Source of the DNA: Bacteroidota bacterium
Lineage (GTDB): Bacteria > Bacteroidota > Bacteroidia > UBA7662 > JAIXUI01
Direction: 5' to 3'
Assembly: GCA_027484125.1 (NCBI GenBank)
Contig: JAIXUI010000009.1
Coordinates: forward strand, 1-64,000
DNA: 64,000 nucleotides
How positions within the stretch are numbered: the first letter of the stretch is position 1; each line of letters opens with the position of its first letter. This document shows positions 1 to 64,000 of this stretch, piece after piece. The notes beneath the pieces are model-generated. The model saw only the letters and a list, made by a program, of their open reading frames with translations, did no database searches and was not told the DNA's origin. A program made the position numbers and the translations under genes.

Positions 1-3
1 AAA

Positions 4-324
4 TCGAATCGATTATGCGAAGCGTCGGAACGACTTCGTGAAGTGTCGAATCGATTATGCGAAGCGTCGGAACGACTTCGTGAAGTGTCGAATCGATTAT
101 GCGGAGTGTCGGAACGACTTCGTGAAGTGTCGAATTGATTATGCGAAGCGTCGGAACGACTTCGTGAAGTGTCGAATCGATTATGCGGAGCGTCGGAACG
201 ACTTCGTGAGGTGTCGAATCGATTATGCGGAGTGTCGGAACGACTTCGTGAGGTGTCGAATCGATTCTGCGAAGTGTCGGAACGACTTCGTGAAGTGTCG
301 AATCGATGATGCGAAGCGTCGGAA
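4..324. repeat. Tandem repeat array, 21-bp units in an alternating A/B 42-bp higher-order repeat (about 15 units; may continue upstream of the window)
   Basis: Units start at 4, 25, 46, 67 ... 298 with no phase slip; A = TCGAATCGATTATGCGAAGCG, B = TCGGAACGACTTCGTGAAGTG, with a few substitutions per copy; last unit truncated after TCGGAA at 319-324. Confidence 0.95.
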
Positions 325-358
325 AAATTCATTTTTACCTTTCACCCCTCCCCCACAA

Positions 359-383
359 AAAAAGGGGCCGTTGGCCCCTTTTT
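359..383. terminator. Bidirectional rho-independent terminator downstream of icmF
   Basis: AAAAAGGGGCC-GTT-GGCCCCTTTTT perfect inverted repeat. Confidence 0.85.
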
Positions 384-414
384 AATTTCATGGTGTTGTG
401 CCGGGTGGCGCGGT

Positions 415-3400
415 TTACATATTTCTACGGTATTGCCCGCCTACGGCGTAGAGGGCGGCGGTGCACTGGCCGAGGGAGCAGTATTTGGCTACTTCCATCA
501 GGGTGCTGAAGAGGTTCTCGTTGCGGATGGCGGTTTCTTGGAGCTGGCGCAACAGGGTAGGGGTGCGGTCGGCCTGGGCTTGATGCAGGGAGTTGAGCAT
601 GTTGATCTGCCCTACTTTCTCTTCTTCGGTGGCCCTGATAACTTCTTGCGGGATTACGGTGGGTGAGCCTTTGCTGCTGAGGAAGGTGTTCACGCCGATG
701 ATGGGGAGCTCGCCGGTGTGTTTCTTCATCTCGTAGTAAAGGCTTTCTTCCTGGATTTTGTTTCGCTGGTACATGGTCTCCATCGCGCCTAATACGCCTC
801 CGCGCTCGGTGATGCGGTCAAACTCGGTGTAAACGGCTTCTTCTACGAGGTCCGTCAGCTCTTCAATGATGAAGGCGCCTTGTAGCGGATTCTGGTTTTT
901 CGCTAAGCCTAACTCGCGGTTGATGATCAACTGAATGGCCATCGCTCGGCGTACGCTTTCTTCGGTAGGCGTGGTGATGGCTTCGTCGTAGGCGTTGGTG
1001 TGGAGGGAGTTGCAGTTGTCATAGATGGCGTAGAGCGCCTGTAAGGTGGTGCGGATGTCGTTGAAGTCGATTTCCTGGGCGTGCAAGGAGCGGCCGGAGG
1101 TCTGGATGTGGTATTTCAACATCTGGGAGCGTTCGTCGGCGTTGTATTTATTCTTCATCGCTTTCGCCCAAATACGGCGTGCTACGCGTCCAATCACGGC
1201 GTATTCCGGGTCGGTGCCGTTGGAGAAGAAGAAGCTGAGGTTGGGGGCAAAGGCGTTGATGTCCATGCCGCGACTGACGTAGTATTCTACGAAGGTGAAT
1301 CCATTGGCCAGGGTGAGTGCGAGCTGGGTGATGGGGTTCGCGCCTGCTTCGGCGATGTGGTAGCCGGAGATGGAGACGGAGTAGAAGTTGCGGACGTTGT
1401 GGTCAATGAAGTACGACTGTACGTCGCCCATGAGGCGGAGGGCAAATTCGGTGGAGAAGATGCAGGTGTTTTGGGCTTGGTCTTCTTTGAGGATGTCGGC
1501 TTGTACGGTTCCGCGAACGGAGCTCAGGGTTTTCTTTTTGATTTCGGCATAAACGTCGGCTGGTAGCACTTGGTCGCCGGTGATGCCAAGGAGGAGCAGG
1601 CCAAGGCCGTTGTTGCCTTCCGGTAGTTCGCTGCCGCCTTCGGCGTTGCGGTAGGCGGGTCTTGGAAGGCCACGGTCATCGTAGAGGGCTTTCAGCTTTT
1701 CTTCTACCAGCGACTCCAGGTTGTTGGCGCGAATGTATTTCTCGCATTGCTGGTCGATGGCGGCATTCATGAAGAACGCAAGCAGCATCGGCGCCGGACC
1801 GTTGATGGTCATGGAAACGGAGGTGGCAGGATCGCAGAGGTCGAAGCCGGAATAGAGTTTCTTGGCATCGTCGAGGCAGCAGATGCTGACGCCGGAGTTG
1901 CCGATTTTGCCATAGATGTCCGGGCGATAGTCGGGATCGTTGCCGTATAAGGTTACGGAGTCGAAGGCGGTGGATAGTCGCTTAGCGGGCATGCCCAGTG
2001 AGACGTAGTGAAAGCGTTTGTTGGTTCGCTCTGGTCCGCCTTCACCGGCAAACATTCGGGTGGGGTCTTCGCCTTCGCGTTTGAAGGGAAATACGCCCGA
2101 GGTGTAAGGATATTCACCCGGTACGTTTTCTTGCAAACTCCAGCGAAGGATGTCGCCCCAGGCGGTATAGCGTGGCATGGCCACTTTAGGAATTTGCAGG
2201 TGGGAAAGGCTTTCGGTGTGGGTGTCCACCTGAATGGCTTTTCCTCTTACATAATAGGTGAATACCGGGTCTTGATAAGCCTTACGTTTCGCGGGCCACT
2301 CTTCGATGAGCTTCCAGTTGCGTGGATCGAGGTCGAGTTTGAGGCGGTCGAATTCGGCTTCGAGTAGTCGCTTGAGGTTTTCGTCCTGGGTAATTTTCAG
2401 GGTAGTGTGAACGCTGTAGAGGTTTTGGGCTACTTCTACTTGTTTGTCCACCCATTGTCCATAGCCTCGTGCCGACTCGGTGATTTCGCTGAGGTAGCGG
2501 GTGCGGTGTGGCGGGATGATGTAGATTTTCTCTGACATCTCTCCGTTGAAGGCGAAGCTGCTGGAGAGGGCGGCGCCGGTTTTCTCTACGAGGCGGTCCA
2601 TGATGGCGCGGTAGAGGCGGTTCATGCCGGGGTCGTTGAACTGGCTGGCGATGGTGCCGTGTACGGGCATATCGTCTAGTGGTTGTTCCCAGAGCTGGTG
2701 GTTGCGTTGGTATTGTTTGCGGACGTCGCGAAGGGCGTCGAGGGCGCCGCGTTTGTCGAATTTGTTGAGGGCGATGAGGTCAGCGAAGTCGAGCATGTCG
2801 ATTTTCTCGAGTTGGGTGGCGGCGCCGTACTCTGGCGTCATCACGTACAGGCTGATGTCGCTGTGTTCGATGATTTCGGTATCACTTTGGCCGATGCCGG
2901 AAGTTTCGAGGACAATGAGGTCGAAGGCGGCGGCTTTCACGATGTCCACGGCATCTTGAACGTATTTACTCAGGGCAAGGTTGCTTTGGCGGGTGGCCAG
3001 GGAGCGCATGTACACCCGTCCATTGGAGATTTCCGGGCTGATGGCATTCATGCGGATGCGGTCGCCGAGGAGGGCACCGCCGGTTTTCCGTTTAGAAGGA
3101 TCTACGGAGATCACGGCCATCTTTTTATCCGGGAAGTCGAGCAGGAAGCGGCGAATCAGCTCATCTACTAAGGATGACTTTCCTGCACCACCGGTACCGG
3201 TAATTCCGAGAACTGGCGCTTTGCGTTCCAGCTGCTCGATTTTCTGCTGGATAAGTGGGCGATAAGCGTCGAAGTTTTGGGGGAAGTTCTCGGCAGCGGA
3301 GATGAGGCGGGCGAGAACGGCCGGGTCTTTTTCAACGAGTTGTTCTACTTCGTTGGTGAGGTGTTCGCCGGTGGGGAAGTCGCTGCGTTGGAGCAGGTCG

Positions 3401-3810
3401 TTGATCATGCCTTGCAGACCCATGGAACGACCATCATCGGGGGAGTAGATGCGGTCTATGCCGTAAGCATGAAGTTCTTCGATTTCGGTAGGAAGAATGG
3501 TGCCGCCACCGCCACCGAAGATTTTGATTTGTGGAGCTCCTTTTTCCCGGAGGAGGTCGTAGATGTATTTGAAGAACTCTATATGGCCGCCTTGGTAAGA
3601 GGTGATGGCAATGGCTTGAGCATCTTCTTGAATGGCGCAGTTGACGATTTCTGCGGCGGAGCGGTTATGCCCCAGGTGAATTACCTCGGCACCACTGCTT
3701 TGCAGGATTCTGCGCATGATGTTGATGGCAGCGTCGTGGCCGTCGAACAAGGAGGCGGCGGTAACGATGCGGATATGATTCTTGGGCTGGTAAGGAGCAA
3801 CCGTTTGCAT
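415..3810 (-). CDS. icmF: Fused isobutyryl-CoA mutase / methylmalonyl-CoA mutase family protein (B12-binding domain + MeaB-like G-protein + mutase large subunit)
   Basis: 1131 aa; N-terminal B12-binding domain, central [18 protein letters not shown]-loop, C-terminal mutase domain. Confidence 0.92.
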
Positions 3811-3827
3811 GGATTCTGATTGTGTCG

Positions 3828-3835
3828 CAAAAATA
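3828..3835 (-). promoter_or_regulatory. Putative Bacteroidota -7 element (TATTTTTG) upstream of icmF
   Basis: Matches TAnnTTTG on the minus strand about 18 nt upstream of the icmF ATG; no clear -33 TTG. Confidence 0.45.
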
Positions 3836-4066
3836 GGTTAATACATGAGGATTGGGAAGATAGAATTGAGGAGTGTGAAGAAGGCCGACGGTTCATGGAG
3901 GTCTGGTAGTAGGTATAGAATAGGAGTGGGAGGTAAAAAGAAGGAAAAACGCTACCGGTTTTTACGGATATCTTGGGTAGCAGTTAAGGTAATTCGTAGA
4001 AGGCTGCGTGAGTTTTAATTATTTTTTTGAGAAATTTTTGGTGGATAAAATTCCGCATTATAAATT

Positions 4067-4161
4067 CGAATTATGAACGCCAGAAATTGTAACATTCAAC
4101 TCAGCAGCCCCGATTGCAGCAAAGCAGGGCGAGCTGATGTGAGTCTGGCGCATTGCATTCG
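4067..4161. repeat. Imperfect inverted-repeat element, possible small structured RNA or MITE-like relic
   Basis: CGAATtatgaaCGCCAGA at the left end and TCTGGCGcattgcATTCG at the right end; internal CAGCagCCC/GGGcgaGCTG arms. Confidence 0.35.
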
Positions 4162-4579
4162 AAAAACCATCAAACCGATTACCACCTTCCTCGTCTAAAG
4201 AGGGAGGACGTAAATCAACGCCCTCTCTCTTCTCCGGAATAATTTTTTTAAATACCGGTTTAGAGACCATTTAGGGTACTGCCTGACGTGCAGTTCTACA
4301 GGTAATATTTATTTACGAAGCAGGGACGTCCTCCTCCGCATTTTCTTTTATTCTCAAGCATTTAAGCGGTTCGTTGCACCGAGAAATACCGTTTGAAAGA
4401 ATGCATGAGCAATAGGAGCTCCGATGAAAAGCTTAGCGGATCAAGAAGCTGATCATCCTATTCGGGGAGCGCTGGTGAGCGTTGGATCCAGCACCGAAAT
4501 TCATACGTCATATCTCAGTGTCTGTATGGCGTATTTTTCAAAAAATGACACCACCATGTCCCTCTAAAAACAACCAACC

Positions 4580-5359
4580 ATGAAACTAAATTCAATGAGC
4601 AGTTTCGCCCTTTTCAATCTTTCTTTACCATTTTCAAAATTTAATTCCAATGGTATTTTAAAGACTTTTATCAATAAATTAGGCAACATTCATTCATTTA
4701 ATGCCAACCAATTAGTTGCGCTATTATTGATTTTAATTGCTGGAAGTTTTACTTCTACAAAAGCCCAATTAAAACCAAGTTTTTCTGTGAAAGCAGATAT
4801 TGCTATTCCGGTAATGCAGTTGAGTCAGCTTAACAATCCGGGATTCGAAACTGGAATGGCCATACATTTTGGTAGAAAACGAAGTCTAACGGAGTATTCT
4901 TTATCGATTAATTATCTTTTCTTACCGGGTAAAACTATTCCGGTAGCGTATCCCAATCTTGGACTTTCCGGAGTTGATGAACGTCAAGCTGATATGAACT
5001 TCCTCACCACCAAACTAGGCATTAATTTTCACTTTCCGGACTTCGAGCAATTGTATGGTGGATTAGAGTTTGGAATCGGGAAATATATTCCGAGCGAAAC
5101 TCAAACACCTGGTTACCGTTATGGTTTGAAAGCATACCCATCGACCACTACGGTTCTTACTTTCGGTAAAAAGCTTGGCTATTTAATTCCATTGGGCAAA
5201 AATCATTTAGATCTTGCAATCAGACATGAAAGTCTGTTTATTTACAAACCTATCAAATTCCTGGAGGGATCAAACGGGGTGGAAGATTTAACATTGGCCT
5301 CTTTCGTGGGAGTTTCTGCTACCTACCGTTTTTGCTTGGCTAAGTCAGAAAAGAAATAG
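4580..5359 (+). CDS. Hypothetical outer-membrane beta-barrel-like protein
   Basis: 259 aa, hydrophobic signal-like segment, alternating beta-strand-like C-terminal pattern. Confidence 0.55.
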   Translation: MKLNSMSSFALFNLSLPFSKFNSNGILKTFINKLGNIHSFNANQLVALLLILIAGSFTSTKAQLKPSFSVKADIAIPVMQLSQLNNPGFETGMAIHFGRKRSLTEYSLSINYLFLPGKTIPVAYPNLGLSGVDERQADMNFLTTKLGINFHFPDFEQLYGGLEFGIGKYIPSETQTPGYRYGLKAYPSTTTVLTFGKKLGYLIPLGKNHLDLAIRHESLFIYKPIKFLEGSNGVEDLTLASFVGVSATYRFCLAKSEKK

Positions 5360-5459
5360 GTTGATCAGATAAAATATTTCCAAAAATTTATTTCGTTCAA
5401 ATTCTTATCGATTCCTCTAAGGTGTAATTAGTAGCCAAAGTATCATGGATGCTTTCACT

Positions 5460-5499
5460 GCCGTGATTCAATCAGTTTTTGATTGGATCACGGCTTTTT
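5460..5499 (+). terminator. Rho-independent terminator
   Basis: GCCGTGATtCAATCA-gtttt-TGATTGgATCACGGC followed by TTTTT. Confidence 0.85.
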
Positions 5500-5557
5500 C
5501 ATTTCTGCAAAAAAATTATACTCTCATTAACATACCATTTCACATACTTTCCGCATT

Positions 5558-6238
5558 TTGCCCTTTGTGAAATCCATCGTCCGTCTAGAAGGAATCCGGA
5601 AATCTTATACCATGGGCCAGGGCAAGCTGGAAGTCCTTAAGGGTCTGGATGTTGACATCCGTGAGTCAGAGTTTGTGTCTATCATGGGCTCCTCCGGTTC
5701 GGGAAAATCTACGCTTCTCAATATACTTGGGATACTGGATACCTATGATGCAGGTCAGTATTTGCTGGATGGAACGCTTATCCGAAATCTCAGCGAAAAA
5801 CAAGCTGCCCAATACCGCAACAAGTTTATTGGTTTTGTCTTTCAATCGTTTAATCTGCTTGGGTTTAAATCTGCTGTCGAAAATGTGGCATTACCGCTCT
5901 ATTATCAGGGGGTAAGCAGGAAGAAACGGGAACTTTTAGCTCGTGAAATGCTGGAACGTGTAGGGCTTGAAGATCGCGGAGACCACCTTCCCTCCGAGCT
6001 TTCCGGCGGACAAAAGCAGCGCGTGGCTATTGCAAGGGCGCTCATTACCCGACCAGCGTTAATCCTCGCCGATGAACCTACCGGCGCACTCGATTCTGCT
6101 ACTTCCGACCAAATCATGGATTTGTTTACGGAGGTTAACCAAGAAGGCATGACGGTCGTCATCGTCACCCATGAACAGGAAGTCGCTGCTAGAACTCAAC
6201 GCACCATTCGCTTGCGTGATGGCCAAATCATCGATTGA
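5558..6238 (+). CDS. ABC transporter ATP-binding protein (MacB/LolD type)
   Basis: GSSGSGKSTLLNILG Walker A, LSGGQKQRVAIARAL signature, LADEPTGALD Walker B. Confidence 0.95.
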   Translation: MPFVKSIVRLEGIRKSYTMGQGKLEVLKGLDVDIRESEFVSIMGSSGSGKSTLLNILGILDTYDAGQYLLDGTLIRNLSEKQAAQYRNKFIGFVFQSFNLLGFKSAVENVALPLYYQGVSRKKRELLAREMLERVGLEDRGDHLPSELSGGQKQRVAIARALITRPALILADEPTGALDSATSDQIMDLFTEVNQEGMTVVIVTHEQEVAARTQRTIRLRDGQIID

Positions 6239-7482
6239 TGTTTAGTCTTGACCTCTGGAGAGAAATCGGAAAGACCATCCGCAAGAATAAGTTGCGGACG
6301 TTTCTTACTGCTTTCAGCGTAAGCTGGGGCATTTTTATGTTGGTTATTCTGCTAGGAACCGGAAATGGTTTCCTCAATGGCGTTGAATATCAATTTCGTG
6401 ATGCAGCTACCAATAGTATTTGGATTCAACCCGGCACCACCACCAAAGCTTGGATGGGCAGCAAGCCGGGGAAAAACATCCGCTTCGACAACCAAGACTT
6501 AGTGGCACTTTATCGTGAAGTACCCGGTATCGAACGCATGACAGCTCGTTTTTATGTTTGGGACAACAATCTAACCCGCTACAAAGACCGATTCGGCAAT
6601 TACACCATTCGGGCAGTTACCCCAGACCATGCCTGGATTGAAAAAACAGAGGTACTGAAAGGGCGTTTCCTCAATCACCGTGATCTTCAGTCCAAAGCCA
6701 AAGTGGTGGTGTTGGGGACTAAAATTGTAGAAGCTTTATTCAAAGGAAAGAATCCGGTAGGTGAATATGTCCAGATTAAAGGCATTCCCTTCTTGGTAAT
6801 TGGAACTTACACCGATGCGGGCGGAGATGGGGAGTTGGAAATGATTTATATGCCTATCAGCACGGCTCAACTCACTTTCAACGGACAGAATAGGGTGGAT
6901 CACATCATTTTTACCACCGGAAACGCCAAGAAAGAAGAGGCGGATAAGATGCTACAACAAGCTACTGCCTACTTGGCAGCCCGTCATCATTTCGATCCCA
7001 CCGACCCACGTGCCACCATGGTTTGGAACAACGTCAAGGAGTTTGAAAAAATCCAAAGCTTGTTTGCCAATATCCGCTTGTTTGTTTGGATGATCGGATT
7101 GGGAACGATTGTAGCCGGAGTGGTAGGCATTGGCAACATCATGTTGATTTCGGTAAAAGAGCGAACCAGAGAAATAGGAATACGCAAAGCACTAGGCGCA
7201 ACACCAGTCAGCATCATCAGTTTGGTTTTGTTAGAATCAGTGGCCATTACCTTCATTGCCGGCTATGCCGGATTGTTTGCCGGAATGGCGCTCTTAGAAA
7301 CCGTGAGTTATTTCCTCAATCAAAGCGGCGATAGTGCAGGCATGTTCCGAAATCCGGAGGTGGAAGTAGGCACAGCGCTCACTGCTTTGGGAATACTCAT
7401 TGGAGCCGGTGCATTGGCCGGCTTTTTTCCGGCACGCAAAGCGGCCATGATTCAACCGGTAGAAGCCTTGAGAAGCGAATGA
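6235..7482 (+). CDS. ABC transporter permease (MacB-like, FtsX domain)
   Basis: N-terminal TM, periplasmic MacB_PCD-like domain, C-terminal FtsX-like VKERTREIGIRKALGATP motif. Confidence 0.93.
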   Translation: MMFSLDLWREIGKTIRKNKLRTFLTAFSVSWGIFMLVILLGTGNGFLNGVEYQFRDAATNSIWIQPGTTTKAWMGSKPGKNIRFDNQDLVALYREVPGIERMTARFYVWDNNLTRYKDRFGNYTIRAVTPDHAWIEKTEVLKGRFLNHRDLQSKAKVVVLGTKIVEALFKGKNPVGEYVQIKGIPFLVIGTYTDAGGDGELEMIYMPISTAQLTFNGQNRVDHIIFTTGNAKKEEADKMLQQATAYLAARHHFDPTDPRATMVWNNVKEFEKIQSLFANIRLFVWMIGLGTIVAGVVGIGNIMLISVKERTREIGIRKALGATPVSIISLVLLESVAITFIAGYAGLFAGMALLETVSYFLNQSGDSAGMFRNPEVEVGTALTALGILIGAGALAGFFPARKAAMIQPVEALRSE

Positions 7483-8747
7483 ATCTCTTTAGCCTTGACA
7501 CTTGGATTGAAATTCGGCATACCCTCAGCCGGAACAAACTGCGCACGGTGTTAACCATGTTCGGTGTTTTTTGGGGATTGCTGATGTTGATGTTGTTGAT
7601 GGGTTCGAGCAATGGACTCCGCAATGGCGTGATGAAGGATTTCAGTGGAGATGCGTTCAACAGTGTTTATGTATGGACGCAACGAACCACGATGCCTTAT
7701 AGAGGCATGGTTCCCAATCGCTGGTTTAGATTTACCGTTTCGGATATGAATGCCCTACGTGCTCAGATACCCGAAGCGGCGGTAGTTGCGGAGCAAAATC
7801 AATTGGGCGGCTACCGAGGTGGGAATAATGTGATGCGTGGCAATAAAGCCGGAGCGTTTGCAGTGCGTGGCGATATTCCCGATTTGCGAAAGATTCAAAA
7901 CATCCTCATCAAAGAAGGGCGATTTGTGAATGAAAAGGACATGAAGGAACGCCGGAAGGTGGCCGTCATTGGCAGCAGGGTGAGGGATTTATTGTTTACC
8001 AAAGAAGAAAATCCAATAGGCGATTACATCCGTATTAATGGAGTATTCTTTCAAGTAATCGGTATTCGAGAATCGACCCGCCAAGGCGACCGAGCATTGG
8101 AAGAAACGCAAACCATCCATATCCCATTCGCAACCTTCCAACAGGTATTCAACATGGGAGAGTTTGTAGGTTGGTTTGCTTTTACACCTAAAAAAGGCTT
8201 TTCCGCTTCATTGGTAGAAGGGAAAATCCGAAAAGTGCTCAATGAACGACACCTGATTCACCCTGAAGATAAGAATGCCATTGGCTCTTGGAATTCTGAG
8301 AAAGAGTTTAAGCGAGTTACCGGCATGTTCGACGGAATTAGGGTGTTTAACTGGTTGGTCGGGCTCGGTACCTTGCTTGCCGGACTTATCGGCGTGAGCA
8401 ACATCTTGTTGATTTCAGTAAGAGACCGAACCCGGGAATTTGGGATTCGCAAATCGTTGGGAGCAACCCCCGCGCACATTATTGGAATGGTGGTGATGGA
8501 ATCGCTGATCATCACCATCATCGCCGGTTATGTGGGTTTATTTCTTGGATTTAGCATCATGGAAGGAGTTTCGTGGTTGCTGGCACAGGGAGGCCAACCC
8601 CCAGACATGTTTGATAGACCAGAAATTGAAATGAGTGCGGCGTTGCAGTCGTTCGCTGTATTAGTTATAGGCGGAGTTTTAGCCGGAATAATTCCAGCTA
8701 GAATGGCCGCTTCCATTCAACCCATTGAAGCCTTGAGAGACGAATAA
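7479..8747 (+). CDS. ABC transporter permease (MacB-like, FtsX domain), paralogue of the preceding gene
   Basis: VRDRTREFGIRKSLGATP motif; same architecture as the upstream permease. Confidence 0.93.
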   Translation: MNLFSLDTWIEIRHTLSRNKLRTVLTMFGVFWGLLMLMLLMGSSNGLRNGVMKDFSGDAFNSVYVWTQRTTMPYRGMVPNRWFRFTVSDMNALRAQIPEAAVVAEQNQLGGYRGGNNVMRGNKAGAFAVRGDIPDLRKIQNILIKEGRFVNEKDMKERRKVAVIGSRVRDLLFTKEENPIGDYIRINGVFFQVIGIRESTRQGDRALEETQTIHIPFATFQQVFNMGEFVGWFAFTPKKGFSASLVEGKIRKVLNERHLIHPEDKNAIGSWNSEKEFKRVTGMFDGIRVFNWLVGLGTLLAGLIGVSNILLISVRDRTREFGIRKSLGATPAHIIGMVVMESLIITIIAGYVGLFLGFSIMEGVSWLLAQGGQPPDMFDRPEIEMSAALQSFAVLVIGGVLAGIIPARMAASIQPIEALRDE

Positions 8748-8749
8748 TC

Positions 8750-9850
8750 ATGAAAAAGTTTTTTTCCTACTTCCTACTCCTGTTGTTTATCGGCTCGTTA
8801 GCCGGTATGGGCTGGTATTTGTGGCAAAAGTCGCAACCAGTACCGGAGCAGATAGAAACGACCACCATCAGTAAGCAAACCATCGCTCGAAAAACAGTGG
8901 CTACCGGCGCGGTAGTACCTCGTAAAGAAGTTAACATCAAATCACAAGTCTCCGGAATTGTAGAAAAGCTATTCGTCATTCCGGGCCAGCAAGTGATAGC
9001 CGGACAGGAGATAGCAAGAATCAAGTTGATTCCCAATGCGGTTACGCTCTCCAATGCGGAGAACTCAGTGAAAACAGCCGGAATCAATTATGAAAACTCA
9101 AAGCGGGAATATGAACGCCAGAAAAAACTGTTTGATCAAAGCATCATTCCTGAAGCAGAGTTTCTGCCCTTTAAACAACAGTTTGAGTTAAGAAAACAAG
9201 AGCTGGAAGTGGCTGAAAACAACTTCGACTTGATACGGAAAGGAGCCTCTGAAAAATCCGGCAAAGTGTGGAACATCGTGAAGTCGACCGTAACGGGCAC
9301 TTTACTCGACGTTCCAGTAAAGGAAGGAGGCTTTGTGATAGAGTCGAATACCTTCAACGATGGAACCACCATCGCGTCGGTTGCCAACATGGGCGATATG
9401 ATCTTCGAAGGAAAATTAGATGAAAGTGAAGTTGGTAAGATTAAAGTGGGCATGCCGCTTGAAATTAGGGTTGGAGCCTTAGAGAAAGACACCTTTCAGG
9501 CAGCGTTGGAGTACATCGCACCCAAAGGAGTGACAGAAGATGGAGCCATTAAGTTTGTGATTAAAGCGGCCATTCGCTTGAACGCAAAAGGTAAGTCGGT
9601 GCTAAGGGCAGGTTATAGCGCGAACGCAGACATTGTGCTGGCTAAGAAAGTGGCTGTTTGGTCTATCCCCGAAGCTTTTATTCAATTTGAAGGCGATAAA
9701 CCTTATGTAGAAGTAGAAAAAGGCATCAATCAAGTGAAGAAAGTTTTTCTGAAAACCGGAATTTCAGATGGCATCAACATTGAAATACTCAGTGGACTTT
9801 CTGAGAAAGATAAAATTCGTAAACCAAAAGCAGTAAATCCTGAAAGCTAA
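8750..9850 (+). CDS. Efflux RND/ABC periplasmic adaptor subunit (MacA/HlyD family)
   Basis: N-terminal TM, VNIKSQVSGIVEKLFVIPGQQVIAGQEIARI lipoyl-like half, coiled coil. Confidence 0.92.
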   Translation: MKKFFSYFLLLLFIGSLAGMGWYLWQKSQPVPEQIETTTISKQTIARKTVATGAVVPRKEVNIKSQVSGIVEKLFVIPGQQVIAGQEIARIKLIPNAVTLSNAENSVKTAGINYENSKREYERQKKLFDQSIIPEAEFLPFKQQFELRKQELEVAENNFDLIRKGASEKSGKVWNIVKSTVTGTLLDVPVKEGGFVIESNTFNDGTTIASVANMGDMIFEGKLDESEVGKIKVGMPLEIRVGALEKDTFQAALEYIAPKGVTEDGAIKFVIKAAIRLNAKGKSVLRAGYSANADIVLAKKVAVWSIPEAFIQFEGDKPYVEVEKGINQVKKVFLKTGISDGINIEILSGLSEKDKIRKPKAVNPES

Positions 9851-9877
9851 TCACCACCAACCGATGAAGCTTTTTTG

Positions 9878-9885
9878 TACTTTTG
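9878..9885 (+). promoter_or_regulatory. Putative -7 element TACTTTTG upstream of bamD
   Basis: TAnnTTTG match ending 6 nt before the likely ATG at 9892. Confidence 0.5.
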
Positions 9886-9891
9886 CAACCC

Positions 9892-10749
9892 ATGCGCATT
9901 TTTAATTCTGGTCTGCTTATGTTTTTGCTTGCCCTTGGGCTGGCAACCGGCTTAAGTAGTTGTGATTCGTACAACAAAGTGCTGAAGAGCACTGACCTGA
10001 ATTACAAGTACGAAATGGCTAAGAAGTACTACAATAAAGGCCAATACTACCGCGCTCAGCCGCTCTTAGAAGAACTACTCGGTGTTTACCGCGGAACTGA
10101 ACGTGCGGAAGATGTTTATTACTACTACGCTTATTGTGAGTTAAACCAAGCTAACTACGGAGCGGCATCTTATCATTTTAAAAACTTTGCTCAAAGTTTT
10201 CCTCGGTCTGCGAAAACGGAAGAGGCGGAATTCATGAGTGCTTATGCACTTTCATTGGAATCTCCTGAGTATTCTTTGGACCCAACCAGCACGGAAAAGG
10301 CCATCGAAAGCATGCAATATTTCGTAAACCGATATCCGGAAAGCGAAAAAGTAAAAGAGTGTAACGAAACCATGGACCGACTGCGTAGAAAGTTGGAAAT
10401 CAAAGCGTTTCGTTCCGCAAACTTGTACTATAAAATGGAAGATTATCGGGCTTCTGCCATCCTTTTTAAGAATATATTGGTTCAGTATCCCGATATCGAT
10501 GAGCGTGAAGAAGTTGCCTTCTTGGTAGTAAAATCTTACTATTTACTGGCTAAGAACAGCATTGAATCCAAAAAGAAAGACCGATACGAAGAGGTGGTGC
10601 GTTCCTATCAAAACTTCAAGGAAGAATTTCCTAAAAGTGCTTGGATGGGAGAAGCCGAGAATTACCTCAAACTCACCAACGAAGCCTTAATAAAAATCGA
10701 GCAATCGACTTCCACTCCAGTTTCTCAACAAACGAATTCAAACCCATGA
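9892..10749 (+). CDS. bamD: Outer membrane protein assembly factor BamD
   Basis: Lipobox LSSC, TPR-like repeats, genomic context; ATG at 9892 preferred over the TTG at 9883. Confidence 0.88.
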   Translation: MRIFNSGLLMFLLALGLATGLSSCDSYNKVLKSTDLNYKYEMAKKYYNKGQYYRAQPLLEELLGVYRGTERAEDVYYYYAYCELNQANYGAASYHFKNFAQSFPRSAKTEEAEFMSAYALSLESPEYSLDPTSTEKAIESMQYFVNRYPESEKVKECNETMDRLRRKLEIKAFRSANLYYKMEDYRASAILFKNILVQYPDIDEREEVAFLVVKSYYLLAKNSIESKKKDRYEEVVRSYQNFKEEFPKSAWMGEAENYLKLTNEALIKIEQSTSTPVSQQTNSNP

Positions 10750-11063
10750 CCAATAACACCCAAGCAGAAACCAGAGACCTTAAAGGCCTGGACAAAACCG
10801 GAAACATCTACGAAACCGTAGTAATTCTGGCAAAACGTGCCAATCAGATTTCTGTAAAAATCAAGGATGAACTCAACTCTAAGTTGTCAGAGTTCTCCTC
10901 TTCTTCTGACAACCTAGAAGAAGTGTTTGAAAACCGTGAGCAAATTGAAATTTCAAAGGCTTACGAACGCATGCCGAAACCTACCCTTCAAGCGCATGAT
11001 GAGTTTGTAACGGGTAAAGTGTATTATCGCAATCAGTACAAAGAGAAGAAAGAAAAAATTTAA
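10746..11063 (+). CDS. rpoZ: DNA-directed RNA polymerase subunit omega-like protein (RpoZ/Rpb6 family)
   Basis: YETVVILAKRANQISVKIKDEL motif; ATG overlaps the bamD stop. Confidence 0.75.
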   Translation: MTNNTQAETRDLKGLDKTGNIYETVVILAKRANQISVKIKDELNSKLSEFSSSSDNLEEVFENREQIEISKAYERMPKPTLQAHDEFVTGKVYYRNQYKEKKEKI

Positions 11064-11067
11064 GCTC

Positions 11068-12279
11068 ATGCTAGCCGGAAGGAAGGTTCTCATAGGAATA
11101 ACCGGCGGTATAGCAGCTTACAAATCAGCCCTGTTAGTCAGGTTGCTGGTAAAGGCAGGAGCCGAGGTGCAAGTTATCATGACGCCCTCGGCTTCGGCAT
11201 TTGTAAGCCCGCTCACGTTGGCGACTTTATCTAAACGCCCTGTTATCTCTGAGTATTTCAAGGTTGAGACAGGCGAGTGGGCCAATCATGTGGAATTGGG
11301 CTTATGGCCGGACTTGATGCTGATCGCGCCGCTTACTGCTAACACCTTGTCGAAAATGGTGCATGGCTTGTCAGACAATTTACTGATGACCACGTACTTG
11401 TCGGCTCGTTGTCCGGTAGTGGTGGCTCCAGCCATGGACTTAGACATGTGGAAGCACGCCACTACGCGCCGCAATATGCAGTTGTTAGAACAGGATGGCG
11501 TTTATGTTATTCCTCCTGCTACAGGTGAGTTGGCGAGTGGTCTGTTTGGTGAAGGCCGTATGGCTGAACCGGAAGAGCAGTTTGAATGGATTCAAAATTT
11601 CTTCAGCAAGAGTCAGTCTTTATCCGGACAAAAAGTGCTTATCACCGCTGGCCCAACGTATGAAGCCCTTGACCCGGTACGATTTATCGGCAATCATTCT
11701 TCCGGGAAGATGGGCTTCGCCTTAGCTAAAGCATGTGCAGCACAGGGTGCTGAGGTGCATTTGGTTCATGGGCCGGTCTCCATTCCGGTTCCACAGCATC
11801 CTCAGATTAAGGTTTATTCAATTCGTTCTGCTCAGGAGATGTTCGCACAATGCGAACTTTTGTTTCCCAATATGGCTATTACCATTTGCTCAGCAGCAGT
11901 AGCCGACTACCGGCCCGAAGTGATTCAGGAGGAGAAAATCAAGAAAAAAGGAGACACCCTTCAGCTTAATCTGGTTAAAAATCCGGACATTCTCAAAACT
12001 TTAGGCCATGCCAAGAAGCCGCATCAGGTTGTTATTGGCTTTGCTTTGGAAACAACGAATGAGTTGGAAAATGCGCAAGGGAAACTTCATGCTAAACAGG
12101 CTGACCTTATTGTTTTAAATTCGATGCGCAAGGATGGGTCAGGCTTCGGCACCGATACCAACCATGTATGGCTGGTGGAAGTCGGTCGTGTTCGGGAACT
12201 TCCTCTCGCGTCAAAAGACCATATCGCGGAATCTATCGTTCAGGCAATAATTGAAATCAAGGATGAAAAACAAGTTTAG
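11068..12279 (+). CDS. coaBC: Bifunctional phosphopantothenoylcysteine decarboxylase / phosphopantothenate-cysteine ligase
   Basis: ITGGIAAYKSALLVRLLVKAG, APAMDLDMW, ITAGPTYEALDPVRFIGNHSSGKMG. Confidence 0.96.
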   Translation: MLAGRKVLIGITGGIAAYKSALLVRLLVKAGAEVQVIMTPSASAFVSPLTLATLSKRPVISEYFKVETGEWANHVELGLWPDLMLIAPLTANTLSKMVHGLSDNLLMTTYLSARCPVVVAPAMDLDMWKHATTRRNMQLLEQDGVYVIPPATGELASGLFGEGRMAEPEEQFEWIQNFFSKSQSLSGQKVLITAGPTYEALDPVRFIGNHSSGKMGFALAKACAAQGAEVHLVHGPVSIPVPQHPQIKVYSIRSAQEMFAQCELLFPNMAITICSAAVADYRPEVIQEEKIKKKGDTLQLNLVKNPDILKTLGHAKKPHQVVIGFALETTNELENAQGKLHAKQADLIVLNSMRKDGSGFGTDTNHVWLVEVGRVRELPLASKDHIAESIVQAIIEIKDEKQV

Positions 12280-13177
12280 TAGCTGGTTAATCTTGTTGCT
12301 GGTTGGCTTTAGTGTGAATGCAGCAGCCCAGGAGTTGAACTGCCAAGTGGTGGTGAATTCACAGAATGTGAACAATGCCGCCGACCGACAGTTGTTCCAA
12401 ACCATGCAGCAACAGATCATCGAGTTCATGAATACCCGAAAGTGGACGAACGACGCTTTTACCCAACAAGAGAAGATCAATTGCAACCTTACCTTGCTGA
12501 TTGAACAGCGTATTTCTACCAATGAATTCAAAGCAACCGCTCAAATTCAGTGTGTCAGGCCGGTTTATAAAAGTGGGTATAATTCGGTCTTGTTCAATTA
12601 CAGCGACCCAGACTGGACCTTCGAATACACAGAGTTTCAGCCATTGGACTTCAATGACGCAACTTTCACTTCCAATCTCACCTCTATGTTGGCGTATTAT
12701 GCGTACATGATTTTGGGATTTGATTACGATTCCTTCGAAGCAGAAGGCGGCACCCCTTATTTTCAAAAGGCACAAATGGTGTTGAGTAATGCACAAAACG
12801 CCCCTCAAAAAGGCTGGAAGCAGAGCGAAAGTTTGCGCAACCGTTACTGGTTGATTTCCTCCATTTTATCGCCGGGCTGCAAGAACATTCGTCAATCGGT
12901 TTACACTTACCACCGCCTGGGGCTCGATCGTTTTCACGACAATAAAACCTTGGAAGCAGCGAGAAAGGAAATCATGAATGCGCTGGAACTGATTCGGGTG
13001 ACGCACAAAGAAAAACCCGGAACCATGTTTCAGCAAGTGTATATGAATGCTAAAAAAGATGAATTGGTAAGCATTTTCGCCGATGCTACCGGACAAGAAA
13101 AACTCAAGGCCATCGAAATTCTTCAGCAGATTGATACCATCAACGGTCTGCTCTATCAGAACATTAATCAGAACTAA
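12263..13177 (+). CDS. DUF4835 family protein
   Basis: Signal peptide then QELNCQVVVNSQNV; position between coaBC and recN; ATG at 12263. Confidence 0.8.
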   Translation: MKNKFSSWLILLLVGFSVNAAAQELNCQVVVNSQNVNNAADRQLFQTMQQQIIEFMNTRKWTNDAFTQQEKINCNLTLLIEQRISTNEFKATAQIQCVRPVYKSGYNSVLFNYSDPDWTFEYTEFQPLDFNDATFTSNLTSMLAYYAYMILGFDYDSFEAEGGTPYFQKAQMVLSNAQNAPQKGWKQSESLRNRYWLISSILSPGCKNIRQSVYTYHRLGLDRFHDNKTLEAARKEIMNALELIRVTHKEKPGTMFQQVYMNAKKDELVSIFADATGQEKLKAIEILQQIDTINGLLYQNINQN

Positions 13178-14841
13178 TGCTGCTTCGGCTGCTCATCGAT
13201 AATTACATTCTAATCAACCGGCTGGAAATGCCGTTTCAACCCGGATTAACGGTAGTTACCGGAGAAACTGGTGCCGGAAAATCCATTTTTATTGGTGCAC
13301 TTTCGCTTCTTTTAGGGAGTCGTGCAGAGTCTGGTTTGCAGCGTAATCCGGAAAAGAAGTGCATCATCGAAGGGGAGTTTGCGCTTACACCTGAGTTAGA
13401 ATCCAGGTTGTCTCAGTTCGATTGGGAAGTCGGCAACCCGCTTATTGTGCGTCGTGAATTGCTTCCTAATGGGAAAAGCCGCTCATTCATCCAAGACAGT
13501 CCGGTTTCATTAACAGACTTGAAAACCTTAGGTGATTTTCTGGTCGATTTTAACTCCCAGTTCCAAACGCTCAAGCTTACCGAGGAGCATTTTCAGTTAG
13601 AGATTCTGGATGCACTTGCAGGAAATCGTGACGCTTTGGAAAATTGGTCTCAAGCATGGAAAAATTATCAATCGCTCGATAAAAAGCTGCGAGAAGAGGA
13701 AGAACGTATTGCCAAACTTCAAGCTGACCAAGATTACACCCAGTACTTGTTTGATGAATTGGCTCAGTCTAGCTTGCTAGAACCCGATGAATTAGATAAG
13801 CTGGAGAAGGAAATTCCATTGCTTTCAAACGCTGGCGAGTTGGAAATGAAACTCAGTCAGATGTTGGAGATTTCGCGCGACGGAGAGTTCAATACACTCG
13901 GTCAGTTGGCTTCGGTGGTTCAATTGCTGCAATCCGTGAAAAGCTATTCGAGCGATCTTGACCAGAAGTATAATCGACTTCGGGATTTACAACTCGAATT
14001 CCGCGATTGGACTGACAGTATCCAGGACGAACTTGCTCACTTAGAGCATGATCCACAGCGTTTGGAAGAGGCAGAAGCACGGCGTTCTCATCTTTACAGG
14101 TTGCTTCAAAAGCACCGTCTTCGCACGCTGGAAGAGCTGATGGCGTTGAGAGATGAGTTAGATAGTCAGTTACAGGCAGTGGAGCGCGGTTCCACCGATT
14201 TGGAAGTCCTTCGTCAGGAGGTAGAATCGGCGAAGCAACACGCTTGGAAAGCGGCTCAGCTGCTACACGATGCGCGCCAATCCGCTAAAAACAAGCTTTC
14301 TTCAGAGGTTACAGCCATTCTTCATGGATTAGGAATGCCGGAAGCCCGCTTTGAGTTGGAGGTTCAGCAGCGTGAAGTTCCGGTTGGCGGACGCGCTGCT
14401 TTCACCTTGGTGGAAGCACGTTTCAGCGCTACTGAAGGACGCTCGCTTCTACCTGTCAAGCAAGCCGCATCTGGAGGTGAAATGTCGCGTATTATGCTTG
14501 CCATTAAGCAGGTTGTAGCTGGTCAAGTTGGTACGCCCACCATATTGTTTGATGAAATTGACACTGGAATCAGTGGGGAAGTTGCTCGAAAAGTGGGCCA
14601 ACTGATGGAGACGATGAGTGGAAGTCAGCAAATTATCGCTATCACGCATTTGCCGCAGATTGCCAGTCGGGGAGAAGCGCACTGGTTGGTGTATAAGGAA
14701 AAATTAGGTGCTGAAACGCTTACCAACATTCGGATTTTATCGGAGGAAGAGCGCGTTGAAGCCATTGCACGGATATTATCAGGAGAAAATAGGGGAGAAG
14801 CAGCCCTTCAAACCGCTCGCGAACTGCTTAAAGGAAGATAA
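13177..14841 (+). CDS. recN: DNA repair protein RecN
   Basis: TGETGAGKSIFIGALSLLLG Walker A, coiled coil, QAASGGEMSRIMLAIK, ILFDEIDTGISG. Confidence 0.96.
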   Translation: MLLRLLIDNYILINRLEMPFQPGLTVVTGETGAGKSIFIGALSLLLGSRAESGLQRNPEKKCIIEGEFALTPELESRLSQFDWEVGNPLIVRRELLPNGKSRSFIQDSPVSLTDLKTLGDFLVDFNSQFQTLKLTEEHFQLEILDALAGNRDALENWSQAWKNYQSLDKKLREEEERIAKLQADQDYTQYLFDELAQSSLLEPDELDKLEKEIPLLSNAGELEMKLSQMLEISRDGEFNTLGQLASVVQLLQSVKSYSSDLDQKYNRLRDLQLEFRDWTDSIQDELAHLEHDPQRLEEAEARRSHLYRLLQKHRLRTLEELMALRDELDSQLQAVERGSTDLEVLRQEVESAKQHAWKAAQLLHDARQSAKNKLSSEVTAILHGLGMPEARFELEVQQREVPVGGRAAFTLVEARFSATEGRSLLPVKQAASGGEMSRIMLAIKQVVAGQVGTPTILFDEIDTGISGEVARKVGQLMETMSGSQQIIAITHLPQIASRGEAHWLVYKEKLGAETLTNIRILSEEERVEAIARILSGENRGEAALQTARELLKGR

Positions 14842-14846
14842 TCTTC

Positions 14847-14854
14847 TACCTTTG
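14847..14854 (+). promoter_or_regulatory. Putative -7 element TACCTTTG upstream of fabI
   Basis: TAnnTTTG match 18 nt before the fabI ATG. Confidence 0.5.
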
Positions 14855-14872
14855 TCAAACTAAACTAAACTT

Positions 14873-15697
14873 ATGTCTTACGGACTACTGAAAGGTAAAA
14901 AGGGAATCATTTTCGGTGCTTTGGATCCTAACTCTATCGCCTGGCATGTGGCTGAGAAAGCCCATGAAGAAGGCGCTCAGTTTGTACTGACCAATGCACC
15001 TATTGCACTTAGAATGGGTAAAATCAATGAGTTAGCCGAAAAATGTGGCGCTACACTCATTGGTGCTGATGCTACCAACAACGAGGATCTGGAGAAACTG
15101 TTCACCCAGTCTATGGAAGTCATGGGCGGAAAGGTGGACTTCGTGCTACACTCTATCGGAATGTCTCCCAATGTTCGTAAGGGGAAGCATTACACCGGCG
15201 TTGATTACGATTTCTATCACAAAACCCTGGATATTTCAGCTATGTCGCTTCACCGTACACTAGCGGCTGCGCACAAGCTGGATGCCATCAGCGATTGGGG
15301 TTCTGTTGTTGCATTAACTTATATCGCAGCCCAGCGTGTATTCCCGGATTATAACGATATGGCCGATGCTAAAGCCTTGTTAGAGTCTATCACTCGCAGT
15401 TTCGGTTATCATTTAGGGGTACAGAAGAAGATTCGCGTCAATACCATCTCTCAGTCTCCAACCAAAACGACTGCCGGAACCGGTGTTAAAGGCTTTGATT
15501 CCTTCTTCGACTATGCAGACATGATGTCGCCATTGGGTAATGCAGATGCAGGTGCTTGTGCTGATTATGTAGTGAGTTTGTTCTCTGACCTCACCCGCTA
15601 TGTAACCATGCAGAACCTCTTCCACGATGGCGGATTCTCCTTCACTGGTGTGAGTCAGGCGTTGGTAGATCGGTTCAGCCAGCAACAAGAAGGCTAA
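14873..15697 (+). CDS. fabI: Enoyl-[acyl-carrier-protein] reductase (NADH), SDR family
   Basis: N-terminal GLLKGKKGIIFGALDPNSIAWHVAEKAHEEGA; divergent SDR fold. Confidence 0.93.
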   Translation: MSYGLLKGKKGIIFGALDPNSIAWHVAEKAHEEGAQFVLTNAPIALRMGKINELAEKCGATLIGADATNNEDLEKLFTQSMEVMGGKVDFVLHSIGMSPNVRKGKHYTGVDYDFYHKTLDISAMSLHRTLAAAHKLDAISDWGSVVALTYIAAQRVFPDYNDMADAKALLESITRSFGYHLGVQKKIRVNTISQSPTKTTAGTGVKGFDSFFDYADMMSPLGNADAGACADYVVSLFSDLTRYVTMQNLFHDGGFSFTGVSQALVDRFSQQQEG

Positions 15698-15720
15698 GCC
15701 CTCCTTCTATTTCAATATCA

Positions 15721-15767
15721 ATCAGCTTAATTGAGGCATTTTAGCCTCAGTTAAGCTGATTTTTTTT
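15721..15767 (+). terminator. Strong rho-independent terminator after fabI
   Basis: 17-bp stem ATCAGCTTAATTGAGGC/GCCTCAGTTAAGCTGAT, loop ATTTTA, T7 tract. Confidence 0.93.
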
Positions 15768-15876
15768 GTGCTTATGCAATCATAATGTCCTCAACTGATG
15801 CAAGTTTTCAGAAGTCTTTAAAATCAGTGAGGACTTTAAAGAAAGTATTTCACATAAAAGGGAAAATCCTAGGAAG

Positions 15877-16200
15877 CAATTTCGATTGAGAATGGAGTAA
15901 GAGCAATCTTGAATAAAATAAGGGCATCCTTCAATAGATTAAGGTCGATTTGGAATAGATTAAGGGCAACCTGGATTTGAGTTAAATCGATAAGGAAAAA
16001 AGTGTAGTCGATTGGGAATAAATTAAAGGCGACTTGGAAGAAAGTAAGGTCACTTGGGAAAAGAATAAGGGCGACTTGGATTTGAGTTAAATCAATAAGG
16101 AAAAAAGTAAGGTCACTTGGGAAAAGAATAAGGGCGACTTGAATAATCGTAGAGTCAATTGGGTAGAAATTAAGGACGACTTGAAGGAAATTAAGTGAGG
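15877..16200. repeat. Degenerate tandem repeat array, 21-bp units (about 15 copies) in strict phase
   Basis: Units at 15877, 15898, 15919, 15940, 15961, 15982, 16003, 16024, 16045, 16066, 16087, 16108, 16129, 16150, 16171 (+16192 partial); approximate consensus TAAGGKCGAYTTGGRAWARAW. Confidence 0.93.
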
Positions 16201-16670
16201 CTGAGCGAGGAGAAAGGGTGACATACTTGGAATCATAGCACAAGCAGTTACACGCCTTTGAAAGGGTCGAATGTTCATAGAACACCGTCATTCCCCACCT
16301 ACATGTCCCATAAGCGGGCGAACTGGTCACGGAGCAATCACGTATCTCCCTTTAATTTAAAATGCAAAAGGGAGCAAAGCGCACCAGATTAGGACTCCCA
16401 ATGGGCTAAAAAAAAATCATGAATTAATTCAAGTAATCCGATATGGTCCAAGCCAAATTCGCTTCTTATCTCCCAACCTCTTATTGACTAAAGCGCCTGT
16501 CTGTTTTTCAATTATTCCTGTTTATTAAGTAGTTAAACTTAATAGGGATTGAAATCAGTCAATAGTCTAAGCCATTTAACGAAGTCAATCAGAAAGAAAC
16601 TTCAAGGAATACATCCATCACACCTTCCATTTACGTCGGTAATTCCCGAACTTGAGGTTCAAGATATTTT

Positions 16671-18893
16671 ATGGCCAGCACTGCATCCCCCATCGTTATT
16701 TCCCCTGAGCAACTCGAAGAAGAGCGAAAGACCATCCTGAATCAGTACATGGCGCTATTGAGGGCAGGCAAACCCTTCATGCGCAAAGGTGATCGAAAGC
16801 TCATTCGTGCCGCTTTTGAAATGGCAGTAGAGGCACATAAGGAGATGCGCCGGAAATCAGGCGAACCGTACATCTATCATCCCATCGCTGTTGCTCAAAT
16901 TGTTGCAGAAGAAATAGGCCTCGGCACTACTTCTATCATCTGCGCTTTGCTCCATGATACGGTAGAAGACACCGACATCACATTACAGGATGTGGAGCGG
17001 GAGTTCGGAAAAACCGTTGCTAAGATCATCGACGGTTTAACCAAGCTTTCCGGGTTGCACAATAAATCTTCCTCTCAGCAGGCGGAGAATTTCCGTAAGA
17101 TGTTGCTCACCCTCACCGATGACGTTCGGGTAATCTTGGTGAAACTCGCCGACCGGCTGCATAACATGCGTACGCTGGATTCCATGGCGAAGGAAAAGCA
17201 GCTCAAAATTGCCTCTGAAACGCAGTATCTCTATGCGCCTCTAGCACACCGCCTGGGACTTTACGCCATTAAGTCGGAGTTGGAAGATTTGGCGATGAAA
17301 TACCTCGAACCGGATTTGTATAAAATGATTGCACGCAAGCTGAGGGAAACCAAAGCCAAGCGCGACAAATTCATTCGGGATTTCATCACTCCGCTGAAGA
17401 AAGAGCTGGAGTCTCAAGGCTTTCAATTTGAGATTAAAGGAAGACCCAAGTCTATTTTCTCTATTGGGAATAAAATCAAAAAGCAGAACATCTCTTTCGA
17501 GGAGGTCTATGATTTATTTGCAATTCGGGTCATTTTGGACAGTGAAGGTGAGCAGGAAAAGCAGGACTGCTGGCGTGTTTACTCCATCGTAACGGATTAT
17601 TATCCACCGAATCCGAATCGCTTAAGAGACTGGATTTCAACGCCAAAGGCGAATGGATATGAATCGTTGCATACCACAGTGATGAGTCCTTCCGGCAAAT
17701 GGGTGGAAGTTCAAATTCGAACCCGAAGAATGGATGAACTGGCGGAGAAAGGACTTGCGGCTCACTGGAAGTATAAAACCAATACCGCCGATAGTGGACT
17801 CGATGAATGGTTGGAAAAAATCAGAGAGGCGCTTGAAAATCCGGAGCCGAATGCGTTAGAGTTCATCGATGATTTCAAACTTCAGTTATACGCCAAGGAA
17901 ATCTTCATTTTCACGCCTAAAGGTGATTTAATCAAGCTTCCCGGTGGCTCAACGGCCTTGGATTTTGCTTTTGAAATTCACTCAGATTTAGGAGCAAAGT
18001 GTATAGGAGCGAAGGTAAACCATAAGATTGTTCCCCTCAGCTACGAACTTCAGAATGGAGACCAGGTAGAAATTATCACTTCTAACATCCAAAAGCCTAA
18101 TCCGGACTGGCTCAAGTTTGTGATTACCGCGAAAGCCAAGTCCAAAATCAAACAGCTGCTCAAGGAAAATCGCCGGAAGGAAGCTGAACATGGGAAGGAA
18201 ATCTTCGAACGCAAGATGCGCAATGCTCGTTTGGAGATTAATGGCGATGTAATCAATAAACTCCTGAAACATTTCCGTCTTCAGTATGCGCACGATTTGT
18301 ATTACATGATCGCCATCGAGAAAATCGATTGGGTGACCATCAAACAAGTGCTTTCAGAAGATGGAATTCCTGAAAAAAGAGAAAACCGCATCAACGAATC
18401 GAATTTCGAGAGTGTGGTTAAATCACGATCCGGAAAGAATGACGAATGGTTGGTGATTGATGATAAGATAGATCGTATCGATTATTCACTCGCGAATTGT
18501 TGCACGCCCATCCCGGGAGATGATATTTTCGGGTTTATTACGGTGAGTGAAGGCATTAAAATCCATCGGGTAAACTGCCCCAATGCAGTAGATTTATTGT
18601 CGAAGTATGGCTACCGGGTGGTTAAAGCGAAATGGACCGGTCAGCAAGAGGTTTCTTTCCTCGCAGGAATTCGCATAGAAGGAATCGATGATATTGGGAT
18701 TATTTCAGGAATCTCTCAGGTTATTTCCAACGACCTGAAGGTGAACATGCGTTCCATTTCGGTCATCTCCAACGATGGCATGTTCGAGGGTAAGCTCATG
18801 GTTTATGTTCATGATACCCGACATTTGGAAAGTCTGATGAAAAAACTGCTGACCGTTAAGGGGGTCTTAAAGGTCAGCAGGCTAGATACTTGA
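16671..18893 (+). CDS. Bifunctional (p)ppGpp synthetase/hydrolase, RelA/SpoT family
   Basis: HD domain (ALLHDTVEDTD), synthetase domain, TGS domain (IFTPKGDLIKLPGGSTALDFAFEIHSDLG), C-terminal ACT domain. Confidence 0.96.
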   Translation: MASTASPIVISPEQLEEERKTILNQYMALLRAGKPFMRKGDRKLIRAAFEMAVEAHKEMRRKSGEPYIYHPIAVAQIVAEEIGLGTTSIICALLHDTVEDTDITLQDVEREFGKTVAKIIDGLTKLSGLHNKSSSQQAENFRKMLLTLTDDVRVILVKLADRLHNMRTLDSMAKEKQLKIASETQYLYAPLAHRLGLYAIKSELEDLAMKYLEPDLYKMIARKLRETKAKRDKFIRDFITPLKKELESQGFQFEIKGRPKSIFSIGNKIKKQNISFEEVYDLFAIRVILDSEGEQEKQDCWRVYSIVTDYYPPNPNRLRDWISTPKANGYESLHTTVMSPSGKWVEVQIRTRRMDELAEKGLAAHWKYKTNTADSGLDEWLEKIREALENPEPNALEFIDDFKLQLYAKEIFIFTPKGDLIKLPGGSTALDFAFEIHSDLGAKCIGAKVNHKIVPLSYELQNGDQVEIITSNIQKPNPDWLKFVITAKAKSKIKQLLKENRRKEAEHGKEIFERKMRNARLEINGDVINKLLKHFRLQYAHDLYYMIAIEKIDWVTIKQVLSEDGIPEKRENRINESNFESVVKSRSGKNDEWLVIDDKIDRIDYSLANCCTPIPGDDIFGFITVSEGIKIHRVNCPNAVDLLSKYGYRVVKAKWTGQQEVSFLAGIRIEGIDDIGIISGISQVISNDLKVNMRSISVISNDGMFEGKLMVYVHDTRHLESLMKKLLTVKGVLKVSRLDT
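18846..18880 (+). other. Long intragenic hairpin at the 3' end of the relA/spoT gene
   Basis: CTGCTGACCGTTAAG-GGGGT-CTTAAAGGTCAGCAG; 14 of 15 positions pair. Confidence 0.85.
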
Positions 18894-18907
18894 TTAAAAG
18901 ATGCAGC

Positions 18908-19675
18908 TTAGAGCTGCAACATATCCGCAATCGCGGCTTTCTTGTGGTGGGCCGTCATATCGAATTGCACCGGAACTACGGTGGCAAATCCTTGCTTCAA
19001 AGCAGCATCGTCGGTATCCTCACTTTGATCCATCACAATAAACTCTCCCTTCATCCAGAAATAAGGGCGGCCATTAGGGTCTTTACGTTCATCAAAGTTC
19101 TCACTCCACTTACTGTGTGCTTGTCTGCAAACCTTCAATCCACGATACTCAGCTCGTTCTATTTTTGGAATGTTGACATTGAGCAGTAACTCGTGCTGCG
19201 GTTTTTTAAACCACGCCCCAACCACTTCCTTCACTACTTCTTTAGCCAGTGAAAAGTCAGCGTAAGGAGAATAATCGCACAATGAAAATCCTATGGAGGG
19301 AATGCCTTCAATAGCACCTTCAACAGCTGCTGACATGGTGCCGGAATAAATTACGTTGATAGAGGCGTTTGAACCGTGGTTAATGCCTGAAACGAGTAAA
19401 TCAGGCTTGCGGTGCAGAATTTTATCCACTGCCAGCTTGACACAGTCAACAGGTGTTCCACTGGTTTGCCAGGCTTTGTGTGAACCAAATAATCCTGTCA
19501 CTTCCTGAATCCTCAATGGAAAACCGATGGTTACGGCATGTCCCATTCCTGATTGTGCTTTATCTGGAGCAACTATGACGACATCGCCAAAGGATTCAAC
19601 GGCTTCAACAAGGTTGCGAATGCCAGACGCGGTAACACCGTCGTCATTGGTTACAAGTATGAGGGGTCTTGACAT
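18908..19675 (-). CDS. surE: 5'/3'-nucleotidase SurE
   Basis: ILVTNDDGVTASGIRNL, SGINHGSNAS motif. Confidence 0.96.
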   Translation of the reverse strand: MSRPLILVTNDDGVTASGIRNLVEAVESFGDVVIVAPDKAQSGMGHAVTIGFPLRIQEVTGLFGSHKAWQTSGTPVDCVKLAVDKILHRKPDLLVSGINHGSNASINVIYSGTMSAAVEGAIEGIPSIGFSLCDYSPYADFSLAKEVVKEVVGAWFKKPQHELLLNVNIPKIERAEYRGLKVCRQAHSKWSENFDERKDPNGRPYFWMKGEFIVMDQSEDTDDAALKQGFATVVPVQFDMTAHHKKAAIADMLQL

Positions 19676-19677
19676 GC

Positions 19678-20628
19678 TTAAAGAGGTTGAGGAATGGCAT
19701 ATTCAGCACCTTGGAAAATGCCGCGTTCTTTGAAGGCGCGTTCCAAGTGAAGTTGAATATCTCGTTTGCTTTTTTGCCAATGAGGAGCTAAATGATATTC
19801 TCGGTCTGAAATACCAAATAGTCTTTGAATGACTAAGTCAGGACGAAGTTTTGGGATAAACTCGCAGAGAAAATCGGTATAGCCTTCAAGTGTGAAAAGC
19901 GGGATGCTGTCAGGATCTCTTCGATAACGTACCCCCATTACAGAGCCCTTTACGATATATAAATGGTGTAGTTTCGCGAATCGAATGGGCAAACGGTTCA
20001 GTTCATCGGCTACAGCCAACATCATTTCATGCGTTTCACCCGGTAGTCCGAAGATGGTATGTACGCACAGGTCGAACTTTCGATTGTGGCATTTATCCAT
20101 CAAATCCAAAAATTCCTGATGGGTATGCCCTCGATTTAAAGACTGTAAACTGGTGTCGTACATGGATTCCATGCCAATTTCCAGGTCAATGGCCAGTTTA
20201 TCGGCGTATTCATCAAACATGGCTAGTTTTTCATCGTCGAGACAGTCGGCACGAGTACCAACGCTTAATCCTACCGTTTCAGAAGGATTGACAGCCAATG
20301 CTTCATCATAAAGTTTGCGAAGCGTATCAACGTCCGAGTATGTATTGGTATTAGGCTGAAAATAGACGATAAACTTCTCTGCACGATAAACCTTTCGGGC
20401 GCGTTCCATGGATTTTTCCACTTGTTCCCGGATAGTTTCATGTTGACGGGTCAGTGCTGGTGTAAAGGAGTCCACGTTGCAGTAGGTACAACCACCGAAA
20501 CCCTTGCTACCATCGCGGTTAGGGCAAGTAAAGCCGGCGTCAACGGTGACTTTGAAAACCTGTTGTCCGTCAAATTTCTGACGCAGCCAGCCGCCATAAT
20601 TGTTGTAATGTTTGTCTCCGGTTTTCAC
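19678..20628 (-). CDS. Radical SAM protein, YhcC/TIGR01212-like
   Basis: VDAGFTCPNRDGSKGFGGCTYCNVDSF (CxxxxxxxxxCxxC cluster motif). Confidence 0.92.
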   Translation of the reverse strand: MKTGDKHYNNYGGWLRQKFDGQQVFKVTVDAGFTCPNRDGSKGFGGCTYCNVDSFTPALTRQHETIREQVEKSMERARKVYRAEKFIVYFQPNTNTYSDVDTLRKLYDEALAVNPSETVGLSVGTRADCLDDEKLAMFDEYADKLAIDLEIGMESMYDTSLQSLNRGHTHQEFLDLMDKCHNRKFDLCVHTIFGLPGETHEMMLAVADELNRLPIRFAKLHHLYIVKGSVMGVRYRRDPDSIPLFTLEGYTDFLCEFIPKLRPDLVIQRLFGISDREYHLAPHWQKSKRDIQLHLERAFKERGIFQGAEYAIPQPL

Positions 20629-20662
20629 GCGGCAAAGATAGGGTTGAGGGGCGAGGGTGATG

Positions 20663-21031
20663 CTACTGTTCCGACCATTGTTGGAGCAGAGCCTCTCTTT
20701 TCTTTTTAGTCATTCCTGCTACAACTTGCTTCCAGGAATGAATCAGCATGGTTTTTACCAAGCTGTCTGGAACACTACGGTCAAAATAAAGCGTATTCCA
20801 ATGGGTTTTATTCATGTGATAGCCAGGAAAAACGGCATCACTGTAGGTTTCCCGCCATTCAATGGCTTGTTCCGGTTCTGCCTTTAGGTTTACAGATTCC
20901 GGATTATTGAGGTCTATGATTGCGAAGATTTTCCCTGCTGTTTTGAAGCATAATGTGCATTCATCAAAAGGAAGGGTTTCTTCACATTCCGGGAAGGTTA
21001 GGCACCATTCCCGGAATGTTTCGATGTTCAT
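20663..21031 (-). CDS. MmcQ/YjbR family protein
   Basis: MNIETFREWCLTFPECEETLPF; HWNTLYFD. Confidence 0.88.
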   Translation of the reverse strand: MNIETFREWCLTFPECEETLPFDECTLCFKTAGKIFAIIDLNNPESVNLKAEPEQAIEWRETYSDAVFPGYHMNKTHWNTLYFDRSVPDSLVKTMLIHSWKQVVAGMTKKKREALLQQWSEQ

Positions 21032-22509
21032 CGAACGATAAATTTTTGTCGGGTTAAGCTTCCGTTTCTTTCTAACTGAATCAGATAAACGCCGCTTCTG
21101 AATCCTGCTAGTCCCACAGTTTGTGGGCCTTGATTAAGATTACCTGAAGTAACTACTTTTCCATCTGTCGCAAGGATGCGATAAAACACTTGTCCTTCCT
21201 CGCTCAGGTTAACATTCAACAATTCGTTGTTGGAGAGTACAGTTGGATAAACGCTTGCTCCAAAATCTTCGGGAGAAAGGATTGAAGCTCCTAACGGCAT
21301 TCCGGCACGGAAAGTTCGTATAGTATCAGTTCCACTGCATGTGTATCTCCAGTTAATGGGCCTTACTCTCCAGCGATAAGTAACACCTGGAAGCATTCTG
21401 TTAAGGTTGTAGAGGAAGGTGGTGTCTTGCAAAATGGTATCAACGAGAGGTAGGTTGAACATAGGAGAACGACTCACTTCCAGGATATAACGATCTGCTC
21501 CTTGTACGGCATTCCATTGGAAATAGGCAAAATTGGCCGGAATGGTATCTCCTTCAGCGGGAGAAATTTGAGAAACGCGGTTAAAGTTTGAATCAATGGC
21601 GGGGATTGTGGTTCTCCTCAAATAGGAACGACCGCTGTTAAAAGTTGCGCGCATGGCCATCATTTGCTGAGGAGAAAACCTATTGGCACAGACATCATTA
21701 GAATACGACATATACAAAGTAGCGTCGGGTCTGATGGTATCACCGTTTAAGTCAACGGTTACAACTTGAGGAACGTTACAATTCCAGCGGTCATCAATGT
21801 AATCGGAGGGGGTGTCGCAAAACCGGTCGCCTGCAGTTGCACAGTTTCGAGACCTGCGTGGTGCAGGTTCATTTGCGCTTCGTGTTACTAGTTCTGCATT
21901 AGTAGGATGAAGGGGATTGGATGCAGTTCGGTCAAATGGGTGAGGTAGGGAAAGGTAATGACCCATTTCATGAGCAAAAGTGGTATTACTCGGACCTGAA
22001 CATCCTGTTCCCATCATTATACCACCTCTTCTTGCACCAGATCCTGGGCCTGAATTGGGATAGAAGGCATAACCACAAAGGCCAATTGGCGCTAAATCAG
22101 AGAAATATACATTGACTACACTATCCAAATTGTATTGCGACATAACTCTACTTCCATCGGAATATCCTCCTAAAGGATTGTTTCCAGTTTGGAAAGGGAT
22201 ATAGTTGATTTCGGGTATCAGGTAGAAGAAGATTCCGGAGGGTTCATATTTTCTGTTCAGCTCACAAACTGCTGTCATTAAATAACTGAATGGCATGCAG
22301 TAATTGCTACTGTTCAAAAGAAAATGGGCCTTCATCGGTACCCGAATGACGGTGTCGTTTTCGGGATTAAAAGCAAGGTTGTTTAGGCCAAGCGATTCTA
22401 AAAAGGCGAAGTGTGCACTATCTGGGGCTGCGGTTCCACAACCACCTTGATTTTGGGCAAAAGTAGAGAGACTGGTAATTAAACCGAGTAAAGTCAGAAA
22501 CCTACGCAT
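21028..22509 (-). CDS. Secreted M43-like zinc metalloprotease with fibronectin-like region and T9SS type A sorting tail
   Basis: HEMGHYLSLPH zinc motif, TLYMSYSNDVC Met-turn-like segment, C-terminal GVYLIQLERNGSLTRQKFIVR. Confidence 0.85.
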   Translation of the reverse strand: MRRFLTLLGLITSLSTFAQNQGGCGTAAPDSAHFAFLESLGLNNLAFNPENDTVIRVPMKAHFLLNSSNYCMPFSYLMTAVCELNRKYEPSGIFFYLIPEINYIPFQTGNNPLGGYSDGSRVMSQYNLDSVVNVYFSDLAPIGLCGYAFYPNSGPGSGARRGGIMMGTGCSGPSNTTFAHEMGHYLSLPHPFDRTASNPLHPTNAELVTRSANEPAPRRSRNCATAGDRFCDTPSDYIDDRWNCNVPQVVTVDLNGDTIRPDATLYMSYSNDVCANRFSPQQMMAMRATFNSGRSYLRRTTIPAIDSNFNRVSQISPAEGDTIPANFAYFQWNAVQGADRYILEVSRSPMFNLPLVDTILQDTTFLYNLNRMLPGVTYRWRVRPINWRYTCSGTDTIRTFRAGMPLGASILSPEDFGASVYPTVLSNNELLNVNLSEEGQVFYRILATDGKVVTSGNLNQGPQTVGLAGFRSGVYLIQLERNGSLTRQKFIVR

Positions 22510-22510
22510 A

Positions 22511-24022
22511 CTAGCGAACAATGATTTTCTTATTCATGCTTCTGCCTTCTCTTGTAATTTGAACCAAGTACATGCCGCTGTTCATGCCATCTAAACTCAC
22601 GGTTCCTTCTTGGTCTGCAGGGTTAGAACTGAAAGATTTTACCAGTTTTCCGTGTAAATCGAGGATCGATAATTGAAATGACTGTGCGGATGGTTCTGTA
22701 AACCGAACTCTAATTGGAGCTCCTGCCTCAACAACTGAAGGGAAGAGTTCCACTTCATCAGCAGAAAGCTGAGAAGCTTGAACACCAAATGGAGCGCCCG
22801 AGCGGAAGGTCCAAGAGGCAGAAATTGGGGCGCAGGTATATTGCCAGTTAAACGCTTTTACTCTCCAACGATAGGTAGCATTAGGCACCATGCGGTTGGC
22901 AGTGTAAAGGAATTGGGTATCGGTGACAAAGGTGTCCACAATAGCATCAGAAAAATTGGCACTGCGGGCAATTTGAATGCAATAGTGCGTAGCACCAGGA
23001 ACAGATTGCCATTTAAAAAATGCGAAGTTGCTCACCACGTTAGTGTCATTTTGGACAGGCTGAATCATAGCGGGGGCAACTTTAACAGAATCAAGCGTTG
23101 GCATGGTGGGTTGCAATAAATAACCGCGAAGTCCAGGAATAGTAGCTCGCATTGCTGTTATCTGAGAGGGTGAGAATCGATTTTGGCAAAAGTCCAAGGA
23201 GTAGGACATATAAAGTGTTGGATCAGGCTGAAATTGATCTCCGTTGATGTCAAGTTGGGTAGGAACCGGACCCGCGCAATTCCATCTGGTCCCTATAAAA
23301 TCTGCGGGAGTGTCGCAAAAACGGTCTCCAGCTGTAGCACAATTTGCTCTTAATCGAGGAAGAACTTCATTGTTATTTCTGGTAACTCGTTCAGCAGTGG
23401 CTGCGTTGTCCGGGTCATTTTCTGTTTCATCGAAGGGATGTGGTAGGGATAAATAGTGTCCCATTTCATGGGCGAAGGTCGTATTTCCCGGACTGGAGCA
23501 ATTTCCGTTGGTCCCCATAACCATTCCTCCCTGCCGCATGGTACTTCCTGGGCCGCTTCCCGGGTAGGTGGCATAACCGCAAAGCCCCATCTGTCCTAAA
23601 TTGGTGAAATGGACATTTACCGCACGGTTGATGTTATTGTCTAACATCAATTGATTACCAGCTGCAAAGTTGGCCAAGGGATTATAAACCGGCATCCTAA
23701 TGATATTGATATTAGGTCGTAGGTAAAAGTATATGTTAGCTGGTTTATACTTGGCATTTAACTCGCATACCACATCAAGCAAATCCTTGTGAGAGAATGT
23801 TCTACCATTGATGTCGGTTACAAAGTGCGCCTTTATCGGCACTCTTATCAAGGTATCATTGGTTTCTATTCCCCAAACGTTTTGCTGAGCCATTAAATTT
23901 TCAATCCATTGAAGGTTCTGAGGGGGCGCAGGAGGAGTTCCACATCCTCCATCAAGTGCTTGTCCTTGCACACCTAATGTCATGCTCATCATGACCAGTA
24001 AAGAGCGTATAGTTTTTGTCAT
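22511..24022 (-). CDS. Secreted M43-like zinc metalloprotease, paralogue of the adjacent gene, with T9SS type A sorting tail
   Basis: HEMGHYLSLPH, TLYMSYSLDFC, C-terminal GMYLVQITREGRSMNKKIIVR; ORF may start at 24037. Confidence 0.85.
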   Translation of the reverse strand: MTKTIRSLLVMMSMTLGVQGQALDGGCGTPPAPPQNLQWIENLMAQQNVWGIETNDTLIRVPIKAHFVTDINGRTFSHKDLLDVVCELNAKYKPANIYFYLRPNINIIRMPVYNPLANFAAGNQLMLDNNINRAVNVHFTNLGQMGLCGYATYPGSGPGSTMRQGGMVMGTNGNCSSPGNTTFAHEMGHYLSLPHPFDETENDPDNAATAERVTRNNNEVLPRLRANCATAGDRFCDTPADFIGTRWNCAGPVPTQLDINGDQFQPDPTLYMSYSLDFCQNRFSPSQITAMRATIPGLRGYLLQPTMPTLDSVKVAPAMIQPVQNDTNVVSNFAFFKWQSVPGATHYCIQIARSANFSDAIVDTFVTDTQFLYTANRMVPNATYRWRVKAFNWQYTCAPISASWTFRSGAPFGVQASQLSADEVELFPSVVEAGAPIRVRFTEPSAQSFQLSILDLHGKLVKSFSSNPADQEGTVSLDGMNSGMYLVQITREGRSMNKKIIVR

Positions 24023-24126
24023 TGTTGTTCGATTCACCTGTTTAACAAACCTAGGGCTAAGAGGTTGAAAATAAAGCAGTTTTTAACTTAAAAGCAAGAA
24101 ATTTTGATTGTTATGAGCACGTCTGA

Positions 24127-24588
24127 CTATTGTCTGACAATTATCATGGGGGTTTCTAAGGTGTTGCTTTTGTTTCCGGCTCTATCTTTTATTTGTACAG
24201 TATATTTCAATGTATCAGTTGCAAGTCCAGGTCGGCAAAATGTATTGGGAATGTCTATTTCCACCTCACCTGATATGGATTTGTTGTTGCCTTCTGGTGT
24301 TACGTAAGGCATTCGGTAATCATATTGCAAGGGAGGGAAGGATGGTAAACCTTTGCGTACATCTAAAATTAAAACATCTTTACTGGTGTCTTGTTGGGTT
24401 AAGCCGATATCACCATCGCCATCTGTGAAGGTGAAAATGATTTTTATGGGCGTTACACCCTGCTTAACTTCATTGACGCTCAACGATTTAAATGTAATAA
24501 CAGGTGTAGGTGGGAAGGTCTTAAGCTTGATGCAACCAGTGGCAAAAATGAGTAAAGCGATTAATCCGAGTCCGAGGCGCATATTCAA
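24127..24588 (-). CDS. Hypothetical lipoprotein
   Basis: Lipobox-like FATGC after a hydrophobic N-terminus. Confidence 0.6.
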   Translation of the reverse strand: MNMRLGLGLIALLIFATGCIKLKTFPPTPVITFKSLSVNEVKQGVTPIKIIFTFTDGDGDIGLTQQDTSKDVLILDVRKGLPSFPPLQYDYRMPYVTPEGNNKSISGEVEIDIPNTFCRPGLATDTLKYTVQIKDRAGNKSNTLETPMIIVRQ

Positions 24589-24651
24589 AAGTACTTACTT
24601 TGCATCAATAACGGATTTTTGAGTCACAACGTTTGTTCGGCTTCTTTTTAC

Positions 24652-25572
24652 ATGTCAGATTGGTACACGCTTTATCAGCAACAAGCCACAGAGCTAGTGG
24701 TTTTCAGGGAATATCATCGTTTGTTAAAGCGCGACCCTGCCAAGGCAGAGCGTCCGGAGGATTGCTTATTTCTTCCGATACAGTTTTTTAAAACAGAACG
24801 CCTCTTATTGCCTGGATTAAAGGAGGAGAAAGTGTTTCTTAGTTCCGGAACCGGCTTTTCGGGAAGGTCTCAACATTATGTGGCATCGTTAGCTCATTAT
24901 CAACATGCCTTCGTCAGTTGTTTCAATGAGGCTTATGGAGATTATCGAAATTTTCGCTGGATTGCACTCTTGCCGTCTTATTTGGAAAATGGTGATTCTT
25001 CCTTAATCTATATGGTGGACCATTTTATTCGTGATGGTTTACCTGGAAGCGGTTATTGGTTGAAGGAAGATCATATTGCCTTAGCTCAATTGCTTAATGA
25101 GCAAGTTCCTACCATTTTGATAGGCGTCACTTTTGCACTTATCAGTACTCAATTAAGTCAAAGAAACCGCTCACATTTGATTGTGATGGAAACGGGTGGA
25201 ATGAAAGGACGCGGTGAAGAATTAACTCGTTCACAAGTTCATTCAATTATTCGCAGAAATTTTGGCTGTTCAGAAGTGCATTCTGAATACGGAATGACCG
25301 AGTTAATGTCTCAGGCCTATTCCAAGAAAGAAGGATTTTTTTATCCACCGGAATCATTGAAAGTGTTTATTCGCGATCCTCGTGATCCATTTACACTGTT
25401 ATCACAGGGGAAATTGGGCGCTATAAACCTGATTGATTTAAACAATCAACACTCTTGTGCCTTTATAGAAACTTCCGATTTAGGAAGAAAGCATCACGAT
25501 GGAAGCTTCGAAGTATTAGGCAGAATGGACCATGCCGAACTTCGAGGATGCAATTTACTTATCAATGGATGA
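24652..25572 (+). CDS. LuxE/acyl-protein synthetase-like protein
   Basis: FLSSGTGFSGRSQHYV, EYGMTELMSQAYS adenylation-type motifs; ATG at 24652. Confidence 0.8.
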   Translation: MSDWYTLYQQQATELVVFREYHRLLKRDPAKAERPEDCLFLPIQFFKTERLLLPGLKEEKVFLSSGTGFSGRSQHYVASLAHYQHAFVSCFNEAYGDYRNFRWIALLPSYLENGDSSLIYMVDHFIRDGLPGSGYWLKEDHIALAQLLNEQVPTILIGVTFALISTQLSQRNRSHLIVMETGGMKGRGEELTRSQVHSIIRRNFGCSEVHSEYGMTELMSQAYSKKEGFFYPPESLKVFIRDPRDPFTLLSQGKLGAINLIDLNNQHSCAFIETSDLGRKHHDGSFEVLGRMDHAELRGCNLLING

Positions 25573-25586
25573 GGTAGATTGAAAAT

Positions 25587-25616
25587 AAAAAAGGCCACCA
25601 ATTGGTGGCCTTTTTT
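25587..25616. terminator. Bidirectional terminator between convergent genes
   Basis: AAAAAAGGCCACCAATTGGTGGCCTTTTTT perfect palindrome. Confidence 0.95.
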
Positions 25617-25631
25617 GTAAGGATGGAAGAA

Positions 25632-27506
25632 TTACTCTTCGTCTTTCTTAGTTTTTTCGTCAAGCTTCTTCATCGCTTCTTTTTGAGCTTTTTGCTCAGA
25701 AGCTAGAATTTGCTCTTTCAAGTCAGCGAGTACATCTAGTTCACCTAAAGTGGACTTCTCTGCACTTTCCTTCTTAGACTTGGTAGAAAGTTTTTTGAGG
25801 GTTTCTTCTGTGTTTTTAGACTCAGCTACCTTTTCAGCATCTTTCTTGTCTTTCCAAGTACGAGTATGGCTAACTACGATACGGCGGTTTTCTTTGCTGA
25901 ATTCGATGACCATGAAATCAACAATGTCTTCTGCTTTGAGGTTCTTGTTGTCTTCCATTTGGCTCTGCTTCTTCGGACAGAAAGCTTCAACACCATAAGG
26001 AAGTTGAATGATGCAACCTTTATCTTCTACCGCGGTAACAGTTCCTTGGTGCAAGGAGTTCTCCATGAAGATGGTTTCGAAAGTATCCCATGGGTTTTCT
26101 TCGAGTTGTTTATGGCCGAGGCTTAAGCGACGGTTTTCAGTATCGATCTCGAGAACAACCACTTCAATTTTCTCATCCTTCTTAATGAATTCAGATGGGT
26201 GATTGATTTTCTTAGTCCAGCTTAAGTCGGACACGTGCGCAAGACCATCAACTCCTTCGCCAAGTTCTACGAAAAGACCATAGTTGGTAAGGTTACGAAC
26301 GGTTCCGGTGTGACGTGAGCCCACTGGGAATCGCTCGATGATGTTGATCCATGGATCTGGAGTAAGTTGCTTGGTTCCGAGAGACATCTTGCGCTCTTCA
26401 CGATCGATGCCAAGGATAACCGCTTCAACTTCGTCACCAGGTTTGTGGAAATCGCTTGGGTTGCGTAAATGCTGGCTCCAAGACATTTCAGAAACGTGGA
26501 TCAAGCCTTCAACACCTGGAGCGATTTCGAGGAATGCACCGTAATCTGCAACTGTTACGATTTTTCCTTTTACTTTATCACCTACATTCAGACCTGAAGT
26601 CATAGAATCCCATGGATGAGCTTGAAGTTGCTTCATGCCGAGAGAGATACGGCTCTTCTTGTCGTCGAAATCAAGAACCACCACTTGAACTTTGTCGTCC
26701 AGTTTAAGAACGTCACTTGGGTGGCTGATACGACCCCAAGAAATATCAGTGATGTGGAGTAATCCATCAACACCGCCAAGGTCAATAAACACACCGAAGT
26801 CAGTCATGTTTTTGATGGTACCTTCTAGTACCTGACCACGCTCAAGTTTGGAGATAATATCCAGTTTTTGAGCTTCGAGATCGCTTTCAATAAGGATTTT
26901 GTGTGAAACAACCGCATTGCGAAGTGCATGGTTGATTTTCACAACTTTAAACTCCATCATGCGGCCTACATATTGGTCGTAGTCACGCACCTGCTTAACG
27001 TCGATTTGTGAACCAGGAAGGAAGGTTTCGATTCCTTCATAATCCACTACTAATCCACCTTTAGTACGAGATTTAACCCGACCTTGAATGATAAGGTCGT
27101 CGTTGTGTGCCTGAATGATTTTTTCCCAGGCTCCCAATAACTTGGCACTCTTACGAGAAAGTACTAACTGCCCGTTTTTATCTTCACGGCTAATAATTAA
27201 TACTTCTACTTCGTCTCCTAATTTCAAATCCGGAGTGTCACGGAATTCGCTAAGAGGTACCATTCCATCAGATTTGAATCCGATGTTCAACACTACATCA
27301 CGGTCAGTGATCCCTACTACAGTTCCAGAGATGATCTCGTTGGAAGTTGGTGAGGTCATGGTAGTGTCATACATAGCAGCCATCTGCTCGCGCTCTGCAG
27401 CACTGTAGATGTTGCCACGGCCAGTGTCATCCCAGTTAAAAGCACTGGGGTCGGGAGTTGCGAACTGAATCGCCTTACCTGAGTTTTTTTCGTTTTTTTC
27501 AGACAT
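25632..27506 (-). CDS. rpsA: 30S ribosomal protein S1
   Basis: Repeated S1 domains (GVFIDLGGVDGLLHITDISWGRISHPSD etc.), 624 aa. Confidence 0.96.
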   Translation of the reverse strand: MSEKNEKNSGKAIQFATPDPSAFNWDDTGRGNIYSAAEREQMAAMYDTTMTSPTSNEIISGTVVGITDRDVVLNIGFKSDGMVPLSEFRDTPDLKLGDEVEVLIISREDKNGQLVLSRKSAKLLGAWEKIIQAHNDDLIIQGRVKSRTKGGLVVDYEGIETFLPGSQIDVKQVRDYDQYVGRMMEFKVVKINHALRNAVVSHKILIESDLEAQKLDIISKLERGQVLEGTIKNMTDFGVFIDLGGVDGLLHITDISWGRISHPSDVLKLDDKVQVVVLDFDDKKSRISLGMKQLQAHPWDSMTSGLNVGDKVKGKIVTVADYGAFLEIAPGVEGLIHVSEMSWSQHLRNPSDFHKPGDEVEAVILGIDREERKMSLGTKQLTPDPWINIIERFPVGSRHTGTVRNLTNYGLFVELGEGVDGLAHVSDLSWTKKINHPSEFIKKDEKIEVVVLEIDTENRRLSLGHKQLEENPWDTFETIFMENSLHQGTVTAVEDKGCIIQLPYGVEAFCPKKQSQMEDNKNLKAEDIVDFMVIEFSKENRRIVVSHTRTWKDKKDAEKVAESKNTEETLKKLSTKSKKESAEKSTLGELDVLADLKEQILASEQKAQKEAMKKLDEKTKKDEE

Positions 27507-27543
27507 TCATAAATTTCCTTTCTTACCCTTGTTCGGGCGGCTG

Positions 27544-27573
27544 CAAAGGTAAAGGAATTATTTTCAAATCCAA
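27544..27573 (-). promoter_or_regulatory. Putative primary-sigma promoter for rpsA (TTG-N19-TACCTTTG)
   Basis: Minus strand TTG (27573-27571) and TACCTTTG (27551-27544) separated by 19 nt. Confidence 0.7.
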
Positions 27574-27659
27574 CCTATTTGAAAATCATGGTTTTATAAG
27601 CTTTCTGAAGGAAGGATTAGCTGAAGCCTGCTATAAGTTTTAACCACGCTACAAATAAA

Positions 27660-27687
27660 AAAAGCCCACTCTGAGGAGTAGGCTTTT
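27660..27687 (-). terminator. Terminator downstream of secG
   Basis: AAAAGCCcACTC / GAGTaGGCTTTT. Confidence 0.7.
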
Positions 27688-27703
27688 ATGGTTGTTTTGG
27701 TGA

Positions 27704-28072
27704 TTATTTGGATGAATCGGCAGGTGCAGGCGTTGAGGATGCCGGCTGCTGAGCTGCCGGCTGTTGAGCTGCCGGTGCTGGAACCGCAGGTAGATCTTGG
27801 ATCTTCTCTTGTAGTTTGGAGCGAGTAGTACCTGCTTCTGTGGCTTCATCTCTTGGAATCCAGATGTTGATGGCCATTGACAACACAAATAATACAATAG
27901 CGAGTGTCCATGTCATGCGTTCAACCAAGTCGTTGGTTTTTTTGACACCCATGATTTGACTTCCACCGCTAAAGTTCGAGGCTAATCCGCCTCCTTTAGG
28001 TTTCTGTATCAAAACAACTAGGATCAGGAGAACACAAACGATGGCGATGAGTATGGTAATGAAGGTTAGCAT
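27704..28072 (-). CDS. secG: Preprotein translocase subunit SecG
   Basis: Two TM segments, VLIQKPKGGGLASNFSG motif, Pro/Ala/Gln-rich tail. Confidence 0.93.
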   Translation of the reverse strand: MLTFITILIAIVCVLLILVVLIQKPKGGGLASNFSGGSQIMGVKKTNDLVERMTWTLAIVLFVLSMAINIWIPRDEATEAGTTRSKLQEKIQDLPAVPAPAAQQPAAQQPASSTPAPADSSK

Positions 28073-29367
28073 CAGATTTTGGTTTTCAGTTCTTGGATTT
28101 TGGCGGCAAATAAAAGCGTTTTGTCAGGAAACTGCAAAAGCAACTTTTCATAAACTGCTAATGCTCGCTTCCATTCTTCCTGACTTTCGTAAATTTTAGC
28201 GAGTGTTTCAGAGACTGGTATGAGGTTTTCGTCTAAGCTATCTTTCGCGATTTGCTGCAGATTAAAGCTGTTTTTCTCTCCACTTTCGGCTTTTTTAACC
28301 CTGTCAAGTGCCTCTTTTTGCAGACTAGGGCCGGCCGTTTCATCCAGCTTTAAATATTCTGCATTCATGTGCTCCTGATACAACTTTTCCAATGGGTCAT
28401 TGGCGTTAATGGCCTGTTCCGGAGCTGTTACGGCTTCTTGAATATTAGCATCCGCTTCCGAAGATTGGTCAATTACTTGTGTTCTTCTCTCCTGAATCCA
28501 ACTCAACCATTGGGCGAAAGTCATTTCAGGATTGCTCCCTATTGGTTCTTCCAGGAGGGTTATTTGGTCTTTTTCGGTAATTGGTGCTTCTTCTGAAGTT
28601 ACATCGTGCTCAACTGATGCGATGTCATTATCTGGATGATGAGTCTGAAATTCTTCTAATTTAACCTCAACTCCAGATTCAATCTGCTCCTCTGCTTCTA
28701 GGCTTCTAAAGTTTGTGTTTTCTTGATTTTCTGCCTGATTAGTTCCAACTTGATCGGGTTCTTCTTCTTCACCAATTTGCTCGATAGCAACTTCGTGGAC
28801 AATGGTTAATCCAGGTTCAAGTTGAATCTCCGCTTCAATTGTATTAGATGCGGACTTAGTAATTTCTTCGAAAATCTCCAGTTCAGGTTCAGCCTCAATA
28901 ACGTTCTCTACTTCACTCGAAGCTGATTCTGCAATTGGATGATCAATCGTTAGTTCAGGTTCAGGCTCAATAACGTTCTCTACTTCACTCGAAGCATACT
29001 CTTCAACTGATTGATTAATAGCCAGTTCTTGTTCAGATTGAATGATTTTTTCCACCTCGCTATCTTGGTTAATAGCGATTTCATGGACAACATTGGAAAT
29101 ACTAGCATGCTCATTTTCCATGGGTAACGGATCAGAAATTGCAGCAAGATCATCCCATAAAAACAATTCTTCAGGTGCTAAAGCCACCACTTTTCGTTGC
29201 TGTGCGTCTAAAAGAAGGTGTTTGTTATGTTTGTAAATCCTCCATAAACAAACCTGCAAAGCAGTAAATGCGGGGTAAGTTGCTGCCAATTGTTGTAGCA
29301 ATATCACCTGTTCCGGATTTACCTCCTTTGGATGACTCAACCAGTATTTCAATTCTTGCTGTTGCAT
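28072..29367 (-). CDS. Hypothetical protein with acidic 24-aa repeats and C-terminal TPR-like region
   Basis: Repeated SSEVENVIEPEPELTI... ; C-term DENLIPVSETLAKIYESQEEWKRALAVYEKLL; ATG at 29367 follows the lptE stop. Confidence 0.75.
   Translation of the reverse strand: MQQQELKYWLSHPKEVNPEQVILLQQLAATYPAFTALQVCLWRIYKHNKHLLLDAQQRKVVALAPEELFLWDDLAAISDPLPMENEHASISNVVHEIAINQDSEVEKIIQSEQELAINQSVEEYASSEVENVIEPEPELTIDHPIAESASSEVENVIEAEPELEIFEEITKSASNTIEAEIQLEPGLTIVHEVAIEQIGEEEEPDQVGTNQAENQENTNFRSLEAEEQIESGVEVKLEEFQTHHPDNDIASVEHDVTSEEAPITEKDQITLLEEPIGSNPEMTFAQWLSWIQERRTQVIDQSSEADANIQEAVTAPEQAINANDPLEKLYQEHMNAEYLKLDETAGPSLQKEALDRVKKAESGEKNSFNLQQIAKDSLDENLIPVSETLAKIYESQEEWKRALAVYEKLLLQFPDKTLLFAAKIQELKTKI
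28880..29067 (-). repeat. 72-bp in-frame tandem repeat (24-aa unit, about 3 copies)
   Basis: AGTTCAGGTTCAG[C/G]CTCAATAACGTTCTCTACTTCACTCGAAGC at 28880 and 28952; diverged copy near 29024. Confidence 0.85.
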
Positions 29368-29368
29368 C

Positions 29369-29869
29369 TTACCAGTTGATGAAGGTGCGGTTAAAGATAT
29401 CGTCAACGAGTTGCTTGGTGATTTCGTCGATGAGCTGGTTTTCTACTTCTGCCAGGGTAGGTCGTGTAAAGTCAGCGAATCTGCTGAATTCTTGTTCGTA
29501 ATTTTGTTTTGGATCTTTGGCATTAACAAAGCTGACTTTAACCCTGATAGTCAGTCGGTTAACAGAGGTTCTTTCTCCCGCCACTACAGACGATGGCGCT
29601 ACGGTGTAACCCACAATGGCGCCTTCGAAATGAGCATCTCCTGCATTAGGAACCATCGATAACCTGGTCTCTGTCAAGATTTTATTTCTCATCTTATCAG
29701 AAAGCACTTGAGCCAGCTGTGGTGCTACAAATTCGGCATTGTTGGGGAATTGAATCACCGAAAAGGTTTTCATTTCCGGAGAAATTGAAGCACCACTTAA
29801 ACTGTATATGCCACAAGAATTCAATAAAAAAGCAAGAACTCCCAGAATGCATACTTTAATCCAAGCCAT
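29369..29869 (-). CDS. lptE: LPS assembly lipoprotein LptE family
   Basis: Lipobox LNSC-GIYSLSGASI; LptE-like motif; context. Confidence 0.87.
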   Translation of the reverse strand: MAWIKVCILGVLAFLLNSCGIYSLSGASISPEMKTFSVIQFPNNAEFVAPQLAQVLSDKMRNKILTETRLSMVPNAGDAHFEGAIVGYTVAPSSVVAGERTSVNRLTIRVKVSFVNAKDPKQNYEQEFSRFADFTRPTLAEVENQLIDEITKQLVDDIFNRTFINW

Positions 29870-31094
29870 ACTCTTTGATTTTACGGTAAAGGGTGCGCTC
29901 CGAGATTCCTAATTCTAGCGAGGCTTGTTTTCTTCTGCCTCCGTGTTTTTGCAAAGCTGAAAGAATCATTCTCTTTTCTACCTCATCAAGAGAAAGGTTT
30001 TCATCTACTTCTTGTATTTGTTCACTATGGTTAGAAGCTGGTTGAATGCTGTAGGTAGTTAAGGCTTGAGTAACGGGATAGCCTCCGGATTCCAACGCTA
30101 ATGGTTTGTTTTCTGTATGTCGGTCACGCAGGATTAATGAAGGATTTTCACTTTTTACTGGAACTGTTATTCCATTAATAAGCCCTCCGACTACCTCTTT
30201 CAAGTTTTCCATCTCCACTTTCAGCTTAAGAATGGCCTCTTTCATGAGGTTAATGTCCTGACTTTCGAACACATTATCCTCTTCTGTATGAAGAGCCATG
30301 GGCATTCTTCTGGGAATTTTAGGTAGGTAATTCAGGATGGCAGTACCGGCAATGTGCCGGCTGGTTTCTAACACCGACATTTGTTCGGTTACATTTCTTA
30401 GCTGGCGGATGTTTCCGGGCCAAGGATATTCAGTAAGAAAATGTCGTGCGTCATCGTCCAAGGTGAGTGGCTGAGTGCGATATTTTTCAGCAAAGTCATT
30501 AGAGAATTTCCTGAAAAGCAGGTAGATATCCTCTTTCCTTTCACGTAACGGTGGAATGATAATCGTAACGGTATTGAGTCTGTAATAAAGGTCTTCTCTA
30601 AACTTGTTTTTTGAAATGGCGGTATGCAAGTCTGCGTTGGTAGCGGCAATTACTCGCACATCTGATTTATGGACTTGTGAAGAACCTACACGAATGTATT
30701 CGCCGGTTTCGAGTAATCTTAGCAAGCGAGCTTGGGTACCGACGGGCATTTCACCTACTTCATCCAGGAAGATGGTGCCTCCGTTTACTGTTTCGAAATA
30801 GCCTTTTCGTGCGTCGTGAGCACCGGTAAAGGAGCCTTTTTCATGTCCAAAAAGCTCTGAGTCGATGGTGCCTTCCGGAATAGCTCCGCAGTTTACTGCT
30901 ATAAATTTGTTGTGCTTGCGAGAGCTTAGCTGGTGGATGATTTGAGAAAACACTTCCTTACCTACACCGCTTTCGCCCCAAATGAGGACAGAAATATCCG
31001 TTGGCGCAACCTGGATGGCTGTGCTGATGGCTCTGTTGAGGGCACTGGAATGCCCAATAATGCCAAAACGTTGTTTAACGCTCGAAATATCCAT
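29856..31094 (-). CDS. Sigma-54-interacting transcriptional regulator without receiver domain
   Basis: WGESGVGKEVFSQIIHQLS Walker A, ELFGHEKGSFTGA, Fis-type C-terminal HTH. Confidence 0.94.
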   Translation of the reverse strand: MDISSVKQRFGIIGHSSALNRAISTAIQVAPTDISVLIWGESGVGKEVFSQIIHQLSSRKHNKFIAVNCGAIPEGTIDSELFGHEKGSFTGAHDARKGYFETVNGGTIFLDEVGEMPVGTQARLLRLLETGEYIRVGSSQVHKSDVRVIAATNADLHTAISKNKFREDLYYRLNTVTIIIPPLRERKEDIYLLFRKFSNDFAEKYRTQPLTLDDDARHFLTEYPWPGNIRQLRNVTEQMSVLETSRHIAGTAILNYLPKIPRRMPMALHTEEDNVFESQDINLMKEAILKLKVEMENLKEVVGGLINGITVPVKSENPSLILRDRHTENKPLALESGGYPVTQALTTYSIQPASNHSEQIQEVDENLSLDEVEKRMILSALQKHGGRRKQASLELGISERTLYRKIKEYGLD

Positions 31095-32512
31095 TATACG
31101 ATTCTGCCAATCAGTGTAGCCTGGGTGCAGGATTCAACTAATACTTGTACGTAATCGCCTTTTTTGGAATTGCCTTTGGGGAAGACAACCATTTTGTTTT
31201 GACTATTTCTGCCACAATGGTCTTCAGCTGTCTTTTTACTTGGTCCTTCTACGAGTACTTCGAAGACTTTTCCCACATCTTTTTGGTTGCTGGCCAATGA
31301 TAAACGATGCTGTACTTCGATGATTTCTGACAAGCGACGGCTTTTCACGTCTTCCGGAATATCGTCTTCATACTTGCGGGCTGCTAAAGTTCCCGGACGC
31401 TCGCTGTACTTGAACATATAGGAAAAATCGTATTGCGAAAACTCCATGATGCTTAAGGTATCCTGATGTTGTGCTTCTGTTTCGCCGCAGAAACCCGCGA
31501 TGATGTCTGAGGTGATGGCGCAATCAGGAAGAATGGTTCTGATACTTCTGATTTTATCCATATACCATTCACGGGTATAAGTACGGTTCATTCGACGAAG
31601 TACTTCCGTGTTTCCTGCCTGAACGGGCAAGTGAATACACTTGCAAATATTCGGGAAGCGAGCCATGGTATGAAGTACCTCGTCGGTGATGTCTTTTGGG
31701 TGAGAAGTGGAGAAGCGAATACGAAGCGAAGGCTCTATTCTGGCGCACATTTCCAATAGATTAGCAAAGTTCACGGGTGCTGAACCTTCTTCCTCCCAGT
31801 GGAAACTATCCACGTTTTGGCCAAGGAGGGTTACTTCTTTGTAGCCTTGGTTCACCAAATCCTGGATTTCTCTAACAATAGTTCGTGGATCACGACTTCT
31901 TTCTCTGCCTCTGGTAAAGGGAACCACGCAGAACGAGCACATATTGTCGCAGCCGCGCATGATGGTAACAAAAGCAAGCACACCATTTCCGCCCAACCGA
32001 ACAGGCGAAATATCCGCGTAGGTTTCTTCTCTGGATAGTAAAACGTTTACCGCTTTCTGTCCGCCTCCGGTCTGCTCCAGCAAGTTGGGAATGTCTTTGT
32101 AGGCATCCGGTCCAACCACCATGTCCACTAACTTTTCCTCATCAAGCAGCTTGGCTTTCAGGCGTTCTGCCATACAGCCGAGTACGCCAATGACCATGTT
32201 GGGGTTTTTGGCTTTAGCTTGCCTGAAGACACTTAGTCTTCCGCGTACTTTTTGTTCGGCGTTATCTCGAATTGAACAGGTATTGATGAAAACCACATCA
32301 GCGTCTTCCAACTGAGGGGTGGTAGCGAAGCCCATGTCTGTCATGATGGAGGCTACAATCTCGCTGTCTGAGAAATTCATCTGACAGCCATAGCTCTCTA
32401 AATAGAGCTTCTTGCCTGTTTCTTTGATTTCTGGTTGAAGTAAAACTTCACCTTGACGCTCTTCGTCGTGAATTTTACTGAATACGTTTCCGGAAAATTG
32501 ATTGCTGCTCAT
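31094..32512 (-). CDS. miaB: tRNA-2-methylthio-N6-dimethylallyladenosine synthase MiaB
   Basis: [36 protein letters not shown]-terminal TRAM. Confidence 0.96.
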
Positions 32513-32597
32513 AATCAGGCAGCGAAATTACAAATAAAATGAGGGGTTGTGACAAAATGTCAGGATATTGATAGGATAAAGCCTAATCCTTACTAGC

Positions 32598-33465
32598 TCA
32601 GTAAACTGCGACTAACTTTTCAAGCTTTTGTTGGAGAGAAGGAGAAGCTTGGAGCAGAGGAAGGCGGCAATCGGAACCGCAGATGCCAAGAATCTTCATC
32701 AACATTTTAATTCCGGCAGGATTTCCTTCTTCAAATAGTGCTTCTATCAGTTTTAATAAACGATAATGTTGAGTGGAAGCTACATGAAAATTTCCGTCAA
32801 GTCCTGCTTGAACTAAGTTTTTTACCGCCCCAGGCATGGCATTCGCCATTACGGATATCAGTCCGTCAGCGCCAATGGCGAGAAGTGGGAGGGTAAGGAG
32901 GTCATCGCCTGAAATTACTAAAAATCCATCCTGACGTTCTTGAATCAAGTGCATGGATTGAACTAAATCTCCGGATGCCTCTTTTATTCCAATTACGTTT
33001 TTAAAATCTCTTGCAATTCTAAGGGTGGTAGCCGCTGAAAGGTTCGATGCTGTTCTCGATGGAACGTTGTACAAGATTATTGGAAGCGGGCTGGCCTCGG
33101 CCAAGGCTGCATAATGTTGGTAGAGTCCTTCCTGGGTAGGACGATTGTAGTAAGGAGAAACTGAAAGTACTGCGGAAACTTCTTGGGGCAATTGACGAAT
33201 AGATTGAACTAGCTCGACAGTGTTGTTTCCACCTAAGCCTGCGACTACCGGCACTTTATTGTGGCAAACCTCGAGTACTACTTCGAGCACTAGCTTTTTT
33301 TCAGCAGCTGTGAGGGTAGAGGTTTCTGCGGTTGTCCCCAGTGCAACCAGGTAATCGATTCCGCCTTGAATCACATGTTCAGTAATACGTTGAAGTGCCT
33401 GAATGTCAACTTGATTGTCGTCATTGAAAGGGGTAACCAGGGCTACGCCTGCGCCTCTGAACGTG

Positions 33466-33479
<14 letters not shown>
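32598..33479 (-). CDS. dapA: 4-hydroxy-tetrahydrodipicolinate synthase
   Basis: GTTAETSTLT, YYNRPTQEGLYQHY, IKEASGDL motifs. Confidence 0.95.
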
Positions 33480-36022
<2,543 letters not shown>

Positions 36023-36814
36023 TTAGAGAGAGATTGAACCTTGAAAGACCGTTTCAACCGGACCTTTCAGCCAAACATCATGAAAATGTCCGGAACTTTC
36101 TGCGATAAAGTGAACTTCCAATTGGCCGCCGAGTGTGTCAATTACCCAATGTTGGGGTCCTGTTTGTTCTTTTTTCCAGGATAAGGCTATGGCTACTGCG
36201 GTGACTCCGGTTCCGCAACTTTCGGTTTCATTTTCTACACCTCGCTCATAGGTCCGTACTTTCACCCGATTGGGTTCAATAGGTTGAATGAAATTAACAT
36301 TGGTGCCTTTTTCTTTGAATCGCGCATTGTATCGAATGGCTTTTCCTTGTTGATAAACCTCAAAACGGTCTAAGTCTTCTACTTGCAGGATGAAGTGTGG
36401 ACTTCCGGTGTCTAGAAAAATACCTCCGTCGATTCGACTGATTTCCTTCACTTCTTTCATTAAAATGCGAAATTCTCCGTCAGGTTCTAAGGCCCCAACA
36501 TGAGGACCATCAGGTGCTAAAAATGTTACTGAATCGCCGGTCCAGATGCCAAGTTCGCGGGTGAAAGCCAAGGCACAACGTCCACCATTGCCGCACATAC
36601 TGCCAATTTTTCCGTCGGAGTTGTAATACACCATTTCGAACTCATAAGCTTCATGATTTTGGATGAGAATCAGTCCATCAGCTCCTATTCCATAATGACG
36701 GTCACATAGCTTCTTGTATGGCTCAGGGGCATGATGTGGAAGCTTTTTATCACGATTGTCAATCAGGATAAAATCGTTTCCAGTTCCATGGGATTTGGTA
36801 AAATTGAAATTCAT
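36023..36814 (-). CDS. dapF: Diaminopimelate epimerase
   Basis: SHGTGNDFILID, MCGNGGRCALAF, SCGTGVTAVAIA. Confidence 0.96.
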   Translation of the reverse strand: MNFNFTKSHGTGNDFILIDNRDKKLPHHAPEPYKKLCDRHYGIGADGLILIQNHEAYEFEMVYYNSDGKIGSMCGNGGRCALAFTRELGIWTGDSVTFLAPDGPHVGALEPDGEFRILMKEVKEISRIDGGIFLDTGSPHFILQVEDLDRFEVYQQGKAIRYNARFKEKGTNVNFIQPIEPNRVKVRTYERGVENETESCGTGVTAVAIALSWKKEQTGPQHWVIDTLGGQLEVHFIAESSGHFHDVWLKGPVETVFQGSISL

Positions 36815-36948
36815 CTGCGTTAAGAAGTCCTTAAATGTTAAAATCGGTCAACCAAAATTGCAATGCTTGCGTTAGCCTTGTGTGACAAATTTACAGTCTT
36901 TCTAAACGGCATTCTTTTTGAAAAATGCAAAACATCAAAACACTTAGC

Positions 36949-38394
36949 ATGAAGAAGAACATTGGGATTTTTCTCCTGGCTTTGGCCGGAGGTGCCGCAG
37001 GCGCTGGCCTTGTGAGCTTTTTTACTGGTGGAAAAACCGTAGTTGTTAATGAAACGGGTCAGCCACTTAGTCTGACAAGTTTTCCGAGCAACATCATGGA
37101 ACACCCCAATTTCGTGACTACTTCTGCTCAGGTAACCCCTGCAGTAGTTCACATTAAAACCAAATCTTCAGGTGGTCAATCTTCCGATGAGGAAAGCCGC
37201 TCTTTTGATCCATTCAAGGATTTCTTTGGCGGTGGAGATATGTTTCGACGTGGTCCACAAGAAGGTTCCGGCTCTGGGGTGATCATCAAAAGTGATGGTT
37301 ATATCATTACCAACAACCACGTGATTGAAGGTGCAGATAAAATTGAAGTCGTCCTCAACGACAAACGCTCTTACAACGCTACTTTAGTTGGAACGGACAA
37401 ATCCACTGATATTGCTTTAATTAAAATTGAAGAAGACAATCTTCCTACTGTGAAATACGGCAATTCCGACAACGTTCAAGTTGGAGAATGGGTACTCGCT
37501 GTTGGGAATCCTTTCAACCTTACTTCAACCGTAACAGCCGGAATTGTAAGTGCTAAGGCAAGAAACATTGGAATTTTCCGTGGGGGCGCCAATGTGGAGT
37601 CCTTTATTCAAACCGATGCAGCTGTAAACCCCGGGAACTCAGGTGGCGCTTTAGTAAGCGTGACTGGTGAATTGGTAGGCATCAATACTGCCATTGCTTC
37701 TCAAACTGGTTCTTTCGCCGGATATTCTTTTGCAGTACCTATCAACCTTGCGAAAAAAGTAGTTGAGGATTTAATGACTTATGGCAATGTGCAGCGTGGA
37801 TTCTTGGGTGTACAAATTATGGATGTTAATTCCGATTTAGCCGAAAAGGAAGGTTTGAAAACCATTTCCGGGGTGTTTGTTCAAGATTACTCCCCGAACA
37901 GTGCTGCTGAAGAAGCAGGCATCAAAAAGGGCGATGTGATTGTGGGCGTCTCAGGAAAAGAAGTGAAATCCACGCCAGAATTGCAGGAAATCATTGGCCG
38001 CAAACGTCCGGGTGATAAGGTAGAAATTAAAGTAAATCGTGATGGAAGCATGAAAACTTTCATGGTAACCCTCCGCGATGGCGAAGGCAAAACTGGAATC
38101 ACGAAGAAAGAATCTGTTGAAACTGTAAACGTTTTAGGTGGAGAATTTGAAAGCCTTTCTTCCAAAGAATTAAAGAGCTTGAAACTCAATAATGGCTTGA
38201 AAGTTAAGAAGTTGAATCCTGGTAAATTACGTGAAGCTGGAGTACGTGAAGGATTCATTATCACCAAATTTGATGATGTAGCCATCAGCTCTGCGAAAGA
38301 TCTTGCTAACGCTATCAAGAGCAAATCAGGTGGCGTGCTCATTGAGGGGGTTTACCCCAATGGTTCAAAAGCTTATTATGGCTTTGGCCTTTAA
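36949..38394 (+). CDS. Do/DegP/HtrA-family serine protease
   Basis: GSGVIIKSDGYIITNNHVIEGA, NPGNSGGALV, two PDZ-like domains; ATG at 36949. Confidence 0.95.
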   Translation: MKKNIGIFLLALAGGAAGAGLVSFFTGGKTVVVNETGQPLSLTSFPSNIMEHPNFVTTSAQVTPAVVHIKTKSSGGQSSDEESRSFDPFKDFFGGGDMFRRGPQEGSGSGVIIKSDGYIITNNHVIEGADKIEVVLNDKRSYNATLVGTDKSTDIALIKIEEDNLPTVKYGNSDNVQVGEWVLAVGNPFNLTSTVTAGIVSAKARNIGIFRGGANVESFIQTDAAVNPGNSGGALVSVTGELVGINTAIASQTGSFAGYSFAVPINLAKKVVEDLMTYGNVQRGFLGVQIMDVNSDLAEKEGLKTISGVFVQDYSPNSAAEEAGIKKGDVIVGVSGKEVKSTPELQEIIGRKRPGDKVEIKVNRDGSMKTFMVTLRDGEGKTGITKKESVETVNVLGGEFESLSSKELKSLKLNNGLKVKKLNPGKLREAGVREGFIITKFDDVAISSAKDLANAIKSKSGGVLIEGVYPNGSKAYYGFGL

Positions 38395-38419
38395 TCATAC
38401 AGCCTAAGGAAGCAACCCT

Positions 38420-38427
38420 TAACTTCG
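38420..38427 (+). promoter_or_regulatory. Putative near-consensus -7 element TAACTTCG
   Basis: One mismatch to TAnnTTTG, 6 nt upstream of the ATG at 38434. Confidence 0.3.
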
Positions 38428-38433
38428 CTTACA

Positions 38434-39705
38434 ATGCGTATTAAAGCCTGTTTCCTATTTATTCTGATTTTAATCATGCGGCAGCCTGTGGATGTACAGG
38501 CTGCCGTTTTGTTGATACCGATGGATAAATCCCAAACCAATCATCTTAAGAGTTATGGATTGGCGTATTGGGCTTTGACCAAAGGAGTGGAAGTCAACTG
38601 GATGCTGAATTACCGTGGTGGTAGTTTTTCCATGACCCACAATGTGCTGATTGAGCGCGAGTGTCGCATTCGTGGAATTGGGTTTGAAGTGCTTCCCGAT
38701 GCAAGATTCCAAGCCATTCGCGAGGAGATAGCCGACCCTGCCGCCAATATGGATATCGTGAAGCTAGAGAAGCCTCCTAAAATTGCGGTTTACTCTCCTA
38801 AAACCAAGCAACCTTGGGACGATGCAGTAACCTTGGTGTTAACCTATGCCGAAATTCCCTATGAGGTTGTTTTCGATGATGAAGTGTTGCAGAACAAGCT
38901 TGCCCTTTATGATTGGTTGCACTTGCACCATGAAGATTTTTCTGGTCAATACGGAAAATTCTGGGCTTCATTTGCCAATGCTGCTTGGTACCGCAACGAG
39001 GTTAAAGAAGCTGAAAGCACGGCTAAGAAACATGGTTTCGCTAAGGTTTCCCAGCTCAAGTTGGCGGTAGTGAAACGTATTCGTGAATTCGTATCTGGTG
39101 GTGGTTTTCTCTTCGCCATGTGCTCGGCTACTGACACTTACGATATCGCTTTAGCTGCGGATGGAGTGGATATTTGTGAAAGCATGTTCGATGGAGACGG
39201 TTCTGATCCTCAGGCACAAAGCAAGCTGAACTTCAATAACTGCTTTGCGTTTCATAACTTTCGTTTAAGCCGAAATCCCTACGAATATGAGTATTCCGAT
39301 ATCGACATGACCAATCAACGCATGGGTGTAACGGAAAAAAATGACTTCTTCACTTTGTTCGATTTTTCTGCTAAATGGGATCCTATTCCTTCAATGTTGT
39401 GTCAGTCCCATGAGCAGGTGATCAAAGGATTTATGGGTCAGACTACTTCTTTTAAAAAGAACTTGCTCAAACCGAATGTCTTAGTGATGGGTGAATACAA
39501 GCCTAAATCTGAGGCTCGATACATTCACGGCGAATTCGGAAAAGGAACTTGGACGTTTTACGGCGGCCACGATCCGGAAGATTACCAGCATTTGGTAGAA
39601 GAGCCGCCTACTGATTTGAATCTTTACCCCAACTCACCGGGCTACCGATTGATATTGAACAACATCCTGTTCCCGGCAGCCAAGAAGAAAGAGCAAAAAA
39701 CTTAG
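38434..39705 (+). CDS. Conserved secreted Bacteroidota protein of unknown function
   Basis: Signal peptide; LLIPMDKSQTNHLKSYGLAYWALTKGVEVNWMLNYRGGSF. Confidence 0.7.
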   Translation: MRIKACFLFILILIMRQPVDVQAAVLLIPMDKSQTNHLKSYGLAYWALTKGVEVNWMLNYRGGSFSMTHNVLIERECRIRGIGFEVLPDARFQAIREEIADPAANMDIVKLEKPPKIAVYSPKTKQPWDDAVTLVLTYAEIPYEVVFDDEVLQNKLALYDWLHLHHEDFSGQYGKFWASFANAAWYRNEVKEAESTAKKHGFAKVSQLKLAVVKRIREFVSGGGFLFAMCSATDTYDIALAADGVDICESMFDGDGSDPQAQSKLNFNNCFAFHNFRLSRNPYEYEYSDIDMTNQRMGVTEKNDFFTLFDFSAKWDPIPSMLCQSHEQVIKGFMGQTTSFKKNLLKPNVLVMGEYKPKSEARYIHGEFGKGTWTFYGGHDPEDYQHLVEEPPTDLNLYPNSPGYRLILNNILFPAAKKKEQKT

Positions 39706-40169
39706 TTGGCCATCTGCTCTAGTAGCGGATATAGAAAATGGGTTTCAAATCCGCGCTGTTGCAGCGTGCTAAGCACGGCAGCTTTCAATTTGAGCCCACT
39801 TTTTTTGCGCGCATGTTGCTTCCAAAGTGTTTCTATTTGATTTTTCAAATCTGCTAAGTATTCTTCCTCATCTATTTCTTTCATGGCTTCCCGAATACAG
39901 GGTGCTGAAATCTGCCTTTGTAATAATCCATTCCTGATTTTTAATCTTCCCCAGCCGTTGATTCTTCGTTTTCCTCTAACATAAGCAGAAGCATAGCGTT
40001 GGTCGTCCACGAAACCCATTGAAATAAGCGTGACCAGGATTTCATCCGCAACTTCTTCTTTAACTTCCCATTCTCTTAGTTTTTTCAGCACTTCAAACTG
40101 GCAGTGCTCCCTACTTGCACAATAATCCGCAGCTTTTCTCAGGTACAGCGATTTGATTTCGGCTTCCAT
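39702..40169 (-). CDS. recX: Regulatory protein RecX
   Basis: ALRKAADYCASREHCQFEVLKKLREW-like RecX repeats, DDQRYASAYVRGKRRINGWG. Confidence 0.88.
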   Translation of the reverse strand: MEAEIKSLYLRKAADYCASREHCQFEVLKKLREWEVKEEVADEILVTLISMGFVDDQRYASAYVRGKRRINGWGRLKIRNGLLQRQISAPCIREAMKEIDEEEYLADLKNQIETLWKQHARKKSGLKLKAAVLSTLQQRGFETHFLYPLLEQMAN

Positions 40170-40189
40170 TCGGTCTAAATTTACGCCCT

Positions 40190-42676
40190 ATGCAGGAAGG
40201 CATCAATCTTAATCCCGAAGAATTAACCCACGTGTTACAGGCAACCTTCCACGGAACTTGCCCTTCGGCTACTTTGCAACACATTGCCTATGACAGTCGA
40301 AAACTGGTTTTTCCTGCGGAAACGCTCTTCTTGGCATTAAAAGGAGACCAAAGAGACGGACATGGCTTTATACTCGATGCTTGGAAAAAAGGCGTACGCA
40401 GCTTTGTGGTGCAACATTGGGATGATTGTTTTCCGCCGGCGGCCTATTGGGTGGTTTCGGATGTTTTGAAGGCGTTTCAACGACTAGCAGCCAACATTCG
40501 CACTCAATACAAAGGTTTAGTCATTGGCATCACCGGCAGCAATGGAAAAACCACAGTCAAAGAATGGCTTTTTCAATTGCTTCATGCGGATGCGGAAATA
40601 TACAGAAGTCCGAAAAGCTACAACAGCCAGCTTGGTGTTCCTCTCTCTGTGATAGGGCTTCAGCCACACTCACAACTCGCCATCCTTGAAGCAGGCATTT
40701 CCCAACCGGGAGAAATGTCGATTCTTAAGTCCATCATTCAGCCCGATTGGGGCGTCATGACTACACTTGGCGCTGCTCATGGTGAGCATTTCTCCAGTGA
40801 TCAAGACAAGCTACTTGAAAAAGCCAACCTGTTTCAAGGTGTTAAAAAACTCTTTTATCCCCTTGATCACGAGCTCATTCACACCTTGTTTTCAAAGGGC
40901 AATAATCAAGTGGATAGTCCCGAGTTGCTTACTTGGAGTTTAAATGATACTTCAGCAACGTTAGCTTTATTAACCATTAAGCCATTTGGCTCTATTTGGA
41001 AACTTAAAGTTCGGTATAAAGCCCAGGAGTTTGATGTGCCTGTGCCATTTACAGACCGAGCTTCGCTTAGCAATGCGTTGTGTGCTGCCCTTGTAGCGGT
41101 TGAATGGACGAGGCAACCTGCCATCATTTTTGACCGATTGGCTGCTTTAACGCCGGTTGCCATGCGTATGGAAATGAAAGAAGGCATCCATCAAACCCGC
41201 TTACTCAACGACGCTTGGAGCCTCGATCTTTCTTCTTTACAAATTGCCTTGGATCATTTATCCTCCCAACACGATAAAAAGCGAAAAACAGTTATTCTAT
41301 CCGACTTTAAACAAGGGGAACTCCGAGGTGATGCGCTTTATCAAAAAGTTGCGGGCTTGCTTCAGAAGTTTCAAATCGATCGTTTGATTGGCATTGGCCC
41401 AGAAATCTCTTTTCATGCGGCGGCATTCCACGGCTTCGAAACTCATTTTTTTCAGAGTACTCGCAACTTTTTAAAAGTAGCACCGGAGTTGAGTTTTTCA
41501 CAGGAATCAATTTTAATAAAAGGTGCAAGAGCCTTCGGTTTTGAAGAGATTGAAAAATTCTTCACTCGTCAGCGTCATCGTACGGTATTAGAGATAGACT
41601 TAGACGCTCTCATTCATAACTACAAGGTTTACAGAAGTTTACTAAAATCCTCTGTAAAACTGATGGTGATGGTAAAAGCATTTTCGTATGGTTCTGGGAT
41701 TTCTGAGGTTGCGAAATTGATGCAATTTCATCAAGCCGATTACCTCACGGTTGCCTATCCGGATGAAGGGGTATTGCTTCGTCAGGCTGGAATTCACTTG
41801 CCCATCATGGTCATGAATACCGATGCAGATAGCTTTGATAGTTGTTTTAACTGGCAACTAGAACCTGAAATCTATAGCATTGGTATTCTGAAAGCATTGA
41901 TTGACCGCATTCAAGAACGGGAAGAAGAGAAGAAGGTGGGAATACATCTAAGCTTCGACACCGGTATGAATCGCTTAGGTTTGAATGAAGTAGAAGTCGA
42001 TGATTTATTGATTCTATTAAAAATGGAACCCCGCCTCGAAGTGCGCTCGGTTTACACTCATTTGGTTGCTTCTGATGAAGCCTTGCACAGGGAATTTACG
42101 CTAAGTCAAATAAGTCGTTTTCAACATTGTGCCGATAAAATCTCCCGAGGCCTCGGTTATCATCCTTTGAGACATGTTTTAAACAGCGCAGGAATTCCGG
42201 CATTTCCAGAGGCACATTTAGACATGGTTCGCCTGGGAATTGGCTTATATGGATTTGAAGGTTCAGGAATCCTGGGTGATAAACTCAAGCCTGTTAGTTG
42301 CCTGAAAACGGTAGTTTCTCAGGTGAGAAAGGTGAAAAAAGGAGAAAGTGTTGGGTACAGTAGAAAAGGGGTGGTGCATTCGGATAGCGAAATTGCCACT
42401 CTTGCTGTGGGATATGCCGATGGTGTAAGCAGAAGCTTTGGCAATGGAGCTGTTTCGTTTTTCATAAAAGGACGTCAAGTTCCCACCATTGGCAATATCT
42501 GTATGGATATGTGCATGGTAGATGTTACCGATTTGGAAGTGAAGGAAGGAGATGAAGTAGAAATCTTTGGTCCTAACAATCCCATTGCACCTATCGCAGA
42601 AGCAATTGGAACGATACCTTATGAATTGCTTACCAACGTTTCTCAACGAGTTAAACGGGTATATCTGAAAGATTAA
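40190..42676 (+). CDS. Bifunctional MurF / alanine racemase fusion
   Basis: MurF GITGSNGKTTVKEWL; Alr VKAFSYGSG PLP-Lys motif and C-terminal NICMDMCMVDVTD. Confidence 0.96.
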   Translation: MQEGINLNPEELTHVLQATFHGTCPSATLQHIAYDSRKLVFPAETLFLALKGDQRDGHGFILDAWKKGVRSFVVQHWDDCFPPAAYWVVSDVLKAFQRLAANIRTQYKGLVIGITGSNGKTTVKEWLFQLLHADAEIYRSPKSYNSQLGVPLSVIGLQPHSQLAILEAGISQPGEMSILKSIIQPDWGVMTTLGAAHGEHFSSDQDKLLEKANLFQGVKKLFYPLDHELIHTLFSKGNNQVDSPELLTWSLNDTSATLALLTIKPFGSIWKLKVRYKAQEFDVPVPFTDRASLSNALCAALVAVEWTRQPAIIFDRLAALTPVAMRMEMKEGIHQTRLLNDAWSLDLSSLQIALDHLSSQHDKKRKTVILSDFKQGELRGDALYQKVAGLLQKFQIDRLIGIGPEISFHAAAFHGFETHFFQSTRNFLKVAPELSFSQESILIKGARAFGFEEIEKFFTRQRHRTVLEIDLDALIHNYKVYRSLLKSSVKLMVMVKAFSYGSGISEVAKLMQFHQADYLTVAYPDEGVLLRQAGIHLPIMVMNTDADSFDSCFNWQLEPEIYSIGILKALIDRIQEREEEKKVGIHLSFDTGMNRLGLNEVEVDDLLILLKMEPRLEVRSVYTHLVASDEALHREFTLSQISRFQHCADKISRGLGYHPLRHVLNSAGIPAFPEAHLDMVRLGIGLYGFEGSGILGDKLKPVSCLKTVVSQVRKVKKGESVGYSRKGVVHSDSEIATLAVGYADGVSRSFGNGAVSFFIKGRQVPTIGNICMDMCMVDVTDLEVKEGDEVEIFGPNNPIAPIAEAIGTIPYELLTNVSQRVKRVYLKD

Positions 42677-42701
42677 GTCCATCATTGCGGACAATAATAT
42701 C

Positions 42702-42709
42702 TATATTTG
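42702..42709 (+). promoter_or_regulatory. Putative -7 element TATATTTG upstream of hmgA
   Basis: TAnnTTTG match 18 nt before the ATG at 42727. Confidence 0.45.
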
Positions 42710-42726
42710 AAACTCAGAACCATAAC

Positions 42727-43881
42727 ATGCCGATTTACCACTCTGCAGGCGTATTTCCGCAAAAACGCCACACTGTTTACCGCAAACCCGATGGTGGTTT
42801 GTACGCGGAAGAGCTCGTTTCAACGGAAGGCTTTTCCAGTGTTTATTCCCTTGTTTATCATGCGCATCCACCCACGCTAGTTAAGGCTATTCAAGAAGCT
42901 TACTCTGTAGCGCCACAGGTGGTAGTGGAGAAACATTTGAAGCACAGAAGCTTGCTGGGCTTCAAGATTAAACCGGAAGCTGACTATCTCAAGAGCAGAA
43001 AAGCGGTCTTAGTTAACAACGACCTGCATGTAGTACTTGCTGCTCCTCAGCAATCAACGCCGTATTTCTATAAGAATGCCGATGCCGATGAACTGGTTTT
43101 TATTCATGAAGGTTCGGGAAAGCTTAAAACCATGTATGGCAAACTTGATTTTGCCTATGGAGATTACCTGGTTATTCCTAGAGGTACTATTTATCAGATG
43201 GAGTTTGATACTCCCGACAATAGACTGCTCATCATCGAGTCTTTTAGCCCCATCATGACACCAAAGCGCTACCGCAATCACTTCGGTCAGCTGCTGGAAC
43301 ACTCTCCTTTCTGTGAACGTGACATTCGTCGTCCTGAAGGATTGGAGACTTTTGACGAAAAAGGAGAGTTCCTTATCAACATCAAAAAGCAAGGCATGAT
43401 GTATCCTTACATTTATGCTACTCATCCGTTCGATGTTATTGGTTGGGACGGATATCATTATCCCTGGGCATTTTCCATTCACAACTTCGAACCTATAACC
43501 GGAAGGGTACACCAACCACCACCGGTACATCAAACTTTTGAAGCACACAACTTTGTAGTCTGTTCGTTTGTACCAAGGTTGTATGATTATCATCCGGAAG
43601 CAGTTCCTGCTCCTTACAACCACAGCAACATCGACTCTGACGAAATTCTCTACTATGTGGACGGCGATTTCATGAGTCGTAAACATGTGGAAAGAGGCAT
43701 GATTACCTTACATCCCGGCGGAATTCCGCATGGACCTCACCCCGGAACGGTTGAAAAATCAATCGGTGCTAAAGAAACCAAAGAGTTGGCGGTCATGATT
43801 GATCCTTTCCGCCCTCTTCAACTCACCCAATACGCGCTCGAAATCGAAGATGAGTCGTATTACCAATCCTGGCTAGGCTAA
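42727..43881 (+). CDS. hmgA: Homogentisate 1,2-dioxygenase
   Basis: cupin-type protein with HEGSGKLKTMYGKLDFAYGDYLVIPRGT; adjacent to hppD. Confidence 0.92.
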   Translation: MPIYHSAGVFPQKRHTVYRKPDGGLYAEELVSTEGFSSVYSLVYHAHPPTLVKAIQEAYSVAPQVVVEKHLKHRSLLGFKIKPEADYLKSRKAVLVNNDLHVVLAAPQQSTPYFYKNADADELVFIHEGSGKLKTMYGKLDFAYGDYLVIPRGTIYQMEFDTPDNRLLIIESFSPIMTPKRYRNHFGQLLEHSPFCERDIRRPEGLETFDEKGEFLINIKKQGMMYPYIYATHPFDVIGWDGYHYPWAFSIHNFEPITGRVHQPPPVHQTFEAHNFVVCSFVPRLYDYHPEAVPAPYNHSNIDSDEILYYVDGDFMSRKHVERGMITLHPGGIPHGPHPGTVEKSIGAKETKELAVMIDPFRPLQLTQYALEIEDESYYQSWLG

Positions 43882-43892
43882 ATCAATCAACC

Positions 43893-45017
43893 ATGAATAC
43901 TTTAACCCAAGACGCAGTGGCTACAGAGGTGGATTTTCTACCACTCAATGGGACCGACTACATCGAGTTTTATGTCGGGAACGCCAAACAAAGTGCTTAC
44001 TATTATCAAACAGCTTTTGGTTACGAACTAGTGGCTTATGCCGGACCCGAAACCGGGGTCCGAGATCGCTCTTCTTATGTGCTTCAACAAAATAAAGTAC
44101 GTCTGATGCTCACTACTTCCCTCTATCCTGATTCTGAAATTTCAGAGCATGTAAAAAAACATGGTGATGGTGTGAAGGTTCTCGCTATTTGGGTTGACGA
44201 CGCTCGCAAGTCTTTCGAAGAAACCACCAAAAGAGGCGCTGTTGCAGTAGAAGCTCCTAAGGTATTGAAAGATGAACATGGAGAAGTTGTGGTAGCCTCC
44301 ATCAAAACCTATGGTGATACCATCCACACTTTTGTTGAAAGAAAAAACTATCACGGTGCTTTTATGCCCGGCTTCCAACCGAGAAAAAGCTTAATTCCTA
44401 TTACTCCGGTAGGCCTGAAGCATGTTGACCATTGCGTTGGCAATGTAGGTTGGGGAGAAATGAACACCTGGGTCGATTTCTATGAAAATGTAATGGGCTT
44501 TAAGCTGTTGGTGACTTTCGATGACAAAGACATTTCAACAGAATATTCTGCTTTAATGAGTAAAGTGGTATCAAATGGAAATGGCTACATCAAGTTTCCA
44601 ATCAACGAGCCTGCTGAAGGAAAGAAAAAATCTCAGATCGAAGAATATATTGAGTTTTATCATGGGTCAGGTGTTCAGCACATCGCCATTGAAACCGATA
44701 ACATTCTTCATACAGTAGGTGAGTTACGCAAACGAGGAGTTGAATTTCTCTATGTACCTGAAACCTATTACGACGATTTAAAGGAACGTGTAGGGATGAT
44801 TGATGAAGATATTGAAGCACTGAAAGCGCTCAATATCCTGGTTGATCGGGATGAAGAAGGATATTTGCTTCAAATTTTTACCAAACCGGTAGAAGATCGT
44901 CCAACTTTGTTTTACGAAATCATTCAGCGTAAAGGAGCACGTTCATTCGGAAAAGGTAACTTCAAAGCGCTTTTTGAGTCTATCGAACGCGAACAAGAAC
45001 TAAGAGGAAATCTATAA
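43893..45017 (+). CDS. hppD: 4-hydroxyphenylpyruvate dioxygenase
   Basis: VOC-fold; GVQHIAIETDNIL, LLQIFTKPVEDRPTLFYEIIQRKGARSFGKGNFKALFESIE. Confidence 0.96.
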   Translation: MNTLTQDAVATEVDFLPLNGTDYIEFYVGNAKQSAYYYQTAFGYELVAYAGPETGVRDRSSYVLQQNKVRLMLTTSLYPDSEISEHVKKHGDGVKVLAIWVDDARKSFEETTKRGAVAVEAPKVLKDEHGEVVVASIKTYGDTIHTFVERKNYHGAFMPGFQPRKSLIPITPVGLKHVDHCVGNVGWGEMNTWVDFYENVMGFKLLVTFDDKDISTEYSALMSKVVSNGNGYIKFPINEPAEGKKKSQIEEYIEFYHGSGVQHIAIETDNILHTVGELRKRGVEFLYVPETYYDDLKERVGMIDEDIEALKALNILVDRDEEGYLLQIFTKPVEDRPTLFYEIIQRKGARSFGKGNFKALFESIEREQELRGNL

Positions 45018-45032
45018 TCTTTCTTTAAAAGC

Positions 45033-45066
45033 AAAAAAAAAGCCCGCAATTGCGGGCTTTTTTTTT
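45033..45066. terminator. Bidirectional terminator
   Basis: A9-GCCCGCAATTGCGGGC-T9 palindrome between convergent genes. Confidence 0.96.
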
Positions 45067-45083
45067 GGGAAATCTCTATTGAT

Positions 45084-45947
45084 TTAACCGAGGTATGCTT
45101 TCAGCATTTTGCTTCTTGAAGTGTGACGCAAGCGCTTCAACGCCTTGTCTTTAATCTGACGTACGCGCTCACGAGTAAGTTCAAATTTTTCACCGATATC
45201 TTCCAAAGACATGCTGTGATCCATTCCAATGCCGAAATAAAGCTTCACCACTTCTCTTTGGCGCTCAGTAAGCGTAGCTAAAGAACGGTCAATTTCATTG
45301 GCTAAAGACTCCTGCATCAAAATCGCATCTGATTTAGGAGCATCTTCGTTTACAAGAACATCGAGGAGCGTGTTTTCTTCACCTTGAACGAATGGAGCAT
45401 CCATGGAAACATGGCGACCGGAGATGTTCATGGTACTTTCTACTTCATCTACTGTAACTTCCAACAAATCAGCGAGTTCTTCAACCGAAGGGTCACGCTC
45501 GTATTCTTGTTCAAGCTTAGAGAATGCCTTGCTAATCTTATTCAAAGAGCCAACTCGGTTGAGCGGTAAACGAACAATTCTCGAATGTTCAGCTAAGGCT
45601 TGAAGGATAGATTGACGAATCCACCATACGGCGTAAGAGATAAATTTAAATCCTCGGGTTTCGTCGAAACGCTTAGCAGCTTTGATAAGACCTAGGTTAC
45701 CTTCATTGATAAGGTCACTGAGGGTAAGACCTTGATTTTGATACTGCTTGGCTACCGAAACTACGAATCGAAGGTTGGCTTTGGTCAGTTTTTCAAGAGC
45801 TCGTTGATCGCCTTCCCTAATCTTTCTCGCAAGAATTACTTCTTCTTCCGGAGTGATAAGGTCAACCTTGCCAATTTCCTGGAGGTATTTCTCCAAAGAT
45901 TGACTTTCCCGGTTGGTAATGGATTTGGTTATCTTGAGTTGTCTCAT
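45084..45947 (-). CDS. rpoD: RNA polymerase sigma factor, RpoD/SigA family (primary sigma, short N-terminus)
   Basis: [40 protein letters not shown]; 287 aa with regions 1.2-4.2. Confidence 0.93.
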
Positions 45948-46101
45948 GGGCGAAGCGTGTGGTTCCTTGTAGAATCACCATACTAATGAACATAGCATGG
46001 GCAAAGAAAGTTGCGAAGGTAGTAAAAAAAATATCCAAGATTTAGGAGTACTTAGAATCCTTTCCTAACTTTTCACGTTCATCGCTGTTGTTCTTGTTGT
46101 C

Positions 46102-46557
46102 ATGCACCACGATTCCGAAGAAACTACTTTTACTTATTGGTCAGGCAGAGACGCATTAGCGCCTGTTCCATTACATGTTGCTTCTGCAGCAATCAAGCCT
46201 GTTGATAAGGGTAAAATAAAATCAGTAGCCTTAGAAACTGTTGAAAAACAGGCCAATCAGCAAATTAACATGCTAAAAAAACAGGCTGAGTTGATCATGC
46301 AACAGGTTCGTGAAATCGAAGAACGTGTTCGTATTGCAGCAGAAATCTATGCAGCCGATATTTCCTTCGAGCCTGTGATTGGCCATACTTACCACCTTTA
46401 TGAAAGAAATGGAAAGCGTTCACTTTCCTTAGTTGGCCCCAAAGAATGGGGGAGAAGCAAAACCGCCGGACAGTTTATTGCAACGGTGAAACTCATGGCT
46501 GATCGTACTTGGGAGGTCTTGGACGTGGAAAAGCAGGAAAGTGGGGATGCCCTCTGA
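46102..46557 (+). CDS. DUF2452 domain-containing protein
   Basis: GRDALAPVPLHVASAAIKPVDKGKI... HTYHLYERNGKRSLSLVGPKEWG. Confidence 0.8.
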   Translation: MHHDSEETTFTYWSGRDALAPVPLHVASAAIKPVDKGKIKSVALETVEKQANQQINMLKKQAELIMQQVREIEERVRIAAEIYAADISFEPVIGHTYHLYERNGKRSLSLVGPKEWGRSKTAGQFIATVKLMADRTWEVLDVEKQESGDAL

Positions 46558-47779
46558 GGTAGTTGTAATTGGTGGTGGTGCTGCTGGTTTTTTCTCTGCC
46601 ATTCAGATTGCAGAAAAGCTTCCTAGTGCGCAAGTCACTTTGATTGAAAAGAGTCAGAAGCTTTTATCCAAGGTTTTAATCTCCGGTGGTGGGAGATGCA
46701 ATTTAACCCATGATTGTAGAGACTTCAAACAGTTGATTAAGAACTACCCACGCGGTCAGTCCTTTCTCAAGCCTTTATTCAAGAAGTTTGCAGTAAACGA
46801 AACCTTGGATTGGTTTCATCGAAATGGAGTAGCCACAAAATCTGAGGCCGATGGACGAATGTTCCCCCTCAGTAACTCCTCCCAGTCCGTAGCCGACTGC
46901 CTGTTAAAGGCAGCAAAAAGGCTCAATATTCAGGTTCAGTGTGGGGTTGCAGTTAAATCAGTTGTTAAAAACGCCAATGGTTTTGAACTTCACACCAATA
47001 AGGGTGTACTGAATGCATCTGAAGTAGTAGTGGCTGTAGGTGGTCAATCGGTTCGGCCTTGCCCTGATTTCTTAGAAGGGTTTGATTTACAAACTATAGA
47101 CCCTGTACCATCACTTTTTACATTTAACTTACCGGAAAATCCACTCGTAGCATTAGCTGGTGTGAGTGTTCCGGAGGCGGAAATTTGGTTATCTGGTTTT
47201 TCAATACGTCGAACTGGCCCTGTTTTAATTACGCACTGGGGACTTAGCGGTCCAGCCACGCTCTGGTTATCAGCATTTGCTGCGCGCTGGTTAAAAGAAA
47301 AAAATTACGAAGCAGATGTTTATGTAAATTGGGTTAATCCATTATCAGAGCATGATATAAGAGAAGATTTTTCTGAAATGGAGCATCGATTTGCGCAAAG
47401 ACAAATGGACAACCTTCCCCACTGGAATTTGCCGAAACGATTGTGGGAGTTTCTCCTAATTCAGTCGGAAATCAGTCCCCAGGCTAAATTGGGGGAGTTG
47501 AGTAAGAAGGCCAAAAACAAATTGATAGACCGTTTGGTAAGGTCTGAGTTGAAAATGAGTGGAAAAACCACTTTTAAAGAGGAATTTGTTACCGCAGGCG
47601 GTATCAGTGATGCTAACTTCGAGCCGGGTAGTTTGGAATGTAAACATCATCCGGGACTCTATTTTGCAGGCGAAGTTCTCGACATAGATGGCGTAACGGG
47701 AGGGTTTAACTTTCAGGCTGCCTGGACTACAGGATGGTCTGTAGCAGAACAAATCTTGAATCGTTATCGTGGCTCATGA
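46541..47779 (+). CDS. NAD(P)/FAD-dependent oxidoreductase, HI0933/YhiN family
   Basis: VVIGGGAAGFFSAIQIAE, ISGGGRCNLTHD, YFAGEVLDIDGVTGGFNFQAAW. Confidence 0.94.
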   Translation: MGMPSEVVVIGGGAAGFFSAIQIAEKLPSAQVTLIEKSQKLLSKVLISGGGRCNLTHDCRDFKQLIKNYPRGQSFLKPLFKKFAVNETLDWFHRNGVATKSEADGRMFPLSNSSQSVADCLLKAAKRLNIQVQCGVAVKSVVKNANGFELHTNKGVLNASEVVVAVGGQSVRPCPDFLEGFDLQTIDPVPSLFTFNLPENPLVALAGVSVPEAEIWLSGFSIRRTGPVLITHWGLSGPATLWLSAFAARWLKEKNYEADVYVNWVNPLSEHDIREDFSEMEHRFAQRQMDNLPHWNLPKRLWEFLLIQSEISPQAKLGELSKKAKNKLIDRLVRSELKMSGKTTFKEEFVTAGGISDANFEPGSLECKHHPGLYFAGEVLDIDGVTGGFNFQAAWTTGWSVAEQILNRYRGS

Positions 47780-49025
47780 TCCTTATTCATCCCTGAGATT
47801 CAGGGATTTTCGTTTTTATCTCTCCGCAAGAGTTTTTAGCACCATTGGTACGCAAATTCAAGCTACTGTAGTAGGTTGGCAACTTTATGAACTTACCAAA
47901 GACCCGCTTTCCCTTGGTTTAATCGGGCTTACAGAAGCTATCCCCGCCATCGGGTTGTCTTTATTTGGTGGCTTACTAGCAGATACGGTCAACAGGAGGC
48001 GAATCGCCCTTTTTTGCTACCTCGGCTTGTTTATTTCTGCTCTATTGTTGGCATGGTTCTCCCTTCAACCTACTTCTGTAATTGAACAAACCGGGGTTAT
48101 GGTCATTTACCTTGCAGTTGCGGTAAATGGCATTGCCAGAGGGTTTCTTAGTCCTGCTATGTTCTCCTTACTGTCTCAAATGGTTCCTCGATCAGAGTAC
48201 TTGAGCGCTTCCACTTGGAATAGTACCGGCTGGCAAATGGGGGCAATTACTGGGCCTGCACTTGGTGGTTTAATTTATGCAGTGGGTGGTCCATTGCCTT
48301 GTTATTTAGCCGTATGTGCTCTTACTTTCCTAGGCATGATGCTTCTGCTTCTGATTCGAAAAGTAGATAATCCAATCATGCAAAAAATAGAACCTATCAA
48401 AACCAGGCTTTTTTCAGGTATCCATTTTGTATTCAAAAATCCTATCATTTTAGGGGCTTTGTCCCTCGATTTGTTTGCGGTTTTGTTTGGTGGAGCCGTG
48501 GCTCTTTTGCCGGTGTTCGCTTCTGACATCTTAAAGGTAGGTCCAGAGGGTCTAGGGATTTTAAGGGCTGCTCCGGCACTGGGTTCTACACTCATGGCAT
48601 TTGTAATGGCCTATCGAAAACCTATGAAAAATGCGGGAGTTAACCTCTTGTTGGCGGTTGCCGGTTTCGGAGTAACCTCTATTATTTTTGGTTTGTCAGA
48701 ATCGTTTTGGCTCTCTGTGCTCATGCTTGGTATTGGTGGAGCACTCGATAATATTAGTGTTATCATTCGGTCGGTAATCTTACAAATGCTGACTCCCGAC
48801 GATATGCGAGGAAGAGTATCTGCCGTTAATAGCATCTTCATCGGATCATCCAATGAAATTGGCGCGTTTGAATCAGGTTTGGCGGCTAGTCTGTTAGGAA
48901 TAGTCCCCAGTGTGGTTTTTGGTGGAATGATGACCATCGCAGTGGTGGCTGTCACATGGTGGAAAGCTCCAAGCCTCAGGCGTTTAGATTTGAGATCCCT
49001 TCAACAAAGAAACGAAAGCGCCTAG
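47769..49025 (+). CDS. MFS transporter (EntS-like)
   Basis: 12-TM pattern, GTQIQATVVGWQLYELTKDPLSLGLIGLTEAIP. Confidence 0.9.
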   Translation: MAHDPYSSLRFRDFRFYLSARVFSTIGTQIQATVVGWQLYELTKDPLSLGLIGLTEAIPAIGLSLFGGLLADTVNRRRIALFCYLGLFISALLLAWFSLQPTSVIEQTGVMVIYLAVAVNGIARGFLSPAMFSLLSQMVPRSEYLSASTWNSTGWQMGAITGPALGGLIYAVGGPLPCYLAVCALTFLGMMLLLLIRKVDNPIMQKIEPIKTRLFSGIHFVFKNPIILGALSLDLFAVLFGGAVALLPVFASDILKVGPEGLGILRAAPALGSTLMAFVMAYRKPMKNAGVNLLLAVAGFGVTSIIFGLSESFWLSVLMLGIGGALDNISVIIRSVILQMLTPDDMRGRVSAVNSIFIGSSNEIGAFESGLAASLLGIVPSVVFGGMMTIAVVAVTWWKAPSLRRLDLRSLQQRNESA

Positions 49026-49061
49026 CAGCCACGGAAAAATCCTTTACCTTACACGCAGGCT

Positions 49062-52000
49062 ATGGGTTACCGGAATATTTGGCGAAAACTCACTTGGCTT
49101 TGGCCGATTCTCTCTTTGTTTCTGTCGATTTACTTTTATTTCGTCAGTCAAACACCAGCAGATAAATTCGTTCAAAACAAGGCAAGTGAACTCAATGCTT
49201 GGCTTCGTAATGCAGATCAGCGTTTTAAACTGGAAATGGCTGAGCTTAAAAATCAGCCCGACGATTTCAAAACGTTCAATGCTCTTCGTTCGCTTTCAGG
49301 TGAAGGAGTTCCTTGGAATACGATTGCGGTCTTTCATAAAAATAAATTGCTTTTTTGGACAAGCAACAACGTACCAGAATTAGCTGATAAACCCAAAGAC
49401 AGCGTTGATTACGCTTATAAAGTACTTGCCAATGGTTATTATCTCAAATCTTATTATCGATGGAGAAATTATACGGCAATTGCTTATCTGCCTATAAGAA
49501 CTAGGTTTCCAGAAAACTCCAGGTTTCTAAAGAACCACTTCGTTCCTCCAATTCAAGGCATTGAACAACTAAAAATTGTAACCTTAAATAGCGCGGGCGC
49601 AGTCGTAAGGGCTCCCGACAATCAATCTATTTTCAGGTTAAAACTAATCAATGCGCAATCAAAAGTATATGATTCCAGTTGGGCAGGATGGGCTTCAACT
49701 TTATTCATTCTCTCAGTAGTCCTTTTTCTTGCCAAAGTAAAAGAATACCTCGAAGCCCGTTGGATTCGGCAATATCCCATACAAGTCCTATTGGGCTGGA
49801 CTTTCTTATTGGTGGTTTTTCGAATTATTGTTTTCAATGGTCGGTTTGCTGCCGGTTTGCAAGAGTTTGACTTATTCAGACCGGAATTGTTGGCAATTTC
49901 GAGCATTATTCCTTCTCTCGGCGATTTGTTGCTGCATAGCTTAATGGTCGTTGGGGTGCTTTCCATGTTGCTTTCCAGTCGGGATGTTTTTAGGGCTTTA
50001 TTGAAAACTAAATTGCCACTTAATTGGTGGAGAATTGTAACTCCCCTAGCTTTTTTGTTAGTTAATCTAGGTGGTTTATTCTTGCTGGATTTAAGTTCAT
50101 CTATTGTACTGAACTCAGAAATTGTAATTGATCTCAGCAAGATTCGGAATCTATCTTATTACAGTTTCCTCGTTTACGGACTCATCATTGTTTTATTGGT
50201 GGTTTGGGTGATTTTGGTGAAAGCCGTAGTCAGACACCTCTCATCACGCGCTGATTTTTGGACATTTTTCTTAATCCAATTGTTTATTACCTGCGGAATA
50301 GGAACTTTTCAATGGTGGTCAGTTGGTGAAGCAGATGCTGCTATCCTTCTGATTTTTCTTTGCATGTTGGCGGCTTGGTCAATATCCATGCTCCTGAAAG
50401 AAGGTAGCGCACGATCTTATTACGTTAGTTTATTTGGATTGTCCTCTGTTGTTTTTGGATATCAACTTAATGAAGCACAACAGGCAGTTACTTTGAATAA
50501 TGCCATGCTCCAAACAGAGAAGTTGTTGTCTCCGGATGATCCAACTGCGGGATATTTGCTGCTTAGCCAAGCCAGGCTCATTCAGGAAGATGACCTACTG
50601 CTTGAACAGCTGTCTCAAAAGTTTACGGTTGATCCTGCTATTCGTTTACGCATTCAACTTCAATATCTCAATGGTTATTTGGAAGGCTACAATCTTCAAC
50701 AAGTAGCACTAATTCCCGGATTAGATACAGCCAAATTTATTGCGGATGCTCAACCCATTATTAAACGTTATTTTTCTGATGCCCGAATGGGTTTTGAATT
50801 GAAAATTCCTTTTTCTAATCAAGGGTTGACGGACACCCTTTTTTTAAAACTTCAGCAGAAAGTCAATCGAAACCAAAGCCCGTATCCGGTATTGCTAGAG
50901 GATAGAGATTGGAGAAGTAGAGAGCGTTTTAGTGATTTATCATTTGCAGTCTATCAAAAAGGAGCTCTGGTGCGCCAAGGTGGTGTTTTTCCTTATGCAT
51001 TAAACGATAGAAAATGGCAGGCTAGCTTTGATGGAGAGGTTATTCACCAAAAGGGGACTACTCATTTAATCGCCAAACCTGATTATCATCTTACGATTGT
51101 AGTGAGTTTTAATGGTGGATATGTGCTGCGCTGGATGGTAACAGCTTCATTTTTGTTTATGTCAGGCATGCTCGTTTTCTTGCTTTTTGGACTTGGAAAT
51201 GTGGCATTTGCAGACTTTAACTTGCGTCCTAGGATCACTTATCAGCTTAAAATTGAACTGGCTTTTATGGGGTCTGCGGTGCTAATTCTGTTGGTGGTAG
51301 GGTACATCACCTTGCAATACACTTTGATTAAAGGAAGGCAGCGGCAACATGAACAAATCAGCATGCGCATTCAGAGCATTTCTTCTTCTATAGAAAATGA
51401 AATGGGTCCTTATTTTAGGCTGAATCAAGAATTTTTCTTCGCTCTTAGTCAAATGGCTCGCAATTATGGGGCTGATGTCAACGTCTTTGCTCTTAATGGC
51501 AAGTTGCTATATTCAACCCAACCGGGAATTTATCAACGGAATCTCTTGGCTTCTTATATCGAGCCTCAAGCTATTTTCCAGATGAATGGGCTCCAAAAAA
51601 CGGTTTTTGTGCAGCAAGAGGCTATTGGAAAGTTGAAATACTTATCTGCTTACATTCCTTTAAACGGCCGTGATAATCAAAAGCTGGCAATTTTAAATTT
51701 ACCAGGGTTTACAGATCCTTATTCCGAACGTGATTCACTCAATGATTTAATCGGAAACTTGGTCAATCTTTATATTTTATTTCTCTTATTGGTATCCGTT
51801 TTAGCATTACGTTTCTCGGAGAAAATCACTGCTCCTTTAAGACAAATCACCCGAATTATTTCTGAAACTAGAAGAAGATCAGCTTCTTCTGATCAATTAC
51901 TTCAACGTGAAGATGAATTAGGGCAAATTCTTAAGGAGTATTATCGGGTAGTAGAAGAGTTGGAAAAAAGTGCTGCTTTGCTTGCGAAAACACAACGCGA

Positions 52001-52673
52001 AGAAGCATGGCGAGACATGGCAAGACAGGTAGCTCATGAAATAAAAAATCCACTTACTCCAATAAAGCTTAGTATTCAGTATTTACAGAAAGCCTGGAAA
52101 GATGAGGTTCCGGACTTTGACCGTCGCTTAGCTCGTATTACGCAAACTGTTCTAGAACAAATTGAGTCTTTAAATCGAATAGCAGGCGAGTTTTCGGCTT
52201 TTGCTCAAATGCCGGTTTCTCAAAAAGAAAGATTAAATCTTGATGCTTTAATTGAATCAGTGGTTGATTTGTTCAAGGAATCTGCAACCATTTATTATCA
52301 TAATGAAACACAGGATGCAAGCGTTTACATTCATGGCGATGCCGATCAAATGCAAAGGGTACTCAACAACTTGATAAAAAATGGCATTCAAGCAGTTTCC
52401 AGCGCTCAGCCTGTCATCTTAGTTTTTCTTCAACGCACAAAAAATCAATTGCTGGTCACCATTACTGACAACGGTCCCGGCATTCCTGATGATTTAGCGG
52501 ATAAAATTTTTACTCCCAACTTTACTACCAAATCTTCCGGTATGGGACTCGGTTTGGCAATTGTTAGAAAAATAATTGAACAACACGATGGTAAAATTGG
52601 CTTTACCAACTTGCCGGATGGAGGAGCTTCGTTCTGGTTCAGTCTTCCGCTTTATGAAGAAAAGGATTCTTAG
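49062..52673 (+). CDS. NtrY-like sensor histidine kinase, multi-TM
   Basis: DMARQVAHEIKNPLTPIKLSIQYL H-box, NNLIKNGIQAV N-box, GLGLAIVRKIIEQHDG G-box; many N-terminal hydrophobic segments. Confidence 0.9.
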   Translation: MGYRNIWRKLTWLWPILSLFLSIYFYFVSQTPADKFVQNKASELNAWLRNADQRFKLEMAELKNQPDDFKTFNALRSLSGEGVPWNTIAVFHKNKLLFWTSNNVPELADKPKDSVDYAYKVLANGYYLKSYYRWRNYTAIAYLPIRTRFPENSRFLKNHFVPPIQGIEQLKIVTLNSAGAVVRAPDNQSIFRLKLINAQSKVYDSSWAGWASTLFILSVVLFLAKVKEYLEARWIRQYPIQVLLGWTFLLVVFRIIVFNGRFAAGLQEFDLFRPELLAISSIIPSLGDLLLHSLMVVGVLSMLLSSRDVFRALLKTKLPLNWWRIVTPLAFLLVNLGGLFLLDLSSSIVLNSEIVIDLSKIRNLSYYSFLVYGLIIVLLVVWVILVKAVVRHLSSRADFWTFFLIQLFITCGIGTFQWWSVGEADAAILLIFLCMLAAWSISMLLKEGSARSYYVSLFGLSSVVFGYQLNEAQQAVTLNNAMLQTEKLLSPDDPTAGYLLLSQARLIQEDDLLLEQLSQKFTVDPAIRLRIQLQYLNGYLEGYNLQQVALIPGLDTAKFIADAQPIIKRYFSDARMGFELKIPFSNQGLTDTLFLKLQQKVNRNQSPYPVLLEDRDWRSRERFSDLSFAVYQKGALVRQGGVFPYALNDRKWQASFDGEVIHQKGTTHLIAKPDYHLTIVVSFNGGYVLRWMVTASFLFMSGMLVFLLFGLGNVAFADFNLRPRITYQLKIELAFMGSAVLILLVVGYITLQYTLIKGRQRQHEQISMRIQSISSSIENEMGPYFRLNQEFFFALSQMARNYGADVNVFALNGKLLYSTQPGIYQRNLLASYIEPQAIFQMNGLQKTVFVQQEAIGKLKYLSAYIPLNGRDNQKLAILNLPGFTDPYSERDSLNDLIGNLVNLYILFLLLVSVLALRFSEKITAPLRQITRIISETRRRSASSDQLLQREDELGQILKEYYRVVEELEKSAALLAKTQREEAWRDMARQVAHEIKNPLTPIKLSIQYLQKAWKDEVPDFDRRLARITQTVLEQIESLNRIAGEFSAFAQMPVSQKERLNLDALIESVVDLFKESATIYYHNETQDASVYIHGDADQMQRVLNNLIKNGIQAVSSAQPVILVFLQRTKNQLLVTITDNGPGIPDDLADKIFTPNFTTKSSGMGLGLAIVRKIIEQHDGKIGFTNLPDGGASFWFSLPLYEEKDS

Positions 52674-55600
52674 GCTTTTACTGGCCTTGAATGCCCTGAG
52701 CTTCTTTGCTTCATTGGATGCCTTTTCTCAACCTGCCTTGCCTTCCTTTCTTCGAACTCCTCAACTCGGCAAACCATTATACTTTAAAGGGCCCCCTGAC
52801 ACTTCGAAAGTGTTTAAAGTAAATCCTTTATGGAAGGCAAGCAATTCGGAAGATGCGGTCTCACCTTTTCTTCAGTCGGTAGAATCACTCGATAAATCTG
52901 GAAGTTTTGCCCGTTCATTTTCCGCAGGTACCAATCAGAGTGCCGTCTTACAGTCGAATTTTAATTTGCAAGTTTCAGGACAATTAACACCGAAAGTCAG
53001 GTTGATGGCGAATCTTACGGATAATGTTCAACCTACTCCCACTAACGGAATTACCCAAAGTTTGCAGGATTTTGACCGCATATATGTAGCGCTACAAAGT
53101 GATCGTTTTGAGCTTGGACTTGGAGATCTTGATGTCAAAAACTATTCTGGTAATTTTCTCGCCTACAACAGAAATGTACGTGGTGCTCGATTGGCTTTTA
53201 AGCAGGAAAATGGCAAAAGAAAAAATAAGCAAGAATTCAGCTTTTCTTCTGCTCGTGGACGTTTTGCGAGGCAACTCGTGTCGGTTAAGGAAGGCAATCA
53301 GGGCCCATACCGTTTAAACGGTGCTCAAGGTGAAACCTTCATCGTGATTTTAGCCAATTCTGAAAGGGTCTTTTTAGATGGTCAGTTGTTAAAACGTGGT
53401 GAGCTTTATGATTATTTAATTGATTATAATACTTCTGTTATCACGTTTACACCCAATCGAATTATTACTGCTCAAAGTAGGGTGATTGTTGAGTTTGAAT
53501 ATGCTAATCAGGCTTATGTCAGAAGTTTAACTACCGCTCAGTTTTCTGAAGAGCAGCATAATTGGTTGGTTTCCGGTCGGTTTTTCCTCGAAAGGGATTT
53601 GCCTAATCAACCGCTACAACTCAATCTCGACAGTAATAAACGTGCGTTGTTGAGCCGACAATATTCCGGCTTTGGGCAAGGATTGGTGGATGGTGCCACT
53701 CCAGCTACGTTTAATACCACTAATTTATTCTACAAGAAAACGGATAGCCTGGGTTTCAGTCCTGTTTGGGTGCATTCTCCTGTAGAGCAATCAGGACTTT
53801 TTCAAGTTCAATTTAGCTTTGTTGGGCAGGGGAGAGGAGATTATGTTCCCGGACCTTCCTTAACCAATGGGCGTATTTACGAGTGGGTGGCTCCTGAAAT
53901 TAGAGGTAATGATACGATTAGAAAAGGTAGTTATTCACCACTTGTTCAGTTGGTAGCTCCTGTTTCTCAGTTAGGAATGAGTTTAATTGCGGGTAAAAAA
54001 TGGGCTAACCAATCCCTGATAAAGGTGGAATTGTTGAGCAGTAAAATAGATTCCAACGTTCTGGCTGAGCCCGGCATCGGACGTTGGGGTTCAGGTGTTA
54101 TCGTGGAAGGCTCCTGGATAAATCCCTTTCGGTTAAAAGCCATTTCAGCCAATACCAGAATTGAGCGATTGAGCCAGGACGCACTAATTACTCAGCCCTA
54201 TAGAAATCAAGAGTTCGCCAGAGAATGGCTGTTACCTCGTTTATTCACCGGCAGCAATGAATGGCTCACTGATTGGAATGTTAACTTTTCTCCTGATTCT
54301 ACCCAATCGTGGAAAATTGGGTTGAAAACCCTAAATGCAGCAGACTATCTGGGTGTTAAACCCTATGCTGTTTTATCATTTCGTTATAAAAGACTGAATG
54401 CCAATGCCACTTTGGAAGGTTTACAAGTAAAATCGGATACCACACAAGGCAACTATTGGCGCATACTTTCGAATGTCGCTTATCGGTTAAATAGCAGTAG
54501 TTGGTTTTTGAAGGTTCAACATGAGTCCAATCTCTCTAAGACTTCTGTTTTCTCTCCTGGGGCATTCCGTTTTACAGAAATAGAGTCGGGAATTCGTTCC
54601 CTAGATTCTTCTTCCGGAACAAAACAATGGGAATTCGCCTATAATTACCGCAATGACGAGCAAACTCGCAGTGGCGTCCTTTTGCCTTTTCAGGAAGGAC
54701 ATACAGTAAAAACTTCGCAATCCTGGAGTTTGGGTCCTACAAGTATTTTTAAAATCACTGCAAGCTTGCGAAGAAGTAAGTTCTACCTTCCTGATACAGC
54801 CTTTGGTGTTTCCGGGAATAACTTTTTACTTCAGTCGGATTTTAATTATCGATCAAAGGATGGCGTTTGGCAGGTTTCTACTTTTTACAATACCGGAGGT
54901 GGTCAAGAAATTAGAAGGGATTTTGTTTTCCTGGAAGTGCCGAAAGGGCAAGGAACTCACATTTGGGTGGATTATAACCAAAATGGAGTGAAAGAACTCA
55001 ATGAGTTTGAATCTTCCTTTTTTGCTGATCAAGCCAATTTTGTTCGTGTTTTAATGCCAACCACCGGGTTCATCCCTTCTTTAAAAAGCAGAGTAAATTA
55101 TAGCATTGGCATTTATCCGGATCGAATCCGCTCTTCATCGGGTTTGATGCGCCTTTTGAAGCCTTTTGCGTTGTTGCATTCCATCAACCTGGAACAAAAT
55201 CTCAGCGCAAGTGCTGGTCAATGGTGGGAAGCCCCATTGTTGAATCAAGTTTCAGATCGACTTATTAGTGGCTTATTCAACAGCCGTACTACCTTGTTCT
55301 TATTCAGAACTAAGCGCACCTTTTCCCTCGATTTGTCTTGGTTTCAGCAACAACAGCAAATACTGGGTACAAATGGATTGGAGCGAAACTTGAACGATGA
55401 AATAGTGCTTAAATCGAGGCTTTCCTTTTTAAGTGCTTGGCTTTTTGAAACTTCACTTTCCGCTAAAAATAGAAAGCGGAGTGCCGAATGGGCAGCTAAC
55501 CGAAATTACTTTTTTCAAACTTTTGATTTTGAACCTCAACTATCTTGGCTGAGTGAATCGGGTTGGCAAGTACAAGGCAACATGGGCTGGAGAACTTCTA

Positions 55601-55917
55601 AGCCAATTCCGGCTGATGAGGTTCCCGGTTTAGAACAGTGGAAAACTAGTGCCGCTGTGCAATTCAATAGTCTCAAGAAAGGGATATTCAAGTTAACCTT
55701 CTCAAGAATTGTGATCAACTTTTCAGGAAATACCGCTACTGCATTAGCATTTGAAATGTTACAAGGGTTGTTGCCCGGTAACAATCTGCTTTGGAATATG
55801 AATTGGACCCGCGAATTGGGAGAAGGTATTCAGCTAGCTATTCAATATGAGGGCCGAAGTTCTGATCAAAATGCTGCCATCCATACAGGTAGGGTTCAAA
55901 TTAGGTTACTTTTATAA
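52654..55917 (+). CDS. Large outer-membrane/cell-surface protein of unknown function
   Basis: Signal peptide at 52654 (MKKRILRLLLALNALSFFASLDAFSQ), GPYRLNGAQGETFIVILANSERVFLDGQLLKRG..DYLIDYN motif, amphipathic strands to the C-terminus. Confidence 0.75.
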   Translation: MKKRILRLLLALNALSFFASLDAFSQPALPSFLRTPQLGKPLYFKGPPDTSKVFKVNPLWKASNSEDAVSPFLQSVESLDKSGSFARSFSAGTNQSAVLQSNFNLQVSGQLTPKVRLMANLTDNVQPTPTNGITQSLQDFDRIYVALQSDRFELGLGDLDVKNYSGNFLAYNRNVRGARLAFKQENGKRKNKQEFSFSSARGRFARQLVSVKEGNQGPYRLNGAQGETFIVILANSERVFLDGQLLKRGELYDYLIDYNTSVITFTPNRIITAQSRVIVEFEYANQAYVRSLTTAQFSEEQHNWLVSGRFFLERDLPNQPLQLNLDSNKRALLSRQYSGFGQGLVDGATPATFNTTNLFYKKTDSLGFSPVWVHSPVEQSGLFQVQFSFVGQGRGDYVPGPSLTNGRIYEWVAPEIRGNDTIRKGSYSPLVQLVAPVSQLGMSLIAGKKWANQSLIKVELLSSKIDSNVLAEPGIGRWGSGVIVEGSWINPFRLKAISANTRIERLSQDALITQPYRNQEFAREWLLPRLFTGSNEWLTDWNVNFSPDSTQSWKIGLKTLNAADYLGVKPYAVLSFRYKRLNANATLEGLQVKSDTTQGNYWRILSNVAYRLNSSSWFLKVQHESNLSKTSVFSPGAFRFTEIESGIRSLDSSSGTKQWEFAYNYRNDEQTRSGVLLPFQEGHTVKTSQSWSLGPTSIFKITASLRRSKFYLPDTAFGVSGNNFLLQSDFNYRSKDGVWQVSTFYNTGGGQEIRRDFVFLEVPKGQGTHIWVDYNQNGVKELNEFESSFFADQANFVRVLMPTTGFIPSLKSRVNYSIGIYPDRIRSSSGLMRLLKPFALLHSINLEQNLSASAGQWWEAPLLNQVSDRLISGLFNSRTTLFLFRTKRTFSLDLSWFQQQQQILGTNGLERNLNDEIVLKSRLSFLSAWLFETSLSAKNRKRSAEWAANRNYFFQTFDFEPQLSWLSESGWQVQGNMGWRTSKPIPADEVPGLEQWKTSAAVQFNSLKKGIFKLTFSRIVINFSGNTATALAFEMLQGLLPGNNLLWNMNWTRELGEGIQLAIQYEGRSSDQNAAIHTGRVQIRLLL

Positions 55918-56208
55918 CGAGAAGGATTTGATTTTATCAATCAACACATGCCCAGGAACTACACCAGACTGTCTCCAAAGCTGTTGCCCTTTTCGATATA
56001 GGATCAGTGTCGGTACGCTTTGTATTTGGTATTGGCTGGCAACTTGAGGGTTTTTGTCAATATCAATTTTTAGAATTTTTACTCCTTCACCAAGTTTAGC
56101 TTTCACTTCGTGTAGAATTGGAGCAAGCGTTTGGCATGGGCCGCACCAGGTTGCTGAAAAGTCGAGCAATACTGGGGTTTCTGATTGAATTATTTCTTGA
56201 AATTTCAT
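55912..56208 (-). CDS. trxA: Thioredoxin
   Basis: FSATWCGPCQTLAPILHEV. Confidence 0.95.
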   Translation of the reverse strand: MKFQEIIQSETPVLLDFSATWCGPCQTLAPILHEVKAKLGEGVKILKIDIDKNPQVASQYQIQSVPTLILYRKGQQLWRQSGVVPGHVLIDKIKSFSL

Positions 56209-56243
56209 ATTGGATTAACGAAATACATGAGATAAATGGTTCT

Positions 56244-56684
56244 TTATTGCCAACGAATCTGAAAAGAATTTACTTTCCATGTTTTAGGTGTTCTCACCCA
56301 CAATCCCGGATAAGTTATCAACTCAGAGTAAAAGTGACCGCTCTTCGGTTTCGTTTCCTTGATGGTCATCGTCATTTTACCTCCTCTCAACCGCAATGTC
56401 GGACAGTATAGTCCATACCCCGTATTTCCTTTTTGACCAGTTGTTATATAGTATAATCGTCTTAGTTGAACATTGGGGTTTTGTTCTATAATCGAACGGA
56501 ATAAATCAATTGGAATTCCTGTTCCAGAAGTATCGGATAAGCGAATAACCAGTCTTTTCTCTAAAGGAAAAAGCTGATGATCGGTTAATCCTTGCGGAGG
56601 CATGTTAAGCACTCTGGTTCGTTGTCCAAAGGAGGAATTAAAGAAGAAAAGTGTCCCTAGAACAAGCAAAGCTATCTTATTCAT
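56244..56684 (-). CDS. Hypothetical secreted protein
   Basis: 146 aa with signal peptide; no recognised family. Confidence 0.55.
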   Translation of the reverse strand: MNKIALLVLGTLFFFNSSFGQRTRVLNMPPQGLTDHQLFPLEKRLVIRLSDTSGTGIPIDLFRSIIEQNPNVQLRRLYYITTGQKGNTGYGLYCPTLRLRGGKMTMTIKETKPKSGHFYSELITYPGLWVRTPKTWKVNSFQIRWQ

Positions 56685-56700
56685 AAGGGAAGATAAGCAA

Positions 56701-57228
56701 TTAAAAGGCGATTAGCTGATCCGCGTGAAGCTCGAGAAATTTCAGGTATTCTGCGTTAGTCAGCTTGCCTTCTTGTAGATGTTTTCCAATTTGAATGAAT
56801 CTTGGTCTCAAGGCCAAGGTGTTCATTCCTAAATAGTTGAGGATATCTGCAAAGTGCCCCATAGCTAAGGCGCCCCCTTGTGTTCCATCTGAGATTCCAA
56901 CTAAACCTCCTTTTTTTCCTTTGAAGGAACTAGGGAACTGTAAGCCATCGACCCAAACTTTTAATATGCCGGGGAAGCTGCCGTTGTACTCAGGGATGAT
57001 GAAGACAAATTTGTCTGATGCATTTACGATATCCTGCATCGATTTCCATGAAGGATTTTCAGACTTGCCGTTGTATAGTCCTTGCCCGATAAAATCGGAT
57101 GGAACATCAGCTAAATCAATGATTTGCGCCTGATGACCTTTTGACTGAAGTATGGATAAGTAAGTGTCCGCTATTAAGCGAGTATTGGAAGAGCGTCGGC
57201 TAGTAGCCGAAACCACAGAAATGAACAT
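56701..57228 (-). CDS. NAD(P)H-dependent FMN reductase
   Basis: Flavodoxin-like fold; FIIPEYNGSFPGILKVWVDGL. Confidence 0.92.
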   Translation of the reverse strand: MFISVVSATSRRSSNTRLIADTYLSILQSKGHQAQIIDLADVPSDFIGQGLYNGKSENPSWKSMQDIVNASDKFVFIIPEYNGSFPGILKVWVDGLQFPSSFKGKKGGLVGISDGTQGGALAMGHFADILNYLGMNTLALRPRFIQIGKHLQEGKLTNAEYLKFLELHADQLIAF

Positions 57229-57258
57229 ATTTTATTAACAGAACAAGGAGTATATTGT

Positions 57259-58527
57259 TCAGGAGGCTGTTTTTAGCGCACCCAAACCTGAGCGCTTGAA
57301 ACGCTCTTCTGCATACAACCGTGTTACCTTGAAATCTTTTTCTTGGTGCTCAGCCGAAGGCAATTCGTACATAGCATCCAATAAAATAGCTTCGCAAATT
57401 GAACGTAAACCTCGCGCGCCTAATTTCAACTCCATGGCTTTCTCCACAATGAAATCTCTCGCATCGTTTTCTAAAACGAAGTTCACTTGCTCCATTTTGA
57501 ATAGTTTTTCATACTGTCGGAGCAAGGAGTTGCGTGGCTCAGTAAGAATTTTAACTAAACTTTCTTTGGTAAGTGGGTTCAAGTGACAAATCACAGGTAG
57601 TCGGCCAATCAATTCAGGTATAAGCCCAAAAGTTTTGATATCGTTGGCACTTACCAAAGACAAAAGTTGTTCTTTCTGGACTTTGGCGACTTCCTGATTT
57701 TTGAGCCCATAACCAATGGCATTGATTTTTACCCTTTTAGAAATAATCTTATCAATACCATCGAATGCACCACCACAAATAAAGAGGATGTTTTTGGTGT
57801 CAATTTGAATGTACTTCTGTTCAGGATGCTTTCTTCCTCCTTGAGGTGGGACATTCACTACAGTACCCTCGAGCATCTTTAATAAGGCTTGTTGAACTCC
57901 CTCACCGGAAACATCTCGTGTGATGGAGGGATTGTCGCTTTTTCTAGCGATTTTATCAATCTCATCTAAATAAACTATCCCTCTTTCAGCAGCCGCAACG
58001 TCATAATCGGCTGCTTGCAATAACCTGGTTAAGATGCTTTCAACATCTTCACCCACATAACCAGCTTCCGTAAATACGGTCGCGTCTGCGATACAGAAAG
58101 GAACTTCCAACTGTTTGGCAATGGTTCTGGCAAGGAGCGTTTTGCCTGTACCGGTTTCTCCAATTAGGAGAATATTCGACTTTTCAATTTCAACCTCCGA
58201 CTTTTTATCGTTTGGCTGATTGATTCGTTTAAAATGATTGTAAACAGCAACAGAAAGCACTTTTTTCGCTTCTTCTTGACCAATGATGTATTCGTCTAAG
58301 TAAGACTTGATTTCCATTGGTTTAAGAACACGCGTTTTTTTCGAGTTAGAGCTGCTTTTGGGTCGACTATCCTCCGATTCTGAGGAACCTTTTGCATGAT
58401 CGATGATACTTTTTGCTTGATCTACACAATTGTTGCAGATGTAAGCATCCATACCCGAAACAAGCATATTGACTTGCTCTTTTTCAAGCCCGCAGAACGA
58501 GCATCGTACTTTCTGTTGCTTAGCCAT
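57259..58527 (-). CDS. clpX: ATP-dependent Clp protease ATP-binding subunit ClpX
   Basis: N-terminal Zn-binding [10 protein letters not shown]...[23 protein letters not shown]. Confidence 0.97.
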
Positions 58528-58533
58528 TAGGCC

Positions 58534-59214
58534 TTATTTTCTACTTGATTTCACGAGAACATCATCAATCATACCGTAGGCTTTGGCCTCTTCTGAGGTC
58601 ATCCAGTAATCACGATCCGAGTCTTCATGTACCCTTTCATACGATTGGCCACTGTGGCTGGCGATGATTTCGTAAAGTTCTTTTTTCAACTTTTCAATTT
58701 CACGATAGGTGATGGCGATGTCAGAAGCTTGTCCTTGAGCGCCACCCATAGGCTGATGAATCATCACTCTTGAGTGTCGTAAGGCTGTTCTTTTTCCTGC
58801 AGCGCCCGCGCACAACAACACCGCAGCCATAGAAGCTGCAATTCCTGTACAGATAGTGGCAACGTCAGGATTAATAAATTGCATGGTGTCGTAAATACCT
58901 AAACCAGCATAAACAGAACCTCCAGGACTGTTTAGGTAAATTTGGATATCACGTTGGTTGTCAACAGATTCAAGAAACAAAAGCTGAGCTTGAACGATGT
59001 TCGCTACTTCGTCATTGATGGGAACTCCAAGAAAAATGATGCGGTCCATCATAAGACGAGAGAAAACGTCCATGGAGGCTACATTCATCGGGCGCTCTTC
59101 AATGATATAGGGGGTTAGGTTATAGATACCACTATCTATTACACTATCCACTTTCAGGCTGCTGATTCCCTGATGTTTTACAGCAAATTTTTTGAATTCT
59201 TTTCCGAAGTCCAT
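58534..59214 (-). CDS. clpP: ATP-dependent Clp protease proteolytic subunit ClpP
   Basis: Serine region TGIAASMAAVLLCAGAAGKR, His region HSRVMIHQPMGGAQGQASD. Confidence 0.97.
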   Translation of the reverse strand: MDFGKEFKKFAVKHQGISSLKVDSVIDSGIYNLTPYIIEERPMNVASMDVFSRLMMDRIIFLGVPINDEVANIVQAQLLFLESVDNQRDIQIYLNSPGGSVYAGLGIYDTMQFINPDVATICTGIAASMAAVLLCAGAAGKRTALRHSRVMIHQPMGGAQGQASDIAITYREIEKLKKELYEIIASHSGQSYERVHEDSDRDYWMTSEEAKAYGMIDDVLVKSSRK

Positions 59215-59239
59215 TTTGGAAATTTATTACTAAACGGGA

Positions 59240-60577
59240 TTAGGCCTCGTTAAGTTTCCTGAATTCTGAAAAGGATATTTCTTGTGAAGGACTGCTTACC
59301 AAAGTGTCTAAATGTTCGAGCACTTTATTGAAGCGCACTTCGCTGTAAAGTTCTTCTTGTCCGGTTCCATTCTCAAGCTGCTTCAAAGCATATCCTCGAG
59401 CTTCTTCATAGGAGAGGTTCAAGCCATACTGAGTGAATTGTTCCATGAATTTGCGTGTTGCACGATCTACAATTTCATTGTAGTTCACGGTCAATTCATA
59501 TTGCTTCATGATTTTATCCATCACTACATCCTGCTTGATTTGAGCAGCGTAGTTGGGGAATTCCTGCTCCATCTCTTCTACTTTCACTTTCTTCTCAGCG
59601 TGTTTGGTAAAGAATGTCTTGAGGAAGTTCTCCGGAATTGGAAAATCGTTGATTTGAAGGATTTCTTTCAAGATATCACTTCTAAAACGATTCAATGATT
59701 CATTAACCAGAATAGCATCAATATCTTCTTTAACAGCAGCTTTGAAACTCTCGTAATCGGTTAAGCCTTTGTCTGGGAAAATTTTAGCGAAAAATTCAGA
59801 ATTAATTTCAGCTTCACCTTCACGCATGATATTGGTGAGTGTAAGCTGGAAGTCAGAAGCCAACAATTCATCGCTTGCACTTTCATTGCGAATCATTTTT
59901 TTCTGCTCATCTGGAGAGGTGAAGAATTGAGATAGTTTAACTACATGCTCATAATTCTTTTCTACTCCTGTAAGGGCTTGCTTAAGACTGTCGTCAAGAA
60001 TTTCATCCAGCTTGAAAGTAGTCATCGAAGGTTGTAATTCTTCGAAATCCTCGCCCAATGCTTTCAAACGAATGAAGAGCACGTCGCCAGATGCAGATTT
60101 TTCCGGATATGCATCTTCGTAGAAACGCTTACGAAGATTGGAAATATGTTCTTCCAAGAATGCGTCATCAGCGAAAATGGCATAACGGGTGACTTGACCT
60201 TCAGCAGGCAAAGTAAGATCAAAATCCGGACGTTTACCTATTTCGAAAACAAGCTCAACTTTGTCATTCTTCTCTAAATCAACTAGAGGGCTGTCCTCAG
60301 CTGGAACAGGATAAGCGAAAATCTGAATGTTGTTTTCTTTGAGGTAGTTGTCGAGGGATTCCTGAACGAGCTTGTTGACCTCTTCATAAAGAACAGACTG
60401 GCCATACATGCGTTTAATCATGCCTATTGGCGCTTGTCCTTTACGGAAACCAGGAATATTAGCCTGATTTCTATAGTTTTTAAGGGTTTTTTCGACTCTG
60501 GGGTTGTAAGTTTCTGGCCCGAAGCTCAAATGAATACGGCTTTCGAGCAGACCAATGTTTTGTTCTGTGATGTTCAC
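59240..60577 (-). CDS. tig: Trigger factor
   Basis: 451-aa ORF; RVEKTLKNYRNQANIPGFRKGQAPIGMIKRMYG; no ATG start, GTG at 60577 (or TTG at 60595) is the likely start. Confidence 0.93.
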   Translation of the reverse strand: MNITEQNIGLLESRIHLSFGPETYNPRVEKTLKNYRNQANIPGFRKGQAPIGMIKRMYGQSVLYEEVNKLVQESLDNYLKENNIQIFAYPVPAEDSPLVDLEKNDKVELVFEIGKRPDFDLTLPAEGQVTRYAIFADDAFLEEHISNLRKRFYEDAYPEKSASGDVLFIRLKALGEDFEELQPSMTTFKLDEILDDSLKQALTGVEKNYEHVVKLSQFFTSPDEQKKMIRNESASDELLASDFQLTLTNIMREGEAEINSEFFAKIFPDKGLTDYESFKAAVKEDIDAILVNESLNRFRSDILKEILQINDFPIPENFLKTFFTKHAEKKVKVEEMEQEFPNYAAQIKQDVVMDKIMKQYELTVNYNEIVDRATRKFMEQFTQYGLNLSYEEARGYALKQLENGTGQEELYSEVRFNKVLEHLDTLVSSPSQEISFSEFRKLNEA

Positions 60578-60599
60578 GCTGAATCGTTTATCCAAAATG

Positions 60600-60681
60600 T
60601 GCGCATGGAGGGACTCGAACCCCCACGCCGTGAGGCACCAGATCCTAAGTCTGGCGCGGCTACCAATTACGCCACATGCGC
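60600..60681 (-). tRNA. tRNA-Leu (anticodon UAG)
   Basis: GCGCATG...CATGCGC-A acceptor stem, anticodon arm CCAGA-CTTAGGA-TCTGG, long class II variable arm, GTTCGAGTC T-loop; no encoded CCA. Confidence 0.97.
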
Positions 60682-60693
60682 ATTTTGAGGTTG

Positions 60694-60701
60694 CAAATAT
60701 A
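60694..60701 (-). promoter_or_regulatory. Putative -7 element TATATTTG for tRNA-Leu (and possibly tig)
   Basis: TAnnTTTG match 12 nt upstream of the mature tRNA 5' end. Confidence 0.5.
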
Positions 60702-60726
60702 GTAATTGCATCCTGTTTTTTTGGAA

Positions 60727-62334
60727 TTAAACTCCGTCTTTTAAAATATTCTGGATACTTTCAGCAGTGAGGGGTTTAGAGATAAAGTTTCGAACACAAG
60801 GGTATTGAGAAGCTTTAAGCCTATCGCTTGGATCGATAGACGAAGATAGCATATATACTACACTTCGTAAATTTAGTTTCACAAAAGCATCCAAAAATTC
60901 CCAACCATTCATTACTGGCATGTTAATATCAAGCAAGATAATGTCTGGGATGTTGTCAGGATTGTCTTTTAAATAAGTCAGCGCCTTAGCCGCTTCGTTA
61001 AAATCAATCAACTTAACATTGGAGTCAGTATTCTGGATTATCTTCCTATTGATGAAGTTGACAATCTTGTCATCATCGATAAGAATGATAGAATCTGGTC
61101 GTTTAAATAATGAAGCTTCAGCCACAAAGTTGATTGAGGAGTTCTTGAGTTCCCTCAAAGATACTAGATTGTTCAATTCTTTAACAACACTATCTAATTC
61201 ATTTGAAGCACTCTTCAGTTTTTCTACAATTCCTTCACCACCATCGATGACATCATATTGTTTTTCAATAAGATTGATCAGTCCAAGTATGCTGGTAAGG
61301 GGTGCTCTTACTTTGTGTGAAGTTACAAATGCATACTCTTGTAATTGGGTATTCTTTGTTTCGAGTTCGTTTTGATAGGTTTTTCGATCGGTAATATCCG
61401 ACTCTATCACTAAGAATTTTAGTTTCCCAAATCTGGCTTTTGTATCAGCTTTCAGTGGAATGATGGTTCTGTCAGTAAAGAAAACATTTCCATCAGAGGA
61501 TGATCCCTTAACCTCTCCACGCCAAACATTTCCTTTCGCACAAGAGTACCATGCTTGATTAGTGTTTAAAGGATCATTGTTTTGTCTTTGGTTTTCCAGT
61601 AGATTAAACCCTCTGGATTGACCTTTGGTAAGCCCGTATTTTTTAATAAAGTTATCATTGGCTTCCATGAGGCTTCCATCTTCTTCTGTGAATATGGTTA
61701 ATGTGGCTACTGATACGGCTTCTTCAAACTCATTCAGTTTCTCATACTCAAATTTTAGCCTTCTTAAAGCTGGTCTTCCTATCGTAAGGACCAAAATCAA
61801 CGAAAGTGCAATAGCGAAGATGTTGAAGGTTAAATCTAATTGGCTTATCAAATTGACGTCTTTACTCAATTGATTTCCAAATTGTATAAAGAGAATCTGG
61901 TTGTTGTTTAAAAAATCTTCACTTAACCGGTTGAGGGTAGTTACATTCAATTTCGCCTTGTTTCTCACTTTGTTGTAAGACTCAAGAAAGTCGAAAAGCT
62001 GTTGATAGCTTAACTTGGCGTTTTTAAAGTTGGATTTGAAATAATCTTGTTCTGTAGGATCTACAAATATCGTTCTACCTACCGCTTCTATTCGAAAATT
62101 GTTGAGTGTTAGTTCGGTTAAAACAGAGTCGGGTACCGCTTGAAAGCCCTTATTGGTATTGCCAAGAAGAAGATTGACCCGATGAAGAAGGGTTTTTTGA
62201 TTATTGATGTGGAATAATACTGGTAAGTGGCGGTTGTAATCATCTGCCAGTTTCCACTGGATGATGTAGGAAGCACTGAGTACCGCGAAAAGGGCAATCA
62301 GCATCACAAAGTAAAACCGCCTAAATAAATTCAT
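60727..62334 (-). CDS. Membrane PAS-DHp-receiver hybrid signalling protein without HATPase domain
   Basis: Two hydrophobic segments flanking a periplasmic region, PAS region, YAFVTSHKVRAPLTSILGLINLIEKQ H-box, then directly SIILIDDDKIVN...DIILLDINMPVMNGWEFL receiver; no N/G boxes. Confidence 0.88.
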   Translation of the reverse strand: MNLFRRFYFVMLIALFAVLSASYIIQWKLADDYNRHLPVLFHINNQKTLLHRVNLLLGNTNKGFQAVPDSVLTELTLNNFRIEAVGRTIFVDPTEQDYFKSNFKNAKLSYQQLFDFLESYNKVRNKAKLNVTTLNRLSEDFLNNNQILFIQFGNQLSKDVNLISQLDLTFNIFAIALSLILVLTIGRPALRRLKFEYEKLNEFEEAVSVATLTIFTEEDGSLMEANDNFIKKYGLTKGQSRGFNLLENQRQNNDPLNTNQAWYSCAKGNVWRGEVKGSSSDGNVFFTDRTIIPLKADTKARFGKLKFLVIESDITDRKTYQNELETKNTQLQEYAFVTSHKVRAPLTSILGLINLIEKQYDVIDGGEGIVEKLKSASNELDSVVKELNNLVSLRELKNSSINFVAEASLFKRPDSIILIDDDKIVNFINRKIIQNTDSNVKLIDFNEAAKALTYLKDNPDNIPDIILLDINMPVMNGWEFLDAFVKLNLRSVVYMLSSSIDPSDRLKASQYPCVRNFISKPLTAESIQNILKDGV

Positions 62335-62356
62335 AGTTCAATGCAAACTTACTGCC

Positions 62357-63295
62357 TCATGGCGCTTCATCAATCTGGGTTAACTTGTTTACATCGAATC
62401 CTCGAAGGAATGCGTCGATTGGAAGCCGTTTTTTCCCTTCTGCTTGTATTTCCAACACTTCAATCCACCCTGTTTTCATTTTTATAAACATTTGGTTTTT
62501 GGTGCTTTCGATAGTTCCGGCAGGCTGATGGTTGTTTTTGTTTTCTGCAATTCTAGCTTTGAAAAGCTTGAATGTAAGGTTATTGGCTTTAAACCATGCA
62601 GAAGGGTAAGGACTAAGTCCGCGTACGAGGTTGACCGCCTCTTCGTCAGTGAGGTTTGAAGGCATAATCCTGGTGTTCAGCTTAGTCAACTTTGGGGCAT
62701 GACTCACCTTCGATTCATCTTGAGGGAATGGCTGGAGGTTATTAGAGGCTAACCCTTGAAGCGTTTTTAGCAGTAGTTCTGCACCTTGAAGACTCATTTT
62801 ATCGTGCAAGGCGCCTGCGTCGTCTTCAGGAAGAATGTTAATTTCTTCCTGAAGCAATAAATCTCCCGTATCTATTTCATGTTGAAGAAAGAAGGTAGTA
62901 ATTCCGGTTATTCTTTCCCCCCGGATGATGGCCCAATTGATGGGTGCTGCCCCTCGGTAAGCTGGAAGCAAAGAACCATGTAAGTTGATGGAGCCTAAAG
63001 GTGGCATATTCCAAACTACTTCCGGCAACATCCTAAAGGCCACTATAACGAATAGGTCTGCTTGATAGAATTTTAGTTGTAATAGGAATTCAGGATCTTT
63101 AAGCCTGAAAGGTTCTAGTACTGGGATGTTATTGGCTATTGCGAATTCCTTAACCGGACATTGATTAAGCTTTTGACCTCTTCCGGATGGTTTATCAGGG
63201 GTGGTTACAATCACCACAGGGGTAAAGCCATTTTTGCAAAGTAATTCAAGGCTGGGAACGGCAAAGGCCGGTGTACCCATGAAGGCTATTTTCAT
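62357..63295 (-). CDS. fmt: Methionyl-tRNA formyltransferase
   Basis: IAFMGTPAFAVPSLELL, NLHGSLLPAYRGAAPINWAII. Confidence 0.97.
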   Translation of the reverse strand: MKIAFMGTPAFAVPSLELLCKNGFTPVVIVTTPDKPSGRGQKLNQCPVKEFAIANNIPVLEPFRLKDPEFLLQLKFYQADLFVIVAFRMLPEVVWNMPPLGSINLHGSLLPAYRGAAPINWAIIRGERITGITTFFLQHEIDTGDLLLQEEINILPEDDAGALHDKMSLQGAELLLKTLQGLASNNLQPFPQDESKVSHAPKLTKLNTRIMPSNLTDEEAVNLVRGLSPYPSAWFKANNLTFKLFKARIAENKNNHQPAGTIESTKNQMFIKMKTGWIEVLEIQAEGKKRLPIDAFLRGFDVNKLTQIDEAP

Positions 63296-63298
63296 TGC

Positions 63299-64000
63299 TT
63301 AGGGAAGGTCTGGGTAAAGCAGGTAGGTTTTACGTTGTTTTTTGAAATTGGTGACTCCAGCTTGCCATTTTTTCCGGATCTCTTTTTCGGATAATCCGGA
63401 TAGGATATCTTTTCTAAGCGCTGACGTTCCTGCAAGTTTATCGAAGAAGTTGTTGAAAAAGTCTTTTTTACCAGTCTTACTATACTGTTTGTAGCATTGA
63501 ATCAGGGGGATGAGATCAATTTTCTTTCTGGAAAAGAGGTTTTTTTCTGAAACATGTGCATAGCTAAACCCTCTACAATCCTGATTCAGCATTGGAGGAT
63601 TCTCAGCTTTTCCCGGTATTCTTTGAGGCCTGAATTTAATATTACCACCACTAAACCAACTGGCACCGTAAAGTTGAAATGGCGTAGGAGTACCTCTTCC
63701 AATGCTTACGGGTGTTCCTTCCATGAAGCAAAGGCCAGGATAAAGTAGAATTGATTTTGGATTTGGAAGGTTAGGGGAGGGAGGAATCGGAAGTTGGTAA
63801 GGTTGCGTTCGAACCCAGTTTTGACAAGGAATGACAGTTAATTTGCACTTTACCTGCTTGCTAAGCCATTTTTCACCATTGATCATGCCAGCCAGTTCCC
63901 CCAAGGTCATACCGTGAACAATTGGGATAGGATGAAGGCCAACAAAAGAACGAAGTGAATCTTCTAAAATGGGGCCATCTACGTAATGTCCGTTGGGGTT
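63299..64000 (-). CDS. DUF1343 (NamZ/YbbC-like) family protein, 3' part; start lies beyond the window
   Basis: Frame stays open to 64000: NPNGHYVDGPILEDSLRSFVGLHPIPIVHGMTLGELAGMINGE. Confidence 0.88.
   Translation of the reverse strand, partial: NPNGHYVDGPILEDSLRSFVGLHPIPIVHGMTLGELAGMINGEKWLSKQVKCKLTVIPCQNWVRTQPYQLPIPPSPNLPNPKSILLYPGLCFMEGTPVSIGRGTPTPFQLYGASWFSGGNIKFRPQRIPGKAENPPMLNQDCRGFSYAHVSEKNLFSRKKIDLIPLIQCYKQYSKTGKKDFFNNFFDKLAGTSALRKDILSGLSEKEIRKKWQAGVTNFKKQRKTYLLYPDLP

Follow-up and report, generated by a model that had tools for sequence, protein, structure and literature searches.

A probable lineage-specific minisatellite of alternating 21-bp units, and unrelated 21-bp array families, in a Bacteroidota genome

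The tandem array at the left end of the stretch of DNA analysed (64,000 nucleotides, hereafter the window) is probably an intergenic minisatellite, non-coding and lineage-specific, that grew by in-register expansion and now and then gave rise to copies at other loci. A recombination-driven minisatellite had been one of the readings offered in an earlier note on this DNA, and it was supported by the in-register expansion in 42-bp steps, the array-specific variants of one unit type (P = 0.0002), the unrelated flanks and the non-coding nature of the repeats. This family (F1) was one of about seven 21-bp array families found at 19 or so loci of the genome (approximately 5.7 per Mb), and the sharing of 21 bp by unrelated families is the most interesting point of this work.

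The array in the window and its sister arrays

The full units of the window array occupied positions 3-317: eight A units (like GTCGAATCGATTATGCGAAGC) and seven B units (like GTCGGAACGACTTCGTGAAGT) in the order ABABABABABABABA. TRF reported positions 4-324, with a period of 42, 7.6 copies and 94% matches. The roughly fifteen alternating A/B units described in the earlier note at 4-324 were therefore confirmed, with perfect alternation. Lag identity within the array was 0.94 at 42 bp vs. 0.64 at 21 bp, and reached a maximum of 0.36 at lag 42 in 2000 shuffles of the array. This excess at lag 42, together with the strict ABAB order, indicates that the amplified unit of F1 was 42 bp, as had been proposed. 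The absence of any phase slip, also claimed previously, held for the window array but not for a sister array on contig C78, where two consecutive A units were the only break in ABAB order in the family.

Table 1. Arrays and neighbouring features, with positions in base pairs or by contig.
Feature	Position	Strand	Description	Basis
F1 array	3..324	+	15 full 21-bp units plus partial unit GTCGGAA	TRF and in-register reading
Terminator-like inverted repeat	357..386	.	G+C-rich, A and T runs on its flanks, AAAAAAAGGGGCCGTTGGCCCCTTTTT; between F1 array and icmF	Read from sequence
icmF-type fused acyl-CoA mutase gene	415..3810	-	1131 aa	ORF-based call and domain matches
F5 array	15923..16190	+	12 diverged 21-bp units between fabI-like and relA/spoT-like genes	Gene names by reading proteins
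F2 and F3 arrays	C106, C156		Side by side	
F4 array	Near end of C95			
F6 array	Start of C1			
F7 array	End of C8, start of C118			
F8 array	C101			

The left edge of the window array is an assembly end, position 1 of the window being the first base of contig C73 (the genome comprises 167 contigs and 3.33 Mb). The first 63 bases of the window, including the AAA ahead of the first unit, matched the left array edge of contig C113 exactly and, given this match, the window array may already be near complete. C73 and C113 may show the same array from its two sides or in two versions, or they may carry separate arrays that have a left edge in common; if they are a single locus, the number of F1 loci is four.

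A search of the whole genome located the A/B family on five contigs (C73, C60, C78, C95 and C113), carrying 25 full A units and 24 full B units; all 49 were of constant length, arranged head-to-tail only and spaced by exactly 21 bp in all five arrays. All matches with up to one mismatch in the genome fell inside these arrays; no solo units were detected, matches outside the arrays being no more numerous than in a reversed-pattern control. Four of the five arrays were terminated by a contig end, the only complete one being that on C95, with seven units. A units differed at a mean of 1.56 positions within arrays vs. 3.25 between arrays (permutation P = 0.0002), and B units at 1.30 vs. 1.65 positions (P = 0.05), a likeness within loci that amounts to local homogenisation, clear for the A units. 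Nine of the 21 positions were invariant in the 49 units: positions 2-4, 6, 9, 10 and 15 were the same across A and B, and positions 5 and 7 were fixed inside each type. This invariance could be a sign of constraint, and as such counts against the minisatellite reading; clustering of the conserved positions was not significant (P = 0.33).

F1 was not found in 99 relatives, all from outside the family of this genome, nor in a further 394 genomes of the class (degenerate two-unit pattern, up to two mismatches). No match was obtained in the GTDB species set and viral contigs with exact degenerate patterns, or in plasmid and phage collections with the A/B patterns, and the open-access literature searched yielded no account of 21-bp arrays for this group. 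On these searches, F1 appears to be lineage-specific, being confined to one of the genomes searched. The earlier note had held that a private expansion in a single genome, with no related array elsewhere, would weaken a regulatory or architectural role: the family was indeed private to this genome, but the window array was not alone, having four sister arrays.

The genes readable beside the arrays, according to ORF-based gene calls, encoded the acyl-CoA mutase, SecDF, a membrane-fusion protein, hexapeptide and pentapeptide-repeat proteins, and a CarboxypepD_reg protein, the far sides of four arrays lying past contig ends. The product of the window icmF carried B12-binding, MeaB and MM_CoA_mutase domains, and these fused acyl-CoA mutase domains ruled out the IcmF of type VI secretion. 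Three F1 arrays followed gene 3' ends (icmF at 91 bp, secDF at 79 bp and the membrane-fusion protein gene at 15 bp), and two lay in the 5' regions of the hexapeptide-protein and pentapeptide-repeat genes; the C113 array was adjoined by a run of pentapeptide-repeat protein genes (L039 2540-5882). Among 13 arrays inspected from all families, every gap shorter than 100 bp separated an array from a gene 3' end, and gene starts were 132 to 667 bp away, a distribution that fits promoter avoidance. The orientation of F1 with respect to neighbouring genes was mixed, as were the signs of GC skew on the array contigs, which are short for a check of replication orientation. Arrays of other sequence were also seen at the icmF 3' end in two relatives, with a 21-bp period in G013 (L055 2714-2791) and periods of 35/25 bp in G008 (L043 1295-1441). 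A hotspot for arrays behind icmF was considered and rejected: these two cases among about 16 sites are too few for the claim.

Other 21-bp families and a possible origin

A scan of approximately 1.1 Mb, about one third of the genome, revealed further 21-bp arrays of other sequence (F2 to F8; Table 1). Their autocorrelation peaked at 21, 42 and 63, and in most of them the peak at 42 or 63 exceeded that at 21. By targeted searches, F2/F3 were located at five sites, F7 at three or four and F4 at three, and F5 and F8 each had a single locus; the total of 19 or so includes F1 and F6 as well as the loci on C162, C142, C44, C112, C43 and C131, which were counted from the searches, whatever their position relative to genes. 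A search of 20 further genomes of the order returned none of F2/F3, F4, F5, F7 and F8 at E <= 0.001. Only one of the 28 family pairs compared, F5 and F6, was clearly related (P = 0.00025 before correction), and no relation of F1 to any other 21-bp family was detectable by sequence. Descent of all families from a single ancient 21-bp array is excluded only to the limits of sequence similarity. F2 and F3 occurred in identical order at two loci (L181 15978-16770 and L113 19120-19657), and this common order indicates that a composite block was copied.

In 0.78 Mb sampled across five other members of the order, no comparable 21-bp array was seen, and the arrays present there had other periods (e.g. 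heptamer-derived 14/21, 22, 24 and 35). Six intergenic arrays in 1.01 Mb of the present genome, leaving out the window array, vs. none in 0.78 Mb gave P of approximately 0.03 by our own binomial estimate, from modest numbers. Isolated 21-bp arrays did occur outside this genome, behind icmF in G013 and in G041.

The presence of several unrelated 21-bp families in one genome suggests that the genome tends to amplify repeats in general, and speaks less for a binding site serving a single gene. A history of the following kind may be envisaged. A 21-bp unit would have been duplicated and its two copies would have diverged into A and B; the AB dimer would then have grown and shrunk through unequal recombination or replication slippage, and pieces of arrays would now and then have been copied into other intergenic sites. 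The arrays would persist because such sites tolerate them, and not by virtue of a site-specific function.

The period common to unrelated families is beyond plain slippage and counts against the minisatellite reading. A length of two B-DNA turns (2 x 10.5 bp) is an obvious candidate for the common measure, but 1-bp slips were present in F3. There is some chance, though a small one, that an active process of this lineage, with an intrinsic 21-bp measure set by an enzyme footprint or by two-turn geometry, creates, dimerises and spreads new satellite families between genes whatever their sequence. Two further ideas were tried and rejected. For a half-unit (one helical turn) conserved across families, a window test was not significant (combined P = 0.14), and a test of neighbour autocorrelation gave P = 0.004, owed mainly to F7. 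Derivation from a heptamer (21 = 3 x 7) was not reflected in lag-7 and lag-14 identities, which were near background apart from a mild rise in F7.

Alternative readings of the F1 arrays

The array might be the core of a small mobile element of the MITE, REP or BrickBuilt type, mobilised by a transposase in trans. The dispersal of F1 over five intergenic sites whose flanks are unrelated, the existence of a comparable 23-nt array (BrickBuilt of P. gingivalis, PMC4596501) and three Y1_Tnp matches in the genome are consistent with this explanation, but the arrays had no common leader, tail, flanks or inverted ends (four left and two right flanks compared). Terminal inverted repeats and target duplications were likewise not seen at the one complete array, on C95, whose borders share at most GGAA, itself part of the unit. 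In addition, the contigs with Y1_Tnp matches carried no F1 unit and no Y1_Tnp gene lay on the F1 contigs, so that an association of F1 with a RAYT was rejected. A mobile element is accordingly unlikely.

The earlier note had also offered a protein-binding or nucleoid-organising array, in which a protein would occupy every 21-bp unit, successive units presenting the same face of the DNA at intervals of two helical turns. The exact spacing in all five F1 arrays, the weak dyads in A and B, the invariant positions and the identical spacing of the other families would suit such an array. The dyads themselves were poorly kept: AATCGATT was present in six of eight A units of the window array but in only 16 of 25 in the genome, and ACTTCGTGAAGT in five of seven B units of the window and in only 11 of 24 overall. 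All six A units on C78 had lost the A dyad, and compensatory restoration was not observed at any dyad pair in the 49 units. Solo F1 sites were missing from the genome, F1 had no sequence in common with the other 21-bp families, and the spacing slipped by 1 bp within F3. With dyads broken and uncompensated, no solo sites and the sequence missing from relatives, the proposal was not upheld; judged from the DNA sequence, a protein-binding or nucleoid role of F1 is unsupported, and one protein per unit seems improbable.

A structured RNA, or an element for termination or mRNA protection behind icmF, is very unlikely. Several arrays followed a gene 3' end at a distance of 15-91 bp, in two cases directly past a terminator-like hairpin, and array RNA was slightly more stable than shuffled sequences (z = -1.8 and -1.5). 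In the window, the right flank of the array included a self-complementary stretch at the terminator-like repeat, which was absent from the list of a strict consensus terminator scan. Nevertheless, self-pairing is favoured by any repeat, single units folded no better than shuffles, RNA and DNA folding of F1 was weak or none, and the orientation to neighbouring genes was mixed. All Rfam matches were below the gathering score and represented sub-threshold chance matches only.

Translation of the array as a stretch of protein that repeats every 7 or 14 residues is hardly credible: frames are open through the array on both strands, but some would stay open by chance because the unit length is divisible by three, substitutions within unit types were distributed 20/25/21 by codon position with no third-position bias, the frames on C95 continue into unrelated flanks, and stops in the more open F4 frames and 1-bp slips in F3 speak against coding.

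Comparison with known repeats

The minisatellite reading places F1 among dispersed non-coding bacterial satellite families, three features of which (constant head-to-tail units, several loci and non-coding sequence) were found in F1. Plasmid iterons are also tandem units of about 20-22 bp; F1 differs from them in its several loci and its chromosomal housekeeping neighbours, and no initiator gene was seen among the adjacent genes that could be read.

According to Subirana and Messeguer (2019, PMC6749651), satellite families of the dispersed, non-coding kind are rare among prokaryotes: their survey of 261 prokaryote genomes found transposed non-coding families with long repeats in only two species. 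Those of Leptospira interrogans and Methanocella conradii resemble F1 in being non-coding tandem arrays with one family at several loci per genome but have repeats of 37-69 nt, whereas here unrelated families share a 21-bp unit with higher-order periodicity of 42/63 bp (PMC6749651). To these the present genome adds at least four dispersed families; unrelated families with one unit length, and a dimer/trimer periodicity as in eukaryotic satellites, are new with respect to the available text of that survey (PMC6749651).

BrickBuilt of Porphyromonas gingivalis, also a member of the Bacteroidota, is similar to F1 in its spacer-free head-to-tail units (23 nt), its exclusively intergenic position and its narrow host range, and is present at 19 loci (PMC4596501). 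It has a leader and a tail segment and, in many copies, inverted ends of IS5-like type, none of which was seen in F1, and the sections consulted describe no A/B alternation, which is the rule in F1 (PMC4596501). CGTC-tagged REPs, whose hosts include Bacteroidetes, share with F1 short intergenic units of palindromic character with CGTC at unit borders, but they have stems of 8-9 bp and form mostly head-to-head dimers that are rarely clustered, in contrast to the head-to-tail units and weak, unconserved dyads of F1 (PMC3733652). The REP hairpin of an 8-9 bp stem and a 4-5 nt loop was not found in F1, whose dyads had 4-5 pairs and were often broken, nor were F1 units mostly solo elements or head-to-head dimers, as REPs are.

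These families make the birth and spread of bacterial satellites a question that is testable within one organism, and 21-bp arrays may be what breaks contigs and produces spurious repeat ORFs when such genomes are analysed. Arrays outside the 21-bp pattern were also observed at contig ends, with units of 69 bp and 37/38 bp (L087 1-237 and L167 8440-8724, respectively), and heptamer-based arrays with peaks at 14, 21, 28 and 35 (L174 12745-12997 and L179 11151-11480) were of a different repeat kind.
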